DNA from: an uncultured Fodinibius sp.
GTDB taxonomy: Bacteria; Bacteroidota; Rhodothermia; Balneolales; Balneolaceae
Assembly: GCA_913056235.1 (NCBI GenBank)
Contig: CAJXMW010000001.1
Location: forward strand, 248,001 to 312,000
Length of the DNA: 64,000 nt
Direction: 5' to 3'
Shown here: positions 1 through 64,000 of the stretch, in pieces
How the letters are laid out: each line of letters begins with the position of its first letter
Numbering within the stretch: the stretch's first letter is position 1
Translations under genes and position numbers: made by a program
The notes under the pieces: model-generated
Databases searched by the model: none
What the model saw: the letters and a program-made list of their open reading frames with translations, nothing else
Told to the model about the DNA's origin: nothing

Positions 1-90
1 TTTCTCTAAATCGTTTTGCACCATAGGTTTTTTTGAGTAAAATTAACTTACGGGCATAAAAATTTATCTAATTCATTAAAAATAACAGCC

Positions 91-609
91 ATGAAACAAA
101 TAGGTATTTTTCTAATCACATCCATCATTGCCATTAGCTTATTGAATGCATGTGGACCCAGTGAAGAAGAAATTAAACAGAGAGAACAGGCGCGGCAGGA
201 CTCTCTTGAGAAAGTTCGGCAGCAGCGCATGGAACAGCAACGACAAGACAGTATTCAACAGGCCCGCCAGGATAGTATCGAAGCTGCCAAGAAACGCGAG
301 CGTGAGCGCAACAATATTGAGTATGCCAGTGATGGTGCTTTTTCAGTTCAGGTAGGATCATGGAGATCAAGCGATAAAGCACAAAAACAGGCTCAGGAAT
401 GGAAAAACCGGGGCTACGAACATGCATATGTTGTGAAGTACGGTAAGGTCGAAACTGGGAATATTTGGTTTCGCATTCGTCTGGGGCAGGTAGCTACCAT
501 GGATATGGCCAAGAAACTGCAAGAGAAGATAATGCGTAAACACAACGAAAAAGGATGGATTACTAACACCAAGGCCGATACTGTTAAAGTTATGAAGCCC
601 GAAGACTAA
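91..609 (+). CDS. SPOR-domain lipoprotein
   Basis: The protein has 172 residues and begins with a lipoprotein signal peptide ending in LLNAC (Cys21), so it is probably anchored to a membrane in the periplasm. Residues about 23-75 are a charged, Gln/Arg/Glu-rich stretch with repeated QDSI/QDSL motifs, likely a helical linker. Residues about 84-157 (from AFSVQVGSW to RKHNEKGWI) match a SPOR domain, which binds denuded septal peptidoglycan in other bacteria. I infer a cell-division or wall-associated role; the partner is not visible. It stands alone and is followed by a good terminator at 631-664. Confidence 0.85.
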   Translation: MKQIGIFLITSIIAISLLNACGPSEEEIKQREQARQDSLEKVRQQRMEQQRQDSIQQARQDSIEAAKKRERERNNIEYASDGAFSVQVGSWRSSDKAQKQAQEWKNRGYEHAYVVKYGKVETGNIWFRIRLGQVATMDMAKKLQEKIMRKHNEKGWITNTKADTVKVMKPED

Positions 610-630
610 ATGATTTTCTATTAAACACGG

Positions 631-664
631 AAGCACCGTGGGTAAAACCGCGGTGCTTTTTTGT
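631..664 (+). terminator. Rho-independent terminator after the SPOR gene
   Basis: The perfect 8-bp arms AAGCACCG (631-638) and CGGTGCTT (651-658) enclose a 12-nt loop and run into a T-rich tract. The hairpin lies 21 nt after the SPOR stop codon. Confidence 0.85.
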
Positions 665-707
665 TTTCATCTCCTTTCTACTAAAGGAACTATTACCACC
701 TGTATCC

Positions 708-1634
708 ATGAGTTCTTTCCCTGACATACCAGACAATCCTTCAAAATTAGACACCTATCTAGCTGAACGGGAGTCGACCTATAAACTAAAAGAAGGGACC
801 GAGGCAAAGATAATCTGGCACTCACAGGACGGCCCTTCCCAAACGGAGTATGCGATCGTATACTTACACGGCTTTCGCGCCTCCCATCCTGAGGGTGACC
901 CGGTACACCGGACCATTGCTGAGAAGTTTGGCTACAACCTGTTCTTAAGTCGAATGCAAGAACACGGTATAGAGGCTCAGTATCCCCTGCTGGACCTGAC
1001 TGTAGAAAAGCTGTTGCAATCTGCGCGATTTGCCTTTGAGATCGGCAAGCGTATCGGTAAAAAAGTGATCGTAATGGGCACCTCCACCGGTGGTTCGCTG
1101 GCGCTCTGGCTCGCTTCTCAACCGGCTTTTGCAAAACATATTTCATCTCTCGTCCTATATTCACCGCTCATCAGGTTTCACGGGATTAAAGAACATCTAC
1201 TAACGAATGCAGCAACTCGGAGTCTACTTCAACTTGTGCCCGGCAAGAAATACCTGATCAAAACCAAAGGCATGACCTACGCAGAAGAGCGAATTTGGAA
1301 CAGAAACTACGCCTTACAGGGCGCCCTCCAACTGGGATCTTTTATTCAAAAATACATGAACGATTCGCTTTTCCGGAAGGTAGATCTACCCACTTTTATC
1401 GGATACTATTACAAAAATAGGAAACAACAAGATACGGTGGTTTCGGTTTCCGCAATCAAAAAAATGGCTGAAATCCTTGACTCTCGCACAGAATTAGCAC
1501 AAACCATGAACTTTACCGAGGCAAAAAGCCACGTGATTTGCAGTTCATTATTATCAAACGCTGTCTCCGATGTTATTGATAACACAGAACGTTTTCTGAA
1601 AAAGCTTGGCTCGCATACAACTAGAGAAAAATAG
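708..1634 (+). CDS. alpha/beta-hydrolase fold protein
   Basis: The protein has 308 residues and no signal peptide, so it is cytoplasmic. It shows the complete alpha/beta-hydrolase toolkit: an oxyanion-hole HGF at residues 54-56, the nucleophile elbow GTSTG with Ser126, a plausible catalytic Asp242 (QQDTVV) and His275 (KSHVI). The family includes esterases, lipases and acyl-transfer enzymes, and the substrate cannot be read from the sequence. It sits between two terminators (631-664 and 1756-1790), so it is probably monocistronic. Confidence 0.8.
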   Translation: MSSFPDIPDNPSKLDTYLAERESTYKLKEGTEAKIIWHSQDGPSQTEYAIVYLHGFRASHPEGDPVHRTIAEKFGYNLFLSRMQEHGIEAQYPLLDLTVEKLLQSARFAFEIGKRIGKKVIVMGTSTGGSLALWLASQPAFAKHISSLVLYSPLIRFHGIKEHLLTNAATRSLLQLVPGKKYLIKTKGMTYAEERIWNRNYALQGALQLGSFIQKYMNDSLFRKVDLPTFIGYYYKNRKQQDTVVSVSAIKKMAEILDSRTELAQTMNFTEAKSHVICSSLLSNAVSDVIDNTERFLKKLGSHTTREK

Positions 1635-1974
1635 TTAATTATTGCATTGTCAAATATTAGAACACCCAAAAACTTACCACAATTCTTGTGCAGAAGGCTC
1701 TATTTAATGTATATTTAAAAGCGCTCAAGTAGCGTCTCTCTTGATGAATAGTCAGGGCCTCACACCTGATACGTGTGAGGCCTTATTTTTTTGAATCCTT
1801 TCTCCTTTCCTTGCGTAAGCCTTTATTCTAAGGCATGATCATTTTTCTCAACGGCTTCATATCACAAACTTAATTTAGGCGTCCGATCATTTTTGCGTAC
1901 CATGTTCATAAAATTTTTTATGTTTACAGGTTCATTTCATCCGGGAAAAGTTTTTTAACATCAAATCCGCAGCA
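1635..1974. other. 340-bp intergenic region with a strong terminator
   Basis: No coding region is visible. The one clear element is the terminator at 1756-1790. It lies about 120 nt after the hydrolase stop, so the 1640-1790 stretch is either a long 3' UTR or a short independent transcript. The rest (about 1800-1974) should hold the promoter of the STAS-led operon, but I cannot point to a convincing promoter motif. Confidence 0.5.
1756..1790 (+). terminator. strong Rho-independent terminator
   Basis: The perfect 10-bp arms GGCCTCACAC (1756-1765) and GTGTGAGGCC (1773-1782) surround a 7-nt loop and are followed by TTATTTTTTT. Confidence 0.88.
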
Positions 1975-2334
1975 ATGAAAAATTTTAAAATTAATCACAG
2001 GGAAGTTCAGTCGTACGATGTGCTTGAGCTAAGCGGTGAGCTGGACGCCCACACGGCTTCGCAACTAGAAAATTCGCTAAAAAATCTGATTGACCAAGAG
2101 AAGCATCAAATTATTGTCAATTGCGAAGACCTAGATTATATCGCCAGCGCTGGTCTTGGCGTCTTTATGGCCTATATCGAAGATGTCCGCTCACTAGGTG
2201 GAGATATCAAACTGACGAACATGAACGAGAAGGTCTACAATGTTTTTGACTTGCTTGGTTTTCCGACGCTCTATGATATTCTGCAGCACGAATCTGAAGC
2301 CATTGAAAAGTTTGAAAACGACGAAACTGAATAG
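1975..2334 (+). CDS. STAS-domain anti-sigma factor antagonist
   Basis: This 119-residue cytoplasmic protein is a single STAS domain of the SpoIIAA/RsbV type. The motif DYIASAGLGVF contains Ser58, the position a cognate kinase phosphorylates in this family. When dephosphorylated, such proteins bind the anti-sigma kinase and free its target. The gene leads a compact operon with an RsbW-like kinase 8 nt downstream and a PP2C phosphatase after that, so all three partner-switching roles are present. No target sigma factor is adjacent, so the regulated output is unknown. Confidence 0.9.
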   Translation: MKNFKINHREVQSYDVLELSGELDAHTASQLENSLKNLIDQEKHQIIVNCEDLDYIASAGLGVFMAYIEDVRSLGGDIKLTNMNEKVYNVFDLLGFPTLYDILQHESEAIEKFENDETE

Positions 2335-2342
2335 CAAACGCT

Positions 2343-2765
2343 TTGTCAAAATCAACTACTACATATAGTATCTCGGTTCAGGCTTCTACGAAGCACTTGG
2401 CTGAAGTACGCGATTTTGTTGCCAAGCATGCTTCTGATTTTGGCTTTAAGAAGCAAGACGTAGCTGATATCCGGTTGGCGGTTGACGAGGCATATACCAA
2501 TATCATCAAGCACGCATACAAAAATGATGATCACAAATCGGTTGATATTGAACTGGGATACAACAGCAAAGAATTTTGGATCTCTCTGCTTGATACCGGA
2601 GATGCCTTCGATCCCAAAAACTACAGTAAGCCCGATGTCCGCCAGAAGATTAAAGAAAAAAAACGAGGCGGCGTGGGCGTTTATCTGATCAAGAAGCTAA
2701 TGGACGATGTGGAGTACCACAAAGAAGGACCGGTAAACGAAATTCGGATGACCAAAAAAAAGTAA
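2343..2765 (+). CDS. RsbW-like anti-sigma factor / serine kinase
   Basis: This 140-residue protein has a GHKL-type (HATPase_c_2) ATP-binding fold: an N-box in DEAYTNIIKHAYK, a G1-like LLDTGDAFDP, and a glycine loop RGGVGVYLIKKL. The family phosphorylates the STAS antagonist and sequesters a sigma factor or another target. The start is a TTG at 2343: an in-frame TGA at 2328-2330 excludes an upstream start and no ATG follows before the conserved domain. The sequence AACGCTTTG around this start recurs at the next gene. Coupled translation with both neighbours is likely. Confidence 0.87.
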   Translation: MSKSTTTYSISVQASTKHLAEVRDFVAKHASDFGFKKQDVADIRLAVDEAYTNIIKHAYKNDDHKSVDIELGYNSKEFWISLLDTGDAFDPKNYSKPDVRQKIKEKKRGGVGVYLIKKLMDDVEYHKEGPVNEIRMTKKK

Positions 2766-2769
2766 CGCT

Positions 2770-4503
2770 TTGAGCAGCTCTTCCCCCCAACAAGATGATC
2801 GCCATTCCCGTTTTGAGCTCAAGACCGTGCTCGAAACCTCTCGGATGCTTATTGAGTCACAAGACATGGATTTTGTGCTCAACAACCTGCTGCTTATTAC
2901 CATGGGCAAGCTGATGGTTAGCAGGGGAATGATCCTAATCTACCAACCGGGTAGCGAAAAATACTTGGTTTCCAAGTCAAAGGGGCGCAAAGCCCCGGAC
3001 GAAGGCACTCATCTGTCGTTCGAATGGGATCAAGAAGTCAAAGAGCAGTCGGTCATTCAGTGCGGCATTGATGATTTTGAAATGCCGGAACTGATTGATG
3101 GCGACCCGCACTGCACCTTTTTTAACCTGCGCACAAGTAACAACCACATCGGCTTTCTGGTGCTTGGATCCAAGGGAAACAAACAGGCTCTCAGCGAGCA
3201 TGAGATCGAATTTGTTGAAAGCCTTTCCATCATTTCATCAGTAGCTATTGCCAACTCCCGGATGTTTAGTGAGCTCCGGCGCATCAACCGGATGCTCGAC
3301 CGCAAAGTATATGAGCTGAATACCCTGTTCGATCTCAGCAAAGACTTCAATATCATGGTGGATCGCGATGAGATCGTTCGGATCTTTAAGTTTGCCATGC
3401 TGGGACAGATGCTCATCCGAAAGTTCTTTTTTGTGATGGAAAATGAGGGTAAACGGGAATTTTTGGCTACGAGCGGTATCAAAGGACAGCTCTCGCAGGA
3501 AAGCCTTGATATCCTTTTTGGACTGGAAGATGATCTCTATGAAGTGGATAACGAGCTGGCCGAAAAGATCCCGTTTTTGAAGAAAAACGAGATTAAAGCC
3601 TTAATTGGCCTGCAATTTCAAAGCGAAAAAATTGCGCTCGTCGGAGTGGGCGCCCGAGCCAATGAAGAAACCTACTCCGAATCGGATTATAACTTTCTGC
3701 GATCGCTGGGCAATCTGGCCGTGCTGTCAATCCAGAAGACATACCTGCTTGAAGAGCGTATCGAAAAAGAGCGCATGGAGGAAGAGCTCAATATTGCCAA
3801 AGATATCCAGAAGGGACTGCTGCCCGATCCCATCCCGCAGTGCGACAAGCTCGATATTGCGGCCGAAAACATTTCATCATACCAGGTTGGCGGGGATTAT
3901 TTCGATATCCTGGAAACCCCAGACCAGCACCTGCTCTTTGCCATTGGCGATGTAACAGGCAAGGGTATTCCTGCAGCGCTGCTGATGGCCAACCTCCAGG
4001 CTATGTTGCATGTACTGCTGCCGGTCGATATCTCCCTGAGTGAGGCTTCGGGGCAGGTCAATGACATCATCTATCAAAATACACCGAGCGACAAGTTTAT
4101 CACCTTTTTCTGGGGTATTTTTAATCCTGACAATTCAGAATTTCGATTCGTCAATGCCGGCCATAACAACCCTATCCTGCTCCGTAAAAATGAAGAGCAG
4201 GTGGAAGAGCTTACCGAGGGAGGCTTAATCCTTGGTGCTATGCCCACGATGAATCCGTATGAAGAACAAAAAGTGACGCTAAACAGCGGCGATTTGCTGG
4301 TGTTCTATACTGATGGTGTCACGGAATCGATGAATGAAGATGAGACCGAGGAGTTCGGTGAAGAACGGCTTCTTGACTGCATTAAAGCCAATCGAGAGCA
4401 GTCGGCCGAGGAAATTCAGGATGCCATTATTACAGCTGTTCAAGAGTTTTCGCACGACGTGCAATACGACGACATCACGCTGATCATCATCAAAGTCAAT
4501 TAA
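2770..4503 (+). CDS. GAF-domain PP2C-type serine phosphatase (RsbU/RsbP-like)
   Basis: The protein has 577 residues. Two GAF-like sensory regions occupy about 14-165 and 185-325, a helical linker with LEERIEKERMEEELNIAKDIQ follows (about 327-347), and a SpoIIE/PP2C phosphatase domain takes the C-terminus (about 360-577). Metal-binding motifs are visible: VGGDYFDI (Asp376), IGDVTGKG (Asp394), NAGHNNP, YTDGVTE and the terminal YDDIT. The predicted role is to dephosphorylate the STAS antagonist at 1975-2334 in response to an unknown signal. The start is TTG at 2770, 4 nt after the kinase stop. The 3' end overlaps the convergent transglycosylase gene by 8 bp. Confidence 0.9.
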   Translation: MSSSSPQQDDRHSRFELKTVLETSRMLIESQDMDFVLNNLLLITMGKLMVSRGMILIYQPGSEKYLVSKSKGRKAPDEGTHLSFEWDQEVKEQSVIQCGIDDFEMPELIDGDPHCTFFNLRTSNNHIGFLVLGSKGNKQALSEHEIEFVESLSIISSVAIANSRMFSELRRINRMLDRKVYELNTLFDLSKDFNIMVDRDEIVRIFKFAMLGQMLIRKFFFVMENEGKREFLATSGIKGQLSQESLDILFGLEDDLYEVDNELAEKIPFLKKNEIKALIGLQFQSEKIALVGVGARANEETYSESDYNFLRSLGNLAVLSIQKTYLLEERIEKERMEEELNIAKDIQKGLLPDPIPQCDKLDIAAENISSYQVGGDYFDILETPDQHLLFAIGDVTGKGIPAALLMANLQAMLHVLLPVDISLSEASGQVNDIIYQNTPSDKFITFFWGIFNPDNSEFRFVNAGHNNPILLRKNEEQVEELTEGGLILGAMPTMNPYEEQKVTLNSGDLLVFYTDGVTESMNEDETEEFGEERLLDCIKANREQSAEEIQDAIITAVQEFSHDVQYDDITLIIIKVN

Positions 4504-6034
4504 ACAAGCCTATCACGCCGGGACCTGTCCCCGTCCCCGCCTTGTCGTCCCACTCCGACATCGTGAGAATGCTCTCGTAGGTTTTATATCGATTTTTGAT
4601 CTCCTGCACGTATCGAACGGTTTCAATCCCGCGACAAAAACCATAACGGGCATCTTTATAGTATTTTCTATGCATCAGTTTCAGAAGTGCATCCGCCGCA
4701 TTTTCCCACTTATTGGGATTCTTGTTTTGATCAATAGCCAGCCGCCGGGCATCCGCAATATGTCCGGGGCCGGCGTTGTATGCTGCCAGCGCAAATGACC
4801 ATTTGTCGGTACTGTCCATATAAGAATAATGGCGCAAATGCTTCTTAATAATGCGTATGCCTTCGCGGATATTGGTGCGTACGTCGTAGAGCTTTTCCTT
4901 ATCGGAGACCTCCGAAAAGCGGGGCAAAACCTGCATCAATCCCACAGCTCCCGCCCAACTTTTTGAATTCGGATTAAACTTGGTCTCCTGTGCTGCAATG
5001 GAGGCAATAAGTAGCCAGTCTACACCAGCCGAGTCGGCCACTTGTTTAATCAAATCGTCGTAGGGCGAAATTACACCGGATTTACTCTTTTGGGTCTCCG
5101 GATTATAGTACTCGGCAATCTGTGGTCCTTCTTCAAAATATCGCTTACGCAGAATATTCAAGAATGTAGAACGCTTGGGATCTTCGCCGGCTTTGCCAAA
5201 GCGGAAATGATCGTACAAAAATCGATTCAGCTCTGTTTCCAGGGCCTTCGAATTCTCGCGGATAGCCCAGGCAATGGTATCATTTTCAGCAATGGTTGGC
5301 CCGCGCTGCAAACCCTGCATATACTTGTTAGAGGCCTGAAAGATGTTGTTATCTGCAACCGTGGCTGAGTAGTTATCACTTGATATTTCGAACAGCAAAG
5401 ATTCAGTATCCTTGGTGTTGGGTACAAGGTGAATAGCCAGGTTCAGCCCCTCTTTCTGCAAATCCTGTAGGCGATAATAATAAGAACTGTTGCGGCGCAC
5501 GGTTATGGGAATACCGCGTTCGGCCACTTCTTGGATGGTCTGCGGAGGATCCTCAATATCCTCTGAAAATACCAGTACCTGGTCTACAATATTATATGGA
5601 CGTGTAAAATTAACGTACTTTTTACGCTCTTCGGTTGCAGTATAATTGGCGGCAATCAGGTCGCCTTTGCCGCTGTTCAGCAGATCGTAGGGATTTTCGT
5701 TGGGACCAATAATGACAACTTCTAACGCCAAGTCATGCTTTTTGGCAAACTTGTTGACAAGCTCATATTCAAACCCCCACTCAATACCTTGATGCAAAAA
5801 GTAAGTGTTAGAGCTGTAACGGGTAATCATGCGAAGCGTGCCACTGCGCTTGATATCATCGAAATCGCGATCAATCGGCTCTTCAACCGAAACCTGGAGT
5901 TTTTTCTCGGATTTCTGATCCGTTAACCCGTCGATATCGGATTTGTTGATGCAAGAGACACATAGTAGGGATGCAGAAAGCATACCAATGGCTACAGCAT
6001 ACAACCTTGATTGAATTGTTGTGACTCTTTGCAT
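4496..6034 (-). CDS. mltF: MltF-type membrane-bound lytic murein transglycosylase
   Basis: The protein has 512 residues. A lipoprotein signal ends LLCVSC (Cys28), suggesting outer-membrane anchoring. Residues about 60-290 form a family-3 solute-binding domain, and about 325-500 an SLT lytic transglycosylase domain with the catalytic Glu350 in AAQETKFNP followed by GAVGLMQVLP and ALAAYNAGPGH. This order is that of MltF, in which the binding domain regulates cleavage of peptidoglycan glycan strands to 1,6-anhydroMurNAc ends. It is transcribed convergently with the PP2C gene and overlaps it by 8 bp. The adjacent genes do not indicate a specific wall process. Confidence 0.9.
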   Translation of the reverse strand: MQRVTTIQSRLYAVAIGMLSASLLCVSCINKSDIDGLTDQKSEKKLQVSVEEPIDRDFDDIKRSGTLRMITRYSSNTYFLHQGIEWGFEYELVNKFAKKHDLALEVVIIGPNENPYDLLNSGKGDLIAANYTATEERKKYVNFTRPYNIVDQVLVFSEDIEDPPQTIQEVAERGIPITVRRNSSYYYRLQDLQKEGLNLAIHLVPNTKDTESLLFEISSDNYSATVADNNIFQASNKYMQGLQRGPTIAENDTIAWAIRENSKALETELNRFLYDHFRFGKAGEDPKRSTFLNILRKRYFEEGPQIAEYYNPETQKSKSGVISPYDDLIKQVADSAGVDWLLIASIAAQETKFNPNSKSWAGAVGLMQVLPRFSEVSDKEKLYDVRTNIREGIRIIKKHLRHYSYMDSTDKWSFALAAYNAGPGHIADARRLAIDQNKNPNKWENAADALLKLMHRKYYKDARYGFCRGIETVRYVQEIKNRYKTYESILTMSEWDDKAGTGTGPGVIGLFN

Positions 6035-6327
6035 AGTGCATAAATTGGTTATCGGCAGATGAACCTATATGCAAACGATTATAGCCGGGTACATTTTATT
6101 TCGCGTCTCATCAAGATAGGTAAAATTCTTAAAAATACGCTAGCGACAAAATTTTCTAATATTCTTTAATTAATAATGGCTTTGGGCGTGATTCTCGGAC
6201 TTTGACAGGTATTTGGGCTTAATCGTTCACAAACTAAAGGTAAGCGTTTTCCTATCTATCTGTGCTAGAATCTTAAATAATAAACTAAATACTGGTATTG
6301 GCTAAAATCAATCCTACTTCCCAGGCT

Positions 6328-6399
6328 GCTTGAAGTGTCCACACTTCAAGCTATAAACAAGCTTAATAGTAATTGTTGGAAGCGTGGACACTTCCAACA
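6328..6399. repeat. pair of REP-like palindromes (GAAGYGT family)
   Basis: The first is a perfect palindrome with arms GCTTGAAGTGT (6328-6338) and ACACTTCAAGC (6341-6351). The second has arms TGTTGGAAGCGT (6374-6385) and ACACTTCCAACA (6388-6399) with one mismatch. Both share the core GAAG[T/C]GT..ACACTTC. Related sequences lie at 22447-22520. Confidence 0.7.
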
Positions 6400-6401
6400 G
6401 C

Positions 6402-6496
6402 GGGTATGATCTTTATCCGAGTTCTGGGGTTGAAGTCGGGTGAATGCTGGAGCCCCATATACTCATCAGATGACAAATCCAGTCATCCGATGAGGA
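6402..6496 (+). repeat. 95-nt interspersed repeat, copy A
   Basis: This aligns without gaps to copy B at 10927-11021 with about 11 mismatches by eye. The left half can fold as TTATCCGA..TCGGGTGAA and the right half as CATCAGATGAC..GTCATCCGATG with one G-T pair. Partial copies lie at 9413-9445 and, inverted, at 28178-28217. Confidence 0.8.
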
Positions 6497-6519
6497 AAAG
6501 TTTGCAAATCGCTCTGCGG

Positions 6520-7605
6520 CTATTCATTGAACGTGTAGCTAAAGATGCCCTGGTTGGTACCGAAGTACAGCACCTCCTGGCCACTCTCCATGACCGACAC
6601 TATGTCGTTTATTTGTATGCCGATCGGGCTATCCTGCCATTCGACCTGCTGCCAGCTATCGCCAAAATCCTGGCTGGCAGCAAAAAACAAGGTGCCGTCG
6701 GCATTTCGACCGCTGGCGTAGACAATTTCTGGATTATCGGCGCTGTGAGCAAACGTCCGTATATTGCTTCCACTTAAGACCGTTTCCCAATTTTGTCCGC
6801 TGTCGGTAGACTTGCGGATCTTGTTGGACTCTTTTACAGCACCGCCCAGCCCTATTAACACATGGTCTGAATTATCAGGATGGAGCAAAGCATCATAACA
6901 GGTTGCGTCGCCACCGTCGAGGGACTTGTCAAGCCGGGTCCAGCTTTCTCCGCCATCTTCGGACTTTGCAAGATATGGAGAAAAAATATTGGTTACGCCA
7001 CCTGTCCAAATTTGTTCAGGATGATAAGAGCTTAATGTTAAAAATTTTGGAGCAGCTCCTTCTTTAAAAGAAACTTCCCAAGTCTTTCCAAAATCTGTAG
7101 ACTTAATTACATAGCCCCTATACACATACAAATGATTAGTATCTCCAGCTTTTTCTATTTCAGAAATAGCAAAATTTTCAACCTCTTTAATAACTGTTGA
7201 GGAGTCTACTGACCAAGAGTTTTCACCGTCAATACTTCTGAAAAGCATAGGATTTTCAGAATTGAAATCATCATATTTTACAACTGCTAGCACTTCTCCA
7301 TTTTCAAGGAATGTAAGATCAATAACCTTAGCAGAATCGATTTGTAAACCCCTATCATTCCACTCAACATTGTTATTGGATTTCCTGAAAATACCTTTTG
7401 TAGTTCCAGCCCACACATTATTCGAATGTTTGTTCAGCGTTAAGGTGCTATCAGAAACTGCCCCTTTTTGGAATTGTCCTTGCGAAAAATCAATATCCGG
7501 GGAAGTGCTGCTAGAACAGCCCATACCAATCAAAAAACACACAATCAAGATTACCCAATGTTGATATAACATCGAGTCCGAACTCATAGAGTAACACATA
7601 AGCAA
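6520..7605 (-). CDS. secreted beta-propeller lipoprotein (sortilin/BNR/YCF48-like)
   Basis: The protein has 361 residues as the longest form. A signal region ends in LIGMGC, a lipobox, so it is an envelope lipoprotein. The true start is probably one of the later Mets (ATG at 7587 or 7572), which give a normal signal length. The body repeats motifs such as STDFGKTWEVS, SEDGGESWTRL, STDSGQNWETV and SQDFGDSWQQV, each a blade of a sortilin/BNR-type beta-propeller. Function is unknown; similar proteins bind ligands or wall components. The 5' half is more AT-rich than surrounding core genes, and repeat copy A lies just past its stop. Confidence 0.75.
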   Translation of the reverse strand: MLMCYSMSSDSMLYQHWVILIVCFLIGMGCSSSTSPDIDFSQGQFQKGAVSDSTLTLNKHSNNVWAGTTKGIFRKSNNNVEWNDRGLQIDSAKVIDLTFLENGEVLAVVKYDDFNSENPMLFRSIDGENSWSVDSSTVIKEVENFAISEIEKAGDTNHLYVYRGYVIKSTDFGKTWEVSFKEGAAPKFLTLSSYHPEQIWTGGVTNIFSPYLAKSEDGGESWTRLDKSLDGGDATCYDALLHPDNSDHVLIGLGGAVKESNKIRKSTDSGQNWETVLSGSNIRTFAHSADNPEIVYASGRNADGTLFFAASQDFGDSWQQVEWQDSPIGIQINDIVSVMESGQEVLYFGTNQGIFSYTFNE

Positions 7606-7705
7606 CAGGTTATTTTGATATGATGGGTTAAATTCTATATGCTTCTGAAGGTGCTATTTATCTAGTGATATCTAAATATTCTATATAATCAAAAGAGGAG
7701 AAATC

Positions 7706-9286
7706 ATGGGATCACGAGTTCACATTATCCAACTACTGTGTATTAGCTTGTTTTTAGTAATGACTGCTTGTAAAGATAGTACGATTTTACAACATAATGA
7801 TACCCCCCCCGGATGATCAACAACTGGTAAAATCTGCTGAATACCAGGACACGCTGAAAGAATCGAACAATCGCTATATTATTATGTTTAAAGAACAACC
7901 GCCAGGTATTGCAAACTCCCAAGCAGCCCAGCAAGCGGTTGAGAAAACAAACACCATTCTTTCTAGCCTTAATATTCCTCGGGATTCGCTAATTCATCAA
8001 TACAAGTGGGCAACACAAGGGTTTGCAGGTCGATTTTCAAATGAACAAGTAAAACAGCTAAGAGAACATCCATTGATTGGTCATGTTTTTAAAGATTATG
8101 TTGCAAAAGCTATACAGGTAAGTTCAAAATCAACATTTACCAAAACAAGTTTTTCTGCTAACCAGACCACACCCTGGGGGATAAGTTATGTCAACGGTCC
8201 TTTGGAAGATCCAGGGAATACAGCCTGGGTGCTAGATACCGGTGTAGATTTAGACCATCCGGAATTGAATGTTAATACAAACCTGAGCACTTCTTTTGTA
8301 GACAACGAAAATGCAGATGATGATCTAGGACATGGGACATATGTTGCTGGTATTATAGCAGCCAAAGACAACACAGAAGATATTGTTGGGATAGCTCCCG
8401 GTGCAACAGTTGTCTCCGTTCGGGTTTGTGAGGATACAGGAGATTGTTGGACTAGCGATGTAAAGGCCGGAGTTGAATATGTGGCTAATGAATTTTCTCA
8501 AGGTGATGTTGTCAATCTCAGTTTAGGATGGGATACAGATGGTTCAGATCCTAGTGTTGATATACCTCTTCCAACCTTAGAAAATAGCATACTACGGCAG
8601 CCAATAACGGATTGAAGTTTGCTATAGCCGCGGGAAATGACAGTGAGAACACAAATAATCAATCTCCTGCTCGTTTAAATCATAGTAACATATGGACCGT
8701 TTCGGCATTTGATAATACTGGTGATTTTGCCTCATTTTCCAATTATGGAAATCCACCGGTTGATTATGCTGGGCCCGGCGTCAGTGTCCCATCTCTACAT
8801 ATTGGTGGAGGTTGGGGCTACGGCTTCTCTAACGGTAGTGATGATGGCACATCATATGCTGCCCCACATATAGCCGGTTTACTGTTGGTTAACCCAAACA
8901 ATATTGCAGCAGATAGTACAGTCGATAATGATCCAGACAGTAATGCAGATCCAATTGCTATTTACGACTTTCCTTTGGAGGTATCGATAACAGGACCTGG
9001 AACGTTAAATTCTGGATCGCAAGGTACCTGGACAGCTGTTCCTGATAATGCTGAGGGTACGGTTAGTTACCAATGGTATTATAAAGTCGACCGTAACGAC
9101 AGTTGGCATGCAGCCGGAAGCAACTCTGACACGTTTTCTTATACCTTCTTTAATACGAGTTCCTCCGTAAATACGGCCGGCGTCAAGGTTGATATTTCGA
9201 GCAGCGGTAAACAGGCAACGTACTCCAAAGATGTCGCCGTTTCCCCCGGTGGCGATGATTGCGATGATGTAATCATCTGTAAGTAA
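7706..9286 (+). pseudogene. subtilisin-like (S8) protease lipoprotein, interrupted by two frameshifts
   Basis: A good ribosome site (AGAGGAG, 7694-7700) precedes ATG 7706, which opens a lipoprotein signal ending LVMTAC. After 36 residues this frame stops at 7814 because of an 8-C run (7803-7810); removing one C joins it to the frame that carries an inhibitor-I9-like propeptide (NRYIIMFKEQPPG), the catalytic Asp (VLDTGVDLDHPE) and the His (GHGTYVAGIIAA). That frame stops at about 8613. The third part, back in the first frame, carries FAIAAGND and the Ser motif GTSYAAPHIAG, then a C-terminal Ig-like region. One extra base near 8598 would give ILRAANNGLKFAIAAGND. As written, no single frame encodes an active enzyme. 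It could be decay, phase variation or assembly error. Confidence 0.8.
7803..7810 (+). repeat. poly-C (C8) homopolymer tract at the frameshift point
   Basis: Eight consecutive C residues lie just after the lipoprotein signal of the broken subtilase. With C7 the signal and propeptide frames join; with C8 translation ends 36 codons after the start. Confidence 0.9.
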
Positions 9287-9325
9287 TTCTCAAGTATCGA
9301 AAGCTTGGAAAGTCTGACACTACCA

Positions 9326-9361
9326 AACCTGCCAGGATTCTGGATCCTGGCAGGTTTTTTA
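9326..9361 (+). terminator. terminator after the subtilase pseudogene
   Basis: The perfect 13-bp arms AACCTGCCAGGAT (9326-9338) and ATCCTGGCAGGTT (9344-9356) have a 5-nt loop and are followed by T residues. Confidence 0.85.
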
Positions 9362-9412
9362 ATTAACAAATCCGCGGTACTACGAAATGACTGGAACTTT
9401 GATATTCCTCAT

Positions 9413-9445
9413 CATCAGATGACAAACCCAATTATCAGATAAGGA
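9413..9445 (+). repeat. partial copy C of the 95-nt repeat (right half)
   Basis: CATCAGATGACAAACCC and the following bases to AAGGA match positions 63-95 of copies A and B with about 4-5 mismatches in 33. It ends 4 bp before the stop codon of the minus-strand EamA transporter. Confidence 0.6.
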
Positions 9446-9449
9446 GGGA

Positions 9450-10343
9450 TTATTCTTTAGATTTCCGCCTCCAGGTAAGTCCAACGCCAGCTAAAATAAT
9501 AATCATGGCAATGATGGACGTCACCGGCGGCAGCTCGGCAAAGAGGAAAAAGGCCAGCACAGAAGCAAAAAGTGGCTCGACCAAAATCAGGGTAGAAAGA
9601 AGAGTCGGCGATACATACTTGACGGCGTAGTTCATGGAACCGTGGCCCAGTATCTGCGGACCAAAGGCAAGTCCGGCCCCGGCCCAGACGCCTATGGTGG
9701 AGATATTGAGCAAATCTTTTCCCAGCACAATAGCAATCAGCAGACAGGCTGCAGCAGCATAGAAGTAGACAGGAAAAACGTAATCGATCCACTCTCTTTT
9801 TTTGCGGATTTGTTGGCCAATCAACAGGTACACCACAAAAATAACAGCGGCCGTCAAGGCCAGGAAGTTGCCGAACAGCGGATCGGCAAAATCCTGCTCG
9901 ATCTGACTGTCGGATATGCCCAGTAGAAGCGAACCGCCAAAGGCCAAAATCACACCTATCCACGTTGTTTTAGCAAAACCGCGTTTAAACCAAAGGCGTT
10001 CGACCAAAATCATAATGATCGGGTGGATGGTAACCAGCACGGATGCCGAAGCCACGGAAGTGTAATAAAGGGATGAGATCCAGCAGGTAAAGTGCAGTCC
10101 CAGGCATACACCTGAAAGGGCAATCCAGAGACGCTCTTTGCCCTTGCCCTCGCGTTGCTCAGAGCTGCGCATCCAGAGCCAGAACGGCAGCAGCATACCA
10201 GCAGCAAACACGGTGCGATAGACGACCAGCACCAAGGGGGAGGTGTTCGGCGCAAAGCGAACAAGAATAGGGGCAAATCCAAAAGCCGTAAGCCCGGCCA
10301 ACAATACAGCCAATACTTTGACTTTGGGATAGTCATCAGCCAT
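9450..10343 (-). CDS. EamA/DMT-family transporter
   Basis: This 297-residue inner-membrane protein has about ten hydrophobic segments arranged as two EamA repeats, the drug/metabolite transporter architecture. Typical features include the start region LAGLTAFGFAPILVRFA, the helix LGLHFTCWISSLYYTSVASA and the second-repeat LSTLILVEPLFASVLAFFLFAELP. Family members export amino acids, metabolites or drugs; the substrate is not predictable. A second EamA gene lies at 31680-32588. The upstream DUF4293 gene is on the same strand with a 34-bp gap, so the two may be co-transcribed. Confidence 0.85.
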   Translation of the reverse strand: MADDYPKVKVLAVLLAGLTAFGFAPILVRFAPNTSPLVLVVYRTVFAAGMLLPFWLWMRSSEQREGKGKERLWIALSGVCLGLHFTCWISSLYYTSVASASVLVTIHPIIMILVERLWFKRGFAKTTWIGVILAFGGSLLLGISDSQIEQDFADPLFGNFLALTAAVIFVVYLLIGQQIRKKREWIDYVFPVYFYAAAACLLIAIVLGKDLLNISTIGVWAGAGLAFGPQILGHGSMNYAVKYVSPTLLSTLILVEPLFASVLAFFLFAELPPVTSIIAMIIILAGVGLTWRRKSKE

Positions 10344-10377
10344 AAGATAGGGACAAAGAAATTGGGATTATACCAGC

Positions 10378-10785
10378 CTATCGGATGCGATCCATTGATT
10401 TGACCAGCTCGATGTCGTCTTTGATTTTTTTGCGGGCATATAGTTGAGCAACAAATGCCAGGAGAAGCAGTCCCAAGCCGATGGTTTCATCCCAGAGATA
10501 GGTGCCAAAACCACCGAGCGAGATATATATGCCTAGCCCAAAACCAAAAGCAACCACTTGCGGAATGAGTAGGCGCCCTACCCATCGAAGTTGATTATTG
10601 CGATTCTTGTACAGAAAAATACAACCAAGGGAGGCCATCATGGCGATGGTTAACACGATTGCAAAGGTGATGCCTACCCATCCTCGCGGATCATTCACAG
10701 CATGGCTATACAGAGCGTTGAAAAAGACGCTGCCGTCCAGTAGAAATGCTAGGAAAAGTAAGACTGACTGAATACGTTGAATCAC
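10378..10785 (-). CDS. DUF4293-like integral membrane protein
   Basis: The protein has 135 residues and four predicted hydrophobic segments. The opening MIQRIQSVLLFLAF and the four-helix layout fit DUF4293, a family I know mainly from Bacteroidota-type genomes; its function is unknown. The start codon is GTG at 10785. The C-terminal tail (ARKKIKDDIELVKSMDRIR) is charged and probably cytoplasmic. It lies upstream of, and codirectional with, the EamA gene. Confidence 0.7.
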   Translation of the reverse strand: MIQRIQSVLLFLAFLLDGSVFFNALYSHAVNDPRGWVGITFAIVLTIAMMASLGCIFLYKNRNNQLRWVGRLLIPQVVAFGFGLGIYISLGGFGTYLWDETIGLGLLLLAFVAQLYARKKIKDDIELVKSMDRIR

Positions 10786-10926
10786 GACGTAAGACTATAA
10801 TTTGATTGGTATTAAATCCGATTGGCAAAGATACAATTTTTTACAGAGCCGGTCATCCCAAATCATTTGATAAATCTCCGGCACTTTGAAGGGGCGGAAA
10901 CTTTTGAAGCCCTAGCTTATTGAAGT

Positions 10927-11021
10927 GGGTATAATCTTCATCCGATTTCTAGGGTTGAAGTCGGACGAATGCTGGTGCCCCATATACTCATCAGATGGCA
11001 AGACCAGTCATCCAATGAGGA
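10927..11021 (+). repeat. 95-nt interspersed repeat, copy B
   Basis: Full-length, gap-free match to copy A (6402-6496). Two imperfect hairpins are conserved: TTCATCCGA..TCGGACGAA in the left half, and CATCAGATGGC..GTCATCCAATG in the right half. Confidence 0.8.
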
Positions 11022-11185
11022 AGTACGACGATTTAAGGCCGAGGAGCAAGCCATAAATAAAAATTTCTCACTTTCGCTCGAAATGAACACTTGGTCCTAA
11101 CAACCTGTGATCGGGAATTCAACTCCCTCAGAGCTGAGACAACAATGAACTGTCGCAAGTTTGTAATTTGTAACAGAAAGTTTGG

Positions 11186-11225
11186 CCAAAAAACTCTGAA
11201 AGGGTTCCGAACCCTTTCAGAGTTT
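11186..11225 (-). terminator. terminator of the tolC-adaptor-RND operon
   Basis: This is a 17-bp perfect inverted repeat, arms AAACTCTGAAAGGGTTC (11191-11207) and 11209-11225, with a one-base centre. On the minus strand it is followed by GTTTTTT-like sequence and lies 13 bp past the RND stop. Confidence 0.85.
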
Positions 11226-11237
11226 CAAGCGAAATTA

Positions 11238-14200
11238 CTACGACGTCACTGTACCTTCGGTATCGTGATGTTTTCTCTGATTGCCGTTGGCGTTGGGCGA
11301 TTCGACAATGATACCGGGATCCCGGTCGTCGAAGAAGAACAAGTTCACTTTACGTCGTCCTTTTTCAAATAAGTAGTATAGCACAGGCACCAGAATAAGC
11401 GTTAAGAAGGTTGCGAATATGAGCCCGTTGATCACAGCCACAGCCATGGGACCCCACCAAGCTGCCTGCTCCCCACCCCAGTAGAGGTATTCCCCAATGT
11501 TACCAAAGAATTCGGCCGGTGCACTCACCAGCGTAATAAAATCGAGGTTAAAACCTATGGCCAGCGGTACCAGCCCGAGCGTAGTCGTCAGAGCCGTAAG
11601 AATCACGGGTCGGAAACGGACCTTACCCCCTTGTACCAGAGCTTCATAAAGCGGCATGTTATCGCGCGTTCGCAGGATATCGATGTAGTCGATTAACACA
11701 ATAGCGTTATTAACCACCACACCAGCTAGCGAAATCACCCCGATCCCGGTCATGATAATCACGAACGGCATCTGGAAGATCACCAGTCCAAAAAAGACCC
11801 CTGCCGTTGACATCACTACAGAGGTCATCACAATAAAGGGCTTGCTGATTGAGTTAAATTGCGAAATCAGAATAAAGGCAATGAGGAACAGCGCAATCAG
11901 AAACGCCATCGACAGGAAGTCGATCGCTTCCTGCTGATCCTCTTGCTGACCCGTCCAGTTTGCATCATAGCCGCTGGGCATTTCATTAGAGATGTAATCA
12001 TCCAGCACGGTCTGAACCTCCTGAAGTACCGCATTGGCATTATAGCTGGACCGCACATCCGCCATTACCGTGACAACACGCTCCTGATCTTTGTGCTTGA
12101 TACCGCCAAGGCCTTCGCGGTTCTCCCACGAAGCAACACTAGACAGCGGCACCTGACGTCCTTCATCTCCTACAATGTGCAGATCCTGCAGGGCACTCAG
12201 ATCATTTCGGTATTGCTTATCCAGTCGCACGGTAATATCGTATTCATCCTTTCCATCACGATATTGGGAGGCTTCCACACCATTGATGGCCTGACGAACG
12301 GTACTACCAATATCCTGTGTAGAGAGCCCATAAACGGCTGCCTTTTCACGATCTACATTTACGCGGACCTCGGGACTCGGTTCGGGAAGATCAGTCTCTA
12401 GGCCATCAAGCTTGCTGTAAACGGGATCATTTTCAAGGATGGTAAGTACCCGCTCGGAAATTTTCTGGAGCTGCGTCATTTCTTTTCCCGAAATCTCCAG
12501 ATTAATCGGCTTGCCTGATGGTGGACCCTGCTGTGGCTCCTCGACCGTAAGCTGAGCACCGGCAATACCTTTCCCAAAATTACTACGTGCATACTCCATC
12601 AGTTCAAAAGTAGTTCCTTCGCGCTCTTGGTAATCCTTAAAGTTTAGTACGACGGTTCCCAGGTGTGCCGAACTACCCTGATTGGAACCCGGACCGGAAG
12701 TAATCGCTGAACCCGCTGTACTGAGCACCGATTCCACATCCCCACTGTTAGGGATATTGGGCACTTTCCGCTCCACTTCATCCACTATTGATCTCGTAAA
12801 TTCCACATTAGTGCCCACAGGGGCTTCGATCTGCACGTACGCCCGCGCCGGTGGGATATCTTCAGGGAAATACTCGATCCCGGGATTAAACATGCCAAAG
12901 ACAACAAAACTAGAAACCAAAACCAGGACAGAAATTCCGACGATGGTTTTGCCGTGATCCAGAGACCAGCGCAAAGTAGCCTCATACTTTTGCAGCACTT
13001 TGGGCAATCCTTCTTGTTGCCACCAGTTACCCAATGGACTCATCACATAGCGGTTGGCCAGCCAGAGGATTAGTCCCGCCACAATCAACATCGACCAGGT
13101 AAGCACGCTGTTAAACAGCCCAACCAACAGCAACAGCCCGGCGAAACCAGAAAGCACCCACTTCCCTTTACGCGTCATCTTGGGCTTATTTGAGCCATCA
13201 GCTTGGTCGAGATTCATAAAGAGCGCACATAACACCGGATTAATTACAAGCGCCACAAATAGAGAACTACTCAGCGTAATAATCAGTGTTTGGGGCAGAT
13301 ATCCCATAAACTCACCTACCACACCGGGCCAGAACAACAACGGGAAGAACGCACCTAGGGTTGTAAGTGTACCTGAAATGATGGGAACAGCCACCTCTCC
13401 GGTTCCCTTTTTCGCCGCGGTAAAGTTGTCAAAACCTTCTTCCAGATAGCGATAAATATTTTCCACCACCACAATGGCATTATCCACGAGCATACCGAGC
13501 GCCAGGATCAACGAAAACAGCACAATCATGTTCATGGTCATGCCCAGCGCGCTAATGATGATAAAGGACAAAAACATCGACATGGGGATGGCTACGCCCA
13601 CAAACGACGCATTACGCACCCCGAGGAAAAAGAGCAAAATACCTACCACCAGCAGCAAGCCAGAAATAATATTGTTCTCCAGGCTGCTCACCATTGAATT
13701 TATATCCTTACTCTGATCCGAGGTAATCTCGAAGTTAGTCGTGGGTGGCAGGCTCGGCAGCTCTTTATCCAAGATAGATTTTACTGCTGAAGAGGTTTCA
13801 AGAATATTTTCACCGCTTCGCTTCACAATCGAAAGCGAAATAACGGGATCATTGTTCAACTCGGCATAGGTTTCGCGCTCCTTAAACCCAAACTTTACAT
13901 CTGCAAGATCACGGATGTAAATGGGCTTGTCGTCGGGCGCATCGATAACAATATCTTCGATGGGATCAACCGACTCAAATTCACCCGGCACACGGAGCAA
14001 AAACTTCTTGTTGCCCACCTCAATATTACCACCGGGCACCGTCACGTTCTCTCGCTGGATAGCAGCAATGATGTCCCCAAAACTCAGGCCGTAGTACTTC
14101 ATTTTGGGCAGGTCCACATCCACTTTAATTTCGCGTTCCAGGCCACCCGCTAAATTGACCTCCAGCACAGAGGGAATGCTTTCTATTTGATCCTGCAGGT

Positions 14201-14744
14201 CTTCGGCAATCTCCTTGAGTTCTACAAGTCCATATTGGCCGGACACGTTGACCTGCATAATCGGAAATTCTGAAAAGTTTATTTCCTGAATGACTGGATC
14301 TTCGGCCTCCGATGGCAGCTCGGGCTTTGCCAGGTCCACCTTTTCGCGTACCTTTTGCATGGCATCATCGATATCTACATCCGAGTTAAATTCCATGTTG
14401 ATATTGGAATATCCCTCGGCTGATGTTGAATTCATCTCTTTGATATCAGAAATTCCGCTCAACTCTTCTTCAAGCTTGCGCGTCACCAGGCTCTCCATGT
14501 CCTCGGGCGATACCCCGGGATAGGTGGTAATCACCATGATATTGGGAATCGTAATATCCGGTGAAGACTCCTTGGGGATATTCAAATAAGACTGAACGCC
14601 CATAATGGCTACCAACACAATCAGCACCAGCACGCTGATACGATTGTTGATCGAGTACGAAGACAACCCAAACTCTTTTTGATTGGCCGATCCGCTCTTG
14701 CCATTTCCGGCTATATTTTGATTTGAAGACTCTAAGTTGTCCAT
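11238..14744 (-). CDS. RND-family efflux pump permease (AcrB/MMPL-like)
   Basis: This 1168-residue inner-membrane protein is the proton-driven pump of a tripartite exporter. The N-terminal helix is followed by porter-domain motifs (VTRKLEEELSGISDIKEMNS), the proton-relay helix LGMLVDNAIVVVENIYR with its Asp, and a C-terminal repeat with GVVVNNAIVLIDYID. It is longer than AcrB (about 1050) because of an inserted helical hairpin after the first helix bundle (around WVLSGFAGLLLLVG) and an extra hydrophobic loop near the C-terminus. It is the last gene of the tetR-tolC-adaptor-RND cluster, 12 bp after the adaptor. Substrate is unknown; hydrophobic drugs or bile-like compounds are usual. Confidence 0.92.
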   Translation of the reverse strand: MDNLESSNQNIAGNGKSGSANQKEFGLSSYSINNRISVLVLIVLVAIMGVQSYLNIPKESSPDITIPNIMVITTYPGVSPEDMESLVTRKLEEELSGISDIKEMNSTSAEGYSNINMEFNSDVDIDDAMQKVREKVDLAKPELPSEAEDPVIQEINFSEFPIMQVNVSGQYGLVELKEIAEDLQDQIESIPSVLEVNLAGGLEREIKVDVDLPKMKYYGLSFGDIIAAIQRENVTVPGGNIEVGNKKFLLRVPGEFESVDPIEDIVIDAPDDKPIYIRDLADVKFGFKERETYAELNNDPVISLSIVKRSGENILETSSAVKSILDKELPSLPPTTNFEITSDQSKDINSMVSSLENNIISGLLLVVGILLFFLGVRNASFVGVAIPMSMFLSFIIISALGMTMNMIVLFSLILALGMLVDNAIVVVENIYRYLEEGFDNFTAAKKGTGEVAVPIISGTLTTLGAFFPLLFWPGVVGEFMGYLPQTLIITLSSSLFVALVINPVLCALFMNLDQADGSNKPKMTRKGKWVLSGFAGLLLLVGLFNSVLTWSMLIVAGLILWLANRYVMSPLGNWWQQEGLPKVLQKYEATLRWSLDHGKTIVGISVLVLVSSFVVFGMFNPGIEYFPEDIPPARAYVQIEAPVGTNVEFTRSIVDEVERKVPNIPNSGDVESVLSTAGSAITSGPGSNQGSSAHLGTVVLNFKDYQEREGTTFELMEYARSNFGKGIAGAQLTVEEPQQGPPSGKPINLEISGKEMTQLQKISERVLTILENDPVYSKLDGLETDLPEPSPEVRVNVDREKAAVYGLSTQDIGSTVRQAINGVEASQYRDGKDEYDITVRLDKQYRNDLSALQDLHIVGDEGRQVPLSSVASWENREGLGGIKHKDQERVVTVMADVRSSYNANAVLQEVQTVLDDYISNEMPSGYDANWTGQQEDQQEAIDFLSMAFLIALFLIAFILISQFNSISKPFIVMTSVVMSTAGVFFGLVIFQMPFVIIMTGIGVISLAGVVVNNAIVLIDYIDILRTRDNMPLYEALVQGGKVRFRPVILTALTTTLGLVPLAIGFNLDFITLVSAPAEFFGNIGEYLYWGGEQAAWWGPMAVAVINGLIFATFLTLILVPVLYYLFEKGRRKVNLFFFDDRDPGIIVESPNANGNQRKHHDTEGTVTS

Positions 14745-14756
14745 CCTTAAAATACC

Positions 14757-15842
14757 TTACGAATTTTGTTGAGCAATTTTGTCGTCTCTCGACTCTACAA
14801 TAGTCACCCGCATACCATCTTGCAGGAACGAAGAACCGACCGTTAGCAATTGGTCACCAGACTGCAGTCCTTCACGGATAATGACATTGTTTTTGTATGA
14901 CGAGCCGAGTGTCACAGGCTTCTTCCGTGCAATAGGCTTGCCTTCTTCATTTTCACCCAGTGTATACACTACATTTTTACCACCATCCTGATATATGTAC
15001 TCCTGCCCAATCACAATGGCATCATCCTCCTGAAGCGTTCTAATCATCACATTTGCTATCATATCTACTTTGTACTCTTGTACCTCATTGGGCAGCTTCA
15101 TTTTTACTTCAAACGTCCGGGCCTGCGGGCTAATGCTCTTTCCTACAAACGAAATCGGCAACTGCAACGTGTCGGCTCGCTGGAAATCAAACCAAGCCTG
15201 TGCTATGTCGCCCTTGTTTACAACATCAGAGTAAGTTGATGGCACTCCGGTTGAAATTTTTAGCTTGTTGGTCCCGATAAGACGCAGCAGTACAGCCCCG
15301 GGACTAGCCATTTCGCCTTCTTCCAGCAAAATATTTTCCACTGTTGCATCAAAGGGGGCATTCACGGTTGTCTTGGCAATATTTACTTTAACAGCCTCGA
15401 GCGATGCCTTGTTCTGCTCATAATTGTATTTTGCATTCAGATAATCGATTTCAGAACCCACGCTGTCCTGCTCGTACAGTCGTTTCAGTCGCTCGTAGTT
15501 CTCTTTAGCCTGCGTGGTAACTGCTTCCAATCTTTCTCTTTCACGGACGAGTTGGGAATCGTCGATTTTCAGGATAGGATCACCTTTTTGCACATCATCA
15601 CCTTGTTCCACAAAATACTTGGTAATACGGCCAGCCACTTCTGCCGAGATTCGCACGTCATTCTGTGCCTCAACAGTTCCCACCAGTTTCAGGTATCGTT
15701 CAAACGACTGCTCTTCAATAGTTTGTGTTTCAACATTGACTGTTTTTACCAGATCCCCTTCGGAGGTTTGCTGCTCTTCTGCAGAACAACCGGATAGCAA
15801 AATAACTGCTAAAATTCCTTTGAGTATTAATTGCTTATTCAT
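14757..15842 (-). CDS. RND efflux periplasmic adaptor lipoprotein (HlyD/MFP)
   Basis: The protein has 361 residues with a lipoprotein signal ending LLSGC (Cys19). It shows the adaptor order: lipoyl half (EVAGRITKYFVEQGDDVQKGDPILKIDD), an alpha-helical hairpin about 80-150, the second lipoyl half (APFDATVENILLEEGEMASPGAVL), then beta-barrel and membrane-proximal domains. It links the inner-membrane RND pump to the TolC channel. It lies 23 bp after tolC and 12 bp before the RND gene. Confidence 0.9.
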   Translation of the reverse strand: MNKQLILKGILAVILLSGCSAEEQQTSEGDLVKTVNVETQTIEEQSFERYLKLVGTVEAQNDVRISAEVAGRITKYFVEQGDDVQKGDPILKIDDSQLVRERERLEAVTTQAKENYERLKRLYEQDSVGSEIDYLNAKYNYEQNKASLEAVKVNIAKTTVNAPFDATVENILLEEGEMASPGAVLLRLIGTNKLKISTGVPSTYSDVVNKGDIAQAWFDFQRADTLQLPISFVGKSISPQARTFEVKMKLPNEVQEYKVDMIANVMIRTLQEDDAIVIGQEYIYQDGGKNVVYTLGENEEGKPIARKKPVTLGSSYKNNVIIREGLQSGDQLLTVGSSFLQDGMRVTIVESRDDKIAQQNS

Positions 15843-15865
15843 TGTATTGATTGTAATAATTGAAT

Positions 15866-17383
15866 TTAGTCGTTTAATGTCGGTCGATCGTTATCCACAA
15901 ACGGTACCATGCCAATAGCCTGATCGTACCGTGCCTTGGCTGACAAATAATTATACACCATTCGGGCGTAGTTGGCTTCGGCCTCCCGAAGCTGCAGCTC
16001 GGCATTGGTCACATCAAGTTGCGATCCCAGACCATTTTTGAGCCGGGCCTTGGCTCTTTCATATCCTTCGCGTGCCAACTCAAGGGCCTGCTCGCGGGCT
16101 GGGGCCGTTTCGATAGCCTGATTCAGCGACTCCCGCGCCGACTGAATTTCATTCTTGGCAGATCGCATAACCGCCCGTTTCTGCTCTTCAAGATCCTTTT
16201 TCTCAATTTGAGCAATATCCAGATCCGAACTTCGCTCGAAACCCTGGAATAGTGGCAAACTAAATGTAAAGCCCAAGGTCTGGGATCGAGCGCGAGTATC
16301 TTCTGAACCAAAGAAAACGGGATTCCCTGTTTGAGCTGCCGACCAATTAAGATTATAGTTGGCAGTAAGAGAAGGCAGAAATCGACTCTTGATTGCCTTT
16401 ATTTCTCGCTGCTTAAGTGCTTCCTGTTTTTCAAGCACACGGATATCTCCCCGTAAATTGGTAGCGAGATCGGTAATATTTGTTCGCCTTTCAAACTGAT
16501 AAGGCGTCATGCTATCTACCTGTTTAAGGTTTTTATTAATCTTCTTTATGGCCTGATCGGACGTAACATCAAAGGAATTTAAATCACCCTGAACCGAAAA
16601 TTCTAAATCCAGCGGAACTCCCAGCACCTCTTTTAAATCTCGATAAGCCTGATCAACAGCATAGCGGGCTTGTGTGAGTTGCGGACGCTGATTTTGAAGC
16701 TGAACTCTCACCTGAAGTACCGCATACTCATCAACGAGACCTGCTTTCAAACGAGCTTTATTTTCAGTCAAATTCTTTTCCAAGCGTTCAACGGTGGATT
16801 CCTGCAAGCGTAGCTGCTCTTCTGCAACCAGCACCTGGTAATAGGCTAGTCGGGCTTGGGTAACAATCTGTTGCGATGTAGCCCGCAAATTTTCGGCCTG
16901 TACCGCCTTGAATACTTTTGAGCTACTAATGCCCACGAAAGCTTCTCCACGAAATAAGGTCTGTTCAACAGAGAGTCCGCCCTGCCAATTATTATCAGTA
17001 CCAAATTGCAGAGGCACCAGTTCCCCGGCTGGTGCATTAGGATCAAAAAATTGTGCCGGCACAAAATTGACGGGAATTTCCAGGTTTCGAGTATATGTGG
17101 CTGAAGCTGAAACATCTGGGAGCACAGAGCTCCACGCTTTGGTGACCTGTTCATCTGCTATTTTTAGATCAAATAATGATCGTTTGATCTGGGAATTGTT
17201 GGCCAAAGAAACCTGTATAGCTTCGGTAAGCTTCAATACTTTCTGTGAGCCCATCGCATTCGAAATCGATGTAGTATCGGCTTCCTGGGCCTTAGCCGTA
17301 GTACCGACGAAACAAACAATCATCGTCAGCAAGACAACTGCTCTGGAAAGGGATCTAAAAGCAGTAGTAAAAGAATGTAACAT
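15866..17383 (-). CDS. TolC-family outer-membrane efflux channel
   Basis: The protein has 505 residues with an N-terminal signal peptide (cleavage probably after TTAKAQ). Two OEP repeats contain the long helices expected of a TolC channel, for example LRLQESTVERLEKNLTENKA and the late ARLKNGLGSQLDVTNAELQL. Three copies would form an outer-membrane exit duct for the adjacent RND pump. An inserted segment around residues 245-290 (SFDVTSDQAIKKINKN to RRTNI) separates the repeats. It is the first gene after tetR, and a palindromic operator sits 90 bp upstream at 17473-17485. Confidence 0.9.
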   Translation of the reverse strand: MLHSFTTAFRSLSRAVVLLTMIVCFVGTTAKAQEADTTSISNAMGSQKVLKLTEAIQVSLANNSQIKRSLFDLKIADEQVTKAWSSVLPDVSASATYTRNLEIPVNFVPAQFFDPNAPAGELVPLQFGTDNNWQGGLSVEQTLFRGEAFVGISSSKVFKAVQAENLRATSQQIVTQARLAYYQVLVAEEQLRLQESTVERLEKNLTENKARLKAGLVDEYAVLQVRVQLQNQRPQLTQARYAVDQAYRDLKEVLGVPLDLEFSVQGDLNSFDVTSDQAIKKINKNLKQVDSMTPYQFERRTNITDLATNLRGDIRVLEKQEALKQREIKAIKSRFLPSLTANYNLNWSAAQTGNPVFFGSEDTRARSQTLGFTFSLPLFQGFERSSDLDIAQIEKKDLEEQKRAVMRSAKNEIQSARESLNQAIETAPAREQALELAREGYERAKARLKNGLGSQLDVTNAELQLREAEANYARMVYNYLSAKARYDQAIGMVPFVDNDRPTLND

Positions 17384-17472
17384 ATCGCCGTTGGAATAAT
17401 TTTAAATTTTCTAAACTCTTTGTTTCCAAGAGCCGGGTTGTACGCCCTTGGATTTAACTTGTTTCAATCTTC

Positions 17473-17485
17473 TGACTGTCAGTCA
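17473..17485. promoter_or_regulatory. probable TetR operator upstream of tolC
   Basis: TGACTG-T-CAGTCA is a perfect 13-bp palindrome between tetR and tolC; its last bases form part of the tetR stop codon. A close match lies upstream of tetR at 18184-18196. Confidence 0.75.
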
Positions 17486-18160
17486 TCTACTTTTTCGAGC
17501 TTCTTCAGTAGCAATACCAGTACCTACCAGTTTTAAGAAATTCTCGAAAAGGGCATCTACCGGGATCTCCATATCATCCAGAACTTCAAAATGGTGACCT
17601 ACTCCCTTCATATGACTAACAGTTGTTATACCGCGCGTGCTCGACCAGATCACTACTGCCAGCTCTTTGGGATCATAGCTGTCATCAACCGTACCATCCT
17701 GCATACCAATCTGAAGGGCCCGGATGATAAAGTTGAGGGCCTCCCGCCGATTCTCTTCACAGGACTGTGCAAATTCACTTTTCTCCAGCTCTTTCACGTC
17801 GCTGAGCGACTCATAGTACATAAATGCCTTAAAATAGTTGGGATTTTCGCGCACAAAGGTCAAGTACGTTTCCCCAATTAATCGTATCAACTCAATGCCG
17901 GTATGATCGTGCGCACTGGTGAAAACTTTCGAGAACCGAGCGTTCAGCATACTCGAACCGCGTTCGGTTATTGCAAGATATAACTCAGTCTTGTTTTTGA
18001 AATACAGGTATAACGTTCCTTTGCTTAGCTCAGCTTCTTCAGCTATTCCATCCATTGTGGACTGCTCTAGTCCTTTGGAGAAAATAATCTTCTCAGCCGC
18101 ATCTATGATCTGTTTTCGTCGGCGTTCCTTTTCTCGTGCTTTGCGTTCTTCTGTTCCCAT
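17483..18160 (-). CDS. TetR/AcrR-family transcriptional regulator
   Basis: The protein has 225 residues. The N-terminal HTH (about 15-62) reads IIDAAEKIIFSKGLEQSTMDGIAEEAELSKGTLY in sections typical of TetR, including GTLYLYFKNK. The C-terminal ligand domain is of unknown specificity. It is codirectional with and directly upstream of the tolC-adaptor-RND genes. Matching palindromes occur both 24 bp upstream of its own start and in front of tolC, so I infer autorepression plus control of the pump. This is the usual logic for AcrR-type regulators. Confidence 0.9.
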   Translation of the reverse strand: MGTEERKAREKERRRKQIIDAAEKIIFSKGLEQSTMDGIAEEAELSKGTLYLYFKNKTELYLAITERGSSMLNARFSKVFTSAHDHTGIELIRLIGETYLTFVRENPNYFKAFMYYESLSDVKELEKSEFAQSCEENRREALNFIIRALQIGMQDGTVDDSYDPKELAVVIWSSTRGITTVSHMKGVGHHFEVLDDMEIPVDALFENFLKLVGTGIATEEARKSR

Positions 18161-18183
18161 AAAATTCTATATTAACAAACAAA

Positions 18184-18196
18184 TGACTGATAGTCA
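18184..18196. promoter_or_regulatory. probable TetR autoregulatory operator
   Basis: TGACT-GAT-AGTCA is palindromic, located 24-36 bp upstream of the tetR start, and shares TGACTG..AGTCA with the operator at 17473-17485. Confidence 0.7.
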
Positions 18197-18797
18197 GAAA
18201 GTGACCAAAATAAAAAAGTATGAATATGTTATACAAACTTTTTAGCCTCAAAGTTTCCAAATCGATATAAAATAATTGTTAACAGTATAAAACGTTGGTC
18301 ACCCAACCTAACCTTTGGCGATTGCTTTACCCAAACTATAAACCTGAAATGGGAGGTAATCTCCCGCAAAACCATTGCTGAGCTTTGGCTATTCTTGTGG
18401 ATGCTGAATTTCCATTACCGGGAGCATTACGCTGATGAAATTTGGGTGCTACCAACAGCTTAGTTGCATGCTCTCTGGTTAATGTGATCAAAGACCAAAT
18501 ATATTGCCTTCCTTGTCATTGGGATACGCTTTTTAACCGTATTGGGAACTGGTTGAGAAATCCTCTGAGGTTACGGTGTGATAAACCCAACCATTTCTCA
18601 ATACAACTCAGACATCTCATTAATCAATTTGATCCCTTTGATCTGATTATATTAGAACAGAAAAAGCCTGGACATGTTACACGTTCCTTTTTCTTAAAGT
18701 TGGTTTGGTTTTTGTCGGGATCTATATAGAGCTGGATTTGATAAGATCAAATGGTCTTAAATTGAACACTTTTGTCGTTACCAACCAGACTCTCTCA
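18197..18797. other. 600-bp gene-free region
   Basis: I recognise no gene, RNA or mobile element here. Short open frames exist, but none has a recognisable motif or coding-like composition. A TTGAGAAAT word occurs at about 18552 and in inverted form at about 18592, a possible weak stem. It may hold a decayed gene too eroded to identify. Confidence 0.4.
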
Positions 18798-19964
18798 TCA
18801 CAACGGCAAGCTAACGGTAAAACAGGTTCCTTCTCCCTTGGCAGACTCCACTTCAATAGAACCGCCCTCTGCTCGAACCAGCCCTCGTACATGCTGCAGG
18901 CCAATACCGTAACTCACCTCTCCGGCCGTTCCCTCCGTGCCAAAAACTTCCTCTTGCTTATTAAAAGCCTCAACCTGGTCGGGATCCATACCTATCCCAT
19001 CATCTTTCACCGTGATTTGCAAGTGCTGGGCATCATTTTTCTCAAAGGCGACCTCTACACCGCCGCCCTCACTGGTGAACTTAAGAGCATTGGCCACGAG
19101 ATTGCCCACAATTTGGGTCATCTTGGTCACATAATAATGCGGCACTATTTCCTCTTCTACACCGTAATTCAAAGTCAAAGAGATCTCTTTGCTTTCCGCC
19201 TGTGGTCGATACAAACGATCAATTTTTTCAGGAAGTTTAACCAACGGTACTTTTTTTCGCAGCCGGTGCCTACTGTCATCGTCAACTGCTTGTAACATCG
19301 CCTCCATCTCATCAGAAATCGTTAGCGCACAATCCCGGATCATAGCAAGCTTTCTCTCCCTATTTTCGGTCACATCCTCATCTGTCAACATCTTAGTAAA
19401 TCCCACAATACCATTAATGGGGTTGCGCATATCGTGATTAAACTTATGAAACGTATCTTTAAGCTCATCCAATTTTGATACCATCTCCTTGAGATCTCGC
19501 TCTTTCTCAAGCTTATCAACAATTGCATCAGCAATATGCTGGAGCTGTTTCTTCTGCTGATCGTCGAGGTGCTTCGGCGTTGTATCGAGCACACACAGCG
19601 AACCAATATTCAAATCATCCGAAGTGGTTAGTTGCACGCCACAATAATAACGATACCATGGGCTCCCTTCCACGTACGCCCGATTATGGTATCGACTGTC
19701 ACTCTCTAGATCGTGCACCTCATGCGGCTCATTCTTAGCTACTGTATGCTGACAGATACTTTCTTCTTTAGCGAGCACTTTAAACTCTTCTTCGGTACGT
19801 GAGATCGTCCACTGGTTGTAAGCATCAATAATATTAATCTCACAGGTAACAGATCCTGTAATAGATTGCGCCAGTTCTACAAACGGACGTAGCTTTTCCT
19901 GATACTCATCCAGTTCCAATGCAAATGAGGACACTCCCCGAAGCCTGCTTAAGTTACTTTCCAT
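18798..19964 (-). CDS. GAF-domain sensor histidine kinase (orphan)
   Basis: The protein has 388 residues with no membrane segment, so it is a soluble sensor. A GAF domain (about 25-155) is followed by a short coiled coil, then a HisKA-like region with the phospho-accepting His177 in FNHDMRNPINGIVGF, and a GHKL ATPase domain with NLVANALKFTS, DDGIGMDP and GIGLQHVRGLV. The GAF sequence (SICQHTVAKNEPHEVHDL) resembles those in bacterial PAS/GAF kinases that sense redox or small ligands. No response regulator is adjacent, so its partner is elsewhere. Confidence 0.85.
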   Translation of the reverse strand: MESNLSRLRGVSSFALELDEYQEKLRPFVELAQSITGSVTCEINIIDAYNQWTISRTEEEFKVLAKEESICQHTVAKNEPHEVHDLESDSRYHNRAYVEGSPWYRYYCGVQLTTSDDLNIGSLCVLDTTPKHLDDQQKKQLQHIADAIVDKLEKERDLKEMVSKLDELKDTFHKFNHDMRNPINGIVGFTKMLTDEDVTENRERKLAMIRDCALTISDEMEAMLQAVDDDSRHRLRKKVPLVKLPEKIDRLYRPQAESKEISLTLNYGVEEEIVPHYYVTKMTQIVGNLVANALKFTSEGGGVEVAFEKNDAQHLQITVKDDGIGMDPDQVEAFNKQEEVFGTEGTAGEVSYGIGLQHVRGLVRAEGGSIEVESAKGEGTCFTVSLPL

Positions 19965-20183
19965 GGTAATTATTTGTTAGCCTTCAATATTTATGTACGC
20001 AAGAAGAAGTGAGATGGATTTATTTTTTTCATCCCAATACAGCTTACTTTTAAGCTATAAATTGATGGACAATATTACCCATATTATCTATATAACCTAA
20101 TAGCACCTTGCCTTACTCTCTAAAACCGTTTTCTAAAAGCTATTTTTTGCACGTACGAAAAGAGCGGGTCATGGCTCATCTGA

Positions 20184-21146
20184 TTACACGCGACTACCAC
20201 CGCTAAGCAGGTACAAAATAGCCATACGCACGGCCACACCATTAGTCACCTGGCTCAGGATAATCGAGCGATCGCTGTCGGCTACGGCACTATCCATTTC
20301 CACGCCGCGATTTACAGGGCCGGGATGCATGATCGTAAAATCGGGATACTTCTCGAGATGGCGTTCGGTTATCCCAAATAGCTGATGATACTCCCGAATG
20401 CTGGGAAATAGTTCGGTGCCATTTTCCTGGCGCTCCAGCTGTATTCGAAGCGCCATCGCAATATCACACCAGCCCAGGGTCTCTTCGAGATTGTGGGACA
20501 CCTCTGCACCCAGCTCGTGTACATGGGCCGGCATCATCGTTTGGGGGCCGCAGAGCGTGACGTTGGCCCCCAGCTTCAGCAATCCAATCACGTTGGATCG
20601 CACTACGCGGCTGTGAGCAATATCACCGATAATCGCAATATTTCGTCCTTCAAGGTTGGGATACACCTGCTGCATGGTAAACATGTCGAGCAGTGCTTGG
20701 GTAGGATGCTCATGCGCGCCGTCCCCGGCATTGATGATCGCCGCATCCACGCAGCGCGTTAAAAAGTGGGGCACGCCCGGACTTTTGTGCCGGACTACCA
20801 CCATATCAATTTTCATGGAGCTAATGTTGCGAATGGTATCCTTGAGCGATTCTCCCTTCTGCACACTCGATGATCCCTTGGAAAAGTTCACCACATCGGC
20901 CCCCATGCGTTTCTGGGCCAGCTCAAACGAGAGCTTGGTGCGGGTACTGTCTTCATAAAATAAATTTACGATGGTCTTATCCCGAAGCGTGGGTACTTTG
21001 GGCACCGGTCGATCTAAAATCTCTCTGAAATACTTGGCCTGCTCCAGCACGTACTGGATATCCTCTTTTGAATAGTCCGTGAGTCCCAACAGGTGCTTGT
21101 GGGCAAACTCATGGTCGGTATCTTTCAGCTCCAGCTCTTCGCTCAT
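20184..21146 (-). CDS. pyrB: aspartate carbamoyltransferase catalytic subunit
   Basis: The protein has 320 residues, the normal length. It catalyses carbamoyl phosphate + L-aspartate to N-carbamoyl-aspartate, the committed step of pyrimidine synthesis. Signature motifs are [15 protein letters not shown] (carbamoyl-phosphate loop), HPTQALLD and [10 protein letters not shown]. It follows pyrR with a TAATG overlap (stop and start share a base), so the pair is translationally coupled. No pyrI regulatory subunit or pyrC is adjacent. Confidence 0.95.
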
Positions 21147-21697
21147 TATTGTTCCTCCTCATCCGGATTTTTCACAATATAGACCGCGTCTTCGTCATCC
21201 AGCTCTTTCACCTTCACGCTCACCTCTTCTTTCACATGTGTCGGCAATTTCGTGCCCACATAATCAGCACAAATTGGCAGCTCGCGGTGACCGCGATCCA
21301 CCATACAACAAAACTTGATGCTACTGGGCCGCCCATAATCCATCAGTGCATCCATAGCCGAACGCACCGTACGTCCCGTATAGAGTACATCATCAATCAA
21401 AATCACATCGCGCTCATACAAATCAAAGGGAATTTCGGTGACTTTCACTTCCGGCATCTTCAGCTTGGTCCTAAAATCATCGCGGTAGAAGGTAACATCC
21501 AGAACACCAAAGTCGAGCTGAAGGCCAAACTCTTGTTCGATCAACTCTACAATGCGCTTACCCATGTATACACCACGCGTTTGCATGCCGATGAGCGCCA
21601 ATCGTTGGGGATCGTCGTGCGGCTCCAGAAACTGGTGGGCAAATCGCAAATAGGTGCGACTCAGATCCTCGGCCGACATTATTTTTACAGAATTCAA
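21146..21697 (-). CDS. pyrR: bifunctional pyrimidine operon attenuator / uracil phosphoribosyltransferase
   Basis: A PyrR-type phosphoribosyltransferase: the PRPP motif [13 protein letters not shown], the [15 protein letters not shown] region, and [14 protein letters not shown] near the end. In Gram-positives PyrR binds pyr mRNA in response to UMP and causes attenuation; here it sits directly upstream of pyrB. I chose the TTG at 21697 (183 residues) because [14 protein letters not shown] then lines up with the family N-terminus; the frame extends to 21751, and an ATG at 21679 would truncate the first strand. No leader attenuator was identified. Confidence 0.85.
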
Positions 21698-21876
21698 AGG
21701 CAGTAATTTAATTCGATCTTCACAGCTGGATGAATTTAGGGAATGACACAAAGTAACTCAATTTAAAATGTTTATTAAGCTTAATCGGAATTTTATTATT
21801 GCCAGCGCTTATTTCGTATTTTCAATCGAATAATAATACAAGCTACTTTCGATAATTAACTTCGACCAAGTCACCG

Positions 21877-22449
21877 ATGAACAAAGCTTTTTTCCTGGAT
21901 CGCGACGGCACCATCAACGTGGACTACAATTTTGTACACACACCGGAGGAATGGGCCTGGTGCGAGGGGGCGTTGAATGCCTTACAATGGATGAATGAAC
22001 ACGATTTCAAGATTATTATCGTCACCAACCAATCGGGCATTGCACGGGAGCGATATACCGAAGAGGATGTGGACCGCCTGCACAGCTGGGTTGACCAAGA
22101 ACTACAAAAACAAGATCTGGCGATTGACGACTGGTACTATGCTCCACACCATCCCAAGCATGATCTCAACGAGGAGTATGCACCTGCCGACCGCAAGCCG
22201 GGAACGGGCATGTTTGAAAAAGCTGCTAAAAAACACGACATCGATTTTGAGCAATCATATATGGCCGGCGACAAGCTTACGGATCTCAAACCTGCTGTTA
22301 AGCTTGGAATGACGCCCTTTTTTATTCGATCACGGCACGAAGCCGATCAGGATAAAGGCTGGCTCGCAAAACACAATATTGGCAGTTTTGATAACATTGG
22401 GCAGGTTATTGCACAGTTGGATCCATCTTATCAAACATCAATAAAATGA
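21877..22449 (+). CDS. HAD phosphatase, GmhB-like (heptose bisphosphate / histidinol phosphatase family)
   Basis: The protein has 190 residues. HAD motifs are intact: FLDRDGTIN with Asp8 and Asp10, IIVTNQSG, DRKPGTGM with Lys107, and MAGDKLTDL. The nearest family is GmhB, which removes the 7-phosphate from heptose bisphosphate for LPS core synthesis. The usual zinc-binding Cys residues are missing: the CPHHP site reads APHHP (Ala89) and the CDC before RKP reads PAD (103-105). It is divergent from pyrR and probably ends at the hairpin and T-run near 22447-22480. Confidence 0.8.
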   Translation: MNKAFFLDRDGTINVDYNFVHTPEEWAWCEGALNALQWMNEHDFKIIIVTNQSGIARERYTEEDVDRLHSWVDQELQKQDLAIDDWYYAPHHPKHDLNEEYAPADRKPGTGMFEKAAKKHDIDFEQSYMAGDKLTDLKPAVKLGMTPFFIRSRHEADQDKGWLAKHNIGSFDNIGQVIAQLDPSYQTSIK

Positions 22450-22520
22450 AGCGTGCAAGCTTCCTTCAGTAATTTTTTTTCCAATACATTACGCTCGCTG
22501 TTTGAAGGATCGACACTTCA
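22447..22520. repeat. REP-like hairpin pair (GAAGYGT family) and probable terminator
   Basis: TGAAGCGTGCAAGC..CCTTCA (22447-22468) and, in opposite sense, TTTGAAGGATCGACACTTCA (22501-22520) flank a run of eight Ts (22473-22480). The core is related to the palindromes at 6328-6399. The T-run could end the upstream phosphatase transcript. Confidence 0.5.
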
Positions 22521-22559
22521 GGCAATCAGATTATATGTTAACTTTTAAAATGACTTTTA

Positions 22560-23282
22560 ATGATTTCGATAGATTTTTGGAATACTCTCGTTCAAGCTGA
22601 GACAGGGGGCAGCACAAGACGCAACGTTCGTATCAAGGCTGTTCGAAACATCGCCAGCCAATATAACGATGCTATTACCGATGAAGAATATGACAAGGCC
22701 AAAAGTGTCGCTTCGGATAAATTTCATCACATTTGGCTGAATCACCAGCGTACCCCTGAAACCATAGAGCTTGTCAAAAGCATCCTGGATTACCTTGATA
22801 TCCCGGCCTCAAAAGAAGAGCAGGATTATCTGGTCAACGAATTTGAGGAATCACTTTGGGAAGGACCACCACAGCTTGCCGAGGGGGCCCTGGAAGTTAT
22901 TCCCAAACTTGCAGAACAGTATCCGCTGACACTGATATCGGATACCATGTATTCCCCGGGTCGCGTACTGCGTGAATACCTGGATCGGGCCGGACTTCAT
23001 AAATATTTCAAAGGCTTTGTGTTCAGCAATGAAACGGGAGTCAGCAAACCAAATCCCAAAGCATACAAGCAAGCACTACAAGCAACCGGCAGCTCCTTCG
23101 ATCAATCATGGCATATTGGCGACCGCTTGGACACCGACATCACCGGCGCTAAAAATATGGGCATGGGAGCGATATTATTTACGGAGTTCACCCGCTTGGG
23201 AAAGGATGAGGTTGAACCACAGCCTGACTTTATCTGCCAAAATTGGCAGGAGGTACTCAAGACGATCCGCAACAAGCATTAA
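22560..23282 (+). CDS. HAD-superfamily hydrolase
   Basis: The protein has 240 residues with a Rossmann-like HAD core and an alpha-helical cap (about 15-95). Motifs are IDFWNTL (nucleophile Asp5), [17 protein letters not shown] and [13 protein letters not shown]. The second catalytic Asp of the usual DxD is Trp7 here, a substitution seen in a subgroup of HAD proteins that I cannot assign a substrate. It follows the hairpin pair and is probably transcribed separately from the GmhB-like gene. Confidence 0.75.
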
Positions 23283-23380
23283 GGATGCTTAGCATTCTAC
23301 CGATGCCAAACAAAGATGCTGTTTTAAAGCCATAATTTTGTTAATGTTGTTATATAGCATTCACAAAACAGGCCAACGCC

Positions 23381-24397
23381 ATGAAACGCTTATCCACGTT
23401 GCTAAGCTTACTATTGGTAATAACAACAAGCGCATCGGCTCAGCTCATCAATCCCGACAGCGTTGCCCACATCCAACCCTATTGGTCTCCCGACGGTGAT
23501 CACGTCGCTTTTGCCTCGTCCATCTACGGCGATTTCGACATCTTTGTGATCGACCTGAACACCAATGAGATCCAAAATATAAGTGGTCACCCGGCCAATG
23601 ATTACTACCCGTCCTGGTCCCCTGATGGAAACGAAGTGGCTTTTTTCTCAGAGCGCGAACGCCAGTATCACTATGATCTGTCCTCGGCCGTGGATGAAGA
23701 ACGGGAGTTCTCGATCAGTGCAGCCCGCAGCGGCGACCTGCCGTCCTGGTCACCTGATGGACGCAATGTGCTCTACCATTCCAGTGAAGACGGTGACATG
23801 GATATCTACCTGCGCAATCGACACACTCAGGATATGCGTAAACTCACCTTCAATGATTCGACTGATGTATATCCATTTTTTTCTCCCAGTGGAGAAGAAA
23901 TCCTGTTTTTATCGAATCGCGATGGCAATATGGAAATCTATAAGATGCGTCCCGATGGCCAGGAGCAAACCCGGCTGACCTATTCCCCACACTCCATTGA
24001 GCTGGATCCCACATGGTCGCCCGATGGCAGCAGGATTGCATTCTCATCTGATCGAGAACGCGATTTTAATATCTACATGATGAATGCCGACGGATCCAAC
24101 CAAACGAAACTAACCTCCGATCCCCACTTTGATCTCGGCCCGCAATGGTCACCCGACGGCGAAAAACTGCTGTTTATTTCCAACCGCTACGGTGACTCGG
24201 ATATCTTCACCATCAATGCCGATGGCACAGATCTAAAACGGTTGACCGGACAAGGCGGGGACGACCATTATGCTTCCTGGTCACCCGATGGCGATGAAAT
24301 CTTATTTTGTTCAGATCGGAACGGAACCAATGAGCTCTATATTATGGATGCAGACGGCAGCAAACTGCGCAAAATACGAATCCGGGGATACCAATAA
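23381..24397 (+). CDS. periplasmic TolB-like beta-propeller (PD40 repeats)
   Basis: The protein has 338 residues with a classical signal peptide (cleavage after SASAQ). It consists of about seven PD40/WD40-like blades with the repeat W(S)PDG..I.F.S.RDG...IY....DG, for example TWSPDGSRIAFSSDRE and QWSPDGEKLLFISNRY. This matches the propeller half of TolB, without TolB's N-terminal domain. Such proteins act as periplasmic binding scaffolds. No tol/pal genes are adjacent, so I do not call it tolB. Confidence 0.8.
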   Translation: MKRLSTLLSLLLVITTSASAQLINPDSVAHIQPYWSPDGDHVAFASSIYGDFDIFVIDLNTNEIQNISGHPANDYYPSWSPDGNEVAFFSERERQYHYDLSSAVDEEREFSISAARSGDLPSWSPDGRNVLYHSSEDGDMDIYLRNRHTQDMRKLTFNDSTDVYPFFSPSGEEILFLSNRDGNMEIYKMRPDGQEQTRLTYSPHSIELDPTWSPDGSRIAFSSDRERDFNIYMMNADGSNQTKLTSDPHFDLGPQWSPDGEKLLFISNRYGDSDIFTINADGTDLKRLTGQGGDDHYASWSPDGDEILFCSDRNGTNELYIMDADGSKLRKIRIRGYQ

Positions 24398-24480
24398 TCT
24401 GCTTATAGTTACAAGCCTCATTAAACGTGTATAATAGGCAAATTGGTTAAATATCAGTTTAACATATCATTACGTTCATT

Positions 24481-25167
24481 ATGAGAAAGCTGGGATTATT
24501 ACTTTTATTTTTTATCATTATCACTTCTTCGTATGCACAAGACACCGAATATTCTGTTCACCTGAATTCGGGTTTGTTTTCTTTTAACGGAAAGTCGGCC
24601 ACTGAGTTTACCTATATCAACCAGCGATCAGACGGAAGTGCATACACCAATAATCCCTATGGAAGCAACAACGCTCTTTCGTATGGCCTAACGGGGCAGG
24701 CGCAGCGCATTACGCAAAGCCACTTCGTGTTTGGACTCCAATCAGGTTACGAAATCCTGCGCAGCAGTGTGCATATTACTGGACTCAACGCCCAGGTTGA
24801 GGCATCCGGCAACACCATCTTCCAACACACGTTTGTCAATATCTATCCCTTCCTAGGATACCGCTTTTCGGTTTGGGATTTTGATATGGATGTAACGGTT
24901 GGACCAGAAGCTGGCCTGCCGCTGAGCAGTAAAGAGATTGGTGAAGCCACACTCAATGATGGATCAACCATCAGCACAAACTATGAACGCAATAAACCAA
25001 ATACCGATTACCGTCTCCGCACTTCGGTAACCGGTCATTATAAAAAGTGGGGACTTTCGGTTGGTTATTCCTACGGGCTTTACAACTACCGCTCCGGCTG
25101 GGTCGGAGGCGTCAATAAAGCTTACGCCCGGTTTATACGATTTGGTATCTCATATGAGCTTTTCTAG
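24481..25167 (+). CDS. outer-membrane beta-barrel protein
   Basis: The protein has 228 residues with a signal peptide ending SSYAQ. The body alternates short amphipathic strands and polar loops (for example HFVFGLQSGYEILRSSVHITGL and WGLSVGYSYGLYNYRSG) and ends in a terminal aromatic residue (SYELF), as outer-membrane barrels do. I count roughly eight strands. Function is unknown. It overlaps the convergent DUF5694-like gene by 4 bp. Confidence 0.65.
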   Translation: MRKLGLLLLFFIIITSSYAQDTEYSVHLNSGLFSFNGKSATEFTYINQRSDGSAYTNNPYGSNNALSYGLTGQAQRITQSHFVFGLQSGYEILRSSVHITGLNAQVEASGNTIFQHTFVNIYPFLGYRFSVWDFDMDVTVGPEAGLPLSSKEIGEATLNDGSTISTNYERNKPNTDYRLRTSVTGHYKKWGLSVGYSYGLYNYRSGWVGGVNKAYARFIRFGISYELF

Positions 25168-25982
25168 TCCGATAAGTAATCAAGCGTTTCTACCAGCTTA
25201 GTATCGGGATGCATCTGTACAAATTCCCGTAGGAAATAGCCATGACTTGCACCAAAAATAGTAATAACTCGATCGCCCGGTTCGGCATTGTCTATAATGT
25301 TGGCAAAAATCTTAAGATTACGCTCGTACGACGATGAAATAGGTTTCGCTCCCATAAAATTTGAGCCGGCTCCCAACTCTAAACGTCTCATACGTACATT
25401 TTTCAGGCGATCACGATAGTCCTCGCTGTTTAGCCACTGCAGGATTTCGGAAAGCGTTGCATCCTTGTACAAGCGTTCCTGATAATCATCCATCCGTTGG
25501 TTCCAGTTATTATAAAAGTTGGTAAATTTCGGGGCATTGTTCTTGGCCCATCCCATCACTTCGCCGTAGGGCCAACTCAACTTATAATCCACCGCATACA
25601 CCGTGTTATGATTTAGACGCTTGGCCAGCCTAAGTCCAAGCTGCTGACGTTCATTCCGTGTAAGCTCGAGATTCCCTTTCCGATACTGTTGATAAAGACT
25701 ATCAAATTTGACGGAATCTTTATAAGCCGCTTCCAGCATAACTTTTGTTGGCTCAAACTGAGCCAGCGAGGTCAAAACCTCATCCAACTCCTCTTGATGT
25801 TTCGACGTCATGATATCGTACTGATCCGAGGAATGGTGGAAGTGGAAGGTTCCCAATACCATCACCTTAATCTTAGAGTTACGCTCAATCGTTATATCGT
25901 CGGATTGAGCAAAAACTGGCTGTGCAACAAGTGCAAGAAAAGCGAGACCAATGAATGCAAATTTATTAGCAGATAGAACCAT
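25164..25982 (-). CDS. secreted DUF5694-family protein
   Basis: I chose ATG 25982 (272 residues), because the signal peptide begins at MVLSANKFAFIGLAFLALV and is cleaved after PVFAQ; the frame extends to 26036. The start of the mature part, KVMVLGTFHFHHSSDQ, followed by PTKVMLEAAY and NTVYAVDYKLSWPYG, resembles DUF5694, distantly like the TraB/ChaN hydrolase group. The conserved GTFHFHH and the C-terminal FGASHGYFLREFV contain His residues that could bind metal. The function is unknown. Confidence 0.7.
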   Translation of the reverse strand: MVLSANKFAFIGLAFLALVAQPVFAQSDDITIERNSKIKVMVLGTFHFHHSSDQYDIMTSKHQEELDEVLTSLAQFEPTKVMLEAAYKDSVKFDSLYQQYRKGNLELTRNERQQLGLRLAKRLNHNTVYAVDYKLSWPYGEVMGWAKNNAPKFTNFYNNWNQRMDDYQERLYKDATLSEILQWLNSEDYRDRLKNVRMRRLELGAGSNFMGAKPISSSYERNLKIFANIIDNAEPGDRVITIFGASHGYFLREFVQMHPDTKLVETLDYLSD

Positions 25983-26184
25983 GAGTCGTGATTTATCATT
26001 ATTAAAACTAAGCAGCACGTACGTAGTTTCAGTCACATCGTTTCACTGATCTCTCCATCCATAGTCATGGGAAGATGGATACTGAAAAAACTGACAGTTG
26101 CGGCTCACTGTTTATTTATTGAGATTTCATGTGGTTTAAATGTGCCGATGAGTCAACCAATTCCAATATTTAGCCAAGGTCAAT

Positions 26185-26721
26185 TTGGATTCAGCATCCG
26201 AAAACCTATTGTTTGAAGAAGAACAGCACTTCCGCCAGATTTGGGCCTGGCTGATACTGCTGGGGGTTAGCTTTATGTTGACCTATGGTATGATTCAGCA
26301 GCTCTACCTGGGCATTGATTTTGGATCAAGTTCCATGTCTGATACCACTTTTGTGATCGTCTGGCTCATCTTTGCCTTGGGTTTTCCCATCGCTTTCTAT
26401 ACGGCACGCCTCACAACACGCGTCTATAGCGATCGACTAGCCATCCAGCTTTTTCCACTGCACTTTAACGAGCAAAGTTTTCCTCTTGATCAAGTTGAAG
26501 AAGTTCAGGCAACAACCTACCGCCCCATCCTGGACTACGGAGGCTGGGGCATCCGCTACGGACGTAAGGGAAAAGCATATAACGTTTACGGCAAAAAGGG
26601 CGTAAAGCTCCATTTTCAATCCGGACGGCCGCTGCTAATCGGATCACAAAAACCAAACGAACTAGCCCAGGTCTTGAAAAAAGCACGAAGCAACGCCTCA
26701 CAAAAAGAATCCTCCCAGTAG
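26185..26721 (+). CDS. membrane protein with C-terminal PH-like domain
   Basis: The protein has 178 residues and starts at TTG 26185, as no ATG precedes the conserved opening LLFEEEQHFRQIWAW. Two transmembrane helices (about 18-42 and 58-78) form an N-terminal hairpin; the remaining 100 residues look like a bPH/DUF-type beta domain ending in a charged tail. The opening and layout resemble DUF6141-like proteins, but I recognise it only loosely. No functional neighbour is evident. Confidence 0.65.
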   Translation: MDSASENLLFEEEQHFRQIWAWLILLGVSFMLTYGMIQQLYLGIDFGSSSMSDTTFVIVWLIFALGFPIAFYTARLTTRVYSDRLAIQLFPLHFNEQSFPLDQVEEVQATTYRPILDYGGWGIRYGRKGKAYNVYGKKGVKLHFQSGRPLLIGSQKPNELAQVLKKARSNASQKESSQ

Positions 26722-26846
26722 CCTGAAATTCTTGCCATTCATTTGTTATATTAACCGCTCTATTTTGATACACTACTCGGGCTGTTGATGCGCCCATATG
26801 TTGACGAGTTTAACGGAGGTAATTACTAACCCTACAGATTGTTGTT

Positions 26847-28061
<1,215 letters not shown>

Positions 28062-28104
28062 CTTATTTTGGGAGTAGAACGCTCTCAAAGCGATTTTGAT
28101 ACCC

Positions 28105-28146
28105 AGGCTTTCCAAGTCTTCAAAGTCTTGGAAAGCCTTTTTTATT
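28105..28146 (+). terminator. terminator after sucC
   Basis: The perfect 12-bp arms AGGCTTTCCAAG (28105-28116) and CTTGGAAAGCCT (28127-28138) are followed by TTTTTTATTT. Confidence 0.9.
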
Positions 28147-28177
28147 TGCATTCCATTTAACGACCATCAGCACGTTT

Positions 28178-28217
28178 CATTCATCCGACTTCAAGCCCAA
28201 AACTCGGATGAAGATCA
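28178..28217 (-). repeat. partial copy D of the 95-nt repeat (left half, inverted)
   Basis: On the minus strand this reads TGATCTTCATCCGAGTTTTG and continues to GTCGGATGAATG, matching positions 6-45 of copy A with about four mismatches in 40. The TTCATCCGA..TCGGATGAA stem is perfect here. Confidence 0.7.
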
Positions 28218-28291
28218 AGTCCTACTACGGAGATGTGAGTATCGATCTCCTGTCATAAGTTATAGATACTGAAACAAGCTCAACATGACAC

Positions 28292-28330
28292 CCCGGCAAA
28301 AGTCCCGAGACACTTTAGAAGTGCCGGGAC
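28292..28330 (-). terminator. palindromic element (GGCACTT family), possible lacZ terminator
   Basis: GTCCCG (28302-28307) pairs with CGGGAC (28325-28330), and ACTT with AAGT inside; an alternative stem is CCCGGCA (28292-28298) with TGCCGGG (28322-28328). It lies just downstream of the minus-strand beta-galactosidase stop and is related to 53966-53990. Confidence 0.45.
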
Positions 28331-28352
28331 ATATAGATTTTAGAACAACTAG

Positions 28353-31610
<3,258 letters not shown>

Positions 31611-31651
31611 CTAACACTTTGTGAGCGCAAAGCCAAACAAACACTACAAGT

Positions 31652-31678
31652 CTTACCAAGTTTCCAAAACTTAGTAAG
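31652..31678 (-). terminator. hairpin after the second EamA gene
   Basis: The 12-bp arms CTTACCAAGTTT (31652-31663) and AAACTTAGTAAG (31667-31678) have one G-T pair and directly follow the minus-strand EamA stop at 31680. The T-run after it is weak. Confidence 0.55.
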
Positions 31679-31679
31679 G

Positions 31680-32588
31680 CTATTTGCGCTTTTCTTTTTT
31701 CTTTTTCGAAGCTCCCAGGTAAATGGCCAAGAGAACGATGCCAGCTCCCAGGTATTCCAGTCCCGTTGTTGGCCGATCGAAAAACCAAATATCCCACATA
31801 AATGCCAGTGCAGGCTGTAACAGCAGCGCCAGGCCGCCGACCGAGGCATCAACCTCAGGCAGCCCCTTGGAGATAAACACCCATCCCAAGACTTGCCCCG
31901 TTACTCCGAGTCCTATCAAGGCACCCCAGGTTTGTAAATCCGGAATTCCAAAATGGGCATGCGGCTCAACAACTACGGTGATCCCCAAGAAGACTGCCGA
32001 TAACAAACTAATCCACGCCATATTAGCAAAAAGGGAATAGCGGAGTTTCTGCCCGGCAGATTGTGATTTCCGCAGCGTAAGAATATACAAGGCGTACGAA
32101 AAAGCTGTTAGCAACCCATACAATACCCCGAGCTTAACTTCACCGCCCTGCTGTCCCCAACCGGTTCGCACGATCAGGAATAACCCAAGCACCGCAAATG
32201 GAATAGCTACCATCAGCCGCCAGCCAAGCTTTTCTTTTAACACCCACACAGCCAGGAGTGCGACAAAAAAGACCTGCATATTACCGAGGATGGTAGCCAG
32301 CCCCGGACCCACAAAATTGATGCTGCGATGCCAAAAAAACAGATCCAGGCTAAACAGGAAGGCACAGATAAAGAGAATGGGCAGGCTTTTCCAACCAAAC
32401 CAGAGGCGGTCGCCCCGCAAGAGTGTGATGCCCAGCAGTATAAGTCCGCCGAATAGCATACGGTAAAAAGCTGACACCGTGGGTCCCACGTGCGCCAGCT
32501 CCACAAATACCGAAGTAAAACTGACCATTGCCGCTCCAAAGATGATATAGCCGAGCGCCCGTAATGATGGAGAGTCTGTTGAGGTCAT
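31680..32588 (-). CDS. EamA/DMT-family transporter (second copy)
   Basis: The protein has 302 residues and about ten transmembrane helices in two EamA repeats. Recognisable pieces are LGYIIFGAAMVSFTSVFVELA, FFWHRSINFVGPGLATILGNMQVFFVALLAV and the second-repeat LGVTGQVLGWVFISKGLPEVDASVGGLALLLQPALAF in segments. It is only distantly similar to the gene at 9450-10343, so it is a different subfamily. The substrate is unknown. It is transcribed alone toward lacZ. Confidence 0.85.
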   Translation of the reverse strand: MTSTDSPSLRALGYIIFGAAMVSFTSVFVELAHVGPTVSAFYRMLFGGLILLGITLLRGDRLWFGWKSLPILFICAFLFSLDLFFWHRSINFVGPGLATILGNMQVFFVALLAVWVLKEKLGWRLMVAIPFAVLGLFLIVRTGWGQQGGEVKLGVLYGLLTAFSYALYILTLRKSQSAGQKLRYSLFANMAWISLLSAVFLGITVVVEPHAHFGIPDLQTWGALIGLGVTGQVLGWVFISKGLPEVDASVGGLALLLQPALAFMWDIWFFDRPTTGLEYLGAGIVLLAIYLGASKKKKEKRK

Positions 32589-32690
32589 TTAATAATTGTG
32601 GGATTCTAGCTTTTCCTAAATAATTAACAATATGTGTTTTACCCATTTGATTACATGGCCAGGAAATAGACAAACGCATTAGAAAAACAC

Positions 32691-32754
32691 TCTAGCCTGA
32701 CGATAAATCATCAGGCTAGAAGCTCGAAAACCGAAGCTCACTACAAGTGAGCTT
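32691..32754. repeat. two adjacent perfect hairpins between bshA and EamA genes
   Basis: Arms TCTAGCCTGA (32691-32700) with TCAGGCTAGA (32711-32720), and AAGCTCACT (32734-32742) with AGTGAGCTT (32746-32754). They lie downstream of bshA (minus strand) and may act as terminators. There is no T-run directly after either stem. Confidence 0.55.
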
Positions 32755-32813
32755 GCATCTTCATTTTGCCTAGTCATTCATGTCTGGGCAATAGAATAGC
32801 CGAGGAATGATTT

Positions 32814-33959
32814 TTACGTAATCTGCTGGGCCATGTCTTTTTTGCACTGCTTATAATACTGCTCGTATTCGGTGATTACCTTGCTCATCTCAAACTTTTT
32901 GGCCTGCTTACGCGCGTTCTGCGACATCGTTTGGTGCAGATCATCATCTGACAAAATTTTAACCGCATAATCGCCCATACAGTCGATATCATCCAGATCA
33001 CAGAGGTACCCTGTTTCACCGTGGACATTCACTTCGGGCAAACCGCCGATATCCGAGCTAATTACCGGCACGCTGCAACTCATAGCCTCCAGAGCCGCCA
33101 GACCAAACGTCTCGGATCCGGATGGTATCAAAAACAGATCAGCGATAGAAAGAATATCCTCCACCTGATCCTGCTTGCCGAGAAAACGGACTTTATCGCA
33201 TATTTGCAACTCACGACAACGCTGTTCGGCCCGTTGCCGGTCGGGACCGTCACCCACTAAAAGCAGTTTGGCTTCAATACCATGCTTTAGCACCTGGGCA
33301 AACACGCTCACAACTTCGGGCACGCGCTTCACTTCACGAAAGTTAGAAACATGAACAACGACCTTTTCATCGTTGGGACAAATTGCTTTCTTAAAGTGAT
33401 TTTTGTCGGATTTTTTAAATCGATCGAGATCGATAAAGTTGGGAATAACCTTGATGTCTTTCTGAATATCGAAGCGTTCATAGGTTTCGTCCCGCAGATA
33501 GTTTGAGACAGCCGTTACTCCATCGCTCTGGTTAATCGAAAAGTCGACCACACTCTTGTAGCTGGGATCACTACCTACAATCGTAATATCGGTACCGTGC
33601 AAGGTGGTAATCAGCGGTACGTGGGCTGCTTTTTCGCCTAATATCTGCTTGGCCAAGTAAGCGCTGGTAGCATGGGGAATGGCATAATGCACATGCAGCA
33701 CATCAATTTTTTCGTACTCGATTAGGTTAGCCATCTGATTAGCCAGCGCCAGGTCGTAGGGCGGATATTCAAACAGCGGGTAGGTATTCATATTCACCTC
33801 GTGGTACGAGATGTTGGTCCGAAAGGTATCCAACCGGGCCGGACGGGCATAACTAAGAATATGAACATCATGGTCGCGTTCGGCTAGTCCTTTAGCCAGT
33901 TCCGTGGCCACAACCCCGCTGCCGCCAAAGGTGGGATAACAAACAATTCCTATATTCAT
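32814..33959 (-). CDS. bshA: N-acetyl-alpha-D-glucosaminyl L-malate synthase, bacillithiol step 1
   Basis: The protein has 381 residues and is a GT4 glycosyltransferase. It transfers GlcNAc from UDP-GlcNAc to L-malate, the first step of bacillithiol synthesis. The opening IGIVCYPTFGGSGVVATELA and the segment HVHYAIPHATSAYLAK are typical of BshA, as is GSETFGLAALEAMSCSVPVI in the nucleotide-binding domain. BshB and BshC are not in the window. This implies bacillithiol is the low-molecular-weight thiol here, which bears on the DinB and electrophile genes. Confidence 0.92.
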   Translation of the reverse strand: MNIGIVCYPTFGGSGVVATELAKGLAERDHDVHILSYARPARLDTFRTNISYHEVNMNTYPLFEYPPYDLALANQMANLIEYEKIDVLHVHYAIPHATSAYLAKQILGEKAAHVPLITTLHGTDITIVGSDPSYKSVVDFSINQSDGVTAVSNYLRDETYERFDIQKDIKVIPNFIDLDRFKKSDKNHFKKAICPNDEKVVVHVSNFREVKRVPEVVSVFAQVLKHGIEAKLLLVGDGPDRQRAEQRCRELQICDKVRFLGKQDQVEDILSIADLFLIPSGSETFGLAALEAMSCSVPVISSDIGGLPEVNVHGETGYLCDLDDIDCMGDYAVKILSDDDLHQTMSQNARKQAKKFEMSKVITEYEQYYKQCKKDMAQQIT

Positions 33960-34157
33960 TCTTCGTTTCCTTTAAATCGTTGATTATATACGTGATCTTT
34001 GCATAACCTACGAGGGCAAACAAAATTTTCAACCATCTCATTTCCCGATCCTACATTAGGTGCAAAGGCACTTATCTGTTATATTATATGCTTTTACGTA
34101 TTCGCTTAAAAGAGTGCCAAAGCATCAATGTCATAAACTAAAAACAGATCTCAGACT

Positions 34158-34931
34158 ATGGCAGGTCATTCGAAGTGGTCAAATATAAAGCATAAAAAGA
34201 AGAAAGAAGATAAGAAGCGAAACAAACTTTTTAACAAGCATCTTCGGGAAATCTCTGTAGCTGCCCGCGAAGGCGGTGGCGATCCCGAGATGAATCCCCG
34301 CCTGGATACGGCCATCGAAAATGCCAAGAGCGACAATGTTCCCAAGGATAATATCGAACGCGCCATTAAAAAGGGAACCGGTGAGCTCGACGAGGGCGAC
34401 GGCCGCTACGAAGATGCCACCTACGAGGGTTACGGCCCCGGCGGTATTGCTTACTTTATTGAGGTGACCACTAACAACTACAACCGCACGGTTGGGGATA
34501 TCAGGCACATTTTTAGCACCCATGGCGGCAATCTGGGCACGGATGGATCGGTAGGCTACCTGTTTGAACAGAAAGGCATGATCCGCATTAAAAAGGATGA
34601 GCAGGACCAAGAGATTGATGAAGATGAGTTTATGCTGGAGGCCATTGATGCCGGCGCCGAAGATATTGATACCGATGGGGAAGTTCTGAATGTAACTACT
34701 GGCCGCGAATCGATGTACGAGGTACGCGACAATCTGGAAGAAATGGATTTCGAAATTGATTCAGCAGAGCTGATTCGCATCCCCATGACTGAGGTAAAAG
34801 TAGAACCTGACGTGGCAGAATCGAATTTTAAACTGATGGAAAAGTTTGAAGACAATGACGACGTCTCCAACGTATTTACCAATATGAAGATGGACGAAGA
34901 AACGCTGGCCATCGCTGAACAAATGGATTAG
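34158..34931 (+). CDS. yebC: YebC/TACO1-family protein
   Basis: The protein has 257 residues, cytoplasmic. It opens with the family signature MAGHSKWSNIKHKKKKEDKK, followed by REGGGDPEMNPRLDTAI and YEGYGPGGIAYFIEVTTNN. Family members act as transcriptional regulators or aid translation of proline-rich stretches. The C-terminal half is strongly acidic, which is mildly unusual but fits a saline organism. It has a 60-bp gap to the bat genes, so it may or may not be in the same transcript. Confidence 0.93.
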   Translation: MAGHSKWSNIKHKKKKEDKKRNKLFNKHLREISVAAREGGGDPEMNPRLDTAIENAKSDNVPKDNIERAIKKGTGELDEGDGRYEDATYEGYGPGGIAYFIEVTTNNYNRTVGDIRHIFSTHGGNLGTDGSVGYLFEQKGMIRIKKDEQDQEIDEDEFMLEAIDAGAEDIDTDGEVLNVTTGRESMYEVRDNLEEMDFEIDSAELIRIPMTEVKVEPDVAESNFKLMEKFEDNDDVSNVFTNMKMDEETLAIAEQMD

Positions 34932-34991
34932 ATATTTACAATTTCTGTAGCAGCTTTTTCGTTACAGAATCTAATAAAACCGAATAATCTT

Positions 34992-35726
34992 ATGAGATAT
35001 CTGTTTATTTCGCTGTTGGCTTTTGTGCTGATGGGCGCCTCGATTGATGACGCGCGCAAGGCGAATGATGCCTACAATAATGGCAAGTATGAAAAAGCAA
35101 TCTCGCTGTATAAGCAAGCCATCGACAGCAATCCCAATAATGCCAAGCTTTATTTTAACCTAGGCTCGGCGCAGGCCAGAGCTGGACAAACAAAGGAAGC
35201 AATACGCACCTTTGAACAGTACAAGACAATGGTTGACACCCCCGAAGACCGGGCTAAAGCCGATTATAACATCGGCAAAGTGCTTTCGGATATGAAACAG
35301 TGGGGCAAAGCCTTGGACTACTACAAAAAATCGCTGCGTTATATGGCTAATGACACCGATGCAAAACATAATTATGAGCTAGCCAAACAGAAGCAGGAAG
35401 AGCAGCAAAAGAAGAAAAAACAGCAGAAACAGAATCAAAACAACAAGAATCAGCAAAATAAAAACCAACAGAACAAACAGAACCAAAACAAACAGCAACA
35501 ACAGAATAAAGACCAACAGCAAAAGCAGAATCAGAATCAGCGGCAGCAACAGAATAAGCAGAACCAGCAAGACCAACAGAAAAAGCAGCAGCAACCCCAA
35601 AAGATGAGCAAAGCTGAGGCTCAAAAAATTCTGAAAGCGCTGGAACAAAAAGAGAAAGATCTGCTCAAACAATTCAAGAAACAGAAAACCAAGTCCAGCA
35701 AAAGTAAGAATGAAAAGGATTGGTAA
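34992..35726 (+). CDS. BatC-like TPR protein with Q/N/K-rich tail
   Basis: The protein has 244 residues. It starts with a signal-like hydrophobic segment, then TPR repeats (about 20-130: AYNNGKYEKAISLYKQAI, YYKKSLRYMANDTDAKHNYELA), then about 80 residues almost wholly of Gln, Asn and Lys, and a charged end (KILKALEQKEKDLLKQFKKQ). That arrangement is typical of BatC in the Bacteroides aerotolerance operon. It overlaps batD by 17 bp. The low-complexity tail may bind partners; its coding DNA is a long CAG/AAA/AAC-rich tract. Confidence 0.8.
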   Translation: MRYLFISLLAFVLMGASIDDARKANDAYNNGKYEKAISLYKQAIDSNPNNAKLYFNLGSAQARAGQTKEAIRTFEQYKTMVDTPEDRAKADYNIGKVLSDMKQWGKALDYYKKSLRYMANDTDAKHNYELAKQKQEEQQKKKKQQKQNQNNKNQQNKNQQNKQNQNKQQQQNKDQQQKQNQNQRQQQNKQNQQDQQKKQQQPQKMSKAEAQKILKALEQKEKDLLKQFKKQKTKSSKSKNEKDW

Positions 35727-37485
35727 ATTCTTTTGTGCAATTGGATTTCTATTTCCACTGCTGGTGCTGGGCGCCGGTTCTGCCTACGGTCAGGTTTCGG
35801 TCAAAGCCAGCGTCTCTGAGACCACTATCTATTCCGGAGAACGGGTAAGTTTGTCAATTGAAGTAAGTGGTGATTTTAATAACGTATCCCGCCCCGACTT
35901 GCCAGAGTTCGGCAATGGTCTTCGCCTGTTGAGCAACAATCCATCCACATCGCGCAGCTTTCAATATATTAATGGCAAGAGCAGCACTTCGTACACCTAT
36001 AGCTACTATCTGGTGGCACAAAACAAGGGCGAATATCAGATCCCGGCTGCCAGTATCACCATTGACGGGCAGACATATCAAACCGACCCTATTAAAGTAA
36101 AGATTATTGATCGTAACGAATCGGCACAGTCGTCTGGCTCTGATACACCCGATATTTTTCTTCGGCTGGATGTATCTGACGAGCAACCCGTAACCGGCCA
36201 GCAAATTGTCACCGATGTGGTTCTGTTCTTTCGAGATGGACTGGAAGTAAATTCATATCAGCCGGTACCAGGCTGGAAAGCGGAAGGATTTTGGAAGGAA
36301 GAGTTGCAAAACACCAGCCGCCCGCAAGCTACATCCACAGTGATCAATGGCATTCGCTACCGCAAGGCACGCCTGTTGCAATTTTCGCTGTTCCCCACCA
36401 AGACAGGTGAACTCGAAATTAGTCCCTATAAAATTATCGTTTCGGTTCGCTCCGCCCGTTCACGGGATGATGCCTTGAGCAGTTTTTTTGGTGGCCTTGG
36501 CAACAACCAGCGTCAGGTCGAACTCTCAAGCGATCCCGTTTCGGTGGATGTGCAATCCCTCCCCCCTGCCGAAAACAGCGATTACCTGGGAGCCGTCGGC
36601 AATTTTGATATCAGCCGCGACATTAGTACCAACAGTGCTACGGTCGGTCAATCTATCGAAATTACAACACGCTTCAATGGTACCGGTAATGTACCACTGA
36701 TCTCAAAGCCCGAGTACCAGCTGCCGGACGGCCTGGAAGTGTATGACCCGCAGGAGAACTCAAATCTAAATCGAAGAAACAACAAAATTAGCGGGTCGAA
36801 GTCATTTACGGATGTTATCATTGCACGTTCACCTGGCAGCTACACCATCCCGGAGAAAATGGTATCGTATTTTAGTCCCGAGCAAAATAAATACATCACC
36901 AAGACACTGCCAGCGCTCAATTTTGAGGTCAATGAAAATGCCGATGCAGTTGCAGCTTCGAATACTCCGAGCGCGTTACCGGTTAGCCCTGTTATGGGGC
37001 TGGCTAGCTGGACCACTCCAACCTCCAGCAATTTCTTGTCAAACTGGTGGTTCTGGGTGGGTATTCTGCTGCCGATAATAGTGATAGGCGTTGGATACTG
37101 GCAAAAATCATTTATTCAAAAAATGAATACTGACAAAGCTTTCGCCCGCTCCCAAAAGGCTTCTGCCAAAGCTTCGAAACGGCTGGATGAGGCTATCAGC
37201 CTTTCGGAGGATGGGCATATCAAGGAGGCATACAACATGCTACAGAAAGCACTTACGGGATTCATCAGCGACCGGCTGACCTTACCTGAGGCAGGGCTGG
37301 ACAATGCCGATTATGTGCAGGCGCTTGAAGATCACAATGTGGATGAAAACCTGGTTAAAAATGTGCGCATGCTGCTGGATAAATGCGCCTCGATCAGCTA
37401 TGCGCCCGATACCACTCACGCTTATTTGAAATCGCACGTCGGCCTGGCTCAAAGCACCCTGGACAAACTGAAAAAAGTATTGTAA
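35710..37485 (+). CDS. batD: BatD-like protein
   Basis: The protein has 591 residues. A signal peptide (through SAYGQ) precedes a large beta-rich BatD region (about 27-420; VSVKASVSETTIYSGERVSL, VTGQQIVTDVVLFFRDGLEV), one transmembrane helix (WWFWVGILLPIIVIGVGYW, about 443-461) and a cytoplasmic helical tail of about 120 residues. BatD belongs to the Bat membrane complex that works with VWA proteins and a MoxR-type ATPase. The gene overlaps batC upstream and is 2 bp from batE, so the three are surely one operon. Confidence 0.88.
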   Translation: MKRIGKFFCAIGFLFPLLVLGAGSAYGQVSVKASVSETTIYSGERVSLSIEVSGDFNNVSRPDLPEFGNGLRLLSNNPSTSRSFQYINGKSSTSYTYSYYLVAQNKGEYQIPAASITIDGQTYQTDPIKVKIIDRNESAQSSGSDTPDIFLRLDVSDEQPVTGQQIVTDVVLFFRDGLEVNSYQPVPGWKAEGFWKEELQNTSRPQATSTVINGIRYRKARLLQFSLFPTKTGELEISPYKIIVSVRSARSRDDALSSFFGGLGNNQRQVELSSDPVSVDVQSLPPAENSDYLGAVGNFDISRDISTNSATVGQSIEITTRFNGTGNVPLISKPEYQLPDGLEVYDPQENSNLNRRNNKISGSKSFTDVIIARSPGSYTIPEKMVSYFSPEQNKYITKTLPALNFEVNENADAVAASNTPSALPVSPVMGLASWTTPTSSNFLSNWWFWVGILLPIIVIGVGYWQKSFIQKMNTDKAFARSQKASAKASKRLDEAISLSEDGHIKEAYNMLQKALTGFISDRLTLPEAGLDNADYVQALEDHNVDENLVKNVRMLLDKCASISYAPDTTHAYLKSHVGLAQSTLDKLKKVL

Positions 37486-37487
37486 AC

Positions 37488-38267
37488 GTGGCTATTCTTT
37501 GTAGGAAAACAATTTTACTGCTCATAATTTTTGTAGGCTGCTCGGCGTTGAGTCATGCGCAGCAAAGTCCCCAGGCGATCTTTGACAACGCCAATGAAAA
37601 GCTGGAAGCAGGCAACTACCAGCAGGCTATATCCCTGTATAAAAACTTAGAAGCAGAAAATACCGTCTCAGGCGCGCTCTATTTGAACCTGGGTATCAGC
37701 TACCAACGGATCGATTCGCTGGGCAAAGCCAAGTACTATTTTATGAAGGCCGCAAGCTTCGAAGAAACCAGCGGTAAGGCCAAACAGGCTCTCAAGTTTG
37801 TGGAATCCCAATTTAGCCGCCAATCGGCCGTACTGCCAAAACTGCCGTGGGATGTGGCCACCGCTTGGCTGCAAGACAACATCGGCGCCGAAAACCTGCT
37901 GATCGCTGGAATTATACTTCTCAATATCGGTGTACTTATCTTTGTGGCACACTGGTTCCTGAGCTGGCATCCCCGTTACTTGCGCCTGTCTGGGTTAATT
38001 GTGATCGGATTATCTGCCCTAATCATTGTCACCAGCTTTTATACGCGATACGTGAGTGAGCGCTACAGCAAGGCCGTTATGGTAACACAAAAAGTACCCG
38101 TACTCGAAAAGCCGCAGCAAGAAGCATCGCTGATCAGTCAGGCCTTCGAAGGCTACACCTTTACCGTGGATCACTACCGAAGCAAGTCCAAACCGGGCTG
38201 GTCGTACGTGCGCATGAGCAACGGCCTGTATGGATGGATTCCCAACAGCGAGATACTTATACTCTGA
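37488..38267 (+). CDS. BatE-like TPR protein with SH3-like C-terminus
   Basis: I place the start at GTG 37488 (259 residues), 2 bp after batD; the frame is open upstream to 37383, but only the GTG start exposes the signal peptide ILLLIIFVGCSALSHAQ. Domains: TPRs (about 33-100), two membrane helices (about 128-180) and a C-terminal SH3-like domain (VPVLEKPQQEASLISQAFEG.. to GWIPNSEILIL). This is the BatE arrangement. The missing partners batA/batB and moxR are not adjacent. Confidence 0.82.
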   Translation: MAILCRKTILLLIIFVGCSALSHAQQSPQAIFDNANEKLEAGNYQQAISLYKNLEAENTVSGALYLNLGISYQRIDSLGKAKYYFMKAASFEETSGKAKQALKFVESQFSRQSAVLPKLPWDVATAWLQDNIGAENLLIAGIILLNIGVLIFVAHWFLSWHPRYLRLSGLIVIGLSALIIVTSFYTRYVSERYSKAVMVTQKVPVLEKPQQEASLISQAFEGYTFTVDHYRSKSKPGWSYVRMSNGLYGWIPNSEILIL

Positions 38268-38273
38268 ACTGCT

Positions 38274-38315
38274 GCGTATTTCGTAATGCGTATTGATACG
38301 GAGTACGAAATACGC
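38274..38315. terminator. nested inverted repeat after batE
   Basis: The perfect 12-bp arms GCGTATTTCGTA (38274-38285) and TACGAAATACGC (38304-38315) enclose a smaller CGTATTGATACG hairpin. It starts 6 bp after the batE stop. There is no T-run, so it may be a REP-like element rather than a true terminator. Confidence 0.5.
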
Positions 38316-38332
38316 AATACCTTAAACCCAAG

Positions 38333-39712
38333 ATGATTACTATGGCGACAGTATCAGAATATATCGAAGACAACAAAGAGCAGTTTAAAAATGAGCTGTT
38401 CGATTTTCTGAATATCCCGAGTATCAGTACCGACTCGGAATACAAAAACAACGTCAAAGATGCGGCTTATTTTTTGATCAACAAGCTTGAGTCGCTGAAC
38501 ATGGACCGGGTTGAACTTTTTGAAACCGAAGGCAACCCAATTGTATATGGGGAATTGATTACTGACGAGTCAAAGCCCACGGTGTTGGTCTATGGTCACT
38601 ACGACGTGCAGCCACCCGATCCAATAGATGAGTGGGAGACACCGCCCTTTCAACCAACGGTCCGCGATGGCGATATCTATGCACGCGGGGCCAGCGACGA
38701 CAAGGGGCAATCCTATACTCACCTGAAAGCACTGGAAGCATATCAAAAAACAGACACCGACTTCCCAGTAAACATCAAATTTATTTTTGAGGGCGAAGAA
38801 GAGATCGGATCACCTAGCCTGGTGCCTTTTATCAAAGACCACAAAGAGCTGCTGGAGTGCGACATGGTGCTGATTTCAGATACAGCCATGTTTGCTGAAG
38901 ATACTCCATCAATTACCTACGGCCTTCGCGGGCTGGCTTACATGCAGATTAACGTGCAGGGGTCCAATCGCGATCTGCACTCTGGAGTCTATGGTGGTGC
39001 TGTTGACAACCCCGCAAACGTGTTGTGCAACATCATCTCCAAGCTCAAAGACGATGATGGTATTATCCAGATCCCGGGCTTCTATGATGATGTGGTAGAA
39101 CTGACCGAAGAGGATCGAGAGGCCTATAAAAAATTACCTTTTGATGAAGAGGAGTATAAAGAAAAGTTGGGCCTGGAAGCCCTCAAAGGCGAAAAAGGAT
39201 ATTCTACGTTGGAACGCACCTCTGCACGTCCCACGCTAGACGTGAACGGCTTGTGGAGCGGCTACCAGGGCGAAGGCGCCAAAACGGTACTACCGGCCAA
39301 AGCGGGTGCTAAAGTAAGTATGCGGCTGGTTCCCAATCAGGACCCCAAGAAAACGGCAAAGCTGTTTAAAGAGTACGTGCATTCGCTGGCTCCTGATACA
39401 GTGACCGTCACCGTGACTGAACACCATGGAGGGAATCCGGCTATCACGGATCTATCGTTCTACGGGCTTCAGGCTGCAGCTGATGCTTTTGAGGCCGTTT
39501 ATCACAAAGAGCCTTTTTTCACTCGAGAAGGCGGCTCCATTCCTATTGTAGCTGACTTCCAGAAAGTGCTGGGAGCCCAATCCATCCTGATGGGCTTCGG
39601 ACTCAACAGCGATGCCATCCATTCGCCGAACGAGAAATTTGCGCTCAAGGATTTCTACCGCGGCATCCATACATCAGCCAAATTTTTTGAGCTTCTGCCT
39701 AGTCATAGCTAG
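38333..39712 (+). CDS. M20-family metallopeptidase (dipeptidase)
   Basis: The protein has 459 residues; an alternative start is Met4 (38342). It has the di-zinc peptidase domain with VLVYGHYDVQPPDP (His ligand), the DDKGQ motif (Asp bridging ligand), FEGEEEIGSP (catalytic Glu), and a lid/dimerisation domain (NRDLHSGVYGG). C-terminal metal ligand His is in GLNSDAIHSPNEKF. This subgroup hydrolyses dipeptides such as Xaa-His or N-blocked peptides. It is cytoplasmic and monocistronic, ended by the hairpin at 39739-39766. Confidence 0.9.
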   Translation: MITMATVSEYIEDNKEQFKNELFDFLNIPSISTDSEYKNNVKDAAYFLINKLESLNMDRVELFETEGNPIVYGELITDESKPTVLVYGHYDVQPPDPIDEWETPPFQPTVRDGDIYARGASDDKGQSYTHLKALEAYQKTDTDFPVNIKFIFEGEEEIGSPSLVPFIKDHKELLECDMVLISDTAMFAEDTPSITYGLRGLAYMQINVQGSNRDLHSGVYGGAVDNPANVLCNIISKLKDDDGIIQIPGFYDDVVELTEEDREAYKKLPFDEEEYKEKLGLEALKGEKGYSTLERTSARPTLDVNGLWSGYQGEGAKTVLPAKAGAKVSMRLVPNQDPKKTAKLFKEYVHSLAPDTVTVTVTEHHGGNPAITDLSFYGLQAAADAFEAVYHKEPFFTREGGSIPIVADFQKVLGAQSILMGFGLNSDAIHSPNEKFALKDFYRGIHTSAKFFELLPSHS

Positions 39713-39738
39713 TAGGTACAGTGTATTACCAATAAATG

Positions 39739-39766
39739 GCCGGTCATTCTTAGTTGAGTGACCGGC
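39739..39766 (+). terminator. hairpin after the M20 peptidase
   Basis: Arms GCCGGTCA (39739-39746) and TGACCGGC (39759-39766) lie 26 bp past the stop. The following ATTGTAATAT is only weakly T-rich. Confidence 0.6.
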
Positions 39767-39790
39767 ATTGTAATATAAAATCATTATGCT

Positions 39791-40321
39791 ATGAGCAGCT
39801 CAACCTTGTCATTCTATTGCCTTCTATTCTCACTAACCGCTTGTTTGATCTTTACCTCCTGCGATAGTTTGCGAAATGATTCCCACCCCGACACTTTTAC
39901 CTATTCCGTCCAGAATAACAAACACCTAGCCATCGACTCAACGGAGCTGCAGAGTGGCGATAGTCTTAAAACCATATTACGAATATCAATAGAAGACGGA
40001 AACAATCGCGTTTTTAAATACCAACGAACCACCCATCCTGCTGAAAACCTTATGGATGCCGGTTTTTCCGAATCGCTCTACTTTCAACTGCCTGCTGAAA
40101 AAGAGCAATTCAACTATGAAGACGAGCAGCTCACACAGCTTGATACATACTATACTCGATCCTGCTTTTGTCGCATCATTGGTGCTCTACCGGTTTCAGA
40201 GGGCTATATCAAAGGAACAAAACTGGGCGGTACGATCTGGAAGATCAAAGGCTCCATTAAAACCGGAACAACATTTGAAACGCGCGAAGTGACAATCGAT
40301 AATATATTTATAGCCCAATAA
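39791..40321 (+). CDS. uncharacterised lipoprotein
   Basis: The protein has 176 residues and a lipoprotein signal ending IFTSC. The mature part starts DSLRNDSHPDTF and is mostly beta-rich (YSVQNNKHLAIDSTELQSGD). I recognise no family. It contains CFCRIIGALPVSEGYIKGTKLGG, a Gly-rich segment with two Cys residues. It follows the M20 gene but has its own apparent spacing. It could be an envelope protein of narrow distribution. Confidence 0.6.
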   Translation: MSSSTLSFYCLLFSLTACLIFTSCDSLRNDSHPDTFTYSVQNNKHLAIDSTELQSGDSLKTILRISIEDGNNRVFKYQRTTHPAENLMDAGFSESLYFQLPAEKEQFNYEDEQLTQLDTYYTRSCFCRIIGALPVSEGYIKGTKLGGTIWKIKGSIKTGTTFETREVTIDNIFIAQ

Positions 40322-40444
40322 CGGGAAAAGTATGGGCGAATCTTCCTAGAAGGTCTCCGACTGCATTAATACTTCCCCGAATGAATTTTCTTCAGCTGGT
40401 ACTATACTTCTTGATGGATTATTCTCTTAGCAACAACAGATATT

Positions 40445-41926
40445 TTATAGGTCGTAGGTGATGGGTTTGTTCTCTTTAAAGTTGTACAACGTAAGTTGCC
40501 TCAGTTCATACCAGCCCGTCCAGAAATTGCGCAGAGCCCGGATATAGGCTTGCCGTGCCGAATCTTTTTCATTTTGTGCAATAAAGAGATTGGTAATGTC
40601 AATCTTACCTATCATGTAACGATTCTGAGCTACTTGATAACGACGCTGTGCGATTGTGTCTGCCTTTGCAGCAAGCAACGCCTGTCCGCGTAGCTGCATA
40701 AACTGGCTGACGGTATAATCAACTTGCTGCAAAAACTGTCGGCGCTGAAATTGGATACTGTTGGCTACTTCTCGCTGCTGGTTGCGCGCAGCATTAACCT
40801 GCGCAGTCTGTTTACCCCAATTAAAGATTGGCACATCAAAGCCCAGTGTCACAAACTGGCGGTTTTGCGGACTCTTATAAAGCTCTGAGAAGGTACTCGA
40901 CGTTTGGTTTAACCCGTAATTCACATTTAGCGTAGCCCCAAATCCAGCCTCACTCTTGGCTTGTGCCAGATTACGATCAGCCTGGATTTCATTGAGCTGA
41001 TAATTGAGCGATTCGCTGTTATTGTTGAGTGCCATCTGGCGAGCCTTGGCAACATCTACCAAAATTTTGGGCAGCTCTTCAGGCTCTTTGAGTTCGAGCG
41101 TAGCACTAGTAGGATAGCCTAGCAAAATCTTGAATTCGTTGAGGGCACGTTCATACTCGATTTTGGCAGAGGTTAACGCCGACTCTGCATTGCGCAGTGC
41201 CAGCTCTGTTTGGAGCAGTTCGTTCTCGGCAATGCTCCCCACCTTGTAACGTCCCTGCGAAATCTGATAGACCGAATCATTGCGGGTCACATTCAGCCTG
41301 GCATTTTCAAGGTTGATCTTGGCCAGGTAAACATCAAAAAATCGCTCGGTCACCGTGCCGGCGATATCTTCCATCTCCTGTGCAAATTCTTTTTGGGCAA
41401 TTTCATACTGCAGCGGCTCGGTCCTATTGCGCCATTTGAGCCTATTGAACTGGAAAATAGGCTGACTCAACCCCAGCACCATCGGCGTACTCTGCCACAA
41501 ATAGGTATTTTCTCCCTCGAAAATCCCCAGGCGTGTGATGCCCGACGACAGCGACAGTCTACCACCAGTTGGCAAAATATTTTGGTTTACGGTAACCATA
41601 GCCGATGCCTCGGACTGCGTGCGAGATGAAAAGGTAACCTGTCCGTTATCTAGCACATTAGAAAAAATAGACTTGTTATAGTTGGGGGCATCTCCCGAAA
41701 GCGACAGGCTGGGCAATAGATCCGCCTGATACGATTCATACTGCCAACGGCTGGCAATCAGCGCATACCGCGCCGCATTGGCCACTGCACTTTGGTCTTG
41801 GGCAATACTGATACACTGATCTAAAGTGAGCGTGCCCAGATTTTCCGAATCCTGGGCCAGGCCATTAGCTACCAATGATGAAATCAAAAAGAGTAATATC
41901 GAAAGTCTGCAAATAAGTTTATTCAT
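40445..41926 (-). CDS. TolC-family outer-membrane channel (MacB-type cluster)
   Basis: The protein has 493 residues with a signal peptide (cleavage near SLVANGLAQ). Two OEP repeats of long helices are visible, with ARNDSVYQ-type and QQREVANSIQFQRRQFLQQV segments. It is the third gene of an adaptor-permease-TolC cluster; its start overlaps the permease stop by 8 bp. It is a paralogue, not a copy, of the TolC protein at 15866-17383. Its predicted role is outer-membrane exit for an ABC-driven exporter. Confidence 0.88.
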   Translation of the reverse strand: MNKLICRLSILLFLISSLVANGLAQDSENLGTLTLDQCISIAQDQSAVANAARYALIASRWQYESYQADLLPSLSLSGDAPNYNKSIFSNVLDNGQVTFSSRTQSEASAMVTVNQNILPTGGRLSLSSGITRLGIFEGENTYLWQSTPMVLGLSQPIFQFNRLKWRNRTEPLQYEIAQKEFAQEMEDIAGTVTERFFDVYLAKINLENARLNVTRNDSVYQISQGRYKVGSIAENELLQTELALRNAESALTSAKIEYERALNEFKILLGYPTSATLELKEPEELPKILVDVAKARQMALNNNSESLNYQLNEIQADRNLAQAKSEAGFGATLNVNYGLNQTSSTFSELYKSPQNRQFVTLGFDVPIFNWGKQTAQVNAARNQQREVANSIQFQRRQFLQQVDYTVSQFMQLRGQALLAAKADTIAQRRYQVAQNRYMIGKIDITNLFIAQNEKDSARQAYIRALRNFWTGWYELRQLTLYNFKENKPITYDL

Positions 41927-43271
41927 GTCGTAATGCGTGTACTGGATCTTGTTCTGCGGCCCGCTGGGCGGGAAAATAACCGAAGACTACCCCGATAGCC
42001 ATGGCCACGCCAAAAGAGATTAAAATGGAGGACAGGCTGACGATGGTAACAATACCTGCCATAATTTCGATAACGTAGCTGAAGGCAATACCCAGTATAA
42101 TACCAATCACACCACCGGTAACGCTGATGGCTAGCGCTTCAGTTAAAAACTGTAGCTGGATATCACGCTTGTGGGCACCCACGGCACGGCGAACCCCAAT
42201 TTCGCGGTAGCGCTCGACCACCGAAGCGAGCATAATATTCATAATGCCAATGCCACCCACAATCAGCGAAATGGAGGCAATAGAAGAGAGTACTATATTG
42301 AAAATTTCCTGCGTGCGTCGCTCCTGCTGAAGCAACAGTTCAGGTACAATCACTTCAAAATCGACAACGGCATTGTGGCGACGCTGAAGCATACGGCTAA
42401 TCACATCAGCAATAGGCACGCTGTATTGGGTATCGCTAACCTGCACAATCATTTTGTCAATCTGGTGATAATTCGTGGGCTGGCTTTTATTGGAGTTTCC
42501 CCCTTCATTATCATTTTCATTTTGGGCGGCAGCCGCCTGCTGAATCTCCTGGCCAGTAACCATCGCGCGATTTTTGTAACGCAGCAAAGCGGTAGTCGCC
42601 GGCACGAAAATATCAAGGTTGTAATTTCTGATGCCCAGATTCTGAATGCTCTCGGTGCTCATCTCCCGTTCCTTGAGCACACCAATAACAGTAAGCCACA
42701 CACTGCCCGCCTTGATACGCTGGCCGATAGGATTTTGGCCTGCAAAAAATTTCGTCTTAACATCCGAACCAATAACACATACCCGCCGAGCATTCTCCAA
42801 ATGGATGGGCGTAAACTTTTTGCCCTGATCAATCTCAAAATTATTGATACCCAAATAGTACTCATTTACTCCCACTATTTTCCCTGATCGCATGCGTCCG
42901 TCACGGATAAACGATGTCTCATAAATAATTTCAGGACTCACTGCGGTAATATGCGGCACTTGCTTGTGAATACTCTTCATATCCTCTAGCGTCAGGCCGG
43001 GCGAATACTTGTTTTTTTTCTGTCGAATGGAAGTCTGGTCGGCCACGCTCTCATCGATCTGCTTCACCACCGGTTCCACAATCACATTATTAGTTCCAAG
43101 CAGTTTCATTTGGCTGAGCACCTCTTCTTGGGCGCCACGGCCTATGGCCAGCATGGCAATAACTGAGGCAACTCCGAAAATAATCCCCAATGAGGTAAGA
43201 AAAGAACGCATCTTATTTTGGCGGATCGCCTCAAGAGCAATGTCCAAATTGTATAATATAATCTGCAGCAA
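41919..43271 (-). CDS. MacB-like ABC transporter permease (FtsX family), without ATPase
   Basis: The protein has 450 residues and starts at TTG 43271. Layout: one N-terminal helix (SFLTSLGIIFGVASVIAM), a large MacB-type periplasmic domain (about 45-320), then three helices of the FtsX fold including the motif VERYREIGVRRAVGAHKRDI. Such permeases are mechanotransmission-type exporters of macrolides, peptides or toxins and need a separate ATPase when, as here, the protein lacks an ATPase domain. No ATPase gene is adjacent. Confidence 0.88.
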   Translation of the reverse strand: MLQIILYNLDIALEAIRQNKMRSFLTSLGIIFGVASVIAMLAIGRGAQEEVLSQMKLLGTNNVIVEPVVKQIDESVADQTSIRQKKNKYSPGLTLEDMKSIHKQVPHITAVSPEIIYETSFIRDGRMRSGKIVGVNEYYLGINNFEIDQGKKFTPIHLENARRVCVIGSDVKTKFFAGQNPIGQRIKAGSVWLTVIGVLKEREMSTESIQNLGIRNYNLDIFVPATTALLRYKNRAMVTGQEIQQAAAAQNENDNEGGNSNKSQPTNYHQIDKMIVQVSDTQYSVPIADVISRMLQRRHNAVVDFEVIVPELLLQQERRTQEIFNIVLSSIASISLIVGGIGIMNIMLASVVERYREIGVRRAVGAHKRDIQLQFLTEALAISVTGGVIGIILGIAFSYVIEIMAGIVTIVSLSSILISFGVAMAIGVVFGYFPAQRAAEQDPVHALRHE

Positions 43272-43298
43272 GGTATTCCGTCTTATCTGTTAGCTTAT

Positions 43299-44672
43299 CT
43301 ATTGGCTCCGCCGGGGATTGGATAGCCGCTGCGCGGCACTATCTCTTGGCATATTCTCTTTCGGCTTACCCATCGGCGTCGGCTTAACTTTTTTCTTTCG
43401 ATACTTTTCAACTACCTCATCTGGCAACAGCTCCTTGTTTATGCCGGATGTATCCGACGGTGTAGAAAGGTAGAGCTGGTCATTCATCGACACTCCTTCG
43501 TGGATAATAACATCATTTTCATTCATTAGTCCCAGCACTACCTGCTGCATCACCACATCCAGACCTTCGCGTTTAAACACAAAGTTTAGCGAATCCTGCG
43601 TATGGATGGTTTCCAATGGTACGTGCAATGCATCATCCACCGAATTTATATGAATGGTGTTGCTCGTAGTCATGGCGGGACGCAACGTAGTGTCGGCCTC
43701 ATTTACTTCAACAATAACCTGAAAAACTTTAGAGTCGGAATTGGGGCGCTGTTCCCCAATATTTGCCACATCGGTTACCACGCCCGTTAGCTTTTTCTCG
43801 GGCATGGCATCTAACCCAACATCCACTTTCTGGCCTACCCGTACCTTTTGGATGTCCACCTCATTGACGTAGGTCACCGAGTTCATCACGCTAAAGTCAG
43901 GCAATTCGGCCACTACAGGATCCCAGGCACTAATGGAGCTCTCCTCGGTCACCTTGCTGCCATCACGGTTGCGTTTATAGATGACCATGCCATTTTCGGG
44001 GGCATTAATTGTAAACTGCTGCATGACCTTGCGGATACGCTGTACTTCACGCTGTTCCTGCTTGAGGTCCGCCTCAATTTCTTTGAGCTTTACTTCGGCC
44101 TGACGCACTTGAGTCTTGTAATTTTTGCGTGCTTGGTTAAGCTCTCGCTTGGCGCGTTCGTAATCAATTTCGACCTGTCGCTGTACGGCGGGCGACTCGT
44201 ATTTCGACTGTTCCACAGCGATCTCTGCTTCCTCCAGCGCATACTCAAGGTTCACTAAATTGTCGCGGGCCTTTGAAAGATTAAGCGTGCTGTCGAGTTG
44301 TGCACTTTCATATTGCGATTCAGCCTCCTGAAGTTGAAGCTGGGCATCCTGAAAATTGCTGGAGATCTCCGATCGATCAAGCTCGGCTACAAAATCACCC
44401 TTTTCAACAATCGTCCCCTCCGGCACCAATCGCTGAATGGGTACCCTAAAAATACGAAATTCGCGGATGCCTTCCGGCCCGCGAATACTGGTTGAGTTTT
44501 TTGCCCGGAGCTCTCCGGTCGTTGTAACGTCTACCTTAAATGTACCTTTTTGCGGTGAAGCAAAGAGGTTGGGGGTCTCGCTGGATTCGCTCCCGAAAGC
44601 TAACCAGAAAAGGATCAGAAGTATAAAGCCACCGCCCCAGAAAAGATATTTTTTTTGTTTTAGAAAATTCAT
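43299..44672 (-). CDS. HlyD/MFP-type adaptor for the MacB-like exporter
   Basis: The protein has 457 residues with an N-terminal membrane anchor (LFWGGGFILLILFWLAF). It has the MFP order: lipoyl half, a long coiled-coil hairpin (about 90-215, rich in LQEAESQYESAQL and EIEADLKQEQREVQRIRKVM), lipoyl half and beta-barrel (NEVDIQKVRVGQKVDVGLDA). Its C-terminus is a Lys/Arg-rich tail (YRKKKVKPTPMGKPKENMP). It is the first gene of the adaptor-permease-TolC cluster and should bridge inner and outer membrane components. Confidence 0.88.
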   Translation of the reverse strand: MNFLKQKKYLFWGGGFILLILFWLAFGSESSETPNLFASPQKGTFKVDVTTTGELRAKNSTSIRGPEGIREFRIFRVPIQRLVPEGTIVEKGDFVAELDRSEISSNFQDAQLQLQEAESQYESAQLDSTLNLSKARDNLVNLEYALEEAEIAVEQSKYESPAVQRQVEIDYERAKRELNQARKNYKTQVRQAEVKLKEIEADLKQEQREVQRIRKVMQQFTINAPENGMVIYKRNRDGSKVTEESSISAWDPVVAELPDFSVMNSVTYVNEVDIQKVRVGQKVDVGLDAMPEKKLTGVVTDVANIGEQRPNSDSKVFQVIVEVNEADTTLRPAMTTSNTIHINSVDDALHVPLETIHTQDSLNFVFKREGLDVVMQQVVLGLMNENDVIIHEGVSMNDQLYLSTPSDTSGINKELLPDEVVEKYRKKKVKPTPMGKPKENMPRDSAAQRLSNPRRSQ

Positions 44673-44884
44673 GCCAATAATGTATCAAGTTGGAAATAAA
44701 TCAGATATGACATCTGTATATAATATCGGTATAAATACTGAAGCGAATTTGAAGTTCAAGTAGCATCCCGATGGATATTATTTTGGTAGTATTATTTGTT
44801 ACAGAATAAAGATGGCTCACCGGAAAATAAAACGGAAAGTTTAAAAGAAGCTCTCTTGAAAAACTTTTGTGCTAAAAAGAACGG

Positions 44885-45316
44885 CTATTCCTCATCAGTA
44901 ACAACCGTGTTATCAACAATACCCGTCTTTAAATCGTATTCGGTAGCATAGTTCGTCTCATCCACCACGGTCTTGGGATCGTTGTTTTCATCCACGATAA
45001 CCACCTTCGGCTTGAAACCCTTGGCTTCCTCGGGCTCCATTTCTGCATATGAAATCACAATGATACGATCGCCAACCTGCGTTTTGCGCGCAGCCGCACC
45101 ATTGAGGCAACATACCCGCGAATCCGGCTCACCCGGGATGGTATAGGTCTCCAAACGTGCCCCATTAGTGATGTTGACGACCTGCACTTTTTCATAGGGA
45201 AGAATACCGGCTTTATCCAGCAGCTCTTGGTCGATGGTAATACTTCCCTCGTAATGAAGGTTCGCTTCGGTCACCTTCATCTGGTGCAATTTCGATTTAA
45301 ACATCGTCAACTTCAT
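44885..45316 (-). CDS. panD: aspartate 1-decarboxylase
   Basis: I chose ATG 45316 (143 residues) over the GTG at 45322, because this places the self-cleavage site HYEGSITID at Gly24-Ser25 as in the family. The enzyme makes beta-alanine from L-aspartate for pantothenate and uses a pyruvoyl group formed at that Ser. Further motifs are [13 protein letters not shown] and [19 protein letters not shown]. It follows panC by about 8 bp, so the pair is an operon. The tail ([14 protein letters not shown]) is longer than in some PanD proteins. Confidence 0.93.
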
Positions 45317-45324
45317 GATCACAA

Positions 45325-46179
45325 CTATTTTTCAATAATCAGGTTATCTATTAAACGGGTTTCACCAAGGTAAACGGCTCCAGCCAAAATATATTTGCTG
45401 TCTTTCTTTAGATCTTGGACAGGCATCATTTTTTCGAACGAAAACACATTAAGATAATCAATTTTAAACCCTTTTGCTTCCAGTTCATTTTTCTGATGCT
45501 CAACGAGTAGGTCCACATTTTTCGCCCCATCATCAATCTGCTTGGCCACATAACGAAGTGACCGATACAACCCCGGCGCCAGCTTGCGCTGTTCATCATT
45601 TAAATAGGCATTGCGGCTGCTTAGTGCCAACCCATCGTTGGCCCGTTTGATTGGTCCCATCAGCAGCTCTACATCGTGATTAAATTCATCAACCATGGTC
45701 TGCAAAATACGAAACTGCTGCACATCTTTCTGACCAAACACCGCAATATCCGGATCAATAATGTTAAACAGCTTATTGACCACCAACAAAATACCCTCAA
45801 AGAAGCCGGGACGCGAGCTCCCGTCCATATATTCGTTCAGTTCATCAATCTCGATACTTAAGAACTGCTCACCGGGATACATGATCTTATCCGAAGGAGC
45901 AAAGACAGCAGCCATGCCCTCTTCTTCACATTTTTTGAGATCATCATCCAGCGCCCGGGGATACTCCTCGAAGTCCTCATCGGGAGCAAACTGTTCTGGA
46001 TTTACGTAAATAGAAACAACCACCTCATCGGCATGCTCTTTCGCCAGTCGAAACAGCGATAAATGCCCTTCATGGAGGGCGCCCATCGTGGGTACAAAGG
46101 CCACTGATTTCCCCTCCTGCTTGAGAGCACGAACCTTCTGACGAATTTCTGGGATGGATGTAATCGCTTCCATAGACAT
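45325..46179 (-). CDS. panC: pantoate--beta-alanine ligase
   Basis: The protein has 284 residues. It joins pantoate and beta-alanine with ATP to make pantothenate. Key motifs: [16 protein letters not shown] (with the HxGH nucleotide motif), [25 protein letters not shown], and [13 protein letters not shown]. Its substrate beta-alanine is made by PanD, encoded next. The start may be Met1 (46179) or Met3 (46173). It sits in its own transcript, downstream of the E2 terminator. Confidence 0.95.
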
Positions 46180-46189
46180 TAGGTAAAAA

Positions 46190-46219
46190 AGTAAGGGTTT
46201 AGCGCGCTAAACCCTTACT
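46190..46219 (-). terminator. 30-bp perfect palindrome, terminator of the E2 gene
   Basis: Arms AGTAAGGGTTTAGCG (46190-46204) and its exact complement (46205-46219). Read on the minus strand, it lies 28 bp after the E2 stop and is followed by TTTTTT. Confidence 0.85.
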
Positions 46220-46246
46220 AATACTATTTCTATTTGAATGCTGAAT

Positions 46247-48079
46247 TTACACCGCTCGATCGGGATCGAAATTCTCAAGCAGCTCTTTCACGCGGTTAAG
46301 GAAAGCCCCACCATGCGCACCGTCAACAATGCGGTGATCGTAACTCATAGAAAGATACATCATGTGACGGATGGCAATAACATCGCCTTCGGGCGTTTCG
46401 CGTACAACCGGACGTTTTTCAATGGCGCCAGTTCCAATAATAGCAACCTGCGGCTGATTAATAATAGGCGTCCCCATCAGATTCCCGACACTTCCGTAAT
46501 TGGTCATCGTAATGGTACCCCCTACCAGGTCATCGGGATTCAGGTTCTTATTACGTGCTTTCTGAGCCAGGTTATTCACCGCTTTGGTAAGACCAACCAG
46601 ATTTTTCTCCTGTGCCTGCTTAATCACTGGCACAATCAGTCCGCCTTTGCCACCTTCACCCAGCGCTACAGCCAAGCCAAAGTTGATATCCTTTTTCAGC
46701 AGAATCTGATCGTTCTCAGTATCTACCGAACTATTGATAAGCGGAAACTCACGGATGGCCTGAATAATTTTCTCGATAAAGAGCGGCGTGTAAGTCAACT
46801 TGGCACCAGCCCGTTCCTGAAACTCCTGCTTGTTTTCTTCGCGCCAGCGCACCAAATTAGTAACATCCACTTCGGAGAAAGTCGTCACATGCGCCGAGGT
46901 CTGCTTGGAGCGAACCATGTGCTCGGCAATCATCTTGCGCATGCGGTCCATCTTGATGGTTTCCACATTTTCGGAAGGACGCTGAATATCAAGCTCTCCA
47001 GCCGAAATAGAACGCTGCTCTCCTTCGGCAGGTGCTTGTTTTGAACTTGGCTGGCTGAGTCCGCCTGATGGTTGCTGTTGAGCAGCCGGCTGTGCGGATT
47101 GTTGCGGGGTACTTTCGCGCTCCTCGAGGTAGTTCATAATATCCTCTTTGGATACGCGGCCACCCTGACCCGATCCTTCAATGCTTTCGAGCTCTTCCTG
47201 CGAAATGCCTTCTTCCTTGGCAATAGATCGCACCAGCGGCGAATAAAATCGTCCGTCACTGCCAATTCGTTGTGGCTCTGTTTCACCGGATGGGGCACCA
47301 TTGGTACTCGCTGAAGTAGCTGTTGGCTCTGATTCCGTTTTAGGCTGCTGGTTGGCCGTTGAAGCAGAAGTCTCTTGCTCCTGTTTCTGCTGTGAATCAG
47401 AAGGAGTGGTTGACTTTGATCCTCCTGATGCTGCTTTTCCAGTAGCAATAATCGCTATCGTCTGACCAACTTCAATGGTTTCACCCGCTTCAACCAGAAT
47501 TTCTACGAGCGTTCCGGCCTGTGGTGAGGGGACCTCAGAATCCACTTTGTCAGTTGAAATCTCGAGGAGCGTTTCGTCTTCTTCAACTTCATCACCAACT
47601 GACTTGGACCATTCAATGACGGTGCCTTCCATCACCGATTCGCCCATCTGGGGCATTTGAACCTCGATGCGTTCGCCCTCATCTTCATCATCGGCTTCAG
47701 CAACGGGCTGTTCAGCTGGTTCTTCGGCTTGAGAATCCTGAGTCTCAGCAACCGGTTCTGGTTCCGACTCTTGCTCATCCGGTTCAGCTTCTGCCTGCGC
47801 CTGGCCACTTCCACCACCGGAATCTTCTGCTGCATCGGGATCAGTTTCAATTACTGCAATAGCCTGTCCCACTTCAATAGTATCGCCTTCTTCGGCTAAA
47901 ATTTCGATCAGTACACCGGCTTGAGGCGAAGGCACTTCGGTATCCACCTTGTCGGTGGCAATTTCCAGAAGCGTCTCATCTTCTTCTACTTTATCACCGA
48001 CGTTTTTGGTCCATTCAATAACGGTGCCTTCCATCACCGATTCGCCCATCTGGGGCATTTCAACTTCAACTCGGGCCAT
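46247..48079 (-). CDS. dihydrolipoamide acyltransferase (2-oxoacid dehydrogenase E2)
   Basis: The protein has 610 residues. Domains: two lipoyl domains (about 2-80 and 138-215, each with the lipoylated Lys in ATDKVD or STDKVD), acidic and Gln/Ser/Pro-rich linkers, an E1/E3-binding domain (about 277-315, SPLVRSIAKEEGIS), and the catalytic domain with SMSYDHRIVDGAHG at the active site. It transfers acyl groups to CoA in a 2-oxoacid dehydrogenase complex; 2-oxoglutarate (SucB) or branched-chain type cannot be separated by eye. E1 and E3 genes are not adjacent. Confidence 0.9.
   Translation of the reverse strand: MARVEVEMPQMGESVMEGTVIEWTKNVGDKVEEDETLLEIATDKVDTEVPSPQAGVLIEILAEEGDTIEVGQAIAVIETDPDAAEDSGGGSGQAQAEAEPDEQESEPEPVAETQDSQAEEPAEQPVAEADDEDEGERIEVQMPQMGESVMEGTVIEWSKSVGDEVEEDETLLEISTDKVDSEVPSPQAGTLVEILVEAGETIEVGQTIAIIATGKAASGGSKSTTPSDSQQKQEQETSASTANQQPKTESEPTATSASTNGAPSGETEPQRIGSDGRFYSPLVRSIAKEEGISQEELESIEGSGQGGRVSKEDIMNYLEERESTPQQSAQPAAQQQPSGGLSQPSSKQAPAEGEQRSISAGELDIQRPSENVETIKMDRMRKMIAEHMVRSKQTSAHVTTFSEVDVTNLVRWREENKQEFQERAGAKLTYTPLFIEKIIQAIREFPLINSSVDTENDQILLKKDINFGLAVALGEGGKGGLIVPVIKQAQEKNLVGLTKAVNNLAQKARNKNLNPDDLVGGTITMTNYGSVGNLMGTPIINQPQVAIIGTGAIEKRPVVRETPEGDVIAIRHMMYLSMSYDHRIVDGAHGGAFLNRVKELLENFDPDRAV
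47520..48075 (-). repeat. internal duplication encoding the two lipoyl domains
   Basis: The segments near 47520-47665 and 47930-48075 are near-identical, with shared stretches such as GCCCATCTGGGGCATTT and matching protein EMPQMGESVMEGTVIEW / QMPQMGESVMEGTVIEW. The coordinates given span both units and the linker between them. Confidence 0.8.
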
Positions 48080-48344
48080 GATTACTCAGGATTAAATCGT
48101 TAAAATTTAGACAGAAAATATATACTGAAATGTTCGCATTTCATACTCCATAATCAGTTCTCAAAGATCATAATAAATGGAATCAGATCAAAATAGCTAA
48201 CTAAATGGTTAGTAATATGTATTTTCGTTATTTCTCGCTCCTCAAAGGATCAGGAAAAAACCTTCAGAAGTTCTATCAAGCCTGAAATAAAGGTGCTGGG
48301 TAATGAGTGACAAGTGGGAATTTTTTAGTAGTTAATACTCGTCA

Positions 48345-48677
48345 TTATTCTAACACACGCCAAATGAGTAGCAGACAAGTCAGCGCAAACACAATATTGA
48401 AAATAGTAAAAAGCCGGTCGGAGAGCCACTTGGGTAAAAACAGGTCAGCAACCGATCCCACTTCGGCCCCGTGCCGCTCGGCCCAGCCGGTCAGCGGGCA
48501 GCGCCAGTTATTGAGCAGCAGCACCGTCAGCTCTATAATCACCACACCAAACGCCCACCAGGTAAATGAATTAATGTGATCCAGCGCGGCCGTGATAAAG
48601 ACGTAGATCGTGCTTATCACGATCAGAAGAAATAGTAAGGAATGAATCAATTTTATATAGAAGACCGTTTTAGACAT
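48345..48677 (-). CDS. small integral membrane protein
   Basis: The protein has 110 residues with three to four hydrophobic helices (about 6-28, 36-55 and 88-108). A conserved-looking NWRCPLTGWAERHGAEVG follows the second helix, and LFLPKWLSDRLF precedes the last. This resembles DUF2784-type small membrane proteins, but I am not certain. It is divergent from the AraC gene. Function is unknown. Confidence 0.6.
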   Translation of the reverse strand: MSKTVFYIKLIHSLLFLLIVISTIYVFITAALDHINSFTWWAFGVVIIELTVLLLNNWRCPLTGWAERHGAEVGSVADLFLPKWLSDRLFTIFNIVFALTCLLLIWRVLE

Positions 48678-48776
48678 TGTGGCTGAAAGTCTGCTAACAA
48701 CACTGCATCATAACCAGAAAGATTATAGTTTAAGTTATAGTATAATCTTCTGCTATTTTTGCCAAAAATATGCGCC

Positions 48777-49649
48777 ATGGAAACCTACAGTGTACCTGAA
48801 CTCTTTGATGATTCCACATATGATATCCTGAAGTGCGAAGGCGTGACGATTGTCGGATATCATCAGAATGAGGAAATCGAAAAAGTTAATACCCGGCTTT
48901 CGCACAATCTTGTCGTGTTTGTATTGTCGGGACGTAAAGAGGTGCTGGGAGAACGACAAAATATGTCTGTCAATGCAGGTGAAGGTTTCTTCCTGTCCAA
49001 AGGCAACTACCTGCTGTCGGAGAAATTCGGCGAACAGCAAGACTATCGTAGTTACCTGTTTTTCTTTTCGGACGACTTTGCGCATCAATTTTCCCGTAGC
49101 CATCCCAAGCTATCCAAACAAACGACCGCATCCAACAGCGATTTCTCTACCTTCCCGGCTGATGATAAAATACAGACCTATTTTAAGAGTCTGGCACCCT
49201 ATCTTTCGGACTCTCCGCTGGCAGACTCACCGCATCTTGCGAAACTAAAAATACAGGAGCTTTTTCTACTCCTGCTGAACTCTAACAACAATGCATCGTT
49301 CAAGCAATTTTTACAGCAGCTAACAACTAAGCCTGCACATCAACTCCGCGAAGTCATGAATGCGCACTACAACGAGGACCTTAGCCTAAAGCAACTGGCT
49401 TTTTTGACAGACTGTAGCCTGTCCACGTTCAAGCGGCGGTTTAAGAAGGAGTTCAATACCACACCCGCCAAATGGATTAAACAAAAACGGCTGGAAGAGG
49501 CCAAGTTCCGGTTGCGGTCGGGGCGGCAAAATGTATCTGAAATCTGTCTGGAGGTAGGATTTGAAAACCTGTCTCACTTTGTCCAATCATTTAAAGCACG
49601 CTATGACATTACGCCCAAGCAGTTTCAACTTGAACACACTGACACATAA
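48777..49649 (+). CDS. AraC-family transcriptional regulator
   Basis: I chose ATG 48777 (290 residues); an upstream TTG at 48759 would add six residues. The N-terminal cupin-like domain (about 10-150, SGRKEVLGERQNMSV) senses an unknown ligand. The C-terminal AraC DNA-binding domain (about 190-288) has both HTH units: LSLKQLAFLTDCSLSTFKRR and VSEICLEVGFENLSHFVQSF. A secreted SMP-30-like protein and a DinB protein follow on the same strand and are possible targets. Confidence 0.9.
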   Translation: METYSVPELFDDSTYDILKCEGVTIVGYHQNEEIEKVNTRLSHNLVVFVLSGRKEVLGERQNMSVNAGEGFFLSKGNYLLSEKFGEQQDYRSYLFFFSDDFAHQFSRSHPKLSKQTTASNSDFSTFPADDKIQTYFKSLAPYLSDSPLADSPHLAKLKIQELFLLLLNSNNNASFKQFLQQLTTKPAHQLREVMNAHYNEDLSLKQLAFLTDCSLSTFKRRFKKEFNTTPAKWIKQKRLEEAKFRLRSGRQNVSEICLEVGFENLSHFVQSFKARYDITPKQFQLEHTDT

Positions 49650-49740
49650 TTTGAGCCTACGAGCAAAGTTTTTCTGTTTCCATTTAGCTACTATTGTAGC
49701 AGACCAGCCAAGAGAAATAAATTCCAAAAAACTTGTAAAA

Positions 49741-50613
49741 ATGAAAAAACTAATCACCTTTTTGACTGCAGGCCTGTTGAGCCTGGCCGTAAATCTACAT
49801 GCCCAGTCAATTACCAAAACGATGGACGCCTTTTCTCATCCTGAAGGGACCGTAGTAACAGCCGACCACTTGTATGTCAGTAATATCGGCGAAAAGATGG
49901 CGGCCGGAGCGAAGGATGGCGACGGTTTCATCAGCAAAGTAACCAAGAATGGTGAAATTGAAGAGCTCAAATTTCTACCCAAGGAAGAGACCCTGAATGC
50001 TCCCAAAGGGATGGCGGTGGTGAAAAATACGTTGTATGTGGCAGATATCGACCGGATTGTTGGCTTTGACCTATCTTCTGGCCGGCAGGTTTTTGAACTA
50101 CAGATACCTGAAGCTCAATTTCTTAACGACGTAGCTGCCAAAGACAAGCAAACGCTGTTCGTAAGTGCAACCAATTCGGGTAAAATCGTGCAGATAGATG
50201 TTACCAAGAAATCCTATCACTTCTTGGATTTGCCAACACTTAGCGGACCCAATGGACTTACCTTCGGGGAGGATCAAAATATTTTGTACTGCGTGGGATT
50301 TGGCACCGATAATAAGCCCAATGGAATGATTTACGAGATCAAACTGGGCCTAGTATCACATAGCATAGTGGGCAGCTATAGCGGTTATATAGATGGCGTT
50401 CAATATCGGGATGGGGCACTCTATATTTCGGATTGGATTGCCTTCGAGAAGAAAGGGCTAATTAAGAAAGTGGATTTGGGTTCCGGTAATGTAAGTCCGG
50501 TGGATCTTGATCAACCGCTCGGCGGCCCGGCAGATATAGCTCTTGATCCCAATTCGGACACACTTTATATCCCCGCACTGCTCGAAAACAAATTTTACAT
50601 CTCAAATCTTTAG
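49741..50613 (+). CDS. secreted SMP-30/gluconolactonase-like beta-propeller
   Basis: I chose ATG 49741 (290 residues), where a signal peptide MKKLITFLTAGLLSLAVNLH begins; the frame is open upstream only through the overlap with araC. The mature protein is a six-bladed propeller, for example MAVVKNTLYVADIDRIVGFD, LPTLSGPNGLTFGEDQN and PADIALDPNSDTLYIPALL. Relatives bind divalent metal and hydrolyse lactones, but the ligand residues are not certain. It is 2 bp upstream of the DinB gene, so the two are co-transcribed. Confidence 0.75.
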   Translation: MKKLITFLTAGLLSLAVNLHAQSITKTMDAFSHPEGTVVTADHLYVSNIGEKMAAGAKDGDGFISKVTKNGEIEELKFLPKEETLNAPKGMAVVKNTLYVADIDRIVGFDLSSGRQVFELQIPEAQFLNDVAAKDKQTLFVSATNSGKIVQIDVTKKSYHFLDLPTLSGPNGLTFGEDQNILYCVGFGTDNKPNGMIYEIKLGLVSHSIVGSYSGYIDGVQYRDGALYISDWIAFEKKGLIKKVDLGSGNVSPVDLDQPLGGPADIALDPNSDTLYIPALLENKFYISNL

Positions 50614-50615
50614 GT

Positions 50616-51113
50616 ATGGAACAAATTAAGGACTCATTTCTGCGGTGGTTTAAGTACAACCGCAAGGCGAACCAAAATTTTATCGAAATATTTGGCCTGC
50701 AGCCAGAATTACCGGATGAAGCAATCTCCATCTTCGGACACTTGCTGAACAGCCACCTCATTTGGCTTAATCGGATTCATCCTCTCGAGGATATGGAGAT
50801 CCCGTCTCCGTGGGATGCACTACCGGCACAAAAATTTGCAAGCGTGAACCAGCAGTGCTACCAGCTCAGCGAATGGTACTTACAGGATGAGCAGTTCGGA
50901 CAAACATTGCAAAAGGTCATTACCTACCAAAATAGCAAAGGAAAGGAGTACCAAAACTCCATCGAGGAAATCTACTTTCATCTATTATCGCACTCGGCCT
51001 ATCATCGTGGACAGGTGGCCAAGCAGTTGCGTCGGGCTGATATTGAGCCGCCGGTTACGGACTATATCTTCGATCGACGAGAGATCCGAAAAATGGAAGG
51101 GGACAACATTTAA
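50616..51113 (+). CDS. DinB-superfamily protein
   Basis: The protein has 165 residues and an all-helical four-helix-bundle. Metal-ligand His residues appear in IFGHLLNSHLIWLNRI (His42, His47) and HSAYHRGQVAKQL. DinB-fold proteins include damage-inducible proteins of unknown activity and thiol transferases such as BstA, a bacillithiol transferase; a bshA gene lies in this window. It is in an operon with the propeller gene, probably under the AraC regulator. A decayed relative lies at 57268-57750. Confidence 0.8.
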   Translation: MEQIKDSFLRWFKYNRKANQNFIEIFGLQPELPDEAISIFGHLLNSHLIWLNRIHPLEDMEIPSPWDALPAQKFASVNQQCYQLSEWYLQDEQFGQTLQKVITYQNSKGKEYQNSIEEIYFHLLSHSAYHRGQVAKQLRRADIEPPVTDYIFDRREIRKMEGDNI

Positions 51114-51134
51114 CTACAGCGTACAGGTTATCTT

Positions 51135-52622
51135 CTAGGCCAACGCAAGTCCATTTGAAACGCGATTCACGGCGCGAAGTATTTCTTCAATCTCCATTTC
51201 GCCTTGGTAGCGCTTGCCGTTAATAAATAAGTTTGAGGTTCCCTGCACACCGCTTCGAATCCCAGACCGGCGATCATGCAGTACCCGGTCGCGGCACTCA
51301 TCCGACTCCAGGTCTTGCAAAAACTGCTTTTGGTCAAGACCAATATCTTCAGCATACGTTTTCAGGTGATCATCATCCAGGTTATCCTGATGATCAAATA
51401 GTCGCTTGTGCATTTCCCAGAACTTCCCTTGTCGGCCGGCTGCTTCTGCAGCGATAGCTGCATGCTCGGCGTGCGGGTGGCGACGACTTAGCGGAAGATG
51501 GCGATATACCACGGAAACTTCCGAGTCGAGCTCTCGCAGAACTTCTTCCAATATTCCCTGAATCTTAAAACTGGTAGGACACTCGTAATCTCCATACTGT
51601 AGCAGTGTTACCGACGCATCAGCCGAGCCTTTTCGATGATCGTCGCTGCTGACCGGCGGCATGAGCTCTTCTCCCTCATTGCCATCTTCCATTCGATCGC
51701 CTGAACTCAGCAGATCGGGCACCCCTGAATGGCGGCCGAACCACCACTCCGACCAACGCAGCTCCAGTTTACCGCAATCACGATCAGGAAATCGCACTTG
51801 ACGCGTCTGCGAATAGTTCAGGATAGCTACCAGCAGTACCCCACCCACGGTATTCCCAAGCACGACAGGGATAAAATAGGAGAAAATGAAGGTGCCAAAA
51901 GTAGTCTGTCCCTGAAAGACCAAATATAATACTTCCGAAGATCCTATAATTGAATGAGCTAGATCAGTCACCGCTACGGTATAGATCAGGATGAAGGTGA
52001 TCAACACGCGCGACACCGTATCTCGTGCCGCGTGATTAAGCCAAACCATTCCGGCCACGATCCAGCCGGCAAACCCTCCCTTCCAGAAGAGGGCCATCCA
52101 GTCCGGTGCAAGCGCATGTTTCCCCATCTGCAGGGCCACCTCCGCCGACGCCGGCTCAAGTACCCCAGTGGTAGCCAGTATGTACGAAATGGCTCCCGCA
52201 CCCAGGATGTTGGCTAACAACACGCATCCCCAAACGCGGAGCAAAAGCGGCAGGCTGGCAATACGGGTCATCACTAATGTTACCGGGGTAAGAGTATTTT
52301 CCGTAAAAAGCTGATATCGCCCGATCACAATAAAGATGAACCCCAGCGGATAAAGCATTGCGCCCACCAACCACGCCGCCTCGCTTGGCACCTTGGCCGA
52401 CAAGGCCGCACTTCCCAAAAACGAAAGGCCAATGGAAAAGCCAGCTGCCAGTCCGCTCAAAAACAGCAACCGTGCTGACCGGCTAAACTCCTCATCAGCT
52501 GTTGCAGTAATACGATGAAAAATTTCATCAGTAGAAAACATGTCCCGAATAGCGCGACCGCCGGCCGGAGCTCCACTTTCGGCTTGGTCTATATGGTCGC
52601 GAATAGAAGAATCATTAGCCAT
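51135..52622 (-). CDS. formate/nitrite transporter-family channel fused to a DsbA-like domain
   Basis: The protein has 495 residues. Residues about 30-275 are six hydrophobic helices of the FNT family (YQLFTENTLTPVTL, GNTVGGVLLVAILNY), a channel for small anions such as formate, nitrite or hydrosulfide. A linker (about 275-335) leads to a DsbA-like thioredoxin domain (about 336-495) with YGDYECPTSFKI, PLSRRHPHAEHAAIAAEAAG and GVQGTSNLFING. The CXXC motif is CPTS (only Cys348) and the cis-Pro site reads TS, so redox chemistry may be altered. It starts 9 bp after the trans-sulfuration gene. Confidence 0.85.
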   Translation of the reverse strand: MANDSSIRDHIDQAESGAPAGGRAIRDMFSTDEIFHRITATADEEFSRSARLLFLSGLAAGFSIGLSFLGSAALSAKVPSEAAWLVGAMLYPLGFIFIVIGRYQLFTENTLTPVTLVMTRIASLPLLLRVWGCVLLANILGAGAISYILATTGVLEPASAEVALQMGKHALAPDWMALFWKGGFAGWIVAGMVWLNHAARDTVSRVLITFILIYTVAVTDLAHSIIGSSEVLYLVFQGQTTFGTFIFSYFIPVVLGNTVGGVLLVAILNYSQTRQVRFPDRDCGKLELRWSEWWFGRHSGVPDLLSSGDRMEDGNEGEELMPPVSSDDHRKGSADASVTLLQYGDYECPTSFKIQGILEEVLRELDSEVSVVYRHLPLSRRHPHAEHAAIAAEAAGRQGKFWEMHKRLFDHQDNLDDDHLKTYAEDIGLDQKQFLQDLESDECRDRVLHDRRSGIRSGVQGTSNLFINGKRYQGEMEIEEILRAVNRVSNGLALA

Positions 52623-52631
52623 CTCGTAATA

Positions 52632-53756
52632 TTAATTTAGTGCTCGTTCCATGTCTTCCAACAGATCTTCAGGGTGCTCCAGTCCAACGCTAATGCGGAT
52701 AAGGTTCTGTGGGGTAGTTGAGTCGGGACCTTCGCTGCTGCGGCGATGCTCCCACGTACTTTCTACGCCGCCAAGGCTGGTGGCCCGGCTGATGATCTGG
52801 CTGCCGGCTACAATATTCAACGCCTCGTTCCGACCTCCATCGATAAGAAACGAAATCATGCCACCATAACCATCCATCTGCTTTTTGGCGATTTCGTGTC
52901 CGTTGTGCGATTCCAGACCGGGATAAAAGACCTGATCTATGCGCGGATGATCTTTGAAAAACTCGGCCAGGCGACCGGCATTTTCGTTGTGTCCCCGCAT
53001 GCGATACGGCAACGTTCGGGTGCTCCGCGATACCAGCCAACAGTCTTGCGGAGACGGCACCGCGCCCATCGTAATCTGCAGATTGCGAACCTGTTCCATA
53101 AGGCCGCTTTCATCAGAGTTTGGACCCACTACTGCACCGCCAAGGATATCACTGTGTCCCCCAAAATATTTGGTCGTCGAATGCAGCACCAGATCCGCAT
53201 TCAAGTTCAGCGGCTTCTGGTTCACCGGCGATGGCCAGGTATTATCCACACACGTAATTGCACCGTGTTCATGTGCCAGGTCGCTAACCGCTTTGATATC
53301 CGTAATATTCAGCAGCGGATTGGAAGGCGTTTCAATCCAGATCAGCTTGGTATTTTCCTGAATAGCTTGTTCAACTTCATCCAAGTCTGCCATCGGAATG
53401 AAATCGAACTCCAGTCCCCAGGGAATCATCACCTCGTTGACCAACCGCCCATTACCTGAATACACGTCATCAGGCATCAACACATGATCACCCGGCCGCA
53501 GTGTCTTGAACACGGCCGTTGCCGCAGCTACACCCGACGAAAACGCAGCACAACTCTGACCATCCTCTAAATCAGCAATCAGATGCTCAAGTCGCAGTCG
53601 GTTGGGATTAGCCACCCTCGTGTAGTTTAGATCACCCTCGTGGTGGCCCTCCTTGCTGTGCTCAAATACCGTGGACCGGTGAATCGGGGGCACCACATCG
53701 GGATTGGGATTGGCAACATCTGTTCCGGAATGGATAGCTTTGGTTTCGAAACGCAT
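52632..53756 (-). CDS. PLP-dependent trans-sulfuration enzyme (cystathionine gamma-synthase/lyase type)
   Basis: The protein has 374 residues. It is a Cys/Met-metabolism PLP enzyme: the Schiff-base Lys196 in LHSTTKYFGGHSD, YTRVANPNRLRLE near the start, SSGVAAATAVF (cofactor phosphate loop) and VESTWEHRRSSEGPDSTTP near the end. Such enzymes make or cleave cystathionine, and lyases can release cysteine or H2S; I cannot tell synthase from lyase. It is 9 bp upstream of the FNT-DsbA gene, strongly suggesting one operon. I see no SAM riboswitch upstream. Confidence 0.88.
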   Translation of the reverse strand: MRFETKAIHSGTDVANPNPDVVPPIHRSTVFEHSKEGHHEGDLNYTRVANPNRLRLEHLIADLEDGQSCAAFSSGVAAATAVFKTLRPGDHVLMPDDVYSGNGRLVNEVMIPWGLEFDFIPMADLDEVEQAIQENTKLIWIETPSNPLLNITDIKAVSDLAHEHGAITCVDNTWPSPVNQKPLNLNADLVLHSTTKYFGGHSDILGGAVVGPNSDESGLMEQVRNLQITMGAVPSPQDCWLVSRSTRTLPYRMRGHNENAGRLAEFFKDHPRIDQVFYPGLESHNGHEIAKKQMDGYGGMISFLIDGGRNEALNIVAGSQIISRATSLGGVESTWEHRRSSEGPDSTTPQNLIRISVGLEHPEDLLEDMERALN

Positions 53757-53965
53757 AAAATAATTGTTTTTAAAGGTTTAAGGCGCATCTAAAATAGCTA
53801 CTGATATTCACAGATTTAAACTTTTTTCTAGAATTTGACGCACCCATTAATTGATTCAGAACAAATATTTTTCGACACTGACAACTTCTGCGAAACCTCA
53901 GTATTCTCTGTGGTTTATGCTTATCATTTGATATTCATTCGCCGGACGGTCAGTTCAAAGTAAAC

Positions 53966-53990
53966 CCCCGGCACTTCAAAAGTGCCGGGG
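53966..53990 (-). terminator. perfect palindrome after arsI-like gene (GGCACTT family)
   Basis: The 11-bp arms CCCCGGCACTT (53966-53976) and AAGTGCCGGGG (53980-53990) are perfect. The element lies 12 bp past the minus-strand dioxygenase stop. It belongs to a family seen at 28302-28330 and 10878-10898. Confidence 0.7.
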
Positions 53991-54002
53991 ATTTAAATTA
54001 AA

Positions 54003-54401
54003 TTAACAGCAAGCAGCTTCTGTTTCGCTGCTGTAATTCTCGCTTTCACCGTAGGTGTGGAAAGCCTCCCATTCTACACCCTGCGGATCAGCTACCCAGC
54101 TCTTGTCAGAGTTGGCATAGCAGCAGGTCGTGTCGCCCTCGTTTCGGACAAGTTCCTGCATACGACCGATATTATCGCGTAACTGTTGAAGCTCATCGCT
54201 GGTCTCAGCTTCGATCCCTAGGTGCTCAATTCCTTTTTCTCCATCACGTTCGGCGATAGAGAAATTCACCCGCGGATCATCCAGCATCCACTTAGCGTAG
54301 TCCTCTTTCTGTTTTGTGGGAGCTACACCAAAGAGTGTGCTGTAAAATTCAATAGATTCATTCAGATTGTTCACTTTTAACATAACGTGCATACGTTTCA
54401 T
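54003..54401 (-). CDS. ArsI/CadI-type VOC-fold dioxygenase
   Basis: The protein has 132 residues and is a single VOC domain. Likely metal ligands are His5, His60 and Glu112; the Cys pair TTCCYAN (93-94) is where ArsI binds trivalent organoarsenicals before cleaving the C-As bond. It ends in another Cys pair (EAACC). The segment SWVADPQGVEWEAFHT is typical of the ArsI/CadI family. A SigZ-like sigma factor gene lies upstream on the same strand (247-bp gap). It could also be cadmium-inducible CadI; arsenic is inference from the Cys pair. Confidence 0.85.
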   Translation of the reverse strand: MKRMHVMLKVNNLNESIEFYSTLFGVAPTKQKEDYAKWMLDDPRVNFSIAERDGEKGIEHLGIEAETSDELQQLRDNIGRMQELVRNEGDTTCCYANSDKSWVADPQGVEWEAFHTYGESENYSSETEAACC

Positions 54402-54648
54402 AATAGTCTCCTTTTGGGTTTAGGTTGATTATTCGTAACCGTTCACCCTATGTAGTCGGGTACCAACCGAAAAAGACGCAAAATTAATTGAAATTTTTTA
54501 TTGAGCTGCTTCCATAATGAGTTATCTCCTCAAGACTTACATACTTTGCCCGCAAGATCATGATGCTGGAACATTCATTTTAAGGGAGACAAAATTGTAA
54601 AAGAAGTTTTTACTACCTGTATAGAGGAAAAACAAGAAGGATGAATAG

Positions 54649-55254
54649 CTAACAATCGTCGCAAGACTCATCTTCTTCTTTGATCTTTCGATAGGCTACC
54701 GCACGTCCCTCTTCACCGAATTCCACTTCGCAACAATCTGCCAGTACTTGTCCCAACTTCTGGCGGGCACGCTGGATCCGTGATTTTGCCCCAGACAACG
54801 AAAGGCCCAGATAATCAGCAACCTCCTGCTGTGGTTTGCCTTCCACATCCGCCATTTTGAGCGGCTTCCCATATTTCTTGGGCAGCTCATCGATCATCGG
54901 TATCAGCCATGATAGCACCTCTTCATGCACCCCGTGATCGCCGTCAAACTCATTAAGGTCCAAGATAGCATCTTCATCACCGCCAGTTTTAATCTCGGCA
55001 CCGGCCGGTTCTTCCTTGACTCTTCCTTTCTGCCGGTAGTGGTCAGCCAGCGCCCGACGCGCTATGCCAAACACCCATGACTGCACGCGATCTTCATGAC
55101 GCAGATCGTCAACTCCCTTATGGATACGTATAAAAATGTCCTGCAATATATCCTCCGCTTCCTCATCCGTTGACACTTTTGACCGGATGAATCCACGGAC
55201 CTGATCGCTAAACTGTTGCCAAAGCGCTTTGGTATTTAAAGACTGGGCAGACAT
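54649..55254 (-). CDS. SigZ-like ECF sigma factor with Cys-rich tail
   Basis: The protein has 201 residues. Region 2 is ALWQQFSDQVRGFIRSKVST..EDILQDIFIRIH and region 4 is PQQEVADYLGLSLSGAKSRI, separated by an acidic linker (about 85-110). After region 4 the tail has a vicinal Cys pair (DCCEVEFG, Cys174-175) and ends SCDDC (Cys198 and Cys201), as in SigZ proteins. It should direct RNA polymerase to a small regulon. The tail may bind a thiol-reactive metal or metalloid; this is inference, supported by the neighbouring ArsI-like gene. No anti-sigma gene is adjacent. Confidence 0.85.
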   Translation of the reverse strand: MSAQSLNTKALWQQFSDQVRGFIRSKVSTDEEAEDILQDIFIRIHKGVDDLRHEDRVQSWVFGIARRALADHYRQKGRVKEEPAGAEIKTGGDEDAILDLNEFDGDHGVHEEVLSWLIPMIDELPKKYGKPLKMADVEGKPQQEVADYLGLSLSGAKSRIQRARQKLGQVLADCCEVEFGEEGRAVAYRKIKEEDESCDDC

Positions 55255-55580
55255 GGTTAAACTTCTTTAGGATTATAGGGATAGCTATCACATAGAAGTA
55301 CTTAAACTTATCAAAAAGAAAAACAATCTTCCTGTCATTGTGGAATGCAACTCAATTTCACAGAGAATGACCTCCCTGCCTTCGCCGAAACGGCTATGCA
55401 CAGCCAAGCTTTTCTAAGGAAGAACCTGTTTGTTTTGGGCCAATAAATCGTAAAGTCACTCTTGCCTTCCCCGAGAATTCTGTGGAAAAGAGGAATTGGG
55501 AAGATTAATCTAAAATTGCTCCACAGCAGAGCTACGAAACAAGATTATAATAAGAACTCTCAATCAGGTTCTTAACTGCG
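55255..55580. other. 326-bp gene-free region
   Basis: This is the space upstream of sigZ and downstream of the M48 gene, both on the minus strand. I see no ORF with coding character and no clear hairpin. It presumably holds the sigZ promoter. Confidence 0.5.
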
Positions 55581-56813
55581 TTAATCTGTGGCCCTGATGG
55601 TTTCTATGCGCTGTAGCACCGGCGGGTGCGAATAGTTCAAAAACACATAAAAGGGATGTGGTGTCAGATTCGACAAGTTGTCTTTCGAGAGTTTTTTCAA
55701 CGCCTCGATCATCGGCTGTTTTTTGTAAGTAGTAGTAGCAAATTCATCAGCCTCAAACTCGTACTTGCGCGATAGCACCTGCATGAATATCGACACGATC
55801 ATATCGATGGGGGCGTAGAGCATCCCGAAGAAAATGAGTCCCACATAGACTGAAGCCTGCTCCATGAAGAAAGCATCATACAATCCCTGCGAATTAAGAA
55901 ATATGGAGAGCAGGAAAAACATGATACCCGTCTGGGCAATGCTAATCGCCATATTTTTGATAATATGCTTCTTCTTATAATGACCAATTTCGTGGGCCAG
56001 CACCGCTACGAGCTCATCATCAGAATGATTATTTATGAGCGTATCGTAAAGAGCAATACGCTTGTTCTTGCCAAAGCCGGTAAAGAATGCATTTGACTTA
56101 CTGCTACGCTTGGATCCATCCATCACATAGACACCCTCGAGGGCAAAATTCACTTTGTCGGCGTAATCGCGGATTTTCTGTCGCAGGTCGCTATCCTCGA
56201 GCGGCTCAAAATCGTTAAAGATCGGCATAATCCACGTGGGGGCTACAAACTGAATGAACAGCGTAAAAACCGTCACGGCGCCCCAGGCGTACAGCCAGGC
56301 ATACTGATCGATATAGGTAAAGAAGGCCAGAATGCCTGCCAGCAACGGACCACCGAGTACAATGCCCAGTCCGAGCCCTTTTAACATATCCAGGACAAAC
56401 GTTTTAGGCGTCGTCTTGTTAAATCCAAAACGCTCTTCGATCACAAAAGTGGAATAAATGCTAAACGGCAGTGTAATCAGCTGGCGGGCCAGCAGCAATA
56501 GTCCAATGTATGCCAACCCGGTCCAAATAGGTCCCAGCACCCAACTGCGTACAATTGCATCGAGCCACTGGAAACCACCGGCAAACCAGAATACCAGCAG
56601 CAATGCCAGATTAAAGGCCGACGTAAAGATACCAAACTTCGTGCGCACTTTGGTATAGCGCTGTGATTGATCATAGGTCTCTTCATCGTACACATCGCTG
56701 AATTCATCAGGCAAGCCTTTATCTAAGGAACTTAGATTATAGATATCGGCCACCAGATTCAGCACAAAATCAACCAGCAGGGTGGCAAAAATAATTACAG
56801 CAAATATATTCAT
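55581..56813 (-). CDS. M48 family metallopeptidase (Ste24/CAAX-protease-like)
   Basis: The protein has 410 residues and is an integral membrane protein. An N-terminal Peptidase_M48_N region with about four helices (1-200) precedes the catalytic domain: LVAVLAHEIGHYKKKH with His274, Glu275 and His278 as zinc ligands and base, and the third ligand Glu352 in KYEFEADEFA. In eukaryotes Ste24 trims prenylated proteins; bacterial relatives take part in membrane protein quality control. It appears monocistronic. Confidence 0.9.
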   Translation of the reverse strand: MNIFAVIIFATLLVDFVLNLVADIYNLSSLDKGLPDEFSDVYDEETYDQSQRYTKVRTKFGIFTSAFNLALLLVFWFAGGFQWLDAIVRSWVLGPIWTGLAYIGLLLLARQLITLPFSIYSTFVIEERFGFNKTTPKTFVLDMLKGLGLGIVLGGPLLAGILAFFTYIDQYAWLYAWGAVTVFTLFIQFVAPTWIMPIFNDFEPLEDSDLRQKIRDYADKVNFALEGVYVMDGSKRSSKSNAFFTGFGKNKRIALYDTLINNHSDDELVAVLAHEIGHYKKKHIIKNMAISIAQTGIMFFLLSIFLNSQGLYDAFFMEQASVYVGLIFFGMLYAPIDMIVSIFMQVLSRKYEFEADEFATTTYKKQPMIEALKKLSKDNLSNLTPHPFYVFLNYSHPPVLQRIETIRATD

Positions 56814-56853
56814 CCTTCAAAAATCGTGTTTAAATTTGAACTCAAATGATAGG

Positions 56854-57177
56854 TCAATTGATAAGCGGTATGCCCCAGCCGTCGTACTCACCACTGTTAC
56901 CTTCCGCCATATCTTCCATAAAATTACTAACCTCCGATAGTCGTTCCGAGGTAGGCTTCAACTTTTTGGTAGCCAAGCACAACCACTTTTCAGATCTCTC
57001 TGATAAACTAATGTTTACCTTGAATTGTAGATTAATCAGCTGTGTTGCCGCTACGTAAGCATCCCACTCACTTGTAAAATAGAGGGAAAACTCTACGGGA
57101 TGAGGTTTGTCGGTATTGGCTCCCTGGGCCTTGAGTTGATCCAGAGCCGCCTGCTCAACTCGTTCTCGTTGTGACAT
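56854..57177 (-). CDS. RraB-like ribonuclease E activity regulator
   Basis: I chose ATG 57177 (107 residues) over the TTG at 57183. The C-terminal YDGWG(I) in EYDGWGIPLIN and the central FYFTS/AAT pattern resemble RraB, which binds and inhibits RNase E in E. coli. In this kind of organism the target could be another ribonuclease or none. Some features fit the wider DUF-type family, so I call it RraB-like. Confidence 0.7.
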   Translation of the reverse strand: MSQRERVEQAALDQLKAQGANTDKPHPVEFSLYFTSEWDAYVAATQLINLQFKVNISLSERSEKWLCLATKKLKPTSERLSEVSNFMEDMAEGNSGEYDGWGIPLIN

Positions 57178-57267
57178 AATCAATAATTTACTTACTGAAT
57201 TCTCCCATTCCGATCCCTTTTGAAAGCCTTAAATGTACAGAAAGAAATTGTGATGGTTAAACAAAAT

Positions 57268-57750
57268 TTAGGTTTCCGTTTTGCCTTGTAGCTGCTCCCG
57301 ATATAAATGTTTCATCAGCTGTATCTGCCCCGTGTGGTAGTCATCATGCACTATTATCCCCATAAACAGCTGAGAGTAAGTCCATTTTTTAGGAGTATCT
57401 GTTTTCTCTGCCCAACGATTGTCGGAAAATGCTTAAATCGCCAAATTAGTTTCGTGTGCTCCTCACTTCAGCCTTCCAGGCCACCTCTGACCGAGCCGTG
57501 AGCGCAGAGAAGCTTTGATAACGACCGCTGAAATCCTTTTTGGGCTTCGGGATCAAAATAACAACGTACCCCATAATTCCAGTAGGTGATGTGCAGGGCC
57601 AGCTCCCAGATGCTTTTGTGATCAGGTGCAGAACCTGCTAATCCTTAACCCCGTGCAACGCACTTATAAATATGGACCACCATGCCATGGTTTAGGTGCA
57701 CTGGGTGGGTCCAGCACCTCCATGATCGTATCCAAATATTGATTCTCCAT
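57268..57750 (-). pseudogene. decayed DinB-superfamily gene
   Basis: Translation of the minus strand from ATG 57750 gives MENQYLDTIMEVLDPPSAPK, then TAA within the first 30 codons. Further on, in other frames, come SAPDHKSIWELALHITYWNY and near the end HDDYHTGQIQLMKHLY, both DinB-like. The last frame ends at the TAA at 57268-57270. At least three disruptions separate these, so it cannot make a normal protein. An intact DinB gene is at 50616-51113. Confidence 0.75.
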
Positions 57751-57842
57751 TTTCTCCCTGTTTCTGATCTTTTTTACATTGAGATCTGTTAGTAAATGTT
57801 CTTAGAGAAACGAAATAATTTTAACAAAAGTATTTACCCATT

Positions 57843-58562
57843 ATGAGCTATCATTTCGACAATCGTCATATTATCGTCACCGGAGGCGCCGGATCACTGG
57901 GCACTGCAACCGTTAAACTGCTGCTGGATTCCGGGGCTTCCTGTAGCGTACCGTGTTTCAGCAAACAAGAACAAGAGATTTTTGAGCTGAAAGATCATCC
58001 CGATGTATATACAGAAGCGAACATAGACCTGACAAATGAAGGCAATGCCCAATCGTTTTATGAATCAGCTATCAATGAACAAGGTCCGCTCTGGGGATCC
58101 ATACATATCGCCGGCGGCTTTGGAATGGGAGCTATAGAAGATACAGACAAGAGCAGGTTTATGAAGCAAATAAACCTAAATTTGGTGACATGTTACAACA
58201 GTTCCCGCACGGCAGTACAACATTTTAAGGCGCAAGACCGTGGCGGACGCATCGTAAACATCGCTGCACGTCCCGCCCTGGAACCACGACAAGGCAAAGG
58301 AATGACCGCTTATACCACAGCAAAAGCCGGCGTTGCTGCTCTAACACAGTCGCTGGCCGCCGAAGTTGTGGATGAGGACATTTTGGTCAATGCCATCGCG
58401 CCCTCGGTAATTGATACTCCGCAAAACCGCGAGGGCATGCCCAACGCCGATTTTGACAAGTGGCCTACCCCCAAACAGCTTGCCCAGCAAATTGCACATT
58501 TGGCGTCTCCTGGCAATGAAATAACACGAGGAAGTATTGTTACCGTGTACGGTAGAAGCTGA
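57843..58562 (+). CDS. short-chain dehydrogenase/reductase
   Basis: The protein has 239 residues with a Rossmann fold: the cofactor loop VTGGAGSLGTATV at the N-terminus, IHIAGGFGMG, and the catalytic YTTAKAG (Tyr and Lys) preceded by NIAARPALEPRQ. The loop TGGAGSLG fits NAD(P)H binding. The conserved catalytic Ser before YxxxK reads Ala in NIAARP, so it may be weak or atypical. Substrate is unknown. It is followed by a strong palindrome and is monocistronic. Confidence 0.82.
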   Translation: MSYHFDNRHIIVTGGAGSLGTATVKLLLDSGASCSVPCFSKQEQEIFELKDHPDVYTEANIDLTNEGNAQSFYESAINEQGPLWGSIHIAGGFGMGAIEDTDKSRFMKQINLNLVTCYNSSRTAVQHFKAQDRGGRIVNIAARPALEPRQGKGMTAYTTAKAGVAALTQSLAAEVVDEDILVNAIAPSVIDTPQNREGMPNADFDKWPTPKQLAQQIAHLASPGNEITRGSIVTVYGRS

Positions 58563-58572
58563 TGTCATACGA

Positions 58573-58601
58573 ACTACCCAAGTTTCCGAAACTTGGGTAG
58601 T
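58573..58601. terminator. near-perfect palindrome after the SDR gene
   Basis: The 14-bp arms ACTACCCAAGTTTC (58573-58586) and GAAACTTGGGTAGT (58588-58601) are perfect, with one base at the centre. It lies 10 bp past the SDR stop and may also serve the convergent patatin gene. Confidence 0.65.
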
Positions 58602-58659
58602 TTCATAAAATACCGCCCCATCCTAAACTGCCTAGAAATAGGTATCACATCTCCGGAAA

Positions 58660-59448
58660 CTATTTACGAAAGCTGGCTACTTCTTTAAGCGCGGGTTTTG
58701 CCACCCGATATCCTTCGTCGATCATCTTGGCCGTATTTTGGGTGTCGGTGCGGCTATATTGGCCCAGCTTGGGCTGTATCAAAATATCAATATCATCTAC
58801 ATTTACATTGGCAAGATGCTTCAGCGCAATTTCAAAGGTGTTATTCAAAATATCGAGGATGTTCTTTGGTTCTTGATACTGACGCTCCGATTTAAGATCA
58901 ACACCAATAATATATGAAGCATCCAATTTTTGTATTGCCGATAGAGGAATACTTTCAATCAATCCGCCGTCTACTAAAAATTGGCCATCAATCTCAACTG
59001 GTTCGTACAACACCGGGATACAGGCACTAGCCTTAACAGCATTTGAAACATCCCCCTGATCTAATATTACTTTTGTCCCATCAGCAATATTTGTTGTCGT
59101 CACAGCCAGCGACTTTTCCGCATCACTAAAACGCACATCACCAAGCCTGCTATCCAAAAGTTCTCCCAGCTCGTGATTCGAAAACAACCCCCGCTTAGGA
59201 AGCGTAATCGTTGATACATCTGGCCAGTGTAGATCAAGAGCAATTTCCTCAATTTCGTAAACGGGCATACCAAAAGCATAAAAGGCACCAACTAAAGCAC
59301 CGATACTGGTACCCGCTACATATTCAATTGGAATACCGAGCTCATCGATCGCCTTCAATACACCAACATGAGCTGCCCCAAGTGCGGCACCACCCCCTAA
59401 AGCCAATCCAATTCCTTTCGTCGAAGTATTTGTCAGTGTGTTACTCAT
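58660..59448 (-). CDS. patatin-like phospholipase (RssA/NTE-like)
   Basis: The protein has 262 residues. It shows the patatin set: oxyanion motif LALGGGAALGAAH, nucleophile elbow GTSIGALVGA and the Asp motif LVDGGLIESIP. It should be a Ser-Asp dyad acyl hydrolase acting on lipids. No signal peptide is seen, so it is cytoplasmic or peripheral. It is convergent with the SDR gene and divergent from the dioxygenase cluster. Confidence 0.85.
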   Translation of the reverse strand: MSNTLTNTSTKGIGLALGGGAALGAAHVGVLKAIDELGIPIEYVAGTSIGALVGAFYAFGMPVYEIEEIALDLHWPDVSTITLPKRGLFSNHELGELLDSRLGDVRFSDAEKSLAVTTTNIADGTKVILDQGDVSNAVKASACIPVLYEPVEIDGQFLVDGGLIESIPLSAIQKLDASYIIGVDLKSERQYQEPKNILDILNNTFEIALKHLANVNVDDIDILIQPKLGQYSRTDTQNTAKMIDEGYRVAKPALKEVASFRK

Positions 59449-59635
59449 CGGAGCAATATTATTGAACCGTCACATGTTTTAAGCAATTCTTATTATTTTG
59501 CCTTCTATATTATTAAGAGTTTCTTTTGCACCCAAACATTGAAGTAAAAAATATCTTATCAATAGTCAGACAAATTGGAATTAATAATACTCATATTTAG
59601 TTTAACATTGAACTAATTAGATAAACAAGTATTTT

Positions 59636-60562
59636 ATGGCAACTAGAGGCATACATCATATCACTGCAGTAGCGGGTGACCCGAAACAAAATTATGAGTT
59701 TTACACACAGGTTTTGGGACTGCGATCGGTGAAAAAGACGGTAAACTTTGATGATCCATCCGTTTATCACTTGTATTATGGCAACGAACATGGAGATCCC
59801 GGTACTATCCTTACCTTTTTTCCCTGGGAACATCTGCAAGACGGCAAGCCGGATGTCGGACAGGTTGTAGCCATTTCGTTTTCTGTTCCAACGGGTTCCA
59901 AGAATTTTTGGCTAAATCACCTACAAAACCAGAACATAGATATTGAAGCACCTTTTTCTCGTTTTGGCAAAGAAGTAATTGGACTACAAGATCCCAATGG
60001 TCTACATCTGGAAATTGTATTCGATCCCAAGGCCAATACAGTTGATGGATGGGACGGAGGGCCTATCCCCAACGAACATACCATTCGGGGCTTTCATGGT
60101 GCTACCCTAGCCGAAAGAAATTACACAAAAACCGGCCAACTGCTGGAAGAACATCTTGGATTTAATAAAACTAACCAATTAGATAATCGACATCTCTATG
60201 AAACTGAAGCCGATTTTGGATCAGTTATTGAGATAATTGATCAGTTTGACCTCAATGGCCGCGACGGCAAGGGTACCGTCCACCATATTGCTTTTAGGGC
60301 CGAGAATGAAGATGAACAGTTCGATATCTGCCAACAGTTAGAATACAAGGGATACTATTTAACCGAGGTTAAGGATCGGCAATATTTTAAATCAGTATAT
60401 TTTCACGAACCCGGGGGTATTCTGTTTGAAATTGCCACCGATCCTCCCGGGTTTACTACTGATGAGGATCCTGAAGAATTGGGTACAGCCCTGAAATTAC
60501 CACCATGGCTCGAAACTCATCGCCACAATATTGAACGAGAATTGCCAGAACTAACTAGTTAA
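59636..60562 (+). CDS. ring-cleaving dioxygenase, VOC fold (MhqO/MhqE-like)
   Basis: The protein has 308 residues. Two VOC units of about 130 residues each form a ring-opening dioxygenase: GIHHITAVAGDPKQNYEFY at the N-terminus (His7/His8), GLQDPNGLHLEI, then GTVHHIAF in the second unit and ILFEIATDPPG (Glu) near the end. The family cleaves hydroquinone- or catechol-like compounds; the Bacillus Mhq homologues respond to quinone stress. A paralogue follows 15 bp downstream, then an MhqD-like esterase. Confidence 0.85.
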   Translation: MATRGIHHITAVAGDPKQNYEFYTQVLGLRSVKKTVNFDDPSVYHLYYGNEHGDPGTILTFFPWEHLQDGKPDVGQVVAISFSVPTGSKNFWLNHLQNQNIDIEAPFSRFGKEVIGLQDPNGLHLEIVFDPKANTVDGWDGGPIPNEHTIRGFHGATLAERNYTKTGQLLEEHLGFNKTNQLDNRHLYETEADFGSVIEIIDQFDLNGRDGKGTVHHIAFRAENEDEQFDICQQLEYKGYYLTEVKDRQYFKSVYFHEPGGILFEIATDPPGFTTDEDPEELGTALKLPPWLETHRHNIERELPELTS

Positions 60563-60577
60563 TTAACTATTTGTACT

Positions 60578-61510
60578 ATGTCTGAACATCGAGGGTTACA
60601 TCATATTTCTGTCATTGCCAGCGATCCACAAGATAATTATGACTTTTACGTCAAAAAGCTGGGCATGCGCATGGTCAAGAAAACGGTCAACCAAGACGAT
60701 CCCACCAAATACCATCTGTTTTATGCCAACTCAGAGGGAAGTCCCGGTTCAAGCTTGACTTTCTTTCCATGGCCACGTGCCCATCAAGGCACTTCCGGGA
60801 CAGGAGAAGCAACGGCTATATCACTGGCCGTACCAGAGAACTCATTGGAATACTGGGAAAATCGGCTGGCTAAACAAAATATTCGCTACACCGGTCCCAA
60901 AGAACGCTTTGAGAAACAGTATCTCTCCTTTAAGGACCCCGATGGTTTGCAACTGCATTTGGTATTTGATAACCGAAAAGATGACCTCAAGGAGTGGACC
61001 AAGTCACCGGTACCCATGGAGCACCAGATCCAGGGATTCTGGAGTACCAAGCTGAGGCTGCACGAAGTGGATCATACCGAAAAAATCCTGACTTCTATCC
61101 TTGGTTTCACAAAAGTCGATAGCGAAGGCAACCAAACTCTTTATCAAACCGACAGCGAATTGGGCCACTCCCTGATTATTGAAGAGGCCCCTTTTGAGCA
61201 GGGACAAAACGGCGCCGGTATAGTTCACCATGTAGCTTTCCAAACTAAAGATGACGACGACCTCAAAGAACTTCGCCACGAAGTATTGCGGCTCGGGCTG
61301 AAACCTACCGAAATTATCGACCGGCACTTCTTTAAGTCGGTATATTATCGTACGCCCGGTGGGGTACTGTTTGAAATGGCTACGCACGGGCCAGGTTATT
61401 TTGTTAACTCTGATCCGTCCGAGGATCAGGCTGAAAAGCTGGAGCTCACACCCTGGCACGAATCCAAGCGCGAGCAAATTGAAGCCGCATTGCCTACTAT
61501 TAATATTTAA
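60578..61510 (+). CDS. ring-cleaving dioxygenase, VOC fold (second copy)
   Basis: The protein has 310 residues, parallel along its full length to the preceding protein: GLHHISVIASDPQDNYDFY, FKDPDGLQLHLVF, GIVHHVAF and VLFEMATHGPGY. The divergence between the two is substantial, so this is an old duplication with probable change of substrate preference. The 15-bp gap indicates co-transcription. Intact metal-binding His and Glu motifs suggest both are active. Confidence 0.85.
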   Translation: MSEHRGLHHISVIASDPQDNYDFYVKKLGMRMVKKTVNQDDPTKYHLFYANSEGSPGSSLTFFPWPRAHQGTSGTGEATAISLAVPENSLEYWENRLAKQNIRYTGPKERFEKQYLSFKDPDGLQLHLVFDNRKDDLKEWTKSPVPMEHQIQGFWSTKLRLHEVDHTEKILTSILGFTKVDSEGNQTLYQTDSELGHSLIIEEAPFEQGQNGAGIVHHVAFQTKDDDDLKELRHEVLRLGLKPTEIIDRHFFKSVYYRTPGGVLFEMATHGPGYFVNSDPSEDQAEKLELTPWHESKREQIEAALPTINI

Positions 61511-61652
61511 GAAAGATAACTAAAACCCCTCAATCCTCCTGTCCTACTGCTCCAAGCAAGAACACTTGATAAAATCCGAGCCAGCATAAAAGTCCCTCTT
61601 AGAAAGAGAGATTTAGGCAGGTTGACACAATCAAATTTAAAACAATACACAA

Positions 61653-62321
61653 ATGTCGCTATTCCGTATCGATCCGGACAAACCATTTAAAGGACCCCAC
61701 CAAGATCAAAACTTTGCCACAACCGGTGCAGATCTCAATGATGCTGAGATGGCAATGATCCTCATCCATGGCCGGGGCGCCTCAGCACAGAGCATGCTCA
61801 TGTTTGCCGATGAATTTTCGGGAAATAGCATCCACTACAGGGCACTGCAAGCCAGTGGACATACATGGTACCCACGCTCCTTTATGGCACCGAAAGAGAT
61901 GAATGAACCAGGAATTTCCAGCGGATTACAGGCGATTTACGATCAGATTGTAACCATCGAAGAGGCGGGAATCCCCAAAGAAAACATTATGCTGCTGGGT
62001 TTCTCACAAGGTGCCTGTCTCACCACGGAATACGCGGCCCGACATCCCGGGCGGTTTGGTGCAATTGTGGGATTCAGCGGTGGACTCATTGGCCAGCACG
62101 TAGATCCAAAAAATTACAGCGGGTCGATGGAGCAAACGCCCGTTTTCCTGGGATGCAGCGACCGCGATCCGCACATCCCAAAGGAACGCGTGGATGAAAC
62201 TGAACAGGTCTTTCAGCAGCTCAATGCTGATGTCACCAAACGTATTTACGAAGGTATGGGGCATACAGTCAATAAAGATGAGATTGAGTTTGTGGATGGG
62301 CTGATCAGCAAAATCCGGTAA
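61653..62321 (+). CDS. MhqD-like phospholipase/carboxylesterase
   Basis: The protein has 222 residues and is a short alpha/beta hydrolase: LIHGRGASAQS (oxyanion), GFSQGACLT (Ser elbow), GCSDRDPHIP (Asp) and GMGHTVNKDE (His). The Bacillus MhqD esterase is encoded with ring-cleaving dioxygenases, just as here. A 140-bp gap with a weak repeat-like sequence (61590-61625) separates it from the dioxygenases, so it may have its own promoter. The substrate is unknown. Confidence 0.82.
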   Translation: MSLFRIDPDKPFKGPHQDQNFATTGADLNDAEMAMILIHGRGASAQSMLMFADEFSGNSIHYRALQASGHTWYPRSFMAPKEMNEPGISSGLQAIYDQIVTIEEAGIPKENIMLLGFSQGACLTTEYAARHPGRFGAIVGFSGGLIGQHVDPKNYSGSMEQTPVFLGCSDRDPHIPKERVDETEQVFQQLNADVTKRIYEGMGHTVNKDEIEFVDGLISKIR

Positions 62322-62543
62322 CTTAATTTATAGTAGATTTGCTCTATTTTGATACTCCTCGTTACTTTCATTCCTCGAACTGACTATTTGAAAGGTATTT
62401 TCACCTGCAGCTCCATAGTTACTCTTATCCCGTGAACCACTGGGAGTCTTAAATACCTTACTTGAAATATATCTCACCCAGAGACTGTTTTTTATTCCGC
62501 CAAGCTGTAGATTACGTATTCCGCAATAACGAATCTATTTGTC

Positions 62544-64000
62544 ATGGATGTTTTATGGGTCGGTGTGGCCTTTCTTTTTGGGATACTTGTTTCTCGTATC
62601 AAGCTGCCGCCACTGGTTGGTTACCTGGCAGCCGGGGCCGCACTATCGGCTTACGGCTACGAGGCGGGAGCGGCCCTGCACGAAATTGCTCACTTAGGCG
62701 TCCTTTTTTTACTGTTTACGGTGGGGCTGCACCTTCGGCTGAAAAATATCATACGTATCGAAGTTATTGGCACCGGCGGCATCCATCTGCTCATTAGTAC
62801 ACTGATTTTTCTCCCGATTACTATTATACTGGGATATTCCCTCGGTGCCTCACTCATAATAAGTATTGTTCTTAGTTTTTCGAGCACAGTACTTACAGCC
62901 AAGAGCCTGGAGCGACGCAGTGAGCTGGGGGCCTTCCATGGCCGCGTGGCGATTGGAATTTTAATCCTGCAAGATATCGTGGCTATTGCCCTGCTGGGAC
63001 TTACCAGCGGCGCGTCCCCTTCTCCGTGGAGCCTCGCTCTACTGGGATTACCTCTGATTCGACCGGCTATTATAAAAATTGTTGAGCTCAGTGAGGAAGA
63101 AGAACTCAAGCTGCTTTTTGCGCTCATGCTGGCACTGGGAGGCGGAGCACTTTTTGAGGGCGTTGGGTTATCTTCTGAACTTGGTGCGTTGATTTCCGGC
63201 ATGCTACTTTCGGGTCACCCCGTTGCCGATGATCTATCTAAAAAACTCTGGGGACTCAAAGAGGCCTTTCTGGTTGGCTTTTTCCTGGAAGTAGGATTAA
63301 CAGGTTTGCCGACGTTACAGGATTTTTATCTGGTCTTGGCAGCTCTTGCCATCCTTCCGCTAAAGTCCGTGCTATTTTTTGGACTTATGCTTCTGTTCAA
63401 ACTACGAGCGCGTACTTCCTTCATAGCAACCATATCACTGACTTCCTACAGCGAATTTACTTTGATCGCCGGCACTGTAGCCGCTTCGGCCGGCTTCATA
63501 CCACCCGGTGTGGTTATCGCTTTTGCCCTTTTGACAGCAATTTCATTTGCTCTCAACGCTCCACTGGCAATCTGGGAAGAGCAGCTTTGGAAACGAATAG
63601 AGATGGCACTCAGCAAATTTGAACGAAATGTTCCACACCCGGACCAGCAAATTATCTCACTGGGCTCAGCTGAATACCTGGTTGTTGGAATGGGCAATGC
63701 CGGACAAGCAGCGTATGATCATCTCAAGAGCCAAGAAAAATATGTCGCAGGCATGGATATCGACCCAGCACGCATTGAGCGAAACCTACAAGAGGGACGC
63801 CGCGTCATTTACGGCGACATGCAGGATGTTGAACTCTGGGATAACCTGGATCTAAGCCACCTGCGATCGGTGATTCTTGCAATTGGAACCCCAGAATCAA
63901 AAGTAAATGCCACAAAATATCTCCGCTCTAATAAATACGAGGGGTCCATTTTGGCCCTTACCATGCAAGAGGATGAGCAAATTGCCCTTAGCAGAGCCGG
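62544..64000 (+). CDS. cation:proton antiporter, KefB/CPA2 type (partial, runs off the window)
   Basis: Open from ATG 62544 to the window end, 485 codons seen. It has about 12 hydrophobic helices, with LPPLVGYLAAGAALSAYGY near the start, SFSSTVLTAKSLERR, LILQDIVAIALL (the Asp of the ion path) and GLSSELGALISGMLLSGHP. It then enters a Rossmann-like TrkA-N domain, VVGMGNAGQAAYDHL. KefB/KefC proteins release K+ in exchange for H+ during electrophile stress. Following the dioxygenase and esterase genes, I infer a link to electrophile resistance. Confidence 0.85.
   Translation, partial: MDVLWVGVAFLFGILVSRIKLPPLVGYLAAGAALSAYGYEAGAALHEIAHLGVLFLLFTVGLHLRLKNIIRIEVIGTGGIHLLISTLIFLPITIILGYSLGASLIISIVLSFSSTVLTAKSLERRSELGAFHGRVAIGILILQDIVAIALLGLTSGASPSPWSLALLGLPLIRPAIIKIVELSEEEELKLLFALMLALGGGALFEGVGLSSELGALISGMLLSGHPVADDLSKKLWGLKEAFLVGFFLEVGLTGLPTLQDFYLVLAALAILPLKSVLFFGLMLLFKLRARTSFIATISLTSYSEFTLIAGTVAASAGFIPPGVVIAFALLTAISFALNAPLAIWEEQLWKRIEMALSKFERNVPHPDQQIISLGSAEYLVVGMGNAGQAAYDHLKSQEKYVAGMDIDPARIERNLQEGRRVIYGDMQDVELWDNLDLSHLRSVILAIGTPESKVNATKYLRSNKYEGSILALTMQEDEQIALSRA

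Follow-up and report, generated by a model that had tools for sequence, protein, structure and literature searches.

What a thioredoxin-fold domain might do when it is attached to a membrane channel is the question raised by one gene in the 64,000-nucleotide stretch of DNA analysed here (the window). The gene (51135..52622, minus strand) encodes a protein of 495 aa, P0001, in which a channel of the FNT family is followed by a DsbA-like domain. Its frame runs from an ATG at 52622 to a TAG at 51135 with no internal stop codon, in agreement with the uninterrupted frame, free of a stop between the halves, that the first-pass annotation had described. The channel domain (residues 33-270; 51813..52526, minus strand) matches the Pfam profile Form_Nir_trans (PF01226) over positions 1-239 of 240 with 179.9 bits against a cut-off of 34.6 (E 6.9e-53), which makes the protein a member of the FNT family. 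It is followed by a linker (residues 276-325; 51648..51797, minus strand) that should lie in the cytosol and by the DsbA-like domain (residues 327-486; 51165..51644, minus strand), which matches Thioredoxin_4 (PF13462; E 1.5e-15) with 58.2 bits against a Pfam cut-off of 23.2 and is overlapped by the Pfam family DSBA at residues 342-484 (E 1.2e-14). The fusion also scores 70.4 bits with NF041057, the Rcas_1661 family, below the equivalog cut-off of 190 bits, and is thus related to that family without being a member of it. An AlphaFold2 model from a 97-row alignment has a mean pLDDT of 89.1, mostly above 90 in both halves and under 50 at residues 302-316, the flexible part of the linker. In this monomer model, residues 29-275 have the aquaporin-like fold of the family, with LciA (Z 32.7) and FocA (Z 32.4) as structural matches, and residues 315-492 match the thioredoxin-like structure 3gyk (Z 21.9) and BdbD (Z 21.7), so that profile and model together assign the C-terminal half to the Thioredoxin_4/DsbA-like fold. 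The domain limits proposed earlier, 30-275 and 336-495, are close to those of the model.

That an FNT channel and a DsbA-like domain occur in one protein as a real architecture is near certain. With the window gene included, ten genes from several genera of halophilic bacteria carry the fusion in the same order and in a single frame. It is present in four relatives in the family of the window organism, one of the four being Aliifodinibius salipaludis and three sharing the genus of the window organism, and in four members of a second family within the class; in Salinibacter ruber M1 it lies on the complete plasmid pSR116, under the record name 'formate/nitrite transporter family protein'. A comparison of the three closest relatives gives dN/dS values of 0.06-0.11 in the DsbA half and 0.03-0.05 in the FNT half, which indicates that the DsbA half is constrained by purifying selection and is not decaying. 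A merged gene model, named in the first-pass annotation as the result that would overturn its reading, is excluded by the nine further genes. The joining of two genes by a sequencing or assembly error is refuted by the same ten independent frames, by the copy on a complete plasmid and by the purifying selection; no point in its favour was found, and the probability left to it is negligible.

Both folds were already known, and their fusion appears to be new. In the literature searched, which lay mostly outside the subscription journals, we found no description of FNT-DsbA fusions in either order or of NhaA-DsbA fusions, in line with the earlier statement that no FNT-DsbA protein has been characterised, and a survey of 2206 FNT sequences (PMC5525234) makes no mention of thioredoxin, DsbA or fusion. 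In the window genome the fusion is the sole FNT gene. Elsewhere, several closely related FNTs of the same clade are without the DsbA-like module, which implies that the channel works without it. The conserved C-terminal tails of such DsbA-less relatives (L203-L208, L210, L138) contain LDQPV or a similar sequence (LDxPV) that resembles the start of the module and is possibly the remnant of a lost domain.

The channel half retains the residues expected of an FNT pore. The equivalents of FocA H209, Thr91 and Asn262 are His223 (51954..51956, minus strand), T107 and N257, each at least 95% conserved among 50 FNT rows. At the YfdC-specific FocA positions 79, 86, 92, 172, 202, 208 and 254 the fusion has F95, R102, E108, G186, V216, A222 and Y249, and N109 also fits the YfdC pore signature (PMC5525234, Table 4). 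These residues, mapped by hand from local alignments against that table, through which alone YfdC is known here, mark the channel as a probable YfdC-type FNT. The fusion hence shares its pore signature with the YfdC-alpha/beta channels (E. coli YfdC type), a group of subfamilies with no function assigned (PMC5525234), whereas the C-terminal thioredoxin-fold domain is the fusion's own. With FocA, the channel associated with PflB, and with Chlamydomonas LciA it has the fold in common, at the Z values given above, but only about 20-22% identity. Formate flux through FocA is controlled from the cytosolic side, where the N-terminal region governs it (PMC12559229), but there the regulator is either a separate enzyme or the helix at the N terminus, and no redox domain is fused to the channel.

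In the DsbA-like half, the usual CXXC is replaced by CPTS (Cys348-Ser351; 51570..51581, minus strand), in which the first cysteine is kept and a serine stands for the resolving one, and the cis-proline position is taken by Ser463 in GVQGT-S-N (Thr462-Ser463-Asn464; 51231..51239, minus strand). Both replacements had been read correctly in the first pass, and both extend to the bacterial fusions as a whole: C-x-T-S is found in 10/10, and so is the loss of cis-Pro, in favour of Ser, Asn, Lys or Ala with Asn next to it. The pattern was already set when three of the ten came to light, and all three fit it. The domain thus has neither the CxxC dithiol nor the cis-Pro loop of a DsbA thiol oxidase. 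The N and C termini of FNT and NhaA proteins are cytosolic, as established from the structures of FocA and NhaA, and because of this the DsbA-like domain should also be cytosolic and not a periplasmic oxidase, which makes the name 'DsbA' misleading; by analogy with the known FNT structures, the FNT half should form a pentamer. Periplasmic DsbA, BdbD and ScsC share their fold with the window domain (Z 18-22), but they differ from it in CxxC, in cis-Pro and probably in location. A further cysteine, Cys283 (51774..51776, minus strand), lies next to the membrane after TM6, in the motif RDCG, in all ten fusions; DsbA-less FNT relatives have it too, which weakens the case for Cys283 as a fusion-specific partner.

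The same module is found on, or next to, other proteins. The first-pass annotation had compared the domain with one fused to NhaA, and NhaA does carry the same Thioredoxin_4 module, in both orders: DsbA-NhaA in Chloroflexota and NhaA-DsbA in Actinomycetota (L016, L030 and L022, L028, L031, L032, L037, L049, L061). These fusions resemble the window protein in joining the module to a transporter with cytosolic termini; NhaA, however, is an unrelated antiporter, and in its modules CxxC and cis-Pro are intact. Three genomes of one family have the module joined to a DAC (diadenylate-cyclase) domain (L156:1982-3157, with CxxC seen; L215:1313-2491; L216:1975-3135), possibly for redox control of c-di-AMP synthesis. 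As a free protein, the dithiol module occurs in many phyla, and in 34 loci an AhpC/TSA peroxiredoxin gene lies within about 150 bp of it or overlaps it on the same strand. Free monothiol modules (CPYS/CPFS) in the family of the window organism adjoin a Kef-type antiporter (PF00999 + TrkA_N) in 10/10 loci, mostly overlapping it or a few bases apart, and a peroxiredoxin in 0/10. Five of these loci, read at length (L184:3864-11145, L185, L186, L187, L189), contain an operon of glyoxalase/dioxygenase, MhqD-like esterase, Kef and monothiol module; most also include a UBP zinc finger, and in most there is a response regulator alongside a cNMP-type sensor kinase. This operon of dioxygenase, MhqD, Kef and CPYS module is apparently an undescribed redox-regulated Kef system; dioxygenase together with MhqD is a signature of quinone and electrophile defence in Staphylococcus and Bacillus (PMC6798810). 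In a relative from the same genus (L188) the genes are dioxygenase, MhqD, FMN reductase and module, with Kef absent; in Ktedonobacter they are UBP, module, dioxygenase and MhqD. These arrangements suggest a role in stress for the free module, as partner of peroxiredoxin in its dithiol form and of Kef or a quinone-detoxification operon in its monothiol form. One relative (G031) carries both the FNT-DsbA fusion and a Kef-linked module, and the two can therefore coexist.

The window has a Kef operon of its own, 7 kb from the fusion (59636..64000, on to about 64115, plus strand; L195), with two glyoxalase/dioxygenase-type genes, an MhqD-like esterase and a Kef-type CPA2 antiporter, and a divergent MarR gene after it. 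The monothiol module and the UBP zinc finger are absent from this operon, whereas relatives carry the module, and most of them also UBP, after Kef. In the window genome the module has a single clear copy, that of the channel fusion; two weak matches elsewhere (28-31% identity) look like ordinary DsbA-type proteins. Nine base pairs upstream of the fusion, on the same strand, lies a gene for a PLP enzyme of Cys/Met metabolism (cystathionine gamma-synthase/lyase type; 52632..53756, minus strand; PF01053, E 3.5e-120), and the two genes are probably co-transcribed. No Cys/Met PLP gene was found beside the other fusions, no neighbour is conserved among the bacterial fusion genes in the flanks compared, and no peroxiredoxin adjoins them in the loci tested. 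Since the flanks differ among fusions, the adjacent Cys/Met enzyme is weak evidence on function, and the link to stress comes instead from the relatives of one domain. Between the Cys/Met enzyme and an M48 peptidase are a small glyoxalase-fold gene with a CC motif (54003-54401), ArsI-like by eye and matched in Pfam by Glyoxalase only, and a sigma-factor-like gene (54649-55254).

The reverse order, DsbA-FNT, occurs in about 20 archaeal genes, from haloarchaea (Natrialba, Haladaptatus, Halostagnicola, Halocatena and others) and one Thermoplasmatales MAG; some of these genes are on large plasmids. The proteins start with the module and have no evident signal peptide, and their CxxC and cis-Pro are mostly intact, so a monothiol switch is not general to the architecture. 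A peroxiredoxin adjoins the archaeal fusions in four loci, and formamidases in one. On the plasmid of Halocatena salina (L212:449-7628) the genes are formamidase, AmiS/UreI transporter, formamidase, DsbA-FNT and peroxiredoxin; the formamidases are a hint that the substrate is formate, and as they stand beside one archaeal fusion only, formate was rejected as a general substrate. In Natrialba aegyptia (L157:2748-5429) a peroxiredoxin, a free module with overlapping start and DsbA-FNT follow in one run. Archaeal copies broken by a stop codon or frame change are present in Haladaptatus halobius (L160) and, as one of two copies, in N. aegyptia (L004:5761-7578). A separate haloarchaeal branch (L152-L155), apparently common across the order, has two C-terminal universal-stress-protein domains on FNT in proteins of about 600-640 aa. 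Taken together, the DsbA-like and universal-stress fusions indicate that this FNT branch has repeatedly gained cytosolic stress-type domains, and the pairing of channel and DsbA-like domain in both orders suggests that the channel is under oxidative or chemical stress control inside the cell.

In trees of the DsbA halves, the bacterial fusions form one group (100/99) and the archaeal fusions another (93/87), the bacterial halves standing next to the Kef-operon modules (98/93; support 73 without the active-site columns), and a joining of the bacterial and archaeal DsbA halves is not rejected (p 0.44 and 0.69). For the FNT halves, a single group of bacterial fusions is rejected (p 0.0006 and 0.003); they interleave with archaeal ones, and the window half falls in a group with one archaeal set and the fusions of Salinibacter type (99/97). 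Such interleaving calls for gene transfer between halophiles together with the swapping of halves, or for repeated loss.

To account for the fusion, we propose that a YfdC-type FNT carries a cytosolic monothiol domain that senses oxidants or electrophiles and gates a proton-coupled flux of weak acid, a reading to which we give a probability of about 0.4; a role of the domain as monothiol sensor or gate is favoured by genomic context. The FNT half would assemble into a pentamer, as is usual for FNT channels, and transport a small anion of a weak acid together with a proton, as expected from what is known of the family and from the YfdC signature residues (PMC5525234), and formate, given the hint from the Halocatena formamidases, would be the best single guess for the anion. 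The DsbA-like half would hang by its flexible linker at the cytosolic mouth of the channel. With one reactive cysteine and no resolving cysteine, it would have no normal disulfide-exchange cycle; Cys348 may be modified by an oxidant, an electrophile or a low-molecular-weight thiol, or may form a mixed disulfide, for which Cys283 is a candidate partner, and the flux would change with this modification. Protection under stress would be the likely purpose, in that weak acid and H+ let in, or their loss stopped, would shift cytosolic pH, as Kef does against electrophiles. Such gating is reasonable in view of two precedents: the full activity of Kef depends on ancillary oxidoreductases in the cytosol, and acidification of the cytosol by weak acid protects as Kef does (PMC10224563), and FocA is controlled as described above (PMC12559229). 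In Kef with KefF or KefG, too, electrophile defence pairs a proton-coupled transporter with a cytosolic redox protein encoded alongside it. KefF and KefG, however, are proteins of quinone-reductase type and not of thioredoxin fold, whereas the window domain belongs to Thioredoxin_4 and is covalently fused to a different transporter; the working principle may nonetheless be shared.

Other roles can be proposed for the domain. The channel could be mainly a membrane anchor for a monothiol redox enzyme, glutaredoxin-like and working with a low-molecular-weight thiol, which does not gate the pore and works for a peroxiredoxin or in the repair of oxidised proteins of the membrane or cytosol. Monothiol thioredoxin-fold enzymes do exist, and the peroxiredoxins beside the 34 free dithiol modules and the four archaeal fusions fit this account. 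We consider it unlikely, because the conserved pore residues speak for more than an anchor, because cis-Pro, which helps to bind substrates, is lost throughout the bacterial fusions, and because the peroxiredoxin is missing beside them in the loci tested. The loss of cis-Pro and of the resolving cysteine is also what one would see if the domain were redox-inactive in bacteria and served for docking or assembly, either of the pentamer or of a cytosolic partner enzyme, much as PflB binds FocA at its cytosolic face (PMC12559229), and evolution is indeed about twofold faster in the DsbA half than in the FNT half. The strict retention of Cys348 in all ten fusions, unexpected in a redox-dead domain, and the place of the free monothiol relatives in electrophile-detoxification operons make this, too, a rather improbable explanation.

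A link to sulfur metabolism would have the channel export hydrosulfide or another sulfur anion released by the adjacent PLP enzyme, with Cys348 handling persulfide. It draws on the closeness of that gene, on the resemblance of the model to HSC structures (Z about 32) and on the fact that HSC members of FNT carry hydrosulfide (PMC5525234). We regard it as very improbable, since the PLP neighbour is particular to the window among the fusions and the pore signature is like that of YfdC and not that of HSC, with Gly at N172 and Glu at S92.

FNT, NhaA and Kef are all proton-coupled, and one sensor on all three would therefore serve the control of cytosolic pH under thiol stress. More tentatively than the gating of the window channel, we suggest that the module is a portable cytosolic thiol sensor recruited by unrelated proton-coupled transporters (FNT, NhaA and Kef-type CPA2), fused at either end or linked in an operon, so that cytosolic pH in bacteria and archaea would be under redox- or electrophile-gated control, with the window protein as the channel version of the module; this is a doubtful but conceivable generalisation. 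FNT channels are important and druggable, and a redox domain fused to them in both orders, in bacteria and in archaea, makes the function of the large YfdC branch directly testable. If the gating holds, thiol stress would be coupled to the flux of anions and protons in a previously undescribed way that parallels Kef, and one module would link NhaA, the Kef-type antiporters and FNT.
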